A stretch of DNA of 64,000 nt from Lagopus muta. Its lineage: Eukaryota > Chordata > Aves > Galliformes > Phasianidae. Shown in pieces: positions 1 through 64,000 of the stretch. Location: positions 49,823,883 to 49,887,882 of the forward strand of contig NC_064436.1 in NCBI RefSeq assembly GCF_023343835.1, read 5' to 3'. Made by a program: the position numbers and the translations under genes. Each line of letters begins with the position of its first letter. The first letter of the stretch is position 1. The notes under the pieces are model-generated. The model saw only the letters and a list, made by a program, of their open reading frames with translations. It made no database searches and was not told the DNA's origin.

Positions 1-3000
1 ATGAGAGAATAGCCTACATTTTAGGGGGTGACAGCACACTTTTATGTTTATTTCATAGCACAACTGAACTGATACTGTAAACTTGCAAACACCTCAGATG
101 ACCCTATTTAATCATCTGTAATAGCAGAAGTGGAAGAGCATTAGTAGGCACGTGGTTTCCTTTTGTGTTGTTGGTTTTGTTTTTCTTGCCTGCATGACTT
201 TTTTCTTTGCTGGTAATTTCAGTAAAAGATTATTATTCAGCTAGGAAGCTGCCTTCTTTCTATTTAAAATCCTGGTAACACTTAAGCTATCCAGTCTGTA
301 AATCATGAATAATTCCAACTAAGCTCTGAAGTGAAACCACTTTCAGATCTCCTTATAGAATTTATAAAAGCTTTTAATGAAATAGTAATATGCTATTGCA
401 ACAGGTTTTTTTTTTTTGCATCTCAACCTCTTCCACATCATAAAATATAAAGAAAGCAAACGGGACTGCAAGGCTTGTAGAAGGCGGCAATAGCTTTCCT
501 AAAGCTGGTAGATAGCTTAGTTGGAAGAAAACCCACAAGCTTTCAAGCTGCTTTTTTAAAAAGAAAGTCACAAGTTCCATACACAGACTGAGAAGGTACT
601 TTCCTCACTTAAGCCTTTGGTCTTAAGGCTTGATGCTACAGGTAGGCCAACCTAATGCCTTCATGATGCTGGTATGGGAGGTCCTGCTCCTGGCTTTCCA
701 CATTCGTCCATTCTGCCTGCCCTTGTTCTTAACTCATCACACAGCAAATTGGTTCAAGGTACTGAAGAGGCAGAAAATGCATTTTTTGTTCTTCTAGTGT
801 TATTCTTATGCCAATAAACCTGGAGGTTATTCTTACTGATGTAAGAGGTTAATATCAGGTTTTCAGAAAGGCATGTTTCTTTCTCTTCCAGGTCCCAGTG
901 CAAGGAAAAGAGAGGTGCAGGTCATTTCAGTGGCTGCTAGCCATTAGATTGGTTTAGCTTGCACTGGTAACCCAGTGTTAAAGTCTTATCAGACATTAAT
1001 TAAAAACTGGATTGTGTAATTGCTGATTACTAAGCAGTACAATTTAAGAGAAAGAATAAAATGATGACAATAACTACTAAATTGTGTCTCAAGACCACAG
1101 CGAGCTTACTTCTCCACTTCATTCTCCCAGCAACTACTACGATGAATTGACTCCACTGTGGTTCCACACATGAAAACTTCCTGTGCCTTTTAAAGACAAA
1201 AGAAAACTCTTCTTCTCAGTAAATACGGCACAGCCAATAACTTTCTTAGTGTGACACCTAGTGTCAGACACCATACATGGCTCAGGCAGTGACATTATGG
1301 AGGCGTGATGGAACCTGCAGCATGCAGGAGTGTCACACCTGCTTCCACAGGCAGAAATGCCAGGGAAAGGGACCTTGATCAAAAAACATTGAAGACAGTT
1401 CAAAGCTAAAAGACTTCTGAAAACAAAACCACCATCAATACAACCAGTAGCAATATGTAGTGTTAGTTAAGGAGAGAATATACAAGTTACAGGAAAACTA
1501 TTGCTGGAAACTGAAGTCAACAATGCCAAACATACAGCCACACAGTAAAAACACTGATTTCTTTGGAAGCTCTAAATCAGGGTTTGAAGGATAATGAGAC
1601 TGAGATCCTTGAACAACAATTTCAGTTCAGTCTTAAGGAGAAAGTATTTGGCAAGAGCTGAATACATTTAGGGCTTCAGTACATTACTTAGCCCACCCCA
1701 AATTGTTTCTGCTATTTTTACACTGTACAATTTTGAAAACAAACAAACAAAAAAAAAACAAGGAATGGGAAATACTTGTCACACTTGACCAGACAAGAAG
1801 CTGGGTTATACAAAGGCTATGACAGAGAGAAAGAAAAATCACATACTGAAGGTGTTGTTAAAAAGCCCAATTCCAGAAAAACAGCTTCCCTTGTACTATG
1901 TGCTACACTAAAACAATAAGCATCATTTAAATGAACTGAATTACAGCAAATCCATTTTCTACTGTAGAATAGGAGATTAAGCTGCTCTGTTATTGGTTGA
2001 ACTGTTTGCTCAGATATTAAACAGAGTAACTTCAAAGTGGAATAATAAATATTTAATAAAAAGAAGAAAGGTTATAGAAATTCCCAATAGCTTTCTTCTT
2101 CTCTCTGTTTCTTGCTAATGTTTACCATACTGATCAGATAGATAGTATACCTAATCTCACATCATGTCTGTGATGGTGACAGGCAGCAAATAATTCACAG
2201 GACCCAGCATGAATTTTTTGTAACAAATACCTAGGAAGTAAACCATCTATGTACACTATTACTTGCTGCATTGATTTCTAGAACAAATATAAAAGAGTAT
2301 GCATGTGGCATATCGAGTTATTTTAAGCTCAGTGAACTATATATATATTACAATGTTTGATATAGCATCCAAAGCTATAATCTCATAGAAAATAAATATA
2401 AACGTTGTTAATTAAGATTTAGTATCCAATATCAGACTTAGACTATCTTGTAAGGAAAAAAACAAATGGAAATAATATCTGACTATGGGGTGCAAGAATG
2501 TGAATTTGATTTCTGCTTCATTCAATTAATATTTTATTTAATAAATCCTACAGGATAGTTAGACTCAAAGTTATTAGATGTCAATACACAAACTCAACCC
2601 TACCTGGACCATAGGGTCAGAAAGTGCCTCTGAGATGTAGATTCCAGGAAATAGGAAAATAGGGGGGTGTTGCAGTACATACATTTTTTTTTTTTACTCT
2701 CTCCCCCAGCTGCTGTAAACTAAATAGCAGACAGACCCTTCCTGTGACATAGTGCAACCTTCCACATGAAAAATTAATCTTAAAATTCTTATTTTCCTTT
2801 CCGCTTTTGGATACTCCTTCACCTAGGCAACTTGATCTGCTCCAGCTACACACTTTTTAAAATAATAATGTTGCAAATACATAGGTGGCATTCATATGGC
2901 CATTTAAAATAGATAGCATCACACAATCATATTGAGTCAGACTGCCTAGGCATCAACTTTTTTTTGCATACTTACACCCACTGAAAATTAGTTACAATGT

Positions 3001-5416
3001 AGACACAGTCACATGTTATTTCATGTCAATTAAGATTTTTATATATATATATACGAACCAATACTTAACACAGTCTACAAAAAAATAAGATTATGTAAAA
3101 TACAACATGGGAATTCAGATACACAATGCTGGCAGCTTTACAGCAAAAGCACCAAACAGCTGTAAATAGGATGTCTTGTTTACTCACCAGACATTAAGAA
3201 GGAATACAACACACATTGTTTGTCTCCAAACCTCTTCTAACAGCATGCATCACTTTCAGACAAGCTCATGTCTGTTTCGCATAAAGTATCGAAGGCTCTG
3301 TCGCCCCACAGGAAAAACATGTACTTTGTGATACTAAACTCATTGCTCTGCAAAGCTGAGACTTTTTAGCAACAGAATACTGTAAGTGGGATTGCCCCTG
3401 CACCACTACAGGAACACTGTCCATTTGGTAGAAAGTAGCATTAGGAGTTGGAACATTAGAATCTGTTACAATGTTTTTCACTGCAAAATCTAAACAGAAT
3501 GTAAACATGTCTGTCTCACAGGTAAAAAAAAATCAGTCTAGAAAAGAGTTGTGTTCTAAGAGACCCAATGCTGCAACTATTAAAGTGAACTGAGGTAATT
3601 AATCCCCATTACAATTTCAACTGGTGCAATCCAAAATTCCTTTTACACACATAACTTTTCCTCTTTTGTTATTTACTCTAAGCCCAATTTGTTTCAGACT
3701 GCTGTTAGTTCACAGAAATCTGTGAAAACATCTTTTATTCCATCTACTACTAATGTTTCAACACACCCTTCTACAAGTCTGAAAGGGAAGCACTGAACTT
3801 CATGGTTTAATACAAGTTGAGAACACACACAGTTCCACAGCTAGTTAAGATGCCTTTGTACACATCTACACATTCCTTGTGTTCCTGCCATTCCACTGTT
3901 ACTACCAGTAGCATTTGGGTGATCAAATGGTGAGCCACACTGGGGAATTTAGAAACTACTCTAGATGAAGATCCAGGTCTCACTTCATTTCTACTTTCCA
4001 AAATCGGTCCCAAAAACCAGCTCCCCACATCACTCCATGAAAGTGATTGCTAGCGTAAGAGAAGGATGAAATACACTGCCTTTCAGCAGAAACTGTTTAT
4101 ATCAGTTTAAAACTTCTTAGAAGCACATACTAAGATTATTAGAGATGTTAACTGGTGAATTACCTGAAGAAAAAAACATAATTAGAAACTGATGAGTACA
4201 GGTGAAAATAGGGATGAGAGGGAAGTCCCCTCTTTCTCTGAGGAACAGACAAAAGTAGCTTACTGTCTAAGGAGAATAGGAAGAACTACTTAACCCTACA
4301 CGTGGTCATAAAACCAGTAACTCCACCGTATCCATAATTTTCAGTAACTAGCAATTAATTTGAACTCCTAATGTAATAATCAGAAAGATCAACACAGCGG
4401 AATGGTGATACAGGAGATGTAATAACAAAAGGACCAGTGCAATGGAAAGGTGCTCACCTGTCTCTGAAGATCTAGGTTCACAGGGAGAAAACTCCACAAG
4501 GAAGAAAACTCCAAACAGCAACCCTCCCCCAGGGGGGGTCAGCTCTTAAATGGGGTCTAGGAGAGGTGCAGCAGGGCTCCACCCCCTCTGCTCACACAGC
4601 TGAATTGCCTTCACCTGTGTTCCCAGAGCTGACTGGGATTCCTCAGGTGATCAATCAGTAGTTCAGGCCATGACTCAACAGTTCCCATACACCTAGGTTC
4701 ATCTTTTGAAGATGTTCTTTGGATCCTTGATGAGAACTGATCAGAGTTGTATCTCAGTAGCAGTTTTGTGAGAAATCATTACCTGCTGGGAACTAAGTAC
4801 TGCATGTTTTACTTTTTGTCTGTGTGAGTTTTTTATGTGTAATTAAGTTTCATCTGAAGACTTCATGTGCACGTTTTGGGCTGACGTACTGCTGGAAATC
4901 AGTATATAAGAAGAAAGAATGTAGGCTCTGTGTTTCAACATACTGTTCTACTGTCTGGAGTCTGACATGATGAAGGTTAACAGTTTCACTGTGGGTCAGT
5001 GAAAGCTAGAATAATTTGAGAATAATTTACATTGTACAGTTAAAAGTCATGATGCATAAACTAGAAACACATATGTGAATGAATCTGGGATGGAAGGCAT
5101 TGGCTTCAAAACCCACAAACTGACAGTCATGTTATGTATCCTTCCTGTGAAGCAGCCACAATGAGGTAACTCACTCTACACAAACAAGCCTGCTATGCTG
5201 GCATGTAACACGGTTTAGGAAAGTCTTTTGCCCTATTAAAAAAGTCATGGCACGCTGTCACCTTGCTAAGCCAATCAGGACAAAACTCTAGGAATACTGT
5301 TAGTCAAAGGAAGTACGCTGACTTTAGATGTTGTCTTTAAGACACAATGATGTGTCTAATGACATTAAAATTATTATTTAATTCATTTCCACAAACTTTA
5401 CTGATGGAACACTTAC
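1..5416 (-). other. FAM114A1: FAM114A1 intron 3 (5' part), no further exon seen
   Basis: AT-rich noncoding sequence downstream, on the minus strand, of the second coding exon. I looked for the next FAM114A1 exon, which should continue after the SSASATVG segment, and found no match on the minus strand, so the intron probably runs past the left edge. It holds homopolymer runs, a short AT dinucleotide run near 3040-3052 and one LTR-like repeat copy near 4.5 kb. The short open frames here are not supported by splice sites or recognisable homology. Confidence 0.6.
4451..4691 (+). repeat. LTR-like dispersed repeat, copy A
   Basis: About 240 bp that aligns with 22459-22697 and the right part of 30996-31291. 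Shared landmarks in the same order are a TGCTYACC start, a CTTAAATG segment, GGAGAGGTGCAGC, GCTCCACCCC, AATTGCCTTCACCTGTG, CCTCAGGTG and an ACA end. TG...CA termini suggest a solo LTR, but no family name can be given with confidence. No clean target-site duplication is visible at this copy. Confidence 0.6.
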
Positions 5417-5501
5417 CCACTGTGGCTGAAGCTGATGACAGGAGAGACTTGCCCCAGGAACCCCACGCTCCCCATCTACTTGCTTTAGATGAGTCTGTGG
5501 C
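5417..5501 (-). CDS. FAM114A1: FAM114A1 second coding exon
   Basis: This 85-bp minus-strand exon is read after the splice acceptor TTTTACAG and ends at the donor GTAAGT, leaving a phase-1 end. It encodes 28 residues containing SRWGAWGSWGKSLLSSASATV, which matches the conserved GWGSWGKSLLSSASATVG signature after the acidic N terminus of FAM114A1 (NOXP20). It joins in frame (phase 0) to the exon at 6704-7045. The remaining roughly two thirds of the protein, with its coiled-coil part, is not in the window. The call rests on remembered family sequence and agreement of both splice sites and reading frame. Confidence 0.9.
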
Positions 5502-6703
5502 CTGTAAAACAGATATATTACTCTAAAAATCTGACTAAAATCATGTGATGTCTTCTGAAGAATGATTCTTTATAGTCAGAATATAGAGAGGAATAGCCCA
5601 GAATGACTGCTTGAAAAAAACCTTTGCCACTAGTTCCTCTAACAGAAGCTTAAGCTTTTGTGCAAAGTAGTCCAGGAGTAAAGGTATCATTTAACAACGC
5701 TGCAGGGCTGTTGCTGTTCTCATCTCACATATTCTTCCCCACAGGAGCAAACAGATCATCAAGCTGACTCTGACACATCTCTCAACGGTGGCACTGCTCC
5801 TTTGGCTATTTCAAAATGCACCTATTCCTTAAAGACATAAAACTCCATCAATTCTTTAATATGTCCTGACTAGATGATCTTGTAGGTCCTTTCCAACCTT
5901 GTGATTCTATAATTCTAATGTCCTAATATTTCTTCAGGCACCTAATCTTAAGAAGCCATACAAATTTATTATGGTTATTCTCTGTGATAGGCAGGAACTC
6001 ACCTTCTTTCTCAGTTCTACATGGAGCCAGAGCTAGAGGCTTCTCTGTCTGAGTCTCCTTACAGGTAAACATGCATAGGGAATTTCTCACAACTGCATTC
6101 AATCAAAACAGAGCCATAGAAGGCACTGAGCACTTTTTCCATTAATGTCTCTCTCTTTTTTTTTTTTTTTTTTCCTTTTTAATGAACTTCTTGCCTTTGC
6201 TCACAGTAGTCCCAGGGGTTTGGGGATCACAAATCAAAAACCGCTGGCTTGGAACAAAGAAAGTCAGTTTCACTCACTTTCTCGGAGTCTTGTGAAAGAC
6301 ACTTTATTTTTGTGAAGTCAGTGAAAATAAGAAAGCACGAGACTTAATGCTGCAAATGCAGCTTAAGTTCTGTCCTCTTCAAGGTTTGTTCTGTGAACTG
6401 GACAAAGCAGATATGTACAGGAAACCAGATAACAAAATCATAGGAGTACTACAGCTATATAAAATGGACTAGGTTCTTACTAAGACTCTGGCATAGTTTT
6501 ATTGCACCAAGATTGCAAGATCAAATTAATACCATACCAGCAAAGAGAGATTCAGCTGTTCCCAGCTCCCAAAAGCCAGTGATGGAGTCTAACTGATTCT
6601 ATCCTCATGAAGGTTCTTATGAAGAACAGTGTCAGCGTTTTACAAAATTTGGTTCTCACAGAGCAAGAGGGGGAGGGCTTTTATGGAAGAAAGCATTACT
6701 CAC
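5502..6703 (-). other. FAM114A1: FAM114A1 intron 2
   Basis: Intron of about 1.2 kb between the two coding exons, bounded by GTGAGT (donor side) and TTTTACAG (acceptor side). It contains the 3' tail of a CR1 element and a T-run of about 18 bases near 6156-6173. Nothing else is recognisable. Confidence 0.75.
5864..5917 (+). repeat. CR1 LINE 3' tail fragment
   Basis: The sequence reads as the standard CR1 3' end: CTAGATGATCTTGTAGGTCC, then TTTCCAACCTTGTGATTCTA, then a degenerate ATTCTA repeat. Only the last 50 or so bases of the element are present, as expected of a severely 5'-truncated copy. Confidence 0.85.
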
Positions 6704-7045
6704 TGAACTACTTTGTTCAGGCACTGTTTCTTCAGGCTCAGGTTCCGTATCAAGGCTTACAGTCTCAATGCACTCAGTGGGCATGTCTTCAGCCACCTCT
6801 CCATTGGAAGGCAGACTTTCAGCTATTTCTTCAGTCAAAGGATTTTCATTAATAAATACATCTCCCTTCTGTCCATTACTGGCACCCTCAGTGGCCTGTC
6901 CCTGCTCATCTTGTGAGGACGCAGGCAGGATCTCAGCTTCCACAGGGTGCAGTACTGACTCCTGAGGCAATACATCTGTGTTTGGCATTTCCATTACTTC
7001 AGGTTTTTCTTCAGATGGGATGCCATCACTTAAGTCTTCAGACAT
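6704..7045 (-). CDS. FAM114A1: FAM114A1 first coding exon (N-terminal acidic region)
   Basis: This exon encodes residues 1-114 of FAM114A1 (NOXP20), a cytosolic protein of the FAM114 family linked in the literature to neuronal development. No enzymatic activity is assigned to it. The ATG at 7045-7043 lies 8 nt inside the exon, which begins at 7053 after a good acceptor (TTTTCTCTGTTCAG). A TGA just upstream of the ATG inside the exon closes a neighbouring frame. The protein start, MSEDLSDGIPSEEKPEVMEM, and the later segment TECIETVSLDTEPEPE match the acidic, low-complexity N terminus of the vertebrate family (EMPNxDxLP and AECIDSVSLEAEP in human). The exon ends at a GTGAGT donor in phase 0, and the open frame beyond that point is intron read-through. 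The 5' leader is inferred to be spliced from the CpG island near 9.3 kb. Confidence 0.92.
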
Positions 7046-7053
7046 TTTCAATT

Positions 7054-9315
7054 CTGAACAGAGAAAACAAGTCAATGTTTTCAGACTCTACAAACAGGCA
7101 AACGACCATAAAATACCTAGTGCTTCCCAAAAGCTACTGCTGAAAAACAACGTAGACTGTGTGTACCTATGGAGCGCTGTGATACGTGTGTCACACCGGC
7201 CCTGACTACTTTCACCATGCAGGACTGCACTCAAGTACAAAGAGCAGCACTATTAGTTTGTGTTCCAAAACACTGCTTGGTGATGGAGAAAGGATGTTTG
7301 TTTGTCTGGAGAGGTCAACTATGAGAACTTCCAAACGGTTAATTTCAATGATTTTTATAGAGGAAATGCCAATAGTTAGTGAGATAATCTGATCTGAAAT
7401 GGCTCTGGAACACAATGACCAAGCAGCTCTTACTCTCATTTTCATCACTTCTACTTGTACAGGTTCCTACAGCCTGCTGATTGATGGTGAGGAGGATGAC
7501 AAGAATCTGAATAAAGCACAGTGTGATTAAAGCTGTGGTAATGTTAACGTATTAGAGAAGGGAAATAATTTGAACACATGACAGGCATGGTCCCTGCAGT
7601 CATTTCGTACACAGGAAGCATCCACTGCTCACACAGTCTGTATTTCTTGCCTGGGGAATGCAATGCTTCTCACCTGTTCTAAAATGTCATGTAAGAATTC
7701 AATAAGAATTAATTAAACAATTAAGCTGTGTGACTAAACTTCAACTCTGAAGCCAATGTAAGTTTGTATGAGGTACAGTTACAGTTGTTTTTTTGTTTTT
7801 CTAAGTTTAAAACTGATTTTCCCTTATTTACTCCACATCTTTCAACACAATTTTCATTTTAAAGTATTTTCCACAATGCTGCAATCTGTAGATCAAGGAT
7901 CCAGGCACTGAGCTAGTCTTACACCTGACTAAGGAGAGGCAGAGTCCAAAAGCCCTATGAAGTGATTACCACTATTTACTTGTTGACAACAACAGCATGC
8001 CTGGCAGTGTACTTGAAAAACAAATCTTGTCAGAGTGCTGTTATTGCAAGGTCTTGTCTACACAAATTTTGTATGGCACAAAATGAACTCAGGCAATCTG
8101 TCTGGAGATGCTATATTTTTCACTGACTCCTATTCAAATTAACACAGTCCAAAGTACCTCTCTGAAGGACTGAGGTTCTAGAAGGGACTGAAGAACAGGA
8201 AAAGATGAGAAGTGGAATATGACAGGGATTTATAATGCATGACAAACGTGTATTTCTATCAGTGGAACTTATTAAAATCTGTGGAATCATGCACATCAGT
8301 GGCCTTAGCATCCCGTTTATCTAATTTGGATGTAGATCAGCTGTTTGAACAGCACCAAGTTTAAACCACTTGGGATCAGTGAACTGGAGTCATAAATAAA
8401 TAAGCAGTAGATGCCACTTACATTACTTCAGTTTACACTGGAACTTGTTTTATCTTTAGAAAATGTGCAGTTACACATCAGTATCTTTACACTTGCTGAA
8501 GTGCTGCTAAAGTGTTGCAAGCACCACCGAGTGCAGCCACCGGGCTGCGATCCGTCTGTTTATTTACTTGTTCACAGAAAGTTTGATCCTTCCTCGAAAC
8601 AAAGATGATGGAATTGAGTGGCTGCAGAGTTAAACAACAGCAGTTTCGCTTTTCAGTCATTTGCAGTTTTCCATTAAAATATCCATTAAAATATTGCAAA
8701 TACTATAAAATGCTTCAGTGTAGGCAACCATGGCTGTAGTTTAACACGACTCACTCCGCGATGAGTGAGACACCTAACGAATATGTTTCTATCTGCATCG
8801 CCTAGGACGGCCCTCTACTAAAACCCATACAACTTTTAGATATTCGTATCATAGTTCTGTATGGGATGGATGTGGACAGCAAACGCCCAACAGCAGTGCG
8901 ATATGTAAGGGATCACATGCAGTCTTGCCGGAGTAGCTCATCTTTGGGGGCCGCTGTGGCCAAGGGCCCTGCAGTTCTCCGCGCAGATGAGGGGAGCAGA
9001 GCAAACCGCCGAACTTCCCGAAGCACGGAGCAGCGCTTCGGCAATCCGTCACCCGCCGGACCCCCGCACGATGCGCGGCGGCACAGCTCCGCCCCCCCGC
9101 CCGACAGCCGCCGCCGTTCGTCCTCCGCGGGACCCGGCCCCGCTGCCACCTGCCCGGCGCAAAGCAGGAGGAACTGCCGCTCCCTCAAACCCGCAGCTTC
9201 CCCCTTTTCTTCTTTTATTCTTGCTTAAACCCTCCGGGCTTGAGCTATCGGTCAGCAGCCCGCAGCCGGTTTCAAAAGCGGCAGCAAGAAAAGCACGCAC
9301 CGCCGCTCTGCTTAC
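7054..9315 (-). other. FAM114A1: FAM114A1 intron 1
   Basis: Inferred intron between the noncoding first exon in the CpG island and the first coding exon. It is AT-rich up to about 8.5 kb, then carries one copy of a 136-bp direct repeat (8504-8639) and grades into the CpG island. No coding exon is apparent. Confidence 0.55.
8504..8639. repeat. 136-bp direct repeat flanking FAM114A1 promoter, copy 1
   Basis: Aligns without gaps to 9619-9754 (offset 1115 bp) with roughly nine or ten mismatches, mostly transitions. Shared landmarks include AGCACCACCGAGTGCAGCCA, TCCGTCTGTTTATTTACTTG and AAGTTTGATCCTTCCTC. It lies inside FAM114A1 intron 1. No known repeat family was recognised. Confidence 0.9.
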
Positions 9316-9625
9316 CGCTCTGCAGTCCGTCGCGGCGCACCCCCGGCTCCGTCCCCGCCCCGCCACGTCGGCAGCAGCGGGGGGAGGAGGGAGCGCCGGC
9401 CGGGCACGGCGGGACGGCCGGGCTGGGCCGCGCCGAGGGCGGGCTCTGCAGCCGCTCTCCGTCCGTCCCTCCGAGGCGGCCGTCTGTAGCGGAGGGGCCG
9501 CCGCGAGGTGCCGGCTGCTGGACGGGTGCGCTGCGCCGTCCCGCCGCGGCCGCCACGACCGCCACGACCCCGAGGGGGCCGACGGGGGAAGAGTGCGGCA
9601 GCGCCGGGGCTATAAAGCATGCTGA
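8935..9625 (-). promoter_or_regulatory. FAM114A1: CpG island, FAM114A1 promoter
   Basis: GC-rich tract packed with CG dinucleotides and GGCGG/CCGCCC boxes, in sharp contrast to AT-rich sequence on both sides. It sits just 5' of the FAM114A1 coding exons and contains a strong minus-strand donor (9316/9315), so it is the natural promoter of that gene. Long open frames on both strands here come from low stop-codon density in GC-rich DNA. A plus-strand TATAAAGC at 9611 could support divergent transcription, but this is weak. Confidence 0.8.
9316..9480 (-). other. FAM114A1: Probable FAM114A1 noncoding first exon (5' UTR)
   Basis: On the minus strand the sequence GCAGAGCG is followed by GTAAGC, a near-consensus donor, at 9315-9310. 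No initiator or TATA element fixes the transcription start, so the upstream boundary given is only a guess. Splicing to 7053 would give a leader ending 8 nt before the ATG. Confidence 0.45.
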
Positions 9626-9754
9626 AGTGTTGCGAGCACCACCGAGTGCAGCCACTGGGCTGTAATCCGTCTGTTTATTTACTTGTTCACGGAAAGTTTG
9701 ATCCTTCCTCAAAACAAAGATGATGGAAGTGAGTGGCTGCAGAGTTAAACAACG
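9619..9754. repeat. 136-bp direct repeat flanking FAM114A1 promoter, copy 2
   Basis: Second copy of the repeat at 8504-8639, same orientation, about 93 percent identical by eye and gap-free. It lies immediately upstream of the FAM114A1 promoter, so the two copies bracket the CpG island. Confidence 0.9.
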
Positions 9755-12700
9755 GCGGCCGCTCGGAGGCGTGCCCGCAAACTTCCAGCAGTGCCCCTCA
9801 CGGCTTTTCCTCTTTTTTTATTTTTTCCTGCCTCCTCTTAGGGCAAAGCGTGCCCTTTCGCTGCGATCAGGGTTCATTGCCGCGTCGCTTCTGCCGCCAG
9901 ACTTCCTTTTCTGAATAAAGTTATTCTCTGTTGCCCCAGGAAGCATAACACATCCTATGAATCACTGAGGAGGGCCTCTATGGGAGGCCACAAAACAAAC
10001 ACGATTTCTCGGAGGGTTGCTTCACAGCTAGGGATAGAGCCGCGTGACCGACGCCCTTACCAAGCAGATCTCTGACGCTTCCCGTGAAGGTGGCTGACAG
10101 CAGGACGAACGCCTGTATCGCTAAGGCACGCACTGATTTCTGAGGAGTTTCAGTGAGACTACAATTAACGGGGCGTGCTGGGCACTCTGGTGCCTTTCAC
10201 ATTAATGCAGTAGATGTATTCATTGAGAGCTCTGGAGTAATCCTGAGGGTTTGCCTCTGCTTTTTAATGGTATCTGCGGAAGAGTAAAGCGTTGTCTTAG
10301 GAAGAATTCTAATGGATAAAGCTCGGCGGCTGAAGATGGCTTTTTCCTCATCATGTAATATAATTTGGACTATGAAACGGATCTTAAAGTGCCAGTTTGC
10401 AGATTCTGTATAAGTCCATGCACGTTTTAGAAATGGAAGACGGTATTAATGAATCTTGTCATAGAAAGTTGTTTGTTAAGGATGAATTAACATTATAAAT
10501 GTGTGTGTATGCCTGTGGGCTAGAAGGGTGTGTTAGTTTCTTGAACTGCTGACTGACTTGTTTGAATTTAGCACTTGCGTTTTACAGTAAGTTTTCTTTT
10601 TCTTTCACTTGCCGATAATGAATTTCACTTGTATTTTTTTCTCTGCAGTGATGTCGCAAATGGTTTTTGCAACAAAAAGTTAATATGGGAAAGGAGCAGT
10701 AAGGATGGAACCTCTCTCCTCCACCCTGGATTTCACTGAAGTTTGTTATCTCTCTAAGTTGAGTGCTGTTGCCTTCTAAAAGGGCCCTTGATAGGTTTCA
10801 GAGAAAAATCACAGAATCATAGAGATTGGAAGGGATCTCTGAAAAATACTTGCCCTTTAGTGAATATAGAATTTTAAAGAAAAGATGGAAGGACACAAAT
10901 TCGTTGTGTGACTCAATCTGATTACATTTATCAAGGCACAGAATTATGCATAACATTTGGGCAACGTATTCATCTTCTTCTAGTGATTGCACGAGAGTGG
11001 TAAGTATGAGAGCTAATGGCATGCAATTCATAGTAAAATGCTTATTTTTCTGTTTAATGTATGCTTAAACATATCTTAGTAGAATGTATGCAGAGCTCAG
11101 ACTATGCCAGTGGCAGTAACAGGCCCTAATTTATGGAACAGTTCTTACATGTTAACTGAGAATATGTCTGATTCTGTACTCATTAGAGTGATATGTTTGC
11201 ATGTTCAGTTTGTTGTGCTGTTACATTCCAAAACAGGAGTGCATGTTTGGTACGACTGAAGGCTTGTAAGATTATATCTTTTCAGATAGGAGCAGGCAAT
11301 AGCATGGCTTGTAAGTAACAGTATCACGAAGTGTCACTTATAAATCAGATTTGAATACTCTTGTCTGTAATCAACAGTTATGGAGAAAGAGCTGAGGAGT
11401 ACCACCATAAGGCTTATCAGCACGAGAATGAGAGTATGAATTTTTTGTACTCTGCCGTGTGCTGTTGGTCCTGTCTTTCCCTTTCTTTTGTGGATTACTT
11501 CTTTTCACTTGAAGGTGAGAAAGGAAGAATGGCATATGGAATCTGCTGCAAAATGAGAAAGTAATATTAAAAATGATTTCCTTTGCTTACTGAATCACCA
11601 AAATGCTGAATCGTGCATACACTGTAGCATGCTATGCCAAAAAGGAAGATGAGTTCCTCGGTTAAACCATATTTAGACCTTCCTAAGATGGAATTTCTAA
11701 CTAATGTTACATGGAAATACAGAGAGGCTGGTATGTGTCTTTGCCAGGACAATAACACAAGTGCTTGGGCATTCAGTACTCAATTTGTTCTTCTGTTTTA
11801 ATTCAAAAGTTCCATGTCCACTATTTAACTCAGTTACAACACTGCTGGAATGGGAGAGAGATTCTTCTTTTACCCTTAACTGGGAATTAAAATAAGGCAA
11901 ATAATGCTTTTAAAAACCAGCTTTGATAATAACTTGTCAATTAATAAGTAGAGCTAAGTGAAAAAAAAAAGATCAGTGTAATACAAAGACCTTGATCACT
12001 ATTAAGAGATGGAGATGTTTGAACTCTGGTGTCAAACTTGCTCAAAAGAAGTGCCTACTTTTGTATTAATGTGATGAAGAAAGAAAACTGGTAAAGATAC
12101 TGAGGTTGTTTTTGGTTTTTTTTTCCTGCTTACCTTACCACAAAGCATGAAAACACCCAGTCAAATAACAACTAAATAATGGGGAAGTTATATTAGTGCT
12201 GTATGTGAAAAAACATCTGGAGAAACAGAAATGTTATTTCTCAAACTGTCAATAGATGGCACAAACAAGTTTTATAAAAAGTGTGGGTGTTTTAAAGTAC
12301 TGTTACAGAAAAGGATAGAATTACAGGAAGTTTTCTCTTTGTCTTTTCCTGAACACCTTTTCTGCTTTTTATGAGAGCGGGGATTTCAGGTAAGAAAGTT
12401 CTGTTTTTTATTGAATTTATGCTTTTTCTAGTTAGCTAAACAGCCTACTTTTATATTCTGCATCTTATTTGAAATTAGACCACGTTTTTCATAAAAATTT
12501 ATTAGCAGATGTATGATAAGCATGTGGGTAAAAAATGAGAGTGAATGGTTTTTTTGGTCAGTATATTTGTCCAGAGAAGCTGGCCAAATAGCATTCTTTT
12601 TGTATTTGTACCACAGTCATAGTGAAGGGGGTCACAGTGTTATAACTGAAGTAGTTTTCTTACAGTTAAAATTAGGTCTAACTGATAGTATGTTTCATTG

Positions 12701-13893
12701 TTATGAAAGATACTTTTAGCACCTGAGTTTTGTGATACTGATAACTTTCAAAGTACGTGTCTTTATACTTAATGATCATAGCTTAATGCATTCTGTGTTA
12801 TTTCTTACGTGGAAGTTATCACTTTATACTGAGTTCTTATAGGACGAACTCTTCAAATCCCAGTTTTGATCTCTCTTTAAACAACAGGACAGGTTCTCCC
12901 CGTGAATTTGATTTCCGTAGTCTACTGAATTGCTTATCTGCATGTATCTTGCAAGCACTGTGTTTGTCAAGTTTAAGGATTTTAAGATACACTTTGAACG
13001 AAAGAAAGACGTTACTACAAAGTATGATTTCTTCCATGCCACTCCCATTACTCCATTAGGAGTAATGTTCCCCAAGCAGTCAAAAGGACGAACTAGAGAG
13101 TGGTGATTATTTTTTGTTCTCTGCACTTGCCCAAATGTGTTTTGAGGGCTAAGATGGTGAAATTGAATGTAATTTTTCAAAAGGAAATTTGGAAAAAGGC
13201 TGGACAAGTTATGCTGTGCTGCCTTGTTATGTCTTGACAGTTTTCAAGTCTAGTTTCATGCATTCTCTACAGAAGTAGAAATTAGTGGGCTGCCAGCTGT
13301 TTTAGTGTTGAGATATCTTAATATGGGCTGTGTGATGTCGAAAACGTGCATTGTAGGCCCAGTAGTGCAATTCTAAGAAAGCCTGTGGAATGGTTAATGG
13401 TACAGAGGTTATATTCCTCCAATGAATGGCAGCTATTACTGTCTCATTGTAGAGTCATTATGAGTTCTGTTTCAGTGTAGGTTTTGTAGATGCAAGTGTA
13501 TGTTTAAAAAAAGTCTGCTGAGTCTAGTTCATATCCTTTAATAGAGGATGACCATACTGACCTCAAATGTTGTACTTTACTGTCAGAGTGTCCTGGAGTT
13601 TTGAGGAGCCTATGTAGTACATTGAATGACAGCAGTAATTCCATAAGTAAGCAGGAAAAATCAACACCTCTGAAATCAGGTACATTTTGAAAGAAGCAGA
13701 CTTTTTATTAAACATGGCAGATTTTGCCAAATAGAAATTACAGTAGTCACTTAATAAAGTCTTTCCTGAGACAGTAAGTCCCTTCATTGTTCTCTGAGTC
13801 CAAGGGAGAGATAGCAAATTGGAACCTTAAAAAAATCAATCTCAATGATACCTATTGAATAGCTGCTTAATGATATAACTGTTGTTGTTGCAG
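9755..13893. other. Intergenic region FAM114A1-TLR1B
   Basis: Unique-looking, mostly AT-rich sequence between two genes of opposite orientation that share this upstream space. It should contain the TLR1B promoter and noncoding leader exon or exons, which I could not place. The only repeat seen is a short minus-strand CR1 tail at 10809-10842. Open frames such as the 127-codon one on the minus strand near 12.8-13.2 kb show no recognisable domain. Confidence 0.6.
10809..10842 (-). repeat. CR1 LINE 3' tail fragment (minus)
   Basis: Reads CACAGAATCATAGAGATTGG followed by AAGGGATCTCTGA, the reverse complement of a CR1 3' terminus. Only about 35 bases remain. Confidence 0.75.
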
Positions 13894-13949
13894 GATTAGA
13901 ACAGATGGATGTATAAGTATTGAGCATCTCCAAGGAACCATAAAGCAGT

Positions 13950-15908
13950 ATGGCAGAGAACATGAAGTATCTCAGGAACTTTTTTATTTACAACTGTCTG
14001 TTTGCACTCACTTTTTGGAACAATATTGGCCTGGCTATGAAAAATGAACTCTTTACATCTGTTCCTAACAATTTTCTACAAGATGGTTTGGGCAAAAAAA
14101 ACTTCAGCCTTCTACCCTCATATACAAGTAATCATCAGTCTGAAGCTAATTTTGGTTGGGTTGTGATAGAAAATACTACGGAAAGCCTATCATTGTCAGA
14201 AATCACAAAAGACAATGTACAAAACTTAATAACTTTAATATCTAATTTTAGAAAAGGCTCCAGGCTACAAAATCTGACACTGACGAATATGTCAGTGTAC
14301 TGGGAAGCTCTTATTGAAGTACTCCAGACAGTATGGCACTCATCCATTGAATACTTTAGTATCACCAACTTAATACAACTGGGGAACGTCGTAAGTTCTC
14401 GCTTCGACTATTCAGATACTTCCATGAAAGCACTTGCACTGAATAAGGTTTTAGTCACAGATCTATACTTTTCACAGGATGACATTTATAACATATTTGC
14501 AAACATGAACATCGAAGCCTTGACAATAGCTGATTCTGAGTTAATTCACATGGTATGTCCTTCATCTGACAGTCCTTTTAGGTATGTAAATTTCGCAAAG
14601 AATGATTTAACAGATCTGCTTTTTCAGAACTGTGACAAACTAATTCAACTGGAGACATTTATTTTGAAAAGGAATAAATTTGAGAGCCTTTCCAAGGTGA
14701 GCTTCATGACCAGCCGTATGAAATCACTGAGGTATCTGGACATGAGCAGCAACTTGCTGCGTAACAGTGGAGCTGAGAAGCGCTGCCAGTGGACTGATTC
14801 TCTGTCAGAGCTGGACCTGTCCTCCAACCAGCTGACAGAATCTGTGTTTGAGTGCTTGCCCGTTCATATCAGCAAACTGGACCTACAAAACAACCAGATT
14901 GCCAGCGTCCCCAAGGGGATTGTTGAGCTGCAGTCCTTGAAGGAGCTGAACCTGGCATCCAACAGGCTGGCCGACCTGCCAGGGTGCAGGGCCTTTGCGG
15001 GCCTGGAGATCCTGAACATAGAGAGGAATTTGATCCTCACGCCAAGTGCCGACTTCTTTGAGAGCTGCCCGAGCGTGAAGGAGCTGCAAGCTGGGCAAAA
15101 CCCGTTCAAGTGTTCGTGTGAGCTGCAGGACTTCCTGCGCCTGGAAAGGCGGTCTGGGGGCAAGCTGTCCGGCTGGCCGGAGGCATACGTGTGCAAGTAC
15201 CCAGAAGACCTGAGCGGCACGCAGCTGAAGGACTTCCACCTGACCGAGCTGGCCTGCAACACCACTCTGCTGCTCGTGACAGCTCTGCTGCTGACGCTGG
15301 TGCTGGTGGCTGTGGTGGCCTTCCTGTGCATCTACCTGGATGTGCCGTGGTACGTGCGGATGCTGTGGCAGTGGACGCGGACGAAGCGGAGAGCTTGGCA
15401 TGGCTGCCCCGAGCAGCGGGAAGCCGTTCTGCAGTTCCACGCCTTCATTTCGTACAGCGAACGCGATTCGTTGTGGGTGAAGAACGAGCTGATCCCCAAC
15501 CTGGAGAAGGGGGAGGGCTGCATCCAGCTGTGTCAGCACGAGAGGAACTTCATCCCTGGCAAAAGCATCGTGGAGAATATCATCAACTGCATTGAGAAGA
15601 GCTACAAGTCCATCTTTGTGCTGTCCCCCAACTTTGTGCAGAGCGAGTGGTGTCACTACGAGCTGTACTTTGCCCATCACAAGTTGTTTAGTGAGAACTC
15701 CGACAGTTTGATCCTGATCTTGCTGGAGCCGATCCCTCCATATGTTATCCCTGCGAGGTACCACAAGCTGAAGGCTCTCATGGCAAAGAGAACCTACCTG
15801 GAGTGGCCAAAGGAGAGGAGTAAGCGTGCCCTTTTCTGGGCCAACCTGAGGGCAGCTATTAGCATTAATCTGTCAATGCCTGTTGAACAGAACAGAACAG
15901 AAGTATGA
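13950..15908 (+). CDS. TLR1B: Toll-like receptor 1 type 2 (TLR1B)
   Basis: Type I membrane receptor of the TLR1/6/10 family. Family members pair with TLR2 to recognise bacterial di- and triacyl lipopeptides and signal via MyD88. The 652-residue frame is one exon; a 3' splice site (TTGTTGTTGCAG) ends at 13893, 56 nt before the ATG. Visible parts: signal peptide about 1-29; a short leucine-rich ectodomain; LRRCT about 383-438 with the CSCEL cysteines; transmembrane helix about 439-463 (LLLVTALLLTLVLVAVVAFL); TIR about 496-632, starting FHAFISYSERD, with BB-loop Pro536 in FIPGKS and a closing FWANL. Compared with TLR1A it lacks about 152 residues of N-terminal LRRs, although the signal-peptide region (FWNNI) still aligns, so the loss is internal. 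Residues about 245-637 are almost identical to TLR1A (gene conversion), while the extreme C terminus differs. The gene looks intact and functional. Confidence 0.95.
   Translation: MAENMKYLRNFFIYNCLFALTFWNNIGLAMKNELFTSVPNNFLQDGLGKKNFSLLPSYTSNHQSEANFGWVVIENTTESLSLSEITKDNVQNLITLISNFRKGSRLQNLTLTNMSVYWEALIEVLQTVWHSSIEYFSITNLIQLGNVVSSRFDYSDTSMKALALNKVLVTDLYFSQDDIYNIFANMNIEALTIADSELIHMVCPSSDSPFRYVNFAKNDLTDLLFQNCDKLIQLETFILKRNKFESLSKVSFMTSRMKSLRYLDMSSNLLRNSGAEKRCQWTDSLSELDLSSNQLTESVFECLPVHISKLDLQNNQIASVPKGIVELQSLKELNLASNRLADLPGCRAFAGLEILNIERNLILTPSADFFESCPSVKELQAGQNPFKCSCELQDFLRLERRSGGKLSGWPEAYVCKYPEDLSGTQLKDFHLTELACNTTLLLVTALLLTLVLVAVVAFLCIYLDVPWYVRMLWQWTRTKRRAWHGCPEQREAVLQFHAFISYSERDSLWVKNELIPNLEKGEGCIQLCQHERNFIPGKSIVENIINCIEKSYKSIFVLSPNFVQSEWCHYELYFAHHKLFSENSDSLILILLEPIPPYVIPARYHKLKALMAKRTYLEWPKERSKRALFWANLRAAISINLSMPVEQNRTEV
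14683..15860 (+). repeat. TLR1B: Gene-conversion tract in TLR1B (pairs with 26748-27925)
   Basis: This 1178-bp stretch aligns gap-free to TLR1A at an offset of exactly 12065 bp. I count six differences, three of them amino-acid changes (H/R, V/A, V/A in the order TLR1B/TLR1A). Identity falls off sharply just 5' of GAGCCTTTCC and just 3' of GGCAGCTATT. It covers the last LRRs, LRRCT, transmembrane segment and nearly all of TIR. Confidence 0.95.
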
Positions 15909-15979
15909 AGAAAGATATTAAAAGTCTTTATAATGCAGTATCTTCTTCTCCTTGAATTTTGTTTTTTTGTTTTTTAACC

Positions 15980-15985
15980 AATAAA
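15980..15985 (+). terminator. TLR1B: Candidate TLR1B polyadenylation signal
   Basis: First AATAAA after the TLR1B stop codon, about 70 nt downstream, followed by T-rich sequence. Use of this signal would give a very short 3' UTR; later signals cannot be excluded. Confidence 0.4.
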
Positions 15986-16808
15986 TACTTCATGATTTTC
16001 ATTGATTTTCAATATGTTTCACTTTGTATTATAAAACTTTGTTTCTACATAGTTGCTTATGCTTTGTCACTATATGAAAAATTCAGCCCGGTTTACTGCA
16101 ACTCACTTGAAATGGGCACAATGATAGCTTTTGGGTATGGATTTTGATTCCATGCTTGAAATATTGTAATACTGGTTCTCTCAAGAGAATGAAATCTGAA
16201 GCAGTCATGTAGAAGAGTGCCTGAATTGCTGGTGACTTAGGAGATCTACATTAATCACAAAGTTTCGACATCTTGGTCATAGGACTTCACATCAAAATTA
16301 ATTTGCAAGGAGAAAAATTATGCATCCTGTGAAGATGTCTAGAAGTTCAGCATTTGAGATTGTTCCTGGGTGATGTTTTCTCAGACTGTGAAATTTACAG
16401 CATGGGACCCAGGTGTAGGACTGTGAATATCTAGCACAAGGGGACAGGCACGGTCAGAAAAGAGGACTGGATGAGGAAAGAAGAGGGATTTTTTCCTTAA
16501 AAAGAAAAGAGATGGATGAGCTAGTTTTCCTTTTCATGTTTGCTGCCAAGAAGTAATAGCGACTGGACAGAGTTGTAATTCCCATGCTGTGATAGGCTCC
16601 TGGTATCATCGTGATCCGAAGAGTTCTCTTGATGAAGGAAACTAAGAAGGTATCACAAGAATTGCCTTCATTATCAGTGGCTGCATCTGGAGAAACTTTT
16701 GACTTCTCTACCTCCTCCTTTTCTTTAGCTTTATACTTTTATTTTTTCCCATACATGTATCTCATTTTATGCTTATTATCACAACAATGTGATCTCCTTC
16801 TATGATGA
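15986..16808. other. TLR1B downstream flank
   Basis: About 0.8 kb of unique-looking AT-rich sequence that may include alternative 3' UTR. No gene or recognised repeat seen. Confidence 0.5.
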
Positions 16809-17230
16809 GATGATCTGCGTAGTAGATGAGAGAAAGGCTGTGGATGTGATTTTTACGTAGATTTTAGTGAAGTGTTTGACACTGTTTCCCAGAGTATTCT
16901 GGAGAGGTTGGCTGCTCATGGCTTGGACAGAAGCATGGTTTGCGGGGTGAAGATCTGGCTGGATGACCAGGCTCCAAGGGTCACAGTGACTGGAGCTCAT
17001 TCCACTTGGTGCCTGCTCACCAGTTGCATTCCCAGGGCTCAGTGTTGGAGCCAGTTTTGTTTCATGTTTTTGTCTGTGATCTGGATGAGGGGATTGAGTG
17101 TACCCTCAGTACGTTCATAGATTACACTGAGGCAGAATTGTAATACTGCTTCATGCTAGGAAAGCTCTGTGGAGAGATCTGGACAGGCTGAATCAATGAG
17201 CTGAGTCTAATCTCATGCCATCAGCAAGAC
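16809..17230 (+). repeat. CR1 LINE fragment (reverse transcriptase region)
   Basis: Decayed CR1 ORF2 DNA. Frames include DFSEVFDTVSQSILERLAAH and GLDRSMVCGVKIWLDDQAPR, then VIWMRGLSV (compare DLDEGIEC) and an SDTL-like region, in the order expected for the CR1 reverse transcriptase. Frameshifts and stops are present, so this is a dead, rather old copy. Confidence 0.8.
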
Positions 17231-17654
17231 TCAGTGTACACAGAGGCAAGTTAACATTCATCAGCTTAATAGACATTACTGGGGACAGCTGGACAGTCTG
17301 TCTTCACCAAGTTATCATTACCACCTGTGGCTAACCGATATAGTGTCCACCCTGGGATTACCCCCAGCAGATACTGGTGGCAGCAGGCTTGCAAGGTGTC
17401 TGCTAGTCATCATTATTACCATGGCCATATATATATTAACATCTGGAGACAATAAAGCATCACATATCAGGATAGTCAAGGCCATTTACAGGAAGCAAGG
17501 AGCCTTAGTTAAAGCTACTGAGCAGTTTCTCACAAACAAGTTTCTTCTGCATACAGAAGCTAGAGGCAGTTTACTTGTATTCTCAAGCTAACATTAGCTC
17601 TTCCTCATGGGCTATTTGCCTGATCAGGCTGTGATCTGCTTCTTTTCTCCACAA
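17231..17654. other. Unassigned segment between two CR1 pieces
   Basis: About 420 bp separating CR1 reverse-transcriptase sequence from a CR1 3' tail. It does not resemble the CR1 sequence expected there. It contains ACAATAAAGC and could be an insertion, but no termini or target duplication were recognised. Confidence 0.35.
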
Positions 17655-17757
17655 AGGCTCTAAAGGACATGGTTTACGCATAGGACTTGGTAAGTCAAGC
17701 TGAAACTTGGACTTGATCTTGAAGGTCTTTTCCAACATCGATGATTCCGTGATTCTA
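17655..17757 (+). repeat. CR1 LINE 3' end fragment
   Basis: Ends with CTTGATCTTGAAGGTCTTTT, CCAACATCGATGATTCCGTG and ATTCT, a degenerate CR1 3' terminus. It may be the tail of the element starting near 16.8 kb. Confidence 0.7.
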
Positions 17758-19671
17758 AGAATCTGTTGTTTATAGTGGAAGCAGTATCTTTTGCAGCACA
17801 GCTATGCCTTCCTAATCAGAAAGGCAGTAACCTGTCAGAGACTGAGTATTGGGAGGACGACTGATAAGACCCTCAATATGTGGAATCAGAAGAACAAATT
17901 TGCTGTCCTGTATAGGAGTACTGCAGGCCACTTTACCTGTATTTTTGGTGTTTTGTCTTCAAGAAAACATAGCTGGATTCCAACAAACATTCACAACTGC
18001 TGAAGATCATCATGTTTCCTCTTTGTCCCTAGAAGGACAAGTGTTTGCCATCTTGAATATTAGACTTAGATGATCAAATATCAGGAAATTATAGTTTCCA
18101 AAAAATTTTGTTAAAATTTTCGTAGAAAAAAAGAAGATATATTGAAATGAAATCCTTTTTGAATGTCTGCATTTTCATCACCTTCCATCTTCAATTATTA
18201 TTTGCAAAATATTTTGTGACTTTTTAAATGAGGTCTGAGCAGGCTGAGATCTCTTGGTTTGAAATCAAGAACTATGAACAACTCTCTAAGGATTTGTAGG
18301 GCAAGACCAAATTTGAAGCTTTTATGTCTTGTTCCATTTAGCCTCAAAATTAATACAACAAACCTACTACCAAATTGCAAGCATTTCATTCAGGAATGTG
18401 GAACAAGATATTTTCTGTACATCCTCCATCCCCTCCAACTAGTGCTTCAGTGTATGACTCATATAATCTTCAGGCAACTGAAGATGAACAGCCTTAGCAT
18501 GATTTGCCCATTTCATTTGCAGCTTCAAAAGCTTCAGAGTTTTAGTCAGCAGTCACTGAAACCAAGAATTCAGTTGGCTTCTTCTGTTGGCTGGCGGAGG
18601 GGGGAATGTCCTCGGAAAGTGCAGAATGAGCTTGGAGTCCTTCGTGCTGCTCAGATGAGAGCACACACCTGATGTTGGAAAATATATCTTTTAGGAGTGG
18701 AAGATTTTAGCTGGGGTTTGCTTACCATTTTGAAAAGAACTTGTGAACTAGATACACCTCTGGCAAGACAGCTGATGTGATCAAACCAAAATATGTAATT
18801 ACCGTCTGTAATATATGTCCTATATCCTTGAGTGAATAGTGTTGGAAAAGGAGGCTTGTGATAAGAGTGGAGAAATATTAAATCTGGTACTTTGAAATCA
18901 GAAGTTCTCATACTGTTATGCTCTTGTCCATGCTGTGTGTTAGATAACTGGCAAAACAGCTGCACATGCTGTGAATTGCTGCATCTAGCTTCTCAGGTTC
19001 TGCAGGGGAGAAGATTTCTCTAGGGATATATCAGGATATTCCTAACAATTATTTTAGCCTGTGCCATACTCTGAAAACTTTATATAAAAACAGTTTCAGT
19101 CCAAGAAGAATGTTTTCACATGCGTAGGGCCATGTGTTGACCCCACATCACCCTCTCTGCTGGCACTAATATCTTTGCATTTGGGGAGCTAACTGCCCTT
19201 TTCCATGCACATAAGTTATGTGTATTTGTGGCTGGTTTTACACAGAAAGCTGTAACTAATGCACTCCACATATCAGAAAAGGGTGTATGTAAATATATTC
19301 TGATATCAGATACCATATCAGCAGATTCCTGGCATTTGGCTAGTCATCACAGTGACTAGCGGGAATGCTATTTCATTTGTTGCTATTATTACATTAATAT
19401 CAACAGAGAGAACTGATAACATAGGACTTCACCCTTCAAAACCCAGGAAGTGTGCAGAATGAAGCAAATAAGATTTTACATATGTTTAATTTGTGTGTAC
19501 AGGGCAAACCAAACCACAACAGAATGGAAGTCAGGAAGCACTTGGGGGCTGCCCTGCTGAGAGCTCAGCTATTTTTTGTCTTAGAAACATTACTAAGCAT
19601 CATCACTGAAGCTCAACTGCAGCAAATTAGACCAAGGAAAAGTGCTTGAGAGGGAAAAGGGGGATTCAATG
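17758..19671. other. TLR1B-TLR1A intergenic, no gene seen
   Basis: AT-rich unique-looking sequence. One plus-strand frame of 137 codons near 18.3-18.7 kb has no recognisable domain or splice context and is treated as chance. Confidence 0.55.
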
Positions 19672-20214
19672 GGATATGAGGCCCCACCTGGAGTACTGTG
19701 TCCAGGTGTGGAGCCCTCAGTACAAGAAAGACATTGAGATTTTGGAAAGGGTCCAGAGAAGGGCGACTAAGATGATCAGGGGGCTGGAGCACCTCCCCTA
19801 TGAGGACAGGCTGAGGGAGTTGGGCTTGTTCAGCCTGGAGAAGAGAAGGCTGCGGGGTGACCTCATTGCAGCCTATCAATACCTGAAGGGAACCTACACC
19901 CAGGAGGGGAGTAAACTCTTCAAAAGGGCTGACAACAGCAGGACTAGGGGAAATGGTTTTAAGTTGAAGGAGGGAAGATTTAGGGTGGATGTTAGGGGGA
20001 AGTTCTTTACTAGGAGAGTGGTTAGGCCCTGGAACGGGCTGCCCAGGGAGGTTGTGGATGCCCCGTCCTTGGACGTGTTTAAGGCCAGGTTGGACGGGGT
20101 CCTGGGCAACCTGATCTGAATGTGTATGTTTGGTGGCCCTGCTAGGCAGGGGGGTTGGAACTACATGATCCTTGGGGTCCCTTCCAACCCGGGTGATTCT
20201 GTGATTCTGTGATG
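19672..20214 (+). repeat. CR1 LINE, 5'-truncated 3' end with intact frame
   Basis: A 543-bp CR1 copy. Its frame from 19672 to 20119 is still open and reads [60 protein letters not shown] and [20 protein letters not shown], the C-terminal end of CR1 ORF2. It ends with CCTTCCAACC and tandem ATTCTGTG. The open frame and clean tail mark it as one of the younger CR1 insertions here. The truncated protein lacks the endonuclease and reverse-transcriptase core. Confidence 0.95.
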
Positions 20215-22458
20215 AGGCATTCTGCTGAATGGAAGGTTTAAAGCCCATCCCAAAACCAATTTTTTTACTCAGTGTTTCAGGTTAATACATTTTTTTTTTC
20301 CTTTCAGCAACCTTAACCAAAAGTTCCTGTAATGATCATGTTCAGTCAGTCACTGCTTATTTGAGGGGAAGCAGTACTGACAAACCAATAAATGAGAAAG
20401 CTCTGTTTTCTACAAGGTGGATCTTCATTATGGGGAACACAGTTTGACTTCCATGCTTTGTTCCTTGTATCTGTCTATGCCCAAACAACATAGGCTTGGG
20501 CATTAAATGCAGCAATATCACAGTTTGACTTGTGGTGGCATTAGCATTCAGTTTGCCACAATGACACATGGGAGTAAGTTATGACAATGAAAGAGCTGCC
20601 ACTGAAATTAAGGTCCTTGATATGAACATCAACCTAGCTACTAACAACTTCTAAGAATTGTATTAACATTTAGTAAATGCTTGGATGAGTCCAACTGCTT
20701 TGACTATGTTTTAACTCAGTGCTTTGCAAGTTACCTTTAGCAGTTCCCATTGGAGAGATTTGTCAATCATTCAGGGACAGCACCAATCCTAAGTAGCCTC
20801 TGAAATCCAGCTGAGTGTAGCTGCTGTTCCTCTCTAGTTTAGTAAATACAGTACGTAGGCAGAAGTGTGAAATGCACCTTGAGGAAGATTGGTTGGAAGA
20901 TTGCTCATTGGTAATATCAGTTACAAAAACAAAATAAAAACACACCAGAAAATAGCAGCAGCATAAACTTCAGAAATACAATGAGATATCTGTGTGAGTA
21001 AGGGTATGTTCAGGACAAAGGATAGTATTTAGCTGCTGCAGTCAAAATGCATGGACAGAAATACACTGCTTTCTTTTCATATCATGTAAAATGACTTAAT
21101 CAGTAAACAGAAACCACCCTCAAACAAAGCTTTCCTGAATGCATTAGGAAAAATAACATCATGCACTGCCCTTAAGGAATTAACAGAAGTATTTAGGAGT
21201 GTTGGTTTTATTTTAACAACTCTTTCCACAATTTTCCTTATGGTACAAATTTCTCTAATTTAAAAACAGTTTTAAGCGTACCTTAAGGTCTGATAAAGAA
21301 GGATGGAGAGGAAATTAAATATATTACAAATAAAGATGTAGGTACCTTTAGCACCTTTGTGTATACTGGAGTAAATTTGGAAGAAAGCTGACAATGTTTT
21401 TGATTTTGTTTACACAACAAAGATTTTTCTGCCAGTAATTACACTGGCAGGAAAATTGGCATTAGTTTGCAGAATGTTGTTCTTAATTTGATTAGGATTA
21501 TGATGCTCTGTCAACAAGAGCCTTAGTCTATTCATTTTCATCTCTTAATGTTCACCAATGGCAACTTCTCCTTTAAGATGAAAAAAAGACAGTATCAGGT
21601 GACAATCAAACTCTTGCTGCTTATTGCGAAGCACTCATGATCTGCAGTCTTGTCTGGGGAAACAGATGGCTCAGGGTGTTACGTGCAATGAGTTACTCAG
21701 ATCCACTGCACTGGGGACAGCAGAATGCTTTACTGCCATCAGGATTCAGCACAACAGTCCTTCTCACCAATCTTAAAATAAAAGACAAATTTTCTTCTAG
21801 CAAAGCAAAAAGGTTACATTCTTCTTTATAAAACTGAAAAAGTAATTGTAAAAGAGAAGTTTAGAAGGATTCTACTGCAAACTTCAAGTATATCTGGCAC
21901 CAGTTGTTAGAATAAATTTTCATACTTGTCAGCTTTCTTCAGCTGAATGCTTTCTTGCATTTAAATCTTCTTCAAGGTGCTGTTTTATTGTGGGGCATAA
22001 GCTCTAAACTGAGTCCAGAATCAGTAATGATGCTCTGGTTTGCTTATACTTGAAGAATTCATTACATACTTCACGAATTTAATCTTAGAATCATTAAGAT
22101 GAAATGAATCTTCATTTATTTTACTCAGCTTCTTTCTTGCTAATTAACCTTACTGAAGCATGTTAAATTAGTTTGGAGGCTCAGGGGAATCGTGTGTTTT
22201 CAGTTATTCTGACTCTGAAGTAGACTGATTCTGCTCTGTTGATTTGCTCACTAGGCTCTCACCCCTTTTCAAACCGTTAATTGGATGACCGCTCTATTGG
22301 ATTTCTCCATCACTAGATTACCTTCTATTGCTTTATTCTTCATGACTGTCCTACAGCTTTCATGTTTGTACAACCAATGAATGTGCAGATGCTATAATTA
22401 TGAGATGCACCAGAGAGCTTAGCTGCACAGCTATTACACCAAAGCAGAAAAGGTAGGA
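20215..22458. other. TLR1B-TLR1A intergenic, no gene seen
   Basis: About 2.2 kb of AT-rich DNA with no recognised repeat, exon or RNA gene. Confidence 0.55.
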
Positions 22459-22697
22459 TGCTTACCCATATCCTGGGCTCACTTATGAAATTCCAGCACA
22501 GCGGATCTTCAGAAGAGATCCCTCCCCTCAGTAGTAAGCCCTTAAATGGCTCTAGGAGAGGTGCAGCCAGGCTCCACCCCTTCCGGCAGCACAGGAGAAT
22601 TGCCTTCACCTGTGCTCCCAGGGCTGACTCATTGCTCACCTCAGGTGCTCAGTCAGAGGTTCAGGCTGTGATTCAGCAGTCCCCCTGTGCTGTCACA
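22459..22697 (+). repeat. LTR-like dispersed repeat, copy B
   Basis: About 240 bp, same family and orientation as 4451-4691. It starts TGCTTACC and ends CTGTCACA, giving TG...CA termini. The 4-bp sequence TAGG occurs one base before the start (22454-22457) and directly after the end (22698-22701), consistent with a target-site duplication. It is probably a solo LTR; the family name is unknown. Confidence 0.6.
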
Positions 22698-22701
22698 TAG
22701 G

Positions 22702-25471
22702 CAGGTTTTTTTTGTGGTGTTTTTTTTTTTTTACAGTACTTTTGAATTAAAATACAACATGGGGTTTACCTGGTTTAAACATCTAAGCCATATTGAATGT
22801 AAAGGTGACTGACCTGTAAAAGTTTTGAATTGTGTTGGTTTACCCAGCAATATTTTTTGAGATCTAAGCTTCTAAGTCTGCTAATGTGCAACAATACTTA
22901 ATGTGCCTGCTGTGGAAAACAACTCAGAGGGGTAGAGATCTGGCAAGGGTTTTGATGTGAAGTGCAGTTGTCTGTAAAAGTTCTGCTTCCTCTTTTCTGT
23001 GCATGCAAAAGAGGAGATGCAGTTGATATGCTGTGTAACCAACAGAAATGGACAACGTTAAAAATGCAGAAATATTTACATAACCTTACTTTGGAGAACA
23101 GCAGAAAGACTTATTTCCTCCTAAACCATACAGATAATTAAATGTTGCAGAAGCAGAAGTACTTTGAGTTTGGATTGTTAAAAATTTCCTTTCATTATGC
23201 TCTTAATACCTGCGTTGCAGGGAAATTTTATTATTACTTAGCATTATGCAGCCTCCAAATAAAAGCCCGTTCTTCTTATTTCCTGGCATAGCAGTCAAGG
23301 GACAAGCATCTTGTGTGAGATTCTCCAGCTTGAAGATTACATGTTTGAAAACCTGTTCTGAGGTTGTTAACTGAGTATGCAGCAGGCGATTGCTGGCTCT
23401 TCACTCAGAAATAAATTCAATCCATAAAAGGTGGGTGATATTCTCTGCTTTGTTTACTTCTTTTCTTTTGTTATATGTCTTGTGGTATCTACCAGATCTC
23501 AGGTGCTCGTGCTTCTTCTGCCTTTTGAAATTTCTGTGAAATTGCTCAATTTTATCTTGAATTTCAACACAGAAGAAAGAAAGAATTGGTACGGCAATTT
23601 TGTTTCTCAACAAATTCTAATTCAATACCATTCTTTAATAGTGTTGGATGGGTTACTGCTGATCTTAATATTTTTCCATCAGACAAATCTGCTTTATTCT
23701 TTATGTTTGGCACACTTTGGGGTTATACTGTGTGGGCTGTCCTTTTTTGCAGTGTATAGAAAAGTATACACTGTAAATTTAAACTCGTACTAGCAGAGCA
23801 TGGACCAGAGGATGTTTTCCTTTTTTTTTCTCTCTTCAGAAAAATATCTTGCTTTTTTCCTTACTCAGCAGCTCCCCAAAGTTTCTTTGATTCAAGAAGT
23901 TTTTTGCCAGCCTGGACTCTGACAAACAAGATCAGCTACTCTTTGAAGAAATCTGGGTCCTTGTCTTGGTTCTTCTTCTAAGTTATATTGTACTTTGGCC
24001 AACAAGTTCAGCTCCATTTAAGATCTCTGTGGTCAGATACCCTAGCACAGCTTTCTGAAGACTGAATTCAGCTTCTCAATTGAATTTTACATGGATTTTG
24101 TAGAGGTAGCCTTACACTTTAATGATTCATTATTTTAGTGCTCCTGGTGAAGTTAATTACATATCTTTTTGCTTTAGTTTTCTGAAAGAAAATTTGATGA
24201 AGCTTTGCAGGAGATTCAAAAGGGAAGGAATGACTTTTGATATCAGGCAAACAAGTTATTAGCGACCAACACCTAGAACTAAAAATAAAAGAATGAACAT
24301 TTAGTTTTTATTAATAAAATATTTCCTAATTGCCTAGGGGAATAATTTAAAAACCTTTTTTTTTCCCTAAATAAAACTATTGGAGGAAAAAAAAAACAAG
24401 ACACTTTCCCTCCTGAAAGTTTCAGTCATTCGTACTTCTGGGTGTCTGCCTATTGCATCTGTGTTTTCTGTATCATCCTGTCTTGACACAAGAGTAATGC
24501 CCAGCGCATATTTTTTCATAATATGACTGATGCCTTTCCATCTTTGTAGATTGCTGATAGGCTTGACCATTTATTCATTTCACTGGACCATTTTCCATAG
24601 CCACAAAAATTTTCCTCCCTGGTTTGATCTTTAGAATTAGAATCATTGTCTCTCATCCTAGATGAGAGCCCCTAAAGAGACTGTTTAGTTGTCAACTATG
24701 GGATAGTTTGAAAAATAGAGGAAATTTCTTAGGACACTATGAAGTCTTGGAATCTTTTGAAGGAATCTTTATAGGGAGTCTTCAGGTACGCTGTAACTTT
24801 CCTGTTAGTATGCTTTCAGATTGGCATTACCATATTCACATAAATTACGGTAAAATTCCTCAAGCTTCTTGGCTTACTGAAAAAAAAGACACATCTTTGT
24901 GTTTCACTGGGGTGCTTCTTTGAGGGTTTGCATGGCCATATCTTCGCTCTCTGGGATGTGAAGAATATCCTTTTGCTCTTTTGAGTAAAGATGTTTCTTT
25001 TGCACTGGTTCCTGTGGGAGTCAATGGGACTTTTGAAGGTTTGCCTCAAGTGTGTCTGGACACGGAGCACAGGGAAAAAGCACGTGCGAGGCTTGCTGTG
25101 TTCTCCTTTACTCCCAAACATATTACAAAATCAAAGAATCCTTAGAGTTGGAGGGGACTTTTAAAGGTCATGTAAAGGTCTCCAAATTGATATCTATTTG
25201 TATAATTTCTGAAGATAATTAAGAAATTCTTTAACATCTCTGTATTTTTCAGACATACCACCAATAGTTCTCCTGCCATTATATAAAAATTTGTCTCTAC
25301 TTAACTCAGAAGATCAAAAACTGGAATTTTTGATAATTTTTTTGGTAATGTCTTACAGAAAATATGCAAAAATATTTTTAATTATGTAGTTTTTGTATTT
25401 TATTTTAGTTGAATTTACTGTTTATTACAATTCAAAAAAATCAGGAAAATCTATGTATTTTCTTCTCATAG
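22702..25471. other. TLR1A upstream region
   Basis: AT-rich sequence that should include the TLR1A promoter and noncoding leader, which I could not place. A 3' splice site (TTTTCTTCTCATAG) ends at 25471, 87 nt before the TLR1A ATG. A 120-codon hydrophobic frame at 23431-23793 lacks family features and is not called. One CR1 tail lies at 25127-25172. Confidence 0.55.
25127..25172 (-). repeat. CR1 LINE 3' tail fragment (minus)
   Basis: AATCAAAGAATCCTTAGAGT and TGGAGGGGACTTTTAAAGGT form a degenerate reverse-complement CR1 3' end. It lies only about 300 bp upstream of the TLR1A splice acceptor. Confidence 0.7.
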
Positions 25472-25558
25472 GTTGGACTCCTTACTGAGGTATATTGAAC
25501 AGAAAACATACATGCTTTTGCGTTTCTCTGAAGAACCAAGAAAATTCTGAGACACATA

Positions 25559-28015
25559 ATGGGATCTCTTACAAGTATCTATGTCTTTGCTTGTGTGTTT
25601 TTATCCATATTTTGGAATAATATCCAGTCAACTGTGGAAAATAAAATCACTGCAAACTATTCAGGACATCTACTAACTAAAGTTCCAAAAAACATTCCAG
25701 TCCATACTCATGTATTAGATTTATCACATAATAGGATCTCTGAAATTACTAACTTGGAATTTATTTCTCTTCCTGACCTTCAAGTATTAAATCTTTCTCA
25801 TAATCTAATTACAGAGCTTGACTTCAGTGTCTTCATATTTAATCAAGATTTAGAATACTTGGATTTATCTCACAATAACATTTGGACAGCTTACTGTCAA
25901 ATGCTCGCACGTCTTAGACATTTAGATCTTTCTTTCAACAAGTTCACTGTCTTGCCAATCTGTCAGGAATTTGAGATCATGTTTCATTTGGAATACCTAG
26001 GATTAAGTGCCATGATGATACGAAGGTCAGACTTCAGATATGTGACACATTTGCAGCTGAACACTGTCTTCCTAACCTTAGAAGACTTTTCTCTGTATGA
26101 GCCTCTAAGTTTAACAGCTTTAAATACAAGGAACCTTCACATTGTTTTTGCAGCAGACCAAAACTTCAACTTTTCCCTCTTATATGACGGAATGAGCACT
26201 TCAGAGAAGTTAAAAATATTTAATTTAAGATACACCTTGGGCCACAAAGATTTTCCCTCCCCTTCTTTAGAGCTTCTGAAGAACATCAAAGCAACAGAGC
26301 TAATGCTTGACACTGTGGACTTAGAATGGACGGTCATTCTGCAAATCTTTCTGCTAGTTTGGGACTCAACTGTGGAGCACTTAACTGTGAGAAATTTGAT
26401 TTATCGGGGACCAGTGGTAGAGCTCACTGAATATAAATTTGTATCCTATTTAAGACCTCTGGAACAATTTCTCTCTTTGGGTGGCTCCATGAAAGCACTA
26501 ACTTTGGAGCGTGTTCGAAATAAGTTGTACTATTTCAACCAGGAGATTGTGTACAGATTGTTTTCAGAGTTGAATATTGATAATTTGACAATACATGATG
26601 CATGTATGCCACACATGCTTTGCCCCCAAAAAACAAGCTCATTTCAGTATATAAATTTTTCCCGCAATGCCCTGACAGATGAATTGTTCCAGAATTGTGA
26701 CACTCTGATAAATTTAAAATTACTTATTTTGAATAGGAATAAATTTAAGAGCCTTTCCAAGGTGAGCTTCATGACCAGCCGTATGAAATCACTGAGGTAT
26801 CTGGACATGAGCAGCAACTTGCTGCGTAACAGTGGAGCTGAGAAGCGCTGCCAGTGGACTGATTCTCTGTCAGAGCTGGACCTGTCCTCCAACCAGCTGA
26901 CAGAATCTGTGTTTGAGTGCTTGCCCGTTCGTATCAGCAAACTGGACCTACAAAACAACCAGATTGCCAGCGTCCCCAAGGGGATTGCTGAGCTGCAGTC
27001 CTTGAAGGAGCTGAACCTGGCATCCAACAGGCTGGCCGACCTGCCAGGGTGCAGGGCCTTTGCGGGCCTGGAGATCCTGAACATAGAGAGGAATTTGATC
27101 CTCACGCCAAGTGCCGACTTCTTTGAGAGCTGCCCGAGCGTGAAGGAGCTGCAAGCTGGGCAAAACCCGTTCAAGTGTTCGTGTGAGCTGCAGGACTTCC
27201 TGCGCCTGGAAAGGCGGTCTGGGGGCAAGCTGTCCGGCTGGCCGGAGGCGTACGTGTGCAAGTACCCAGAAGACCTGAGCGGCACGCAGCTGAAGGACTT
27301 CCACCTGACCGAGCTGGCCTGCAACACCACTCTGCTGCTCGTGACAGCTCTGCTGCTGACGCTGGTGCTGGTGGCTGTGGTGGCCTTCCTGTGCATCTAC
27401 CTGGATGTGCCGTGGTACGTGCGGATGCTGTGGCAGTGGACGCGGACGAAGCGGAGAGCTTGGCACGGCTGCCCCGAGCAGCGGGAAGCCGCTCTGCAGT
27501 TCCACGCCTTCATTTCGTACAGCGAACGCGATTCGTTGTGGGTGAAGAACGAGCTGATCCCCAACCTGGAGAAGGGGGAGGGCTGCATCCAGCTGTGTCA
27601 GCACGAGAGGAACTTCATCCCTGGCAAAAGCATCGTGGAGAATATCATCAACTGCATTGAGAAGAGCTACAAGTCCATCTTTGTGCTGTCCCCCAACTTT
27701 GTGCAGAGCGAGTGGTGTCACTACGAGCTGTACTTTGCCCATCACAAGTTGTTTAGTGAGAACTCCGACAGTTTGATCCTGATCTTGCTGGAGCCGATCC
27801 CTCCATATGTTATCCCTGCGAGGTACCACAAGCTGAAGGCTCTCATGGCAAAGAGAACCTACCTGGAGTGGCCGAAGGAGAGGAGTAAGCGTGCCCTTTT
27901 CTGGGCCAACCTGAGGGCAGCTATTCACATTAAGCTGCCAACATCCTTTGAAACAGATGAGGAGCAAAATGACATCACATCTACTAGTAGTATGACCCAA
28001 CGTCTGATTAAGTGA
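25559..28015 (+). CDS. TLR1A: Toll-like receptor 1 type 1 (TLR1A)
   Basis: Full-length TLR1/6/10-family receptor of 818 residues in a single coding exon. It is expected on the plasma membrane or phagosome, where it pairs with a TLR2-type partner to bind lipopeptides. Visible parts: signal peptide about 1-22; N-terminal LRRs with clear LxxLxLSxN repeats (DLSHNRISEI, NLSHNLITEL, DLSHNNIW); a long central ectodomain with weaker repeats, as in TLR1/2/6; C-terminal LRRs; LRRCT about 535-590; transmembrane helix about 591-615; TIR about 648-784 with FHAFISYSERD and the BB-loop proline Pro688. The C-terminal tail is 14 residues longer than in TLR1B. The start is chosen as the first ATG after the acceptor at 25471, and it opens directly onto a signal peptide. 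The part encoded by 26748-27925 is a gene-conversion tract shared with TLR1B. No defect is visible. Confidence 0.96.
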   Translation: MGSLTSIYVFACVFLSIFWNNIQSTVENKITANYSGHLLTKVPKNIPVHTHVLDLSHNRISEITNLEFISLPDLQVLNLSHNLITELDFSVFIFNQDLEYLDLSHNNIWTAYCQMLARLRHLDLSFNKFTVLPICQEFEIMFHLEYLGLSAMMIRRSDFRYVTHLQLNTVFLTLEDFSLYEPLSLTALNTRNLHIVFAADQNFNFSLLYDGMSTSEKLKIFNLRYTLGHKDFPSPSLELLKNIKATELMLDTVDLEWTVILQIFLLVWDSTVEHLTVRNLIYRGPVVELTEYKFVSYLRPLEQFLSLGGSMKALTLERVRNKLYYFNQEIVYRLFSELNIDNLTIHDACMPHMLCPQKTSSFQYINFSRNALTDELFQNCDTLINLKLLILNRNKFKSLSKVSFMTSRMKSLRYLDMSSNLLRNSGAEKRCQWTDSLSELDLSSNQLTESVFECLPVRISKLDLQNNQIASVPKGIAELQSLKELNLASNRLADLPGCRAFAGLEILNIERNLILTPSADFFESCPSVKELQAGQNPFKCSCELQDFLRLERRSGGKLSGWPEAYVCKYPEDLSGTQLKDFHLTELACNTTLLLVTALLLTLVLVAVVAFLCIYLDVPWYVRMLWQWTRTKRRAWHGCPEQREAALQFHAFISYSERDSLWVKNELIPNLEKGEGCIQLCQHERNFIPGKSIVENIINCIEKSYKSIFVLSPNFVQSEWCHYELYFAHHKLFSENSDSLILILLEPIPPYVIPARYHKLKALMAKRTYLEWPKERSKRALFWANLRAAIHIKLPTSFETDEEQNDITSTSSMTQRLIK
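26748..27925 (+). repeat. TLR1A: Gene-conversion tract in TLR1A (pairs with 14683-15860)
   Basis: This copy carries G or C at all six positions that differ from TLR1B, and four of these are CpG sites lost in TLR1B. Both edges lie within coding sequence: the 5' edge in a late LRR and the 3' edge a few codons after the TIR domain. Confidence 0.95.
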
Positions 28016-28966
28016 CTTGACTATCTTGCAGTATTTTTCACTAATCAGAGTTTTGTAGGTTTGTTGTTTTTTTTTTTTTTTAACAGTATTTTTACATTCT
28101 CACCTAAAACACTGGTAAGCCTTCCTAAATTTCTGTTACTTATTTTACTTGTGCAAGTAGTCAGAAGTTTTGTTATTATCACATAAAGAGTGAGAGAGAA
28201 ATTTTGCTAGTGACTGCACTTTTTTTTTTTTTTTTACTCAAGTTGCTTTAATTTTGGATGTATCCCATTGATTCCAACTCTATTTGAAAGTAAAAGATAC
28301 TCATTAATTCAGTGCTGTCAGGAATATTAAGGTCATGGCCTTATCTTTGCTCTGACGAAGATGTTGTGGAGTAAATGTGGTAGGGATCTACTTCCTTTAG
28401 ATCTAACTAAATTGTGCAAACAAGAAGAAAATTCTTGTTTATAACCATTTGTATGCCAGTATAATAGATGTCAAGGGTACAGTATCTCTACAACTTCAGA
28501 CCTGTCTTTTAATTACCCCAGGTTTATATTCATTTCTGGCAAGCTTTTCCCTTAGTCAGAGACATAAACCATCCTGGGTAAAAGCTGGAAGTTGGAGCCA
28601 TAATACCTGTTTAATATCCATCATACTTCGCTATGCCCTAATTGCCATTTGCCTAGATTTACCCATTAAGTAATGATTTCATGGAATTCACCACTGGTAT
28701 TCTTCAAAATAACAGTTAACTTCTGAATTTATGATTTTTAATACTATTAAAATATTATTGTTTTGACTGTATTCATATGAAGCTGTATGGTGTTATTTTG
28801 CATTTTTTCTGAACTACAGTTATATATATCTCAATCATATTTTCTTATCATGAGCTCTTTCACCTTTGAGGGCAAGAAAACAGGAAAAAAATGCCTCAGT
28901 CTATTACAATTTGATTACAAAAAGTTCTCTCAGTTGCATCACTGTCATTCTTCTGTTAAATTACAA
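28016..28966 (+). other. TLR1A: Probable TLR1A 3' UTR
   Basis: AT-rich sequence between the stop codon and the first clear AATAAA at 28967. It contains T-runs near 28070 and 28220 and several ATTTA-like motifs. Its extent is inferred only from the polyadenylation signal. Confidence 0.45.
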
Positions 28967-28972
28967 AATAAA
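28967..28972 (+). terminator. TLR1A: Candidate TLR1A polyadenylation signal
   Basis: AATAAA about 0.95 kb downstream of the stop codon, followed by a CT-rich run (28976-28990) and T-rich sequence that could act as the downstream element. Confidence 0.45.
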
Positions 28973-28990
28973 ACTTCTCTCTCTCTCTGC

Positions 28991-30558
28991 AGCTGTTATA
29001 AAGTAGTTTTGTAGGTATTTAGAGTATGTCACATGGTAGTATTGCAGGAAAACCCCTATTATTTATAGAAAGTTGGTAACACTGCACGTGAACAATAGGA
29101 AGCAGAACTTGCACAACCATTGAGAAAGAGCTGCATTACCAGAACTGTCACTGAATTAGGTCATTTCTCGTTTAATCTCAGAAGACTGATATTTTGGGTT
29201 AAATCCCTTGTTATCTCTAGGAGACATCTAATCACTTCTTATGTGTGACTTTAATTTGATAACCTAATACATGTTTCATTTTTTTGTGTTCTTAACCTTC
29301 CTGCTGTGGTATGTCTGGTGGCCAGGAGTTGCACAGTTGCCTTCCCCAATTGGTGGAAGTGAGAGGCCCTTGGCTGCTGCATGTGAAGTGGGTGAGCCAG
29401 ATGGAGGACGTGATCCCTCTCACCTGCTGCTAACCCTGCAGTGGGAGCTGGAGGATGCTGTGGCTGACAAGCAGGTTGTCTGGGGAATGGAGCTGTTTAG
29501 GTGCACCATAGGGCCTGCAGGATTTCATGAGGGGAAGACCTTGCCCTGACCTGTGTGTCACCTCATGGAAACCTCTGAGCAGCCCAGGCAGCAGGCACCA
29601 AGGGCTGCCAGATTCACAGCAGCGACATCCAGTGAGGCTGCAGCCAGGAGTTGCAGCTAGAGGTGCTGTGTGTCCTCAGCAGGTTTTCTCCACTTGCACA
29701 GCCTCACTACGTGCAGACTGTTCACTTCCGCAGTAACACTGCTGTTAAGCAGCTGCCTGGCTCAGCCTTAGTGGCTGCTTCATGATGGCTACAGCCAGAG
29801 TCTGTCGATGATTGAGGGTCTGAAAAGCTGCCCAGCTCTCAGATGCGTAAGGACTTGTTCAGAAATACAGGCCAATGCATTGAGCTGGTCATGGGCTTTG
29901 CAGCCTTTACCTCTCCTGGGCTCATCTGAGCTTTGCAGCCCAGAACACTACCAGAAATCCTCCTAAAATGCCCTTCTCTAAACCTTTATAGTCTAAGGGT
30001 ATAAAGAGCATTTGTATTTTGCACAAATCTTGCTACAAGTACACATGCTGTTCCTGTTCACTAGATGAGAAAAGAGGAAGTAAAATTTCTCAAGTCAGAC
30101 TTTCCAATGTCCATAGATTTTACTCAGCAAGATTTCTAATTTTTTTTTTTAATTATTATTTTATTTTTTTTTAAATGTGCATTCGTAGGGATGTTTCTTG
30201 TAGAGTTTTCAAACCATACAGCATACAGGACGTGAATAGTTGGTTGAAATGTTGAAAAACAGCCATAGTAATGTCTGTATTTATAAAACTGTTTTCAAGA
30301 ACTTCCCTCACTGAAATCACAGGACTGAAAGCATAATGAGAACAACACCTTGTACTGATTTTGTTAATGTTTGGACAGACCAGAATTTTAACTTTAAAGG
30401 GTGTGTTGAATGCATTTTCATGTCTGAAAAGCACAAAATCCATCTTGAAACCTTCCACATATTTCTGCATGTCATGAGATCAGACTCTGACAGAAAATAA
30501 GGCAGAAGTAAGAACTTTGTTTCTTAATTGTGAGTGAAAAAATATTTTCTTAAAGTGC
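28991..30558. other. TLR1A-KLF3 intergenic, part 1
   Basis: Noncoding. From about 29290 to 29950 the base composition rises to a more GC-rich, CpG-poor stretch with short frames on the plus strand. I recognise no gene or repeat family in it. Confidence 0.5.
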
Positions 30559-30994
30559 ATTCCAGAAGGCCCTTGACAAACTTGAAAAGTGGGCTCATGT
30601 GAACCTGATGAGGTTCAACTTAACAAAATGGAAGGTTTTGCACTTGGGTTGGAGCAGTCCCAGGTATGTATACTGGAAGAACTCCTTGAGAGAGGGACCT
30701 GGGAGTCCTAGAGGATGAAAAACTAAACATGAAACAGTAGCATGCTCTTTAGTTGGAAGGCCAATTGTAACATAGGCTCCATCATAAGAGAAGTGGCCAG
30801 CAGAGGCTGGGAGGCAATTGTCACTCTCTACTTTGCCCTCATGATTCTCCATCTACAGTACTGCATTCAGGTCTGGGACCCCCCAATACAGGAAAGACAT
30901 GGAGAGTGTCCAGGGAAAGGCCACAGAGATAATCAGAGTGCTAGAGCACTTCTCCTATGTAGACAGACTGAGGGAGCTGGGCTTGTCTAGCCTG
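30559..30994 (+). repeat. CR1 LINE, left part of a split copy
   Basis: Begins GCATTCCAGAAGGCCCTTGA and runs through CR1 ORF2 C-terminal sequence (MILHLQYCIQVWDPPIQ, RLRELGL-like) to GGGCTTGTCTAGCCTG, where CR1 colinearity stops. It resumes at 31292 with GGGAGAAGAGAAGG. The frame is broken; this is a dead copy. Confidence 0.88.
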
Positions 30995-30995
30995 A

Positions 30996-31291
30996 TGCAA
31001 CACAGCAACATAAAGCAATGACTGCAGAATAGCAAGGTTCTAAGCTGCAACAAGAACTTGCTCCGATAAAATAGCTATGGTCACAGGAAAAAAAATATCA
31101 GCTTACCTTCAGAAGACCTCAGGTATGCAGTTCACCAGCAAGAGGCCTTTACCTCACTGCCAACCTTAAATGAGATCTGGGAAGGGGTGGATTCTGGCTC
31201 CATCATTTCCATTCACCAGGTGCACTGCATCCTGCCTTCCTACCAGGTGCTCAATCACTGTTTCAAGCAGTGACTTAACGTTTCTGCTACA
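30996..31291 (+). mobile_element. LTR-like insertion splitting a CR1 (copy C)
   Basis: Nearly 300 bp inserted into an otherwise colinear CR1. It has TG at its left edge and CA at its right edge, and CTG-containing sequence on both sides suggests a short target duplication. Its right two thirds (from about 31099) aligns with copies A and B (GGTGCAC..., CAGGTGCTCAATCA); the left 100 bp is not clearly shared. It is probably a solo LTR of an unidentified family, younger than the CR1 it interrupts and with no internal genes. Confidence 0.65.
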
Positions 31292-31660
31292 CTGGGAGAA
31301 GAGAAGGGTGGGGGGAGACCTCACTGCAGACTTCCAGTATTTAAAAGGGGATTATAAACAGAAGGGGAATCAACTTTTCACAAGGGTACATAGTGATAGG
31401 ACAAGGGGGAATGGTTTTAAGTTCAAGGAGGGAAGGTTTCGATTTTACATAGGGAGAAAGTTCTTTACTATGAGAATGATGGAACAGGCTGCCCAGAGAA
31501 GCTGTGGATGCCCTGTCCCTGGAGGTGTTGAGGACATGGTTGGATGGGGCCCTGGGAGCCTGATCTTGTACCACATCTGGAGGTTGTTGGCGTGGCATGC
31601 AGCAAGAGTGCTGAAACTCGATAATCCTTGGGGTCCCTTCCAACCCAAGTGATCCTATGA
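31292..31660 (+). repeat. CR1 LINE, right part of a split copy
   Basis: Continues the CR1 from 30994: GAAGAGAAGGGTGG..., then FKEGRFRFYIGRKFFTMRM-like coding sequence and the 3' end CCTTGGGGTCCCTTCCAACC with a decayed terminal repeat. Confidence 0.9.
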
Positions 31661-31823
31661 GTCTTGTCAGCTTAAATTTGCTATTTTTCTCAGATAAAGG
31701 GTGACACCCAGTGGCCGATTGAGTTATCATGAAACATTTCCTGAAAAAGATCACTCATGCTAAAATACATACAACATATTTTTCCTCTTTGTGTTAAGAG
31801 TATATACCTTTCTCATCCCCCTT

Positions 31824-31839
31824 CCCCCCCCCCCCCCCC
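31824..31839 (+). repeat. Poly-C run
   Basis: Sixteen consecutive C residues followed by an A-rich stretch. It is a place where assembly length may be unreliable. Confidence 0.9.
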
Positions 31840-32074
31840 TAAAAAAAGAAAAAAAATCTAAAACAAATAATGGAATTAGTCCAGCAGACTCAGGGGCCCT
31901 TTGAGGTGTGTGTGGCACATAACAGAAACTCTGAGTCAGGAGGTGCCTATCCTGTTTGCTGATCTTGTGCTGGTTCAGTGGCTGTGGGTCAGTCCCCTGC
32001 TCTACTTTGCTCCTACTGAGTGGGCTGCAGGCAGTGTGTACTGCTTCACTGACATACGTGATCCGTTGGGCTGG

Positions 32075-32204
32075 GACTCCTCTCCTGCAAAGAAAGGCTG
32101 AAAGATTGTCAATGGTCAACCTAGCGAAGAGAAGGCTTCAGGGGTTTGGAACTGGATGGTCTCTAAAGTCTCTTCAAGCCAATCCATTCTGTGATTCTGT
32201 AAGT
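32075..32204 (+). repeat. CR1 LINE fragment, degenerate 3' end
   Basis: AGCGAAGAGAAGGCTTCAGG is followed almost at once by GGAACTGGATGGTCTCTAAA and CCATTCTGTGATTCTGTAAG. These are CR1 segments normally several hundred bp apart, so this copy has an internal deletion. Confidence 0.75.
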
Positions 32205-32837
32205 CTACAATATGAGCACTAGGCTGCTTTACAATGAGCTGTCTTTATTTTCAAGGGGAGCATGAAGATACACAAGCTGACTGTTTTCTCAAGGTTTTAT
32301 TTTCTTGCCTCATTTCTGCTATCTCTGCTTTCAATTATGTACTTCACCTACACTGCATTTGCACTCACTCTACAGTACACCAATATCCTGAAAAAAAAAA
32401 CCAAAAACTTCAGCAAGAGTGGAAAGGAATTGCTAAAATGTGTACAATGAATCTTTGTTTCTAATAAAATGCTTTTAAATATAAAAGTATAGGCATAATA
32501 TACTTCTTCATGAAGTATGCAGTTTGACTGAACGTTGTCCAAAGATTTATTTTCTACAGTTCTATTTTGGGCATTACTGATCTTGTGATCTCCCTCACCA
32601 GGTTTAGGAGTTTAGAGCAGACCATGAACTCTCCCTGGCTCTGGCCAAACCTCAGACAAGGTGTCAAAGCTCTCAAATCATCATTTCCCCACACTTCTCT
32701 GTGACAACATACCCCTTGATTATCTGATCTTGTTGACAAGAACTTATTTTGCATTACCTAATTGCTACAGTTTACAGGGATGATAAATATCCTTTCTGTA
32801 CTTTTGGGTAAACATTCCTTCTGATAATGAGTTCTCT

Positions 32838-32896
32838 CTCCCCCCTTGCTTCCCCCCCCCCCTTTTTTTTTTTCTTTTTTTCTTTTTTTTTTTTAA
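32838..32896 (+). repeat. Polypyrimidine low-complexity tract
   Basis: C-rich stretch running into interrupted T-runs. Confidence 0.9.
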
Positions 32897-33837
32897 TCTT
32901 TCTGTGGTAAAATATAAATAATTGAAAGGACTGACACGAGAATGTTGAGGGTAACAGACATGGTAAGAGCTAGAGAGGGACAAGTACCTGGTTTGACAGA
33001 AACCTACATAACTTCAGAGAAAGCTGAGTAGTTCTCTTAAAAATCCCCAGTTTCTTGGAAAATATCTATATCTATACAGACAACTACAGCTGTAAATTTG
33101 TTGAGCATCCATCAGCCTCGATCTGGTCGCTTACAGTAATGTTTGCTAGAGGGTGTGAGCTTGGTGTCTCATGGCTTGTTGGATCATTACAAGGATGAGT
33201 CAGAGCTTCTAGCTGTCGTTTAACATCCACTGGAGTCTCTGAAAAGACACGGTGTCAAAATAACTTCAGACTTGCCAGAGAGTTAGAATCCACTCATGGC
33301 ATCGTCTGGCCTGTCCTCTCATAGCCTCCAAGGGAAGGCTGGCTACATGGTGGCCCAGGCTGGGTTGATATTTAACCTTTCCTGAAATGTGGCTTAACAT
33401 TAACAGGTTTAGTTTATTCTTCTTTTGTGAACATCTTCAGATCCTTTAAGCTCTGGCGTATTTTGTACTTAGTGCTTAGGATTCTCTCAGCTTATTGGTA
33501 CAAAACCCAAAGCATCTGTAGGCAGAAGTAGCAGAAACTTGCCAAACAAATATGAAATTTGTGTAGAAGAAAGCCTTCATTAGCTTACTTCTGAGTCACA
33601 GTTGTTGTCCTGTCTGTACAGCTGTATATACTGCCATTGCATCAACTAGGGCAAGGGTTCTCCAGTTGTATGACAGAATCTCTTCATCTGCAGCCAGTAA
33701 AACAAGTGGCACATGGTCTCTATATGGACTAGCATACTTAGCTGTCCCCTGCAGTGTTTTGTTTCAGCACCACCACCAGAATGCATGGTGGATGGCAAGG
33801 AACATATTAGAGATCTGAAGTATTGCTGAGGATCGAC

Positions 33838-33872
33838 CCTTCCTGCCTTCCTGCCTTCCTGCCTTCCTGCCT

Positions 33873-33904
<32 letters not shown>

Positions 33905-33936
33905 TCCTCTCTTCCTCCCTTCCTCCCTTCCTTTCA
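33838..33936 (+). repeat. CCTT/CCTG tetranucleotide microsatellite
   Basis: About 100 bp of tandem TTCC and TGCC units: alternating CCTTCCTG first, a pure TGCC block, then TTCC/CTCC variants. It abuts a minus-strand CR1 fragment. The 82- and 64-codon frames across it are repeat artefacts (KAGRQEGR and LPAFLPSC). Confidence 0.95.
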
Positions 33937-33937
33937 C

Positions 33938-34065
33938 CTCTTTCACACCTCTACAATCCACATCTCCCTTCATTTCAAAACCATTTCCCCTTGTCCTATC
34001 ACAGCAGACCACACTAAAGAGTCTGTTCCCTTCTTTTTTACAGCCCCCTCTTAACTGGTGCTTTA
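33938..34065 (-). repeat. CR1 LINE fragment (minus)
   Basis: The reverse complement reads GGGCTGTAAAAAAGAAGGGA, then TGATAGGACAAGGGGAAATG and GTTTTGAAATGAAGG, encoding the CR1 DRTRGNGF motif. The microsatellite begins where the CR1 sequence would continue. Confidence 0.8.
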
Positions 34066-34274
34066 TTACACTGTCTTGTGCTGAACTCTTAACTTCCTAA
34101 TTGCAAGCTCATTGGATTAGGGATTAATGTTTTTAAACACATTTTACAGACTTATACAGTACTGTTTTTTTCTTCTTTAAGGGTGAGGTTTGTGTTATTT
34201 ATATTCAGTATCAATTTTCCCTAGCATCTTTACTGAACATTATGCGTGTTCTCATTGTAGATGACGACACAACC

Positions 34275-37200
34275 GCAAATAATATTCTGATGGCTTTATT
34301 AACAGTTATCATAGATATGTATTTTGTACTAAATATGAGGACTGTACAGTACAAATTTCTGTTCACAGTTCAACATGACAAAATGTCATTACTGAATTCC
34401 CATTGGCTACCAAAGTAGAAACAGTAAAAGTACATTAAACATTCACATCTTTAGTAAGAAAGATTACCAAAATGTATCCATATTTGCAAGTTATAGTAAC
34501 GCACACTAGAAACCTTTAATTACCCATTCAGTCTTATTAGCTTATAAAATATATTACATTTTCTTTAAAAAAAAAAAAAATCTGCATAGTTTATACACGT
34601 ATTGAAGTAAATATAACATCCCTGCTATATTTGCAGGTGAGAGATGCTAAGCGAAAAGATTATTTTGACCCTCTAACATTTGAAGTACATAAATAGCGTA
34701 AAAGGTGCTAGTATCTGTAAAATGTAATGAAAACTGGTGTAGCCCTATTCGGATATGTAAAATGGATTTATATTCTACACATAGCTAACCTCGGCAGAGA
34801 CAACAATGCATTTGGACAAGATGTGGCATTAGAAATATTGCTGCAGAATGGCAGTTATATTTAAATGAAACCACACCATAACACCTGCTGAGCTTTTTGG
34901 GATTGTCACAGAACCCAGTAAAACATTGTAACAAAAGGATGAAGCAGGAGCAGTATCATTTGTTACTCACTGCACGGTGCAGCACTGCTAGTGAAAGGAT
35001 TTTTTTTTTAAGATAATCACCTCTTGCAGGATTAGTCTGTCTCGTTATCTAAACAGGCCTCTCTTTAAGCCATACATGGAACAGGCTGTTTTATTAGAAG
35101 TATTTAGTTGTGTGGTTTAAAGAATTTCACAACAGCCCTCAAACCAAAATTTGTTAAATGAGTCAACGAGCCACAAAAGATGTAAACACGCGTTTTCAGC
35201 TGAAAGATGAAAGCCTATGCACATGTGGCTTCTTTGACATTCCACAGAGACACCCACAGACCAAGTGAGAAATCCTACAAAGCATTTACCTGAAACAGAC
35301 TGAAATATTTATATTTAATATTTAAATTTCTGGTGTCCTAAATCACAAGGCACATAGCTAAAGACACTTAAAAGTTCTATTGCATCTCTGCTGTCTTCAT
35401 CTCCACCATTATCATAAATATTTTCAGGAAAAAGGTACATAGGCAAATTAAAGGACGCCTCTATGGTACTTTAGATTTCTATTAAAAAATAAATGTGAAA
35501 ATCTTAAAAGAGGAGTATTGGAAAGAAATGCTGCTTTATCATCCTAAATCCCAGGCATTTCAATCTGTTAAGCTAAACATGGGATCTGTTGTCCTTGACC
35601 CACTTGTGGGTCAATAGGATCTCACCTCTTTCTGCACCCTTGAACAGGCTGAGAATTGTTTTTATCCCAGGACACCACATAGCTGTATGCTTGTATTTGA
35701 TGCTATAGCAGTTCCACATTGCCCTCTGCCAGTGACAGCTCAATGTCAATGAACCACCATCACTACCTGGAGTCTTGCAAGTGAAGCTAAGTCTGACTCC
35801 CTATGACATTGCTCACTCCAAAAATAAAAGATAAAAATCCAATGATAAAGCACAATTTTAAACCAGTTGCTCATTAACAGCAATCTCTTTCCCACATGTT
35901 CATCAGTGTTAGTAATGGAGTAGTCAGACACAAAGGGACCAATTGGTTTCTGAAGTTTTTCGGTTCTGAATGGATCAGTCAAGCCCTAGGTCCTGAGGAT
36001 GCATGGCAACATAAAGAGCCTAAAGATTTTCTCTACAAAAGGTGCAGAACGGCCTTAGCCATGGTAATCCCCATTCTGCCCTTTGCAGAGCACAGATGTT
36101 CCTTAAATAAACTTGACAGTTTCATATTCACATATGTAAGATTTGCTACACAATTTGAGCAATAGTTTGCATTTTATAGCAATCACTATGAACATTTTTC
36201 TCTAAGAACAGATCTCCTCTCTCTCCACTCATGGGTACCCAAGGTGAGCTGGAAACCCCACCATCAAGGAAGCAAATGTGGAAGGCTCCTCATGTTCCAG
36301 CTGTGCACCTGCAGATGATTTCAGGCTGCTGCTCTTGGACTCCCCACAGCCCAGCGTTGCTCTCCACAGGTCCTGAGGTACCCACCTGAGGATGGACCTC
36401 CAACCTGACTCCTCCTGGAGGACTCTGCAAACCTCCTCCCCACGGCCCTGTTTTCCAGTGGGGCTTTCCAAGACAAAGGAAGATCTGATTTTTACCAAGT
36501 TTATATGGCACGCAATTATGTTCACCTCACATGGGGTGAAGAACAAACACTCAACAGTTGCTCAAGTCTAGACAAACAGATCCTGTTTCTTTTTAGTACC
36601 ACAGAACCTGACAGCTAATAGAGAGAAACCCTCCCTCCTGTGGAAAAGTTCCAAGTACTGGAACATTGCTAAGATCAGCTGGTTGTCTGAATTCAGTTTG
36701 CTTGTATTTGAGCAATTGAGTTGTGTTTACTACTGACAGGGGAGTTGGTGACACGTTTTAATGCGATGGATGCATCCACAAGGGAAGCTCCATCTACTGA
36801 GCACTGCGAGAATACCAGAGCCACAGATCAGAGCTGTCAAATGGATGATCTGGCACATACTTTTAACCAGATACATGACTCAGTTTATCACGTAAGTGCT
36901 TCATATTTGATGCCATTTTGTCATTAAAATATTGTGAATATTTCAAAATACTGTAGTGTATTAAAGTGGCACTTGCAACAATACATTGGAGCATTTCTGA
37001 CATGATGATTTCTATTTTCTGAGGTACAGTAAGGAGAAAAAAATTATTTAGAGGAAACATAAGGGAATGATTACAGAGGGACAGTCTATAATCCTGGAAT
37101 GAGGTGTGGAAGGTTTCTATGAATATCTTTTAATGCCATGTTATAGGAGAGTACCGTGTATGTTCCATCCACTCAGTTGCACAGAAAACAGACATACAGT

Positions 37201-37952
37201 GTCACACAAGATCTTCATTTAACAAATCCACCAGGGCAGTATGCAATAAAAACATGGTTGAATACTATACTATAATACAAAGGACAGATGGCATTGGTTT
37301 AGATGCACAGTGTTATGTACAGACCAGTTTCTCCTAATTTTTCTTCTTGACTGAGGTGATACTGTGACTCAATCTTTCTGTAAAGTATATTGCTTAGATT
37401 TACTTCTACAGTGTTACCCACTGTTTGGGCAGAGGGGATTTCTAAATCAGGTGTCTTTCTAAAACTGTTGTATTAATTATACTGCAGAAATCAGCAAGGT
37501 TGAGGAAGTCCATTCATTGCATTGCTGAGCATAAAATGAGAGTATGCCTTGCACAGGGCACATAAACAATGTCTCTGCCAAGGATGAGCATTTTGGATAC
37601 TCAATAACATCTACTAGTTTATCAGTATACACTGGGTTGATTATATGAAGAAACCAACAAAAGCTGTTTGTTTACAAATTCCCTTATTCACAATGGAATA
37701 CATTAAACACACTCTCTGAAGAAAGGGTTTGCTTAGCATCCCCAGGAGAAAGAAAAACAAAACAAAACAAAACAACTGTTCACATTCTTTAGGTCTGACC
37801 CGTGGCAAGGACATCGAAGGGTAAGATAACATCTAGTACTGACCATATGTAAGCTTTTAATGGTATAAACTACAGAGATTCAGACCAGCTGAACTCGAAT
37901 TAAAATGCATGTGTAAAAAAAAATGTTGAGAGGAGTCGGGGGCAGAAGACAC
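34275..37952 (-). other. KLF3: Probable KLF3 3' UTR
   Basis: About 3.7 kb between the KLF3 stop codon and a minus-strand AATAAA (34295-34300). No interspersed repeats were recognised in it, in contrast to the repeat-rich DNA immediately to its left, which fits a transcribed, constrained 3' UTR. It is AT-rich with many TTTAAA/ATTTA motifs. A second minus-strand AATAAA at 35090-35095 would give a shorter isoform. Confidence 0.55.
34295..34300 (-). terminator. KLF3: Candidate KLF3 polyadenylation signal
   Basis: TTTATT on the plus strand, i.e. AATAAA in the KLF3 sense, at the left end of the repeat-free tract. Confidence 0.5.
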
Positions 37953-39274
<1,322 letters not shown>

Positions 39275-39435
39275 CTGTGTGGGTTCTTCTGTGAGCCTTC
39301 AGATGGGAGCTTTTAGTGTAGACCTTGTTGCAGCCTTCATAATCGCACCGATGTATTCTGCGTTTTCTTTGCGTGTCTGGCGACTCCACTGGCAAAGGTC
39401 TCTTCCCTGGCTGAACTATAACCGAAGGGTGATTC
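39275..39435 (-). CDS. KLF3: KLF3 coding exon 4: zinc finger 1
   Basis: This 161-bp exon encodes residues 235-287 with a split codon at each end. It includes [20 protein letters not shown], the basic TQRKRRIHR stretch, and finger 1 (Cys264, Cys269, His282, His286) ending HRRTHT before the donor GTTTGA. The sequence agrees almost residue for residue with mammalian KLF3. The acceptor AACATTGAACAG has a weak pyrimidine tract but gives the correct frame (GAG AAT CAC). Confidence 0.96.
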
Positions 39436-39954
39436 CTGTTCAATGTTAAAAATGAGAAACATTTAGCACAGCAAACCTCAGTTACTATGATCCATCACAG
39501 AGCCCCATATTCACTACTATGCTGTCTCTTGGCAAAAAGAACAGCATTACAGGCATGTCGAAAAATTCAAGAGGCTTCAACAAATTTCATGCATTCTAGC
39601 AGTAATAGTTGTAAGTATTCACTTACACTGTGGCACAATGTAGCCATTTCTGCTAGCTTTTTTTAAACTTAGGAAGGAAAAAACCTCTCGAAATCCAGGC
39701 TTTCAGAAAAACCCAGGGTTTTTAATCTATGAGTTCACAGCGAACTCCTGTTTATTTATTTGCAGTTTTTCTTCTGCCTTAAAAGGCAGCTAATTGGCCT
39801 GTAATTGGAAACAGCTATTCCATACGATTAAAGGAATTGTATCTCCAGGCTTTCAAAGCAGAACTCAATCTTTATTGTTCCAGCCACTCCTTTACAGAGT
39901 AATTAAGAATTTCCTGTTTGGTGCTGGCAGGAGGGTGCGGCCTCCCTGTCCCAC

Positions 39955-39962
39955 TGACGTCA
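39955..39962. promoter_or_regulatory. Palindromic CRE (TGACGTCA) in KLF3 intron
   Basis: Full CREB/ATF consensus octamer in a short, locally GC-richer part of the intron, 0.5 kb upstream in the sense direction of the finger-1 exon. Function is not shown by the sequence alone. Confidence 0.4.
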
Positions 39963-41868
39963 ATTCCTAAAAGCAGAGTTTAGCCTGGGTGACACACCCA
40001 CAGGATGTCTGAAGTTAGATCTCCACCTTCATAAACATCACTTTTCTCTTTGAAGCCCACAGGTACAAGGCAGGTAAGACATGGGGCGAGGGCCTACAGA
40101 CCTCTATAAAAAATGAAGTATAAACATTTGTGCCTCCAAAAACCCATCCTAAAAGATGTAATACTCATAAACTACTGATATTTTAACAAGCTGGCTGCAG
40201 AATTGGGCAGAACCTTGATTCTTTCTTCCATCTTAATGCTAGAAAAGGAGGTGACAGAACTGCAAGCAGCATTGCAAGTCCTGCAACCACACAAAGCTGC
40301 ATTTTCCAGCTAATCACCAGATCCATATTGATACTTCTGATGTATTTTTTAGCCTGTAGCTGAAACTTAATACATAAAGTGCAGATATTTGTGCTCCTTG
40401 CGGTAAGACCAGCTCCTCCATCTGACAGAGAGAAGCTTTCTACGCTTCCACTCCTTCCTCTGTGACAGTGTTTCAAATTTCTTTACCAACTGATTTATAT
40501 TAAAAATCACTATCTGAGGAGTCTTTGACACTTCAACCAAGTTCTTCTAGGGCTTGTTTTTCAGAAACGCTGCATGACTGCTTCTCATAGCAAAGCTATA
40601 GGCATGTACAGGTCCTTTGGTAAAATGTAAAAAAGACATCAGGCACAGCAAAGAAAATTTTGTGCATAATTGAACAAGAAAAGTAGATTAATTTCTATTA
40701 ATCTCCACAGTAGCAAGGTGGAAATTACTGATGTGAGAAAAGTTTCACTCAAGTATTCTTCTGTTATTACAGCTACCAGCTTCAGACTGGGAGCCAAATT
40801 CTGCTCCATGGGTGTTTCTGCTACTGCTGATTGACATACTCTTCAAGTACACAATAAATCTAGCTAAAAATACTGTAATGGCAGGAAACCCCAGGCGATG
40901 ATTTTAGACACGGATGTACACACTCTTCAATAAGAAAGGCAGGTTTTGAGCTTCTAATGACAAGCTTCTCTAAAGCAATGCTCAGTTTTAATGCAACTGC
41001 ACACCAGTCTTTCTGGATAATATCTGACTTAGCACAGCAAGTAGACTTGGTTTTGGACATGGTAACAGCTGGAAAAATGGAGCAAAAGGCACTGACTGTA
41101 TGTTGTTTGTGTTCATGACCTAAGAGTACATAAATAAAATGGTGAATATCCGTCTCTGTCTCATTTTCCCTTTGGAGGAAAGGAGGCTGCCAAGACTACA
41201 GAATGTTAACAATATTCAGATGTGGGGGAGGGGCACTTTAAAAAATGGTTCATATAGTGTCAGAAATCAGAGGTAAAAACTAAACAACTGTCAATAATAA
41301 ATCACAGCTCCTTCTTCAATTTCTTCTTATGCAAGACAGAAATCCATGCAATTCTCATCAGGTAAGCATCATTATTTAACAGTTACCTTCCAAAAATCAT
41401 TTTACGATTTTAGCAAGATTTTTTCTTCTTTACCAGCAGATCACAGTGCACTGGAAGTGTAAGTTAGACTTCAACACTCATGCTTGCAAGAAAAAAGAAC
41501 TAATCAGGCTTCTTATACTTGACAGATTTTTTTACTTTAAGTTTGATTTTGGAAACAATTGTACAGTTGCTTCACTTATCAGATGTGCTGGCAAGTCTTG
41601 AAATATCTACAGAAATGCCAGCAAAATTATGTACGTAATTCATCTGCCTAAAACCAAAGTTAATGTAAAATCAGTTACTTAAAAATGAAACTGAAAGACT
41701 CCTAAGTCTCTTTAATATAACCTCTCTCTGTCTGAATAGCATACTTTGGACAGCTGGAATCCAAAAAAAATGATAAGAAATTGTGTAATTAGACCTCATA
41801 ATGCAGAGAGCGGCTGATGATGCTGTGAGACCACAGGAAATTTTACAGACGTTTAAGTCTCATCTTTT

Positions 41869-42027
41869 AACTTGAATGATTTGTCTATTTTTTTAAATAA
41901 TAAAAAGCTAAAAGCTGCAACTGCTGTAGATGCTGCAGAATTTGAACTTGAAAGAGCTGAGCAAGAACTGCAGCTCTGCAGACTGCTGGGAAACAACGGA
42001 AGTCATTGCAACATAAGGACTGTGTCT
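41869..42027. repeat. 159-bp duplicated segment, copy 1
   Basis: Aligns gap-free to 42962-43120 (offset 1093 bp) with about three mismatches. Landmarks: AACTTGAATGATTTGT, AATAATAAAAAGCTAAAAGC, TGTAGATGCTGCAGAATTTG, GGAAGTCATTGCAACATAAG. Confidence 0.95.
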
Positions 42028-42961
42028 CCATAAACAGAATGCTCCTGCATGGTCAAGCAGAGAAGATGCTTAGGAACAACATAACCAACAGTGTACCAAT
42101 GCTTCTTATACTTCTTACTGAATGTTATGCTCTTTGCTCAGCGGATGGATTTCCTGTGGAAACTGGTCTCACAGGGAAATAATTAATGCAAATCACTAAT
42201 GCAGGTGACAAGTCTACAGAAGTCTCAGCCCAAGAGGAAGGGTGTGTTGTAAGCCAGGAACAGCCCTTGCTGGTCTGCTCTTATTCAAGAGGCCTAACGA
42301 GACAAAGGTGAAGCACAGCGTTCGGTTGCCCTAACCCTGCAGAAGTTAGGTCCAAGTACAGACAGACCTGGCTGCTGTGAGTGGAAAGCTCTTAGGGAAG
42401 TTAAGTATCCATCTGGTAAACATGGATATTTACAGTTTTCTTGTAATAGAACAAACAAGCTTACTTCTAAATAAACAGCATACTGTCTACAAAAGCTAGC
42501 TGGCAACCAGTTCACTGCACACAAAATGCCACACCAATAGACAGCGTGCAAGCCCAGAGCAATGCCTGCTGAAAGGTGAGCCAGGACTTGGGCAGTCCCA
42601 TGGTTTTGGTAAGCTGGCATAATTCTCCAAAGGGAAACAGTAGATGGAAGCATAGCCATGGTCCATCAGGTACTGCCTAAGAATCTTTCCATCAACATCA
42701 AAAAGTTTCTTCCCAGACCTCAATTCTTCTGCCTAGCCCCTGCTCTGCCTTCTACTGTTTTAAACCAGGACAGATCTGCAGTGATCTCAGTAACAGCTGT
42801 ATCAGTACTTGCCTGGAAACAAGTGGCTGAGGGGGAAGAGAGAGACCTTCAGGAACTACTTAAACTGCGAATCCCAAAACACTGGCCTCAGGTAAGCAAG
42901 GAACTTCAATGAATAGACAAAGAACTTGTACACCTGAGGGTTTTCTTTCCACTGAATTGCC

Positions 42962-43120
42962 AACTTGAATGATTTGTTTTTTTTTTTAAATAATAAAAAG
43001 CTAAAAGCTACAACTGCTGTAGATGCTGCAGAATTTGAACTTGAAAGAGCTGAGCAAGAACTGCAGCTCTGCAGACTGCTGGGAAACAACGGAAGTCATT
43101 GCAACATAAGGACTGTGTCT
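42962..43120. repeat. 159-bp duplicated segment, copy 2, abutting CR1
   Basis: Second copy, same orientation. It stops at GACTGTGTCT, exactly where CR1 sequence starts. Copy 1 continues beyond this point into unrelated unique DNA. Confidence 0.95.
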
Positions 43121-45195
43121 TCCCTTGGGAGTTACTTCTCAAGGGTGAAGAGGCCCAGGAAGCCTGGACGCTCCTCAAGACGGAAATCTTAAAGGCACAA
43201 GAACAGGCTGTCCCTGAGTGCCGTAAGGCAAGCCGTAGGGGAAGACAACCAGTGTGGATGAGCCGGGAACTACTGCTGAGACTCAGGGAGAAAAAGAGAG
43301 TCTACGTCCTCTGGAAGAAGGGACAGGCTGCTTGGGGAGATTACGAAGAAGTAGCTAAGGTATGCAGGGAGGAAGTTAGGAAGGTGAAAGCCCAACTTGA
43401 ACTCAGGTTGGCCACTGCATTAAAAGACAAAAAAAAATCCTTTTATAAATATATTAACGGCAAAAGAAGAATCGAAGATAATTCTCATCCTACACTTGAT
43501 GCAGCAGGGAATGTGGCCACTGAGGACAAGGAGAGGGCTGAGGTCCTCAATGCCTTCTTTACATCTACCTTTAATAGCCAGATCAGTTATCCTCTGGGCT
43601 TTTTATGACATGATCTGCAAGTCTGGGACGCTGCTCAGAATATGCCCCCAGCGATTCAGGTGGAGACAGTCAGAGAGCTTCTCCTCCATCAGGACAGTCA
43701 CAAGTCCAGGGAGCTGGCAGAGGTGATTGCTAAGCCCCTCTCAGCCATCTATAAGTGCTCCTGGTTAACTGATGAGGTCCCAGAGGATTGGAGGCTTGCT
43801 GATGTTGACTCCCATCTTCAAGAAGGGCCATAAGGAGGATTCAGGGAACTATAGGCCTGTTAGCCTGACCTTGGTACCAGGGAAAGTTATGGAGCAAATC
43901 ATCTTGGATGAGATCGCACGGCATGTGCGTGGTGTCCAGGGGATCAGGCCCAGCCAGCACAGATTCATGAAAGGCAGGTGGTGCTTGACCAACCTCATCT
44001 CCTTCTATGACTGGGTGACTAGTCTGATAGATGAGGGAAGGGCCATTGATATAGTCTACCTAGACTTCAGCAAAGCCTTTGACAAGGTCCCTCACAGGCT
44101 TCTTCTGGGGAAACTGGCTGCCTGTGGCCTGGATAGGTACACCCTTCTTTGGGTAAGGAACTGGCTAGAGGGCTGTGCCCAGCGGTTAGTGGTTAATGGA
44201 GTTAAGTCCAGCTGGTGACCCGTTACGAGTGGTGTCCCCCAGGTGTCGGTACTGGGGCCCATCTTGTTTAATAAGTTTATTGATGACCTAGATGAGGGGA
44301 TTGAGTGTACTCTCAGCAAGTTTGCAGATGACACCAAGCTGGGAGGTGGTGTTGATCTGCCTGAGGGCAGGGAGGCCCTTCAGAGGGATTTAGACAGGCT
44401 GGATCGCTGGGCTGAAGTGAATGGCATGAGGTTCAAGAAGGCCAACTGCCAGGTCCTGCACTTTGGGCACAACAACCCCATGCAGTGTTATAGGCTTGGG
44501 GATGAGTGGCTGGATGAGTGTGAAGAAGAGAAGGACCTGGGGGTGTTGGTTGATGCTCGGCTGAACATGAGCCGACAGTGTGGGCCAACGGCATCCTGGC
44601 CTGCATTAGGAATAGTGTGGCCAGCAGGAGCAGGGAGGTGATCATCCCCCTGTACTCAGCACTGGTGAGGCCACACCTCAAGTACTGCGTTCAGTTTTGG
44701 GCTCCTCACTACAGGAAAGACATTGAGGTCCTGGAGCGTGTCCAGAGAAGGGCAACGAAACTGGTGAGGGGTCTGGAGCACAAGTCTTATGAGGAGCGGC
44801 TGAAGGAGCTGGGATTGTTCAGTCTGGAGAAGAGGAGGCTCAGGGGAGACCTCACTGCAATCTACAACCTCCTGAAGGGAGGTTGTGGTGAAGAGGGATT
44901 TGGCCTCTTCTCCCAGGCAATGAGCAGGACACGGGGCAATGGCCACAAGTTGTATCAGAGGTTTGGGTTGGACATAAGGAAGAACTGTTTCTCTCAGAGA
45001 GTGGTCAGGCACTGGAATGGCTGCCAGGGAGGTGGTGGAGTCGCCGTCCCTGGCAGTGTTCAAGAGGCGTCTGGATGACGTGCTGCGTTATATGGTTTAG
45101 TGCTTGTGGTGGCAATGGTGATGAGGAGACGGTTGGACTGGATGATCTTGTAGGTCGTTTCCAACCTTGTGATTCTATGATTGTATGATTCTAAG
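43121..45195 (+). mobile_element. CR1 LINE, about 2 kb, antisense in KLF3 intron
   Basis: 5'-truncated non-LTR retrotransposon. In order it shows: ORF2 sequence upstream of the reverse transcriptase (ASRRGRQPVWMSRELLLRLR, KDKKKSFYKYINGKRR); reverse transcriptase with [31 protein letters not shown] and the catalytic FADD block (KFADDTKL); the C-terminal domain ([38 protein letters not shown]); and a 3' end TTTCCAACCTTGTGATTCTA with ATTGTATGATTCTAAG. Several frame breaks: the ORF is interrupted near 43600, 43830, 44218 and 44600. The upstream endonuclease is missing. It cannot be autonomous. It lies antisense to KLF3 transcription. Confidence 0.95.
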
Positions 45196-45608
45196 ATTTT
45201 TTAGAAGATGAAGAGGTCCACCAAGAAAGTCACAGGAATATTTTTAAGGAAGGGTATTTTAGATAGTGTAAATACTGAGATCAGTATTAAATGTTTTTGA
45301 AATATTTTTCTAGTTTGTTGCTGGTTTTATATAAAGATATCACTAGCTTATTGCAGTTCTACATCCAGTGAATTGTAGGATTGGAACCAACATTACTTTA
45401 GAAATGTGGTTGCTACGTAGAAATACACATCTATGTATGATGAAAGAGAACAAAAGCTGAAACTGCATCTCACAATGGGGAGAAAGTTTTTCTGGATTTT
45501 ACTATAAGCACAGCAACTTTCTATCTCGTTCCTTAAAATTAGTTAAATATTGCACTGAACTGCATTTCGTTACTTTGCTGATTTGGGAACTACTGTTAAA
45601 TTACTTAC

Positions 45609-45756
45609 TCTTGCAGCATTACTTCCTGGGGAGACAATGAGGTCATTGGAGGTGACATTCGTTCAGGATAGAAGTCAGTCTTTGCTGGTTCGCTTCCCGG
45701 TTCTACTTTAATTGCTTTCTTCAGAGCAGGCTTCTCAAAGGACTCAATAACAGGCA
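45609..45756 (-). CDS. KLF3: KLF3 coding exon 3
   Basis: This 148-bp exon encodes residues 185-233 plus part of Glu234. It begins VPVIESFEKP and includes AIKVEPGSEP, which matches the SUMO-acceptor psi-K-x-E site (Lys201 here) known in KLF3, then MSPPMTSLSPQEVMLQE. The acceptor is CCCCCACACAG and the donor GTAAGT. Phases (1 in, 2 out) fit both neighbouring exons exactly. Confidence 0.95.
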
Positions 45757-46118
45757 CTGTGTGGGGGAAGGTCAGAGATGGAAGACAACGTATCAAAAAC
45801 ATGAAGAGCCACATAAATAAAAGATACACCTAAGAATCTGTAGTTAATACTAAAACTGGAAGGTTTTGTATTTCTGTCCTGATGAACTATGATGAAAAGA
45901 ATTTCAATTCACTTTTTCATCAGTTCAAATCTCAGTAGATCTACCATGACAAACAACTTTCACGCACATTTAAAGTGCAACTGAATGCAACCCTGCTAAG
46001 TTTCATGAAATATTTACATAGTGAATTATACGTGTATAATTAGTGTATTTTAGAAAATGGATATATAGTCATTTTCCCAGTACGAGAGGACAAAAAACAC
46101 AACTCTGACAGCACCAAC
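45757..46118 (-). other. KLF3: Short KLF3 intron
   Basis: About 360 bp between coding exons 2 and 3, donor GTTGGT and acceptor CCCCCACACAG. No features inside. Confidence 0.9.
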
Positions 46119-46614
46119 CTTGCATGCTGCTTGGACTTTCCATTTCATCTGTAAGGACTGTAGATACCATGATGGGCTGCTGGAGATGGGGAGCATACAT
46201 GAAAGGAACTGGCTGGACAACAACAGGCTGAATGACTGGGAGTATCCCAGGGCTTCTCAGTCCGTGGCGGGAAAGAGCAGCAGCCATTACAGGAGGGATT
46301 GTTATAGGCATGGATAACGGCTGGACTCCTGGGGGTGACGGTGTGAATTTACTGATGGGAGAGCTGGGTGAGGACAGAGTCAATCCAGGAGAAGTTCTCC
46401 TATGCACAGTCTGAAATTTTAAAGGTGAAGGAGAACTGCCAGCCGAAGGCGGTGAGCTTCGCTTGTTCACCGTAAGGTCTACTGGTTCCATCTGGATTCC
46501 ATTCGACAGTCTGTCAGGGTTTGAGTAGAATTTATTGTGCAACATGCTTGGTGCAGAATAAATGACGCTGTATTTGTTTGGCTTCATTTGGTCCATGTAA
46601 TTGGATGGGTACGA
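46119..46614 (-). CDS. KLF3: KLF3 coding exon 2: repression domain
   Basis: Large 496-bp exon, residues 20-184, encoding most of the proline- and serine-rich N-terminal repression domain of this transcriptional repressor. It starts SYPSNYMDQMKPNKYSVIYS after the acceptor CTTTTTCTGACAG. It carries PVDLT at residues about 63-67, the motif through which KLF3 recruits the corepressor CtBP. It continues through TVNKRSSPPSAG, the block PPVMAAALSRHGLRSPGILP and VIQPVVVQPVPFMY, all closely matching mammalian KLF3, and ends SPSSMQ at a GTTGGT donor in phase 1. The frame beyond the donor is intron. Confidence 0.97.
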
Positions 46615-49600
46615 CTGTCAGAAAAAGCAGAAAAAAAGAAAGAAAAACAAATAGTGAACCAACACACATAAAATTACTGCTGAAAAAGAACAATGGCTAA
46701 TAAACTGAGACAAGATGAAGGCTTTCAGAAAGCATTTCAATATATTTTCTAAACAAAAGTGAATGAAATAAAACATCAGATTTCACTCAAACGAAGCTAC
46801 TCACATACAAAGTCACTGTTTCAGAAGCAACGCGGATGATGAAAACAGATCATCAAAGCTTATTCAACAACTTTCTCCTCCCCACAATACTGCTTTTGAT
46901 GTACTATTCTTGCTGCTTATGGAAGTCAGCAGTTCTCTTCACGGGAGCATTTAAAATCCAAAACTAATCCTAACCTGCATAATAATCTCCACATTTCAGT
47001 AAAAATAGTTTTTGCAAACCGCAAGGTATTAACATTCATTGCAGAATACAGTATTATTAAACAACCATCCAGATCAACTTTACATTTTAAAAGTGTTTAA
47101 AACTGTGGTTGTTTACTAAATAATGTGAATATAACAGATGGCATAAAATCACCATGTATCTACACAAACATTTAGGTAACTTTTCAAAACATTTCTTCTT
47201 AGAGAGAAAACTTCTAGCAGTACGTCTCTCAGTTTGCCTCTGTTTCCCTTGTAAAGGACATTTATCTGATTGTAACTGTCAATGTTAACCACAGGTATTA
47301 CTGCAAAATGACACCAATGTGTTTTTTTCTTTCCAGTTGTTTTTTGAAACAGTGAGTTCAGAAAACATTATTTTTTCCTGCTATATTCATGTATTGTGAT
47401 GAGAATCAACAAAACTGATTCCACAAAATACCTGTAACTAACACTATTTTCAAATAAAACAGCACAAATAAATTGATCTTCAAACAGTACATACTACATC
47501 AAAATGTTGAAACTTAATTTAATTCATCTTTTTATGACTTACAAATTCAATTCATGTATGTGTTCATCTTTCATGGTAATTGGCTCTGCAGAATTCTATA
47601 AAAATGCCATTACTGCACACAATGCTGGGTAAAACAAGCTCTGAGGGTATGCCACCACTACTGTGTCAAGCAACACTGAATTTATTTGAATTCTAAAAGA
47701 TGAAGACCACAGAATACTGACAGGGATTAAAACTTGATAATATTTAGTGTCAACCAACTACTGATCAAGTTATGAGCACAGGCAAAAAATACCACTCTAA
47801 ACGGATAAATGACCGCAAATACTTCTGTTAAAATTACGGCTGTTGGTCCACAGTTCAGAGTCTACTCTGCTTCAGTGAGCTGTGTAAGTTTTGAACCACG
47901 GTACATCAGTGTATTTACAGTTCTGCAAGTTTGTCAAAGATGATCACATAGGAAAATTCACTTTGTTTTAGAAAGCATGTCCACATTCAGGTGAATGTGC
48001 ACTTCCATTCCACTGAAGTGCTCTTATATTTCCGTAACAGCTGCCTGAAAATAACAAACTCCTGTGACTTACAGAGCTCTGTGTACCACAGCACGCATGA
48101 ATTCATTCACAATAGAGCCTCACAGATCTTGCACAAGTGCACTCCTCTGAACCCTACAGCTTACAAAGTTGCAAGAATACTAGAAAGGAAAAAGACACAA
48201 GAGTGTGTCATCTAAATCTTCAGGAATGTTTCTGGTCACTGAACGGATTAAAGAACAAAGCATTTCCAAGCTGTAACCTTACTGGTTAACCAGTCAACCT
48301 CTTTCAGTTCTTTAACAGTAAACGTCTGTTGAAAAGCTAACAAACCGTTAAAGTATTGTGCAGAGACCTGTAAACTGGAAAGGTTAAGTAAAATACATTT
48401 ACACGAGCAAGAAATACTTTCGAAGAATTGGGGAGAAGATAACTATATTTTCAAAGGGACAATTTTAGGGACTTGGCATTATCCTGCATGCCTTGCATTA
48501 TTTTCCATAGGAAGTTTCCATTGTTGTCATTAATCTGGCACAGATTTGACATCAGCTATTTCTTGTGGCAGTTTGGGGAAGCTGAATCATTTTTCTAAAC
48601 TTTTCTTCTGCAGAGGTTTTAACCATCATATCATGCTTCTACCCGAAGAGTAGATAAAGTTGTGATAGAAAAATGTGGTGCAACAAATTATTTTTGTTAT
48701 TATTATAAAAAATATTATTGTTATTACAATATTATTACTGCTGTTGTAAAGATTGTCATAAACTAAAGAAGCAGAAAGATGTCTCTTGTACATCCAAGAA
48801 CAAAAAAAAACAAATAAGAATTTACTGAATTGATTTGTTCACATAATTATTTACAGTACGTGTATGTGCTGCGTACAAAAACGGTGCTGACTACAGAGAA
48901 GGTGAAGAAGACAAAAAGAGCACTTGAACAACCAAAAGTGGTACTTCTGTTGTCAATCACAGCCTACTTGGAATGCACTTTTGCACTTTCTACTATGAAG
49001 CATACTTGAAATACTGTTAGTTTGCGGTAGGTCACACTCAGATCCATCTTCTTGCTGGCCTTAAAGTTAAGCTTCCTGCATCTTCTAGCAAAGCAAAGCT
49101 CCAGTTTCCATCTCCTTGGGACTCAGCAATTGCCTTTAGATTTGTTCAGATTTGGTTGGTCACTTTCTTAGCCAGGGAAGTAAAGCCCTCTGGGGATATG
49201 GGATGGGAGATTAAGAAAGATTTCAGTTTCCCTCTGTAAACTGGGAGCTTTGACAACAGCAAACAAGAAAAGCCTGACGACAACTGCGTTGTTTTCTAAA
49301 TGTCACCGACTGCAGTAACCAGGAGTGTATTTAATGCACAGCAAGAGCAGTCTTTTCTCACCAATCCTAGAACTTCCCCCAGGGACCACAGCTTGTTCTG
49401 GATGAATGTAAAAGCTGTAATGAATGACTCTGTTTAACCACAGCCCAGAGCAGAACCTGCCTGGCTAAAGCTGCACAGACAGCACTGCTGAAGTCAGCAG
49501 ATCAAGTGACAATTACACAGCAAGGAGAACAGTTAACCCTGTCTTAATCAGACTTTGTAGGAATGTCCTAAAGCATTTCTGAAAGGCAGGAAGGGGGAGA

Positions 49601-52600
49601 GAAGGGAAAGAGACTTCTGTTTCTCTCCACCCATGAGCACTGCCTGGTGTGTTGTGTTCATCACTCACCACCACTGAGCTCACCTTCCTGATCAGATCCT
49701 GACCAAATCTGCAACAGCACAAAGTATGTTATATTGAAAATATGAAACACTTAGTACCCACGTGAATTATTCTTGTGGAACAATGTAAAACTAGGTATTA
49801 TTGCTCAGTCTGCACAAAATATTTAAGCTGATATATTTAACACATTTTCCTTGGATTTCTACTGTAATTAAGAGCATATGTCCTTCAGCATGACTTGGAT
49901 TAAGAATACCCAACAAATTCTCACTTCTCAATAAATTCTGCTGTTATTGAAAGTCTCTGCAAAGAATTGTATATTACTACAGCAGCTCACTATTAAGCTA
50001 CTATTAAGAGTAGTAATTCAAGGTGTATTCCTTCACAGTCTCTATATGGGTCTTTTTGATGTTTGCTATGATCACTTTCCCTCCTGGACCTCACTAAGCA
50101 GTTCATTTCCCTATTGTTGCCGTTTGTTCAACTCAACTCACAAACAAACTGCAACATAAGTTACAGCAATTCCTAATATTCTTGAATTGTTGTTCAAAAA
50201 TATCCTTATGTTCATACAATCAAGTTAGCAGTTCCAAAAAGAGAAGTTCCTCTTGACAATCTATTCAGAAAAAAAAAGATCAGCTGAACACAACAAAAGC
50301 ACTCATCACTCCCCAGAAGACCGCTGCTTCCATAAAGAGATATTATGAAGCACTAGCCTAACAGAGTTTGCTAAACTCTTATTAAACTGCCTATACTATT
50401 GAAACATTGTATAGGATAACAAATCCTATGTTTTACAAACTACATAACCTTATGAATTTAACTGTAATCTTGCTAGGCTCTTTCAAAACCAGGAACAGAT
50501 GAAGAACCTGCTTACACCCTTACACAAGTTGTCAGATTGGTACCATAGAAGAGGAAAAACAGGGTCTAATCCAAATAGTAGCTAATACATGAAAAAGCAC
50601 ACTAGTGGACTAGCTAAGTAACACGCATTACCATAAGACCTCAGTCCCTCATGCTGCACATAGCACTTTGCCTTAAAAAGGAATGAAATGTGGTTTTTTC
50701 GACTGATGAAGAGGAAGAAAAATCCTGTTTTTCAGTTCAAAGATGTTTATACACAAAAAGTGACTCCTTTCTCTAAACAATTACTGGTACTTATCCAAAT
50801 GTTTAAAAAGTCCTCACAGAAAACATTTAGGTACGATTCGGATAACTGTCACTATTTCTTTAAGAACTATCATAAAATCTGCTTGGTAATTCAATTCAAT
50901 AAGCAGTACAGGCTGTTGGTAGAGTGATGAAATAGTGTGGGTGCAAGCTTCAGCCATTTGAGAAGCATAGTTAATCCTTTCAGCCACACGCCCTGAAATA
51001 CAGTGGTGCCAAAGCTATAATTTGTTTCCCTCTCCCACCCCAACTAATGGGATTCTTTAAAGGCAGCTTTTATAGCCACAGACAGTGTATGTTCGGGTAA
51101 AATACCCAATAATTCACAAAAGGTTTCATTGAGTTTGACCTCTAACGATACTATCAGAATGACAGACAGAATAAAAATATATCCTGATTTTAAATCTACA
51201 GGTTATATCAACCCACACTAAACCCTGTGTTCCAGAAACAAAACCACCACTGCTGTAACAGTTTGTCTTCCCTTCTACCACCTCAAATGAAGTTCAACAA
51301 CACTCACATTCTTGGGAATGCCTGTCCTATGCTCCCCCCCGCCTCACTTTTAAAGGTGCTTCCAGAGCAGTTTGTGCTGGGCTGCAAGGTTCAGAGGAAG
51401 CTGCGCAACCAAACAGCACCAGGGAAGCCAGAAGGGCCTCAAGGGTTTGTGGCTCAGCAGCCTGTGAGCCTACAGAAGTTGAAACAAACACCCCTCAGAC
51501 TGAGGAAGAACTGAGTGATCTGCATGAGGGAACCCACACTCAAACAACTTCCTTTTGTTTCAGGTAAGTTTCACGATCCTTGTTTTCCTACTTTCATTTT
51601 GCATTATGCATTCTAGCATTATGCAGTAACTAAGAGGAAGGTATACATATTTGGTAAAACATTCGCCACTGCAGAACCTCTGCTGTGAAATGAAGGCAGA
51701 TGTGTACAAAAGAACAGCGCAAGGTATCTCTAAGGATACTGTCACTTATTTATTAACACTTTTATTGCAGAAGTGGCCCACTTTCTGCCTCTGACAAATG
51801 CCACAGAACATCCTTAGATAATAACAGAGAATCATCGCTGATCTGAGCAAGGACATGCAATAACTGTGTGATCCAAGTCACAGATCAACTGGTCAATACT
51901 AAGGCTCTTCTTTGACCCAAATATTTGGAATTTGTCAATACATTTACACCCAATAGGCCAACTATTTGTCTATCATTGCTTAGAAGTAAATAAATCCCAT
52001 GAAGGTCAAACTTGAAATTTAAAATGCATATAAATTTAACTCTCAGAAAGTGTCATTAGCAGCGCCGAAGAAATCAGAGTCCTCCCAGATGCACTCAATG
52101 TGGTGGCAATTATTCTACATTTTACATAAAAAGTAAGCAAACCATATACTGAGAGATGCCACTTAGAGCATGAATTTAACGCACGCTAATTTATGTACAC
52201 TGACTTCTCACTGTTAATCGATCAGCCTTTCTAAGGTGCGGCTTCATATCACACTTAATCTGATCTTATTGCAAGCTGCTGATGAAAGGATGGGTCCTAT
52301 TCCCTCCTCTCTGTCCTCACTCTAGCACTGAGCAGCCATAGAGTGAACCTGATTTCACCAAAAGAAGGATATCTTTGGTGGGTTAGCAATTCTAACCATT
52401 CAATCACCACAGTTCCCTGTGTCCCTTCTCAGCTATGCTTTCCTCCTGCTCTTTTTTTGTTTATGCTGAGCTGGTGCAATACAGCAAGCCAATGGAAAAT
52501 TACAACAAAAAAGCCAGGCCTCCCTTTATTTTCCCCAATTTCTCCTCCACTGCTCTGTTTCTCATCTGATCACATGGTAAGAGAGAGAATTAATCCAGTT

Positions 52601-53104
52601 TATCCAGGAAAAAAGCTTTTTTTTTTTTGGTAAGGATTTTTCTGTTGGTTAAAGAACTGAGTTACTCCCTGGCATGTGTGGTCAAGACCAGAAGAGAAAC
52701 AGAGAAGGGGATGGTGAGAAGCTGCTCATTTAGTTCAAAGGTGTAACACTGACACCACAGGTTCTTTCCAATTCACTCTGAAGTCTGGCAGCTTAATTTC
52801 CATCCACTTCCATCAACAGCATGACCTGAAGTGATTACATTAGCGCTGTGTGGGTGAGGAGTTCTTGGATGTTCTCTCCTTTGCTCTGTGGATGGGAACA
52901 TCAGCAGAAGTAAAGGCAGAGGTCATTTAGGGGCAATAGATTCATGAAGCATAGCAGAAATGTGAACCCAGTTGACCTAAAACCAAAATACAGTTTTACA
53001 GCTTTTTGTAGGGTAGTACAAAGCCTAGAAAAATCCTGGTTTAATTGTACAGATGGAAAAACTATAGAATCATTGTAATGGCTAGAATATCTTAAAAGTC
53101 TTAC
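46615..53104 (-). other. KLF3: KLF3 intron, 6.5 kb
   Basis: AT-rich, largely free of recognised interspersed repeats, with an AT/TTA-rich low-complexity patch near 48690-48745. No exon seen. The repeat-free character may reflect conserved regulatory sequence. Confidence 0.7.
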
Positions 53105-53161
53105 CACTGAAATGGGGTCCATGGCTTCTTGCTTGATAGGGACTGGATCAAACATTAGCAT
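53105..53161 (-). CDS. KLF3: KLF3 coding exon 1 (start codon)
   Basis: Encodes residues 1-19, MLMFDPVPIKQEAMDPISV, nearly identical to the mammalian start and carrying the N-terminal psi-K-x-E SUMO site (IKQE, Lys10). The exon extends 40 nt upstream as 5' UTR to 53201, where the acceptor TCTTTCCTTTGTAG lies. An in-frame TGA 9 nt before the ATG supports this start. The donor is GTAAGA in phase 0. The full KLF3 CDS over five exons is 1044 nt, 347 residues, close to 345 in human. The protein is a nuclear repressor of CACCC-box genes in erythroid, B-cell and fat lineages. Confidence 0.96.
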
Positions 53162-56100
53162 CTTCTTTATTCACCTCTTCTGATGCCTGTGATGTCCTGT
53201 CCTACAAAGGAAAGACAATGTGTTAGAAAGCTGCAGGAAAGACTCACTTCAGCTTTCTGAATTGGAGACAACTTAATGCTTTGCCAGATAAACATCTGCA
53301 TTTATTAATCTCTAGCGTAACTTCTTAAATATCTGACAAAGCTTCATTAAAAATATTTCTGTTAGGTTTATTCTTTCCCAACTGCCATTAAAAAAAAGGG
53401 ACATCTGCTCACATTAATGAAAGTTAATGTGAAATTTTCTTGTTCATGTCAGCATATCAAGTTTCATTCTCATCTTTCATTATTTGTCAATGTATAAATG
53501 CATCACAGTTTATACAATGGATTTCTCATCATCATTATAGCTTCAGATTAATCTTGTACAGTTAGTAACATAGTGAACTGATTCTGAAGCGGATCTCTTT
53601 CCTAAGAGTCCTGACAGAAAAGCCAAAATCTTCATGTGCAGTGACACTGAATCAATGCAAAAAAAAGAAGACAAAACATCAGAACTAATTTGGAGACATA
53701 CATTCCAAATGCTGCAATGACTTAACATTATACTTAATATCTAAGTTATTTTCCTACAATAATAAATTCACCGACAATTCAACAATCGTTGGTTGCACTC
53801 TCTGCAGTTTTGGTTGTTGTTTTTTTTCCTACAGTGTGTTCAACATTACTTTTCCAATTCTACTTTATCTCAAACTGCCTGAAAAAGAAGCATTTAGCAC
53901 ACAGCATATCACCATGTAACTACCAGGTTACACATCTTTCATGGTCAGCTTGGAAAGACACCATGCAGGAAAGGAGGAGACACCTCTTCTGGAATGGACC
54001 ACAAAGGATACAGAGTAAAACCAAGAGAAGCAAAGCTATGTTGTTCTCAGAGACATTCAGATGTTGGCAAGCTTTTACATACTAGTTCCACAACTGACAT
54101 TATAGCAGCAAGTTCTGCACTGCCCTGCAAGGAAGTGCTCTGATTCTCTCTAAGATGTTGAGGATAAAAATCTTACACAAATTTACTTTCGACCAGTAGA
54201 TGGCACTGGAAATAAACGAATACAGCCAGACAGCCTCATCCAATTTCACCCCAAGGAAGTAGGTTAAAGGCCAGACAACAGATTGGGAGTTTGGGCTGGA
54301 AAATTTTCCCAGAAATTTAAATAAAATGCTAAGGTGTTCCTGCTTCAAATTAAAGCCATTCTAACAAGTCTACACTAATGACTGATCTTGCAATTAACCA
54401 TTACTTGTGTTTATAGGTAAGAAATTGGTAACTGCTTCCAGAGAAAGATGGCATGAACTGTTGCAAGTCTATAATTAATTATCCAGTGTATGAGTAAAAG
54501 TTGAAGGCATTTAGAAAAATATTACAACAGTGTACTTTTTTAATAATATAAACAAATCAGGGTCAAATGTAAATAAAAGCATCTTCACAAATTTTCTTAC
54601 AAGGGACAAAGGTCCAACAGAACCAAACTACAGCTCAAAACAGCAGCTCAATGCAACTTCCAGTTTAAACCTAGACTGTAGTTGTGTAAAATGGCTCTAT
54701 TTGCTAAAAGTTGTGATAACTTTGTAAACTCTTTAATCTTGCTTGCGAGGTTGTCTACTGTCCTGGTTTCCATTGAATGGTTACCCTTTCCAGGTACTTA
54801 ATATTTCACAGATAGAACTCATGCATACCCATGCAGCACTCACACCTACACACACATACATAAGCATCGTGAAGACATTAAGAAGTGATACTTATAGAGA
54901 TAAGGAAAGTTTACAGCAAAACTTTCAGTTTTCTGTTTAAACAGTGACAAAACAATTTGTACTTCAGGAAGAGAGGGAGGAAGCAAAAAATAAATGAACA
55001 AAAGAGAACGAGTAAGTACATGAAAGAAAAGTAAGAACAAAAAGGTTAGTTGGTTCTAAGTAAGCAGTCATGCTCTGATGCTCCCAGGCTATTCTTTTTT
55101 AATACTGGATTTTCTTCAACTTAGAGAGTTAATCCTTTTCTCCTTTTACTTCAAGACAGTGCACGAAGACATTTACTTCACTTCATGCTACTATCTGAGT
55201 GTTTCTTGAGAGGGCTCTAAATTACTGTGCAAGAATTACAGTGATGCTGGCAACAGAAAGTGCACTGCACTCAGTGAAAGTGGAAAGTAATTCTCAATCT
55301 TTCTCTGATGTAGTCATCTAAGAAGGGTAGAGGAAAAGATTATTTCTATTGCTGCATCACAGTCCAGAAATTGAATACTCCTTTATCACATTTTACCCTT
55401 ATAAGAAGTTGGTTTTCCTTCCCATTTGTTAGTAAGCAGAAACCAATTTTCAAGAAAGGAAAAATCCATGAACATGTAACTCTTGGTCTTCTTAGTCGAG
55501 ATTAGTAAGTCTGACGCTTATTTTGTAGTAATTGATACAGCAGCTGAAAAGTTAATATAAATCAGCTTTGAGTCTCTCATTTACAACGTAGCTCACAGTG
55601 ACACTTGCCCAAGACTGCAAATAACTCATGAACCAATTATCTCTGCATTTAAAAATAATGCTCAAAATCAATTGCTTGGACTACATTCACAAGGAAGCAT
55701 GTGCATGTAATGTATACACTCATACACACACAGATACAGCATGTTCCCTCAAGTACCAAGCATCAATAGTTTTTCTTAGTCTATTTGTAAAATCATACCT
55801 ATTAAATCAAAACCTTCCAGTCTCTACCCCTAAACAGTTGAGAAGGGAGCATTAGAGAAAGAAAACAGTCTTGACTGTTTCTGTTGCAGAGGAAAAACAG
55901 TTGGGTTCTACTTTATACACTGTTTTCATAACCTATTTGTTTGAAAGCCCACAAAATGTTTAGTTAATAAAGCCAACTTCTGGAAATTCAAAGTACTACC
56001 TATCCCTTGTTTCCATCCCTGAAAAAAAAAAAAAAAAAAAGAATAAGGAAACACCAATAGGTTCATACTAAATGCATTAAAAAATAAGGGTTCTTGACAT

Positions 56101-57504
56101 TCACATATTAGATAAATTATTTTACGTTAATAGGGTATTTTCACATGGGCTGAAAGAATTTAAAATGCATGTAATCTGAAACTAAATAATTAACTGCAAT
56201 CTGGTAGGCAAACATTCCACCCTCTCTTTTTTTGCTCTCCTTCTCTTTTTCTGCTAACAAGCCACCCAGTTTTACTTTCTTGCCTCCTCCCATTCACTCC
56301 ACCCTGTGGATCTCTGCCAAGTCAGCCCTACTTGTCCAAACAGGACATGGCTTCTGATAAGATTTTGCTCACACCCTGTACCTCAGAAAGACAAATGAAG
56401 CAATTGGGTCTTGTATGCAAATGAGGACAGGTGCAAGGTAAAACCCAGGCAAAGACCCTCAGTACTTTCCAGAGTTAACAGCCAGCCAGAAAAATCACAG
56501 ACTCTTCCTTTATGATCCAGTATGCATCAAAGTATTCCTTCCATAAAGGAAGTTCATCATCAGGACAGTTCACATCCCTGTCTGGACTGGGCACTTTTTG
56601 ATATTAACTTCTCAATTGCTAAGGTTTATCGTTTCAGAGATATCATTAGGAGTGAATGAGAACTTAAAGTTAGTGAAGATTCATATTTACTGTGGACAAG
56701 AAGAGCCAAGTAGCTCAAAAGAGCACCCAGCCTTCATATCTGCACCGCACAACAGCTGCCAGAGCTACAAACTGCTGCTGCACATCTGCCTCCAAGATCC
56801 ACCAGCTCCTGCAGATCTGCTGTGAAAGGAAACAGTGGAGTGAGGCCAGTTGTGACACTGCACTACAAATCCTCTGTGGTACAGAGCATTTGCTCTCACA
56901 AAATACCTAGAAGAGCAGTCAGTGACCTGATGGATACTACTGCTGCTGACAGTGGAGCGGTGACCAGAACTTTTGCCTCTCTTCACTCTGTGTAAGAACT
57001 ACACGTGGAGTTTGATTTCTCAATCCTTCTGCCTGGGGAAGAAGGAATGCTGTCTTGAGGTACAGCAAGGCTTTGTCTAGAAGCATCAAGGTACTACTGT
57101 TATTGTAGGTGTAATTACAGAATAATGTAATATTATCTGCCGAATTACTGCTAAATGAGTGCCTTCCCTGAAGACACTGCAGCTTTTTCAGCACAGCTGG
57201 TATCCCTGGTGCACACAGCTCTTTGGTGCAGGCCCTTTAGGACTTAACTCTGTGCCTTCTGTGAGCCCCAAGTTAAACTTCCCCTGCTATTAAGGAGAAG
57301 TGACAACAGCAGAAGGGCCTCAAATGATGAAAGGGAGGGGAGGTTTCCTGAAGTGGGGTGAAAACCCCTCCAACTGTAATCTGGAAGATAGTTTGACAGA
57401 GAAAAAACACAGCATCTGAGAGCAAATTACCTGGAAAAGGTAGAAAAAGTGTTGTCCAGACCTAGTAAAAAGATTTGCACTCAGAAATTTGGTTTGAGTT
57501 TTGG

Positions 57505-57584
57505 GTGGCCCTTTGTGGAGCCACAAGTTGGACGCAATGACCTCTCAGAGACCCTTCCAGCTGAGGTTAGTCTACAATTCTATT
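57505..57584 (+). repeat. CR1 LINE 3' tail fragment, old
   Basis: AGTTGGACGCAATGACCTCT, CAGAGACCCTTCCAGCTGAG and ACAATTCTAT resemble a strongly diverged CR1 3' end. Confidence 0.6.
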
Positions 57585-59826
57585 TGCACTGACAGCACCA
57601 GTTGCACATCAAGACCTGAGTCAACAAAAAAGAAAGTATTCCTGTAGTTCCATTAACTTTAATGGGAAGTAACCAAGCGCTCAACTGTGCTGGGCCTCAA
57701 AATAGCAGCAGGCCAAGAACCTCCCCAGCACTGCACAGCAAAGCAGAGCAGAGCAGTCAGACCCAGCCCAAATCAGAAAGGCACAAAGGCTCAGTAACCG
57801 TGCAGGGGGAAGGGAGCAGCACAGCTGGCCCTCGAGGAACAGCTGGGGGGAATTCATGAGAAACTAGCACACCAAGGAAATGTTTTACTGATGGGCAGTT
57901 CCCTGGGTTTGCTTATTCACTGAATTTCCTCTGGGAAATGGTAACTGCTGGAAAAGCCAGTATACTGTGTGAGAAGAAAGAGGTACCTAGATAAAAATTT
58001 TCTACTGAATGTTTTACTTGTTAGGCATGAAAGAGACACTAGGATCAACAGTAATATTCTGTTTAGATTTCATTAAGTTGTGCCATCTAAAAATAAACAT
58101 AAACCTCTCCAAAAATGCCATGAACTGATACATAGCATTCTAGTGCTTCCAACCTACTTCATTCTAAGATTAATACGCCTTTAAACTATATGCCTCAATT
58201 ATTTTAATCAGAATAATTTGTTTTTAAAAATTAACAATTAGATTTTCTTCTTTTATGTAACAGCAAATTTTATTTGTTCATTTAACACTGAAGAGCATTT
58301 CAGACTATTTTGGCTTTTTATTGGTGTTAAAATCATCTGCGTTCTACACTGAAAAATCTGCAACTTTGAGCAGCTTACGCAGTCCAGCTTTGCTGACATC
58401 ACTCTGACCTAGAATTGCTTTGACGTGTTCATTTATCAGCTGTGTAGCAGAGTAATCAGTATTTCAATTAAATTTGCAACACTTGCAGGCTCTTTGAAGC
58501 CACGTGTCTGGAAATGGATTTCTTGAATGTAAAAAAAAAATGGGCAAAAAAAGTTCTTGCAGTGCTCACTAAAATTACCTCATTTCTATCAAGGAAAAAA
58601 TGGAACCCTGATAAACCTTCAGTTCTACATCTACTGAATCCAAGGGAGTGAGAAAGATCTCAAGGCACCTCCATTAGACAATATTCTCCCTTATCGGGGC
58701 GGACTGCTGTCTGGTTTCCTGTCTCAGGCTACTGCTTAGAACAAGAAATAGCCTAGTGACTATAAAGGATCAGACTTCTGAAAACAAGTGAACTATGTGG
58801 AATGGTATGAAAACCTTTCTCTTCCAAACTGAACCTTTTTATTATGTTTTTCTTAAAAGGTTAATTTCAAGGATAATTTTAAAGGACAAATACAAATCCT
58901 AACTTTTCATAATAAGGGTGAAGAACGATAGAAAATACTGTTCTCTAACATGAAGGATACTACTATTTCATGAAACACGAGAGAGATTTTTAGAAGAAAA
59001 AAAAATTTAATCCTAAATAAGGTGTACATTTATGAAAAATAATTTAAATGATTAATTTGAATGAGGGTTTGAATATAGGGCAAATGTCAATGAACTTCTG
59101 TGTATCTCCAGGAGTGAAATAAAAACAACAGTGAGAAGAGCTGGAGAGTGCGGTGGGTACAAATGTGATCAAAGAAGCTTGGACTCTCGAACATGCCTTC
59201 ACGGATCGCATTTGTTGATAGTATACTGACTGCAGGATAGGCAGGCCACCCACTTTTTTTTTGTTATTATTATTTTACTCTGACTTAGTGTACTATCAAA
59301 AGCCTACCAGAGCTTTATCTTTCCATTTGGCTGATGTACACTTGCACTTTTTTCCCTTGGGAACTATCCACTATAGTTACAGGGCCCTCAAAGGAAGGCT
59401 CAGCATCAACTGAATCCTTAATAGGGAAGGGTTAAATCTCTCCTCAAGCCAGCCCTGCCAAACTTCATATTCTGGATTGGAAGCAACTAGCCTTGGAATG
59501 AAAACACAAAGCTCCACTGCTGACAGTATAAAGGAACTTTAGAAGACCTCCTGTTGGCAGTACTCATTAATATTAAGAAGTTGGTTCACAAAACTACTAT
59601 AATTTTAATTTTTCCTGGATTTTGTAAAACTTCTAGCAACAAAAAGGTGTGAACCACAACATTTACTGTTTTCACTATATGCTAGTTTCCAATATCAAAC
59701 TGCAATCTTTTTCCTTTGTCAAGGGAAAATAGAGTCAATGTTTGAAATCCTCTGCAAATTAAGTAAAAATAATTAAGTAAAAATAAGTGACAGTAACAAA
59801 TGAAAATAATCAATAAAAAAACTTAC

Positions 59827-59865
59827 CAAAACCGTGTGGACAAATGCTTCTTGTAATCTGGAGTT
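59827..59865 (-). other. KLF3: KLF3 noncoding 39-nt internal exon (5' UTR)
   Basis: On the minus strand, a long T-rich tract ending TTTGTCTGTTCAG is followed by 39 nt (AACTCCAGATTACAAGAAGC ... ACGGTTTTG) and a perfect GTAAGT donor. This is an ideal splice-site pair around a micro-sized exon, located between the KLF3 CpG island and the start-codon exon and in the correct orientation. It contains no ATG, so it would add only leader sequence. Inferred from splice signals, not from transcript data. Confidence 0.65.
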
Positions 59866-60863
59866 CTGAACAGACAAAAAAAAAAAAAAAGAAAAAAAGA
59901 AAACTAAAATAAGGATGTGCATATAATTTTGTAATTTTTTTCCCCCTATTATTAAGCCCCAAGAGAGGAAGTTTACAGCATGTATTTCAAATACTTCTTA
60001 AGATTTAAAACACACAATGATCACAATTACTTCTTAGCATCCAAAAGAGCAATGTCAGATACTAAAAGGCTACTTTAAAAAATGATATATATATATTTTT
60101 TTTATGAAATAGGAGAGTTGGAATATTACAGTGTGTACTGGAAACATGCATATCCCAGCGTGTAAGAGACAGAGAAATAAACAGCCCGCCCTACATTTTC
60201 ATCCAGGGCCTGATTCAAAGCCCACTGATTTTGATGCAAGCCTTTCTCCTGATTTCAATAAGCTTTGGCTTGGATCCTTCAGCTCCTCAGCAGTCAGACC
60301 CAAGGCAAGAGAAACATTTACATTCTCTTTCTGCACTTCCTCTTGATGTTTTTCTATATCGGCATGGGGAGAAGTCAACTAATAAAAACAAGACTGAAAA
60401 ATCATTTTTGCACCTATGGAACGTAGAACAGCTATACCTGTTTATTCCAAAGAAAAGCCAGCACTCTCATTTCCTGCATTACATCTGTGAGACAGAAAAT
60501 CTTCCAGTACGGATAAAGAGAGTGTATTTCTTTCAAGAACTACAAAGTTTTCAAGAACTGCAAAGTGCTCGCAGTGGGCCATCCAGGTTGGCTGAGGGCA
60601 GCAGCCAAGGCTCCCTCTGAAAGATGACTGTGCAGATGTGGGCTCTTTTCTCACACCAACCTAACTCCGTGGCTTTAATGGAGCGATTCCAGCCCAGCTG
60701 GCATCACAAGCCAGAGGAGAAAACTGGCTCTCAGCAGAGGGAGCGGGCGCTTCAGGTCACCCCCATAAACATACTAGGATTCGCGGGTGCACGTTAAAGG
60801 TTAACTTGGAAATCTCATGATGACATAATGCAGGCATCTTAAGCAACTGTGTGTGTAGGGACA

Positions 60864-60883
60864 TGATAACTCACTGGGTGGGG
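60864..60883. promoter_or_regulatory. Candidate GATA + CACCC composite element in KLF3 intron
   Basis: TGATAA at 60864-60869 lies 6 bp from GGGTGGGG at 60876-60883 (CCCCACCC on the other strand), with a further GATA at 60883. This spacing of GATA and CACCC boxes is typical of erythroid enhancers bound by GATA1 and KLF factors. It sits in a GC-richer part of the first KLF3 intron region. Sequence evidence only. Confidence 0.35.
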
Positions 60884-62115
60884 ATAGGGAGTTGAGGGGC
60901 AGCGGCGAGGGGCCTGGACGAGGCCACCAATCCACCAGAAAACAGCCCGAAACAGGAAAGAGCACCACATATGCCACTTGGAATGTGTGACGCAAACCCC
61001 AGCCTTGAAACAAAGAACAGGAAACAGCTCTGCTGGCTGCACTGGGGAGAAAGCACACAGAAACATTTAGGCGGCCCTCCCTGGCCCTATATTCATGAGC
61101 AGCTGGAGTCTTTTAAAACAACAACAGTGGGTGGAGGTGTTTGTTCATTGGGTGTGAAGAAAAACACTGTCCTTATGCAGGGGACCTGCCCTATTGACAA
61201 ACAGGCGCCCTGCACAACATGAAGGAGTGGGAGATTTTCAGACACCATGGGTCACCATGATTAACTGCAGCCTTCCCTGGGCTGATGGATTTATTGCTGG
61301 ACTGATATCACCAGTAGCTGAACAGCAGCACAGCTTCGTTGTTCCCAGCAGCCAGCTCCCCATCCAAAGCATGGACCCTCACAGACAGAACCATAGGCAC
61401 CCTGCAGGCACTGCTTTCAACTGTTAAAGGGCTTCTCCTGGCCTCCTTCATTTGGCACAGCTCAGCAAATTGTTCCAGAATTTTGCCTTCCCCATCCCTC
61501 TGTCTCACACAGACCTCACCTCGTGACCTGTGGAGGTAATACTGTTATTGTCAAAGCTCAACAAATGAATTCCTCAAGATGGAAGCAGAGCGAGGGTGCA
61601 TCTGGTCCAGATGCCCATTATAGCAACTTCAAGGTGTGTTTTCCTTCGAAGCTGTGGTTTCAGTACCATCTTCCCTGACATGCTTTGGTTGCTTGTACCC
61701 TATGGGTGAGACATCTAAAGCTATCCACGGTGAGGCTGTCTCACAACAAACTACATGGTGGTTCACAGCAGCAGCTCCAGCAGCTGTCGGCTCCATGCTG
61801 ACCTACCAGCTCCTCTTCATGCTGAGTATCTGGGACTGTAAGCAGCACCTGTATTGCGCAACTCCTATCTCCAACATCTCAGGACCTTTGTCTGATCTCG
61901 CTCACATTTACATGGTTATTTGTCTGAAGGCTTTTGCTGTTGGCAATGCAGGCACTGGTTGCACAGGTCACATCCCCAGAGCACCTCAGGGCTCTGCTAC
62001 TTAGAGGAAGTTCTGTCCGGTTCCTCGTGGAAGGAAGCAACACATTTAGTACCTTTTCTCCCTGCCCTTGACACCAGTCTCCCTCCCAGTCTGCACAGCG
62101 CATTCTGGGAAGGAA

Positions 62116-62137
62116 AAAAAAAAAAAAAAAAAAAAGG
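62116..62137 (+). repeat. Poly-A run
   Basis: Just over twenty consecutive A residues in otherwise ordinary intron DNA. No retroelement body was recognised immediately upstream. Confidence 0.85.
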
Positions 62138-63346
62138 CATTTGTTTGCTTGGACAAAAACAGAAGCGGTCACTCATGTCAGCACACTCAGGTTTTTGTAT
62201 TTTTATATTAGACAAAAAGTTCTTAAAAATACGAAGGTTGGTCTGAAGTAATTCTCCAGGGTCAGGCAGGATTATCAGATCCAGATGGAGCTCCTCTCAC
62301 ACAAAGTTCCTCATGCAATTACCAAGAACACGCGTCTTAAAAGCACTCAGTGGAAAAAGTCATTACCGTGGAGCCGTGTAATCCTTTGTCTTGGATGCAG
62401 GTAACGAGCATTCACGGATATTATTAGCTTAAATAAAGTCTTCAAAGCTCTCCTCCCACCACCCAAACGGAGCTTCTAGTAACAATACAGCCCTCAGAGC
62501 TCAGCTCCACTTCCTGCTCTTTCAGGGGCCGGGAAGCGAACGCAGCGAGAGGACAATGCAGGTACCTGACCGCGTCTGCCGGGCAGCGGCACGAGCACGA
62601 GGCGGCCCGGCTCCGCTGCGCGCCCCACGCAGCCCTCGGGCGCCCGCCTCAGTACCCGCGCCTGACGTCCCCGGGCCGCCGCTGACTCCGCTCCAAAGCA
62701 AATATCCCGCTCCCTTTTCGGCTTTACAAAGCGACATCCAGAAAAGGGAGCCGAACTACGGTCGTTATTTCTAATTCCATATTTAACCGCGGCGCTTCCC
62801 TGGACGCTGCGTGGTTGAACTTCACCGACCTCGCTGTAACGTGGTGCTACGGTCGGTGACGATATGCGGGAAAACCTATTTCCGAGAGCCCGTATCGTCC
62901 CCGGTTAAGCACTTTCCAACGGCGAGCTCCTGCAGCGGCGTTCCCCGCCGCCGGGCAGCACTCGCCCTCCGATGGACACGCAGAACCCGCCGTTCTTTTC
63001 ACCCCAGCGCCGCCCGACGCCGTGCCACGTTGGGATCCGCTGACACCGTTCCCCCTTCCCGCGGCCGAACCCCCGGGGGAGCCGCGAGGGGCCGGCCCGG
63101 ACCCCCGAGGAAGGGTCGAGAGTCCCCGGGCGCCCCCGGCGGCCGCGCAGGTGCGCGGAGCCGCGTCCACGCCGCCACGCGGGAGACGCCGCCGGAGCCG
63201 CGGGGGGCAAGCGAATCCGGCCCCGCGCTCCGCCCGGCTCCGTTCTCCCGGCTCCCGCCCCGGGCACCGCGGAGCCGGCAAACTTTTCCCCTCCCGCAGC
63301 CTATCCCGCCGCCGCAGCTCCCTCCCGTCCCGGCCCTCGCACTTAC

Positions 63347-63540
63347 GCGGTGCTCCCGCAGGGCCGGGATGGCGCGGGGCGGCGGGGGCCGGGGGCGCTG
63401 CGGAGGCTCCGTGCCGGCGTGTCCCGCGGCTGAGGCGCCTCCGCGGTGGCTCCGGGTCTGCGTGCGAGGAGGAGCCGCCCGCCGCCGCCCTGCCTCCCGC
63501 CCTCCGCCCGCCTCCCCCCCGGGCTGCTGGCACCGGGCCG
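63347..63540 (-). other. KLF3: Probable KLF3 noncoding first exon
   Basis: The minus-strand sequence GAGCACCGC is followed by GTAAGT, a full-consensus donor, inside the CpG island. Splicing to 59865 or 53201 would supply the 5' UTR. The upstream limit is a guess because no transcription start is visible; another possible donor (GGTCAG/GTACCT) lies near 62570. Confidence 0.45.
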
Positions 63541-63544
63541 CGCT

Positions 63545-63554
63545 GTCACATGAC
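63545..63554. promoter_or_regulatory. E-box/M-box (GTCACATGAC) in KLF3 core promoter
   Basis: Extended E-box TCACATGA, the type bound by MiT/TFE and USF factors, embedded in the CpG island immediately upstream of the inferred first exon. Confidence 0.35.
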
Positions 63555-64000
63555 GCGGCGCCTCTCGCCCTGCCAGGCTCCCTGGGCCGGCGGGGTTAGC
63601 GCTGGGAGGGTCACGGAGGGGAGCGCGGGAGGGCGGCTCCCGCCCGCGGGGTGGAGGCTCGGCCGAGGCGAGTCAGCGAGCAAAACAGCCGGGCACGCAC
63701 TGACTGCGCGCCGCCCGCCCTGCCTCCCGGGAGCAGACGGCCCCGCGCAGACACTAATTATCCCCAGCAGCCCGGGGAGGGAAGGAGAGGGGAGCGGAGG
63801 GAGGGGAGCGAGGCCGCCGCCCGCTGACAAACCTGCCTGGCCAGCTGCTGTTCCCCGCCCGGCTGTCAGGCAGAGGCGTGCGCCTGGCACCCGGCTCGCA
63901 GCGCACCCCGTTCCCTCCCTCCGCGCCCACCCCGGCCGACCTGCGGCGGCAAAACAACAGCAACACCCAGCGCCCGGGGGGCAGGAAGGGAGGTGCTCGC

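Follow-up and report, generated by a model that had tools for sequence, protein, structure and literature searches.

Gene content and organization of the locus

The 64,000-nucleotide stretch of Lagopus muta DNA that was analysed (hereafter the window) carries two single-exon Toll-like receptor genes in tandem, TLR1B and TLR1A, whose positions are given in Table 1 together with those of the other features discussed below. Their coding sequences are equal in length to chicken TLR1LB (1959 nt) and TLR1LA (2457 nt), respectively (PMC2275738). An LRR ectodomain and a TIR domain are recognized by Pfam in each predicted protein, and the top solved-structure match of TLR1A is a human TLR1 chimera (6nih, E 1e-99), in keeping with receptors of the TLR1 family; in an NCBIfam scan of two TLRs all matches fell under their cut-offs.

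Table 1. Features of the TLR1B and TLR1A genes, in window coordinates
Feature	Position	Strand	Details
TLR1B coding sequence	13950..15908	+	Single exon, 652 aa, 1959 nt; ORF; Pfam LRR and TIR
TLR1A coding sequence	25559..28015	+	Single exon, 818 aa, 2457 nt; ORF; Pfam
TIR domain of TLR1B	15441..15878	+	aa 498-643; Pfam PF01582; final 18 bases outside tract
TIR domain of TLR1A	27506..27973	+	aa 650-805; Pfam PF01582; final 48 bases outside tract
Converted tract in TLR1B	14683..15860	+	Full codons 246-637; 6 mismatches in 1178 bp against 26748-27925
Converted tract in TLR1A	26748..27925	+	Full codons 398-789; gap-free partner of 14683-15860
High-GC3 segment of TLR1B	14682..15851	+	GC3 0.79 against 0.36 outside; change-point fit made without TLR1A
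High-GC3 segment of TLR1A	26747..27916	+	GC3 0.80 against 0.38 outside; change-point fit made without TLR1B
Paralogue difference A/G (TLR1B/TLR1A)	14866	+	His306 / Arg458; CpG in TLR1A
Paralogue difference T/C (TLR1B/TLR1A)	14923	+	Val325 / Ala477
Paralogue difference A/G (TLR1B/TLR1A)	15185	+	Silent; CpG in TLR1A
Paralogue difference T/C (TLR1B/TLR1A)	15401	+	Silent; CpG in TLR1A
Paralogue difference T/C (TLR1B/TLR1A)	15427	+	Val493 / Ala645
Paralogue difference A/G (TLR1B/TLR1A)	15809	+	Silent; CpG in TLR1A

Near the start of the window, at approximately 5397-5477, the minus strand bears an exon of the FAM114 family, in line with the gene order FAM114A1-TLR1B-TLR1A-KLF3 given for chicken in the available text of two reports (PMC7017630, PMC5767321). 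Apart from the tracts, the sole stretches of the window in which a 1178-bp segment reaches a GC content of 0.56 or more are 8325-10493 and 61936-64000; judging from the published gene order, these probably represent promoter islands, one belonging to FAM114A1 on the minus strand and the other to KLF3. The starts of TLR1B and TLR1A are 11609 bp apart, compared with 10472 bp in chicken (PMC2275738). Positions 19676-20208, between the two genes, hold a fragment of a young repeat of high copy number, which recurs at 99-100% identity in at least 39 other genomic places among the 40 (of 2472) first-look candidates that were scored, and its insertion may explain part of the difference in spacing. Segments downstream of the two genes are approximately 72-74% alike and were considered as leftovers of the gene duplication, a possibility that was discarded when the TLR1B-side stretch turned out to be a high-copy repeat. 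The TLR1 pair (49.8 Mb) shares its contig with a TLR2 pair (1.3 Mb), the positions published for chicken chromosome 4 being different, at 71.6 Mb and 21.1 Mb (PMC2275738).

A near-identical tract joins two otherwise diverged genes

The initial annotation had described a 1178-bp block common to both genes, with about six substitutions and an identity of about 99.5%. Alignment along the diagonal at offset +12065 reproduces this description exactly, revealing six mismatches and no gaps over 1178 bp, and a BLASTN search of the window with the tract returns these two copies only, at 99.491% identity. The edges are abrupt. The nearest mismatches beyond the tract occur at 14682 and 14669 on the 5′ side and at 15861/15862 on the 3′ side, and the number of mismatches per 50 bp on the diagonal is 19-45 over positions 14300-14649, 0-2 within the tract and 29-40 from position 15900 onward. 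Nucleotide identity in a codon alignment is 50.9% in the 5′ flank (241 codons), 99.5% in the tract (392 codons) and 46.7% in the 3′ remainder (15 codons), so that the coding DNA beside the tract is indeed highly diverged at both edges, as had been proposed. A GENECONV analysis had been suggested as a check, and was carried out in the form of a GENECONV-like maximal-segment score with a mismatch penalty of 6; the tract scores 1146, whereas the highest score among 2000 shuffles was 87, with a Karlin-Altschul-like log10 P of about -55 for the tract.

These observations support the proposal of gene conversion between TLR1B and TLR1A, a process that has been established in publication for four further bird species (PMC3125219). 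A recent partial duplication or unequal crossing-over would be favored by the tandem, same-strand arrangement of the genes, but both copies of the tract are in frame with the diverged coding sequence around them, and there is no third full copy of the tract in the window or in the whole genome, where all four candidates were scored and proved to be the two full copies and two 139-bp, 78% matches in the TLR2 pair. We regard this explanation as highly improbable. It is harder still to credit that purifying selection or convergence kept the two halves identical without any exchange. TIR domains are conserved, as this account would require, yet silent sites in the tract are near-identical as well, with only two of 165 fourfold sites differing (13 of 22 in the 5′ flank), even though chicken differs at six of 111 bases compared within the tract (see below). 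Similarly, where the paralogues encode a common amino acid, the same codon is used in 386 of 389 cases in the tract and in 47 of 93 in the 5′ flank.

An artifact of assembly, in which two similar loci were collapsed or their consensus sequences mixed, is also very unlikely. Short-read bird assemblies have been troubled in the TLR1/2 family, according to the accessible part of one report (PMC8788240). Against this, six differences persist between the copies and the window contains no N, and the available description of the rock ptarmigan assembly bLagMut1 gives PacBio HiFi data with an average coverage of 57.75x (PMC10320755), which makes a collapse unlikely. In addition, cloned turkey and duck genes are described as carrying the same kind of tract (PMC3125219, in the part available).

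The tract was originally said to span the last LRRs, the cap, the transmembrane helix and the TIR domain, and this holds for most of that region, the exception being the end of the TIR domain. The final six residues of the TIR match in TLR1B and the final 16 (790-805) in TLR1A lie outside the tract, as do the tails that follow. The accompanying view that the ligand-binding part diverges and the signaling half is kept identical is only roughly correct. In the accessible text of Huang et al. (PMC3125219) the tract begins at LRR14, and the available portion of one paper cites LRR6-16 as needed for ligand specificity; the tract therefore overlaps the end of that region.

All six differences within the tract are transitions in which TLR1B has A/T and TLR1A has G/C. 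Three of them change an amino acid and three are silent, and four of the six fall at CpG sites of TLR1A. This one-way pattern is as expected if CpG sites of TLR1B have decayed since the last exchange, and the six differences thus do not themselves demonstrate biased repair. In a structure-match alignment, human TLR1 has Arg at the position of TLR1A Arg458; because TLR1A agrees with human TLR1 at this site, the TLR1B residue His306 is probably derived. The direction of the last transfer was also sought at the other two amino-acid differences, which could not be polarised. A search of viral contigs with the tract protein yielded two pattern matches and no confirmed one.

Published oligonucleotides and the two copies

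Oligonucleotides published for the chicken genes provide a small sample of orthologous sequence. Neither of two chicken TLR1 oligonucleotides had an exact match in a first comparison, and seven of eight published chicken TLR1 oligonucleotides mismatch the L. muta sequence, which sets it apart from that of chicken. Six of the eight lie within the tract, where five mismatch, with identical mismatch sites in the two copies; the 111 distinct tract bases beneath these six include no difference between the L. muta paralogues and six differences from chicken. The paralogues are thus closer to one another in the tract than to the orthologue, in a small sample of 111 bases. In the two oligonucleotides outside the tract, five of 40 bases mismatch. 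The 10 tract sites at which chicken or turkey/chicken oligonucleotides differ from L. muta comprise six with A/T in the oligonucleotide and G/C here, three with the reverse and one with G/C in both, so that no clear AT-to-GC bias emerges from these ten unpolarised sites. No TLR1 oligonucleotides were found in the available text of PMC4325706 and PMC6789546, and a search of chicken SNP papers for shared polymorphism returned nothing usable.

Of 14 published chicken or turkey/chicken oligonucleotides for expression of TLR1A, TLR1B or TLR1, 12, taken from four papers, fall within the tract, at window positions 14706-15802, and match both paralogues equally in L. muta. Such assays could not distinguish the two genes in this bird and may fail to do so in any other whose tract copies are alike.

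Base composition changes near the edges of the tract

Third codon positions distinguish the tract from the remainder of each gene. GC3 in TLR1B is 308/392 (0.79) within the tract and 91/245 (0.37) in the 5′ part (Fisher P 9e-26), and in TLR1A it is 311/392 within the tract and 150/397 in the 5′ part (Fisher P 4e-33). Fitting two breakpoints to GC3 in each gene separately yielded the segments listed in Table 1, with support ranges, defined by two log-likelihood units, of 14679-14697 and 15845-15854 for TLR1B and 26744-26762 and 27910-27919 for TLR1A. The breakpoints lie one base from the identity edge on the 5′ side and nine bases from it on the 3′ side; the 5′ identity edge falls inside the support range and the 3′ identity edge lies six bases past it. 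The gain in log-likelihood on a coarse grid was 61 and 77, against maxima of 10 and 12 in 60 shuffles each, although the two fits are not independent within the tract, where the genes are mutual copies; the low-GC flanks have diverged. Codon positions 1 and 2 are also richer in GC within the tract, and the CpG observed/expected ratio is 0.52-0.55 there compared with 0.24-0.35 in the 5′ coding flanks.

Raised GC3 is a recognized mark of converted gene pairs, as set out in the accessible text of PMC2720389. The available text of the two studies of TLR conversion closest to ours (Huang et al., 2011, PMC3125219; Kruithof et al., 2007, PMC2077338) nowhere mentions GC content, GC3 or bias. Among the papers listed in our literature searches there was none on GC3 in avian TLR pairs, which does not prove that none exists.

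The TLR2 pair and single TLR loci as comparisons

The TLR2A/TLR2B pair (contig C7, 1.29-1.30 Mb; L005:3072-6699 and L006:2485-6115) offers a second case within the genome. The two genes are near-identical from about codon 5 to codon 226 (two differences); a diverged stretch then reaches about codon 419, beyond which the copies remain identical up to the stop. GC3 broadly follows this arrangement, with 0.67 in the first converted segment, 0.25 (TLR2A) and 0.33 (TLR2B) in the diverged middle and 0.73 in the second converted segment. GC3 is therefore raised in converted relative to unconverted coding parts in all four genes, TLR1A, TLR1B, TLR2A and TLR2B. The edges of identity and of GC3 do not coincide in the TLR2 pair, the low-GC3 trough (codons 187-474 in TLR2A and 180-475 in TLR2B) being wider than the diverged middle (approximately 227-419). 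The TLR1 tract is coding throughout, but the TLR2 pair includes converted non-coding DNA. The first 875 bases 3′ of the stop codon are identical between the copies, with one mismatch in the first 1000, and the conversion tract thus extends well beyond the gene; at 39% GC these 875 bases show no rise, which could mean either that conversion there is recent or that it is not biased. We take both discrepancies to mean that the tract has recently widened into formerly unconverted parts, an interpretation of our own that one genome cannot prove and that could excuse too much.

A search of the genome with TLR1A gave 25 matches, four of which are the two pairs, and six of the other 21 were taken as controls for GC content; the match at C17:852046, which covers only query residues 363-610 and lacks a TIR domain, was left out together with 14 weaker ones. 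From their length and place we take the six to be TLR15-, TLR21-, TLR7-, TLR5-, TLR4- and TLR3-like. Frames were read from stop to stop, those of the TLR4-like and TLR3-like loci being partial and the TLR3-like exon ending within its TIR domain, and GC3 of the last 421 codons was compared with that of the rest. In this comparison the values are 0.77/0.38 for TLR1A and 0.76/0.37 for TLR1B. None of the six control loci displays a comparable step, and in four the difference is not significant (P at least 0.07): TLR7-like (0.46/0.40), TLR5-like (0.40/0.39), TLR4-like (0.54/0.51) and TLR3-like (0.34/0.39). The TLR15-like locus, which is single-copy and has no paralogue in the comparison, has a mild rise (0.56/0.42, P 4e-5), and the TLR21-like locus differs slightly at a high level (0.81/0.74, P 0.012).

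These comparisons bear on the possibility that the conversion is real and that the GC step reflects codon selection or domain constraint rather than biased repair. The mild rise toward the 3′ half of the TLR15-like gene and the GC-poor composition of the identical TLR2 3′ flank count in favor of such an account. It has more difficulty with a single-exon frame that holds halves with GC3 of 0.38 and 0.79, with a diverged TLR2 middle that is low between two high converted segments, and with the elevation of GC at codon positions 1 and 2; moreover, the TLR4-, TLR5- and TLR7-like genes and the partial TLR3-like exon have no significant change at the same distance from the end. We therefore consider it rather unlikely.

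Relation to known systems of TLR gene conversion

Conversion of the C-terminal part of TLR1A and TLR1B was reported in chicken, turkey, duck and zebra finch by Huang et al. (2011; PMC3125219), with GENECONV support of 3.61E-51, 2.46E-50, 1.47E-43 and 3.20E-60, respectively (their Table 1). The present case involves the same genes and the same 3′ half, with apparently similar edges and with similar significance, in another species. The published tract runs from alignment columns 1178-1191 (start) to 2374-2466 (end), and that of L. muta corresponds to nucleotides 1190-2367 of TLR1A, the column numbering being different. In the trees of Huang et al., the converted part groups the paralogues, and the sequence outside it follows the species tree gene by gene. 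A neighbor-joining tree built with TLR1-like sequences from galliforms and zebra finch points the other way, as it resolves TLR1A and TLR1B into single clades, although the available text does not describe it as built from the tract only (PMC7017630). The same source reports the Japanese quail genome to be without TLR1A, its authors not excluding an assembly error.

The six differences seen here compare with 16 in chicken, 26 in turkey, 38 in duck and one in zebra finch (PMC3125219), the published fragments being slightly longer and the counts not strictly comparable. From the values of 16 in chicken, one in zebra finch and six in L. muta in about the same tract, it seems that the time since the last exchange varies widely among birds.

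Two further systems resemble the present one in part. In mammalian TLR1/TLR6, as far as the accessible text of Kruithof et al. (2007; PMC2077338) describes it, the last four LRRs, the cap, the transmembrane helix and three quarters of the TIR domain are homogenised, and the edges are strikingly conserved, a feature for which the authors offer no clear explanation; that pair arose by a different duplication, and its 5′ edges lie at nucleotides 1284-1306. The avian TLR2A/TLR2B pair, also treated by Huang et al., has in the L. muta genome two tracts around a diverged middle, of which the C-terminal one passes the stop codon, whereas in their study adding the 3′-UTRs left the tract ends unchanged except in cattle TLR1/6. 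Finally, pairs that have evolved in concert over long periods are mosaic genes with higher GC3 in the converted parts, as here; the examples in the available part of that report are mammalian (BMP8A/B, DDX19A/B and TUBG1/2), and the rise in BMP8A/B is not significant (PMC2720389).

Probable recurrent conversion, its age and a possible mechanism

The initial annotation had invoked a recent transfer of the tract. Conversion, and a recent date for the last exchange, both stand; recurrent conversion with fixed edges describes the tract better than a single transfer, because the GC3 plateau would need many rounds and the published edges appear similar in four birds. A lone recent event, the ends of the tract being the ends of that event, would be expected to leave sharp edges and few differences, and both are observed. 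Against it stand the similar edges reported for four other birds (PMC3125219) and the closeness of the GC3 breakpoints to the identity edges in TLR1B and TLR1A alike, which would need a donor already endowed with the plateau; the TLR2 pair, moreover, has the same kind of pattern with looser edges. On these grounds we judge a lone event to be improbable.

By far the most probable explanation is that TLR1B and TLR1A, tandem paralogues of long standing on the same strand, have had their 3′ halves repeatedly homogenised by non-allelic, GC-biased gene conversion, the latest exchange being recent. With the galliform rate of 1.4e-9 per site per year given in the available text of Temperley et al. (PMC2275738), six differences in 1178 bp place the last exchange at approximately 1.8 My ago (Poisson range 0.7-4.0 My). 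This is a low estimate because of purifying selection, and the same formula applied to fourfold sites (2/165) gives approximately 4 My; the best reading is that the latest exchange occurred roughly 1-4 My ago.

Repeated homogenisation of this kind could proceed as follows. The two same-strand copies, about 12 kb apart, would mispair non-allelically to form heteroduplex, the mismatches of which would be repaired with a bias toward G/C, and many such rounds might lift GC3 to 0.79. The edges may mark the points at which homology had decayed too far for pairing, so that each round would halt at about the same place. Converted alleles would then probably spread through selection for a common signaling and dimerisation half, leaving the N-terminal LRRs to diverge.

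Birds are not known to have PRDM9, and their recombination breaks are placed at CpG-rich sites. This raises the further possibility of a self-sustaining island, in which GC-biased repair built a CpG- and GC-rich patch that draws the next break, locking the edges in place for tens of millions of years. We put this forward as a speculation that is more probably wrong than right by a wide measure. If it were true, GC3 would be a fossil record of long conversion activity and identity the record of the last event, and TLR2, where GC3 and identity disagree, would be a tract that is now widening.

Conversion between TLR1A and TLR1B was already known, and the L. muta result is confirmatory in this respect, extending it to one further bird. 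Its addition concerns base composition, which in one genome delimits the converted part of the TLR1 genes with a precision of about three codons and does the same, with less sharpness, for the TLR2 genes. GC3 thereby suggests a way to read the long-term conversion history of a gene pair from a single genome, apart from the record of the last event.
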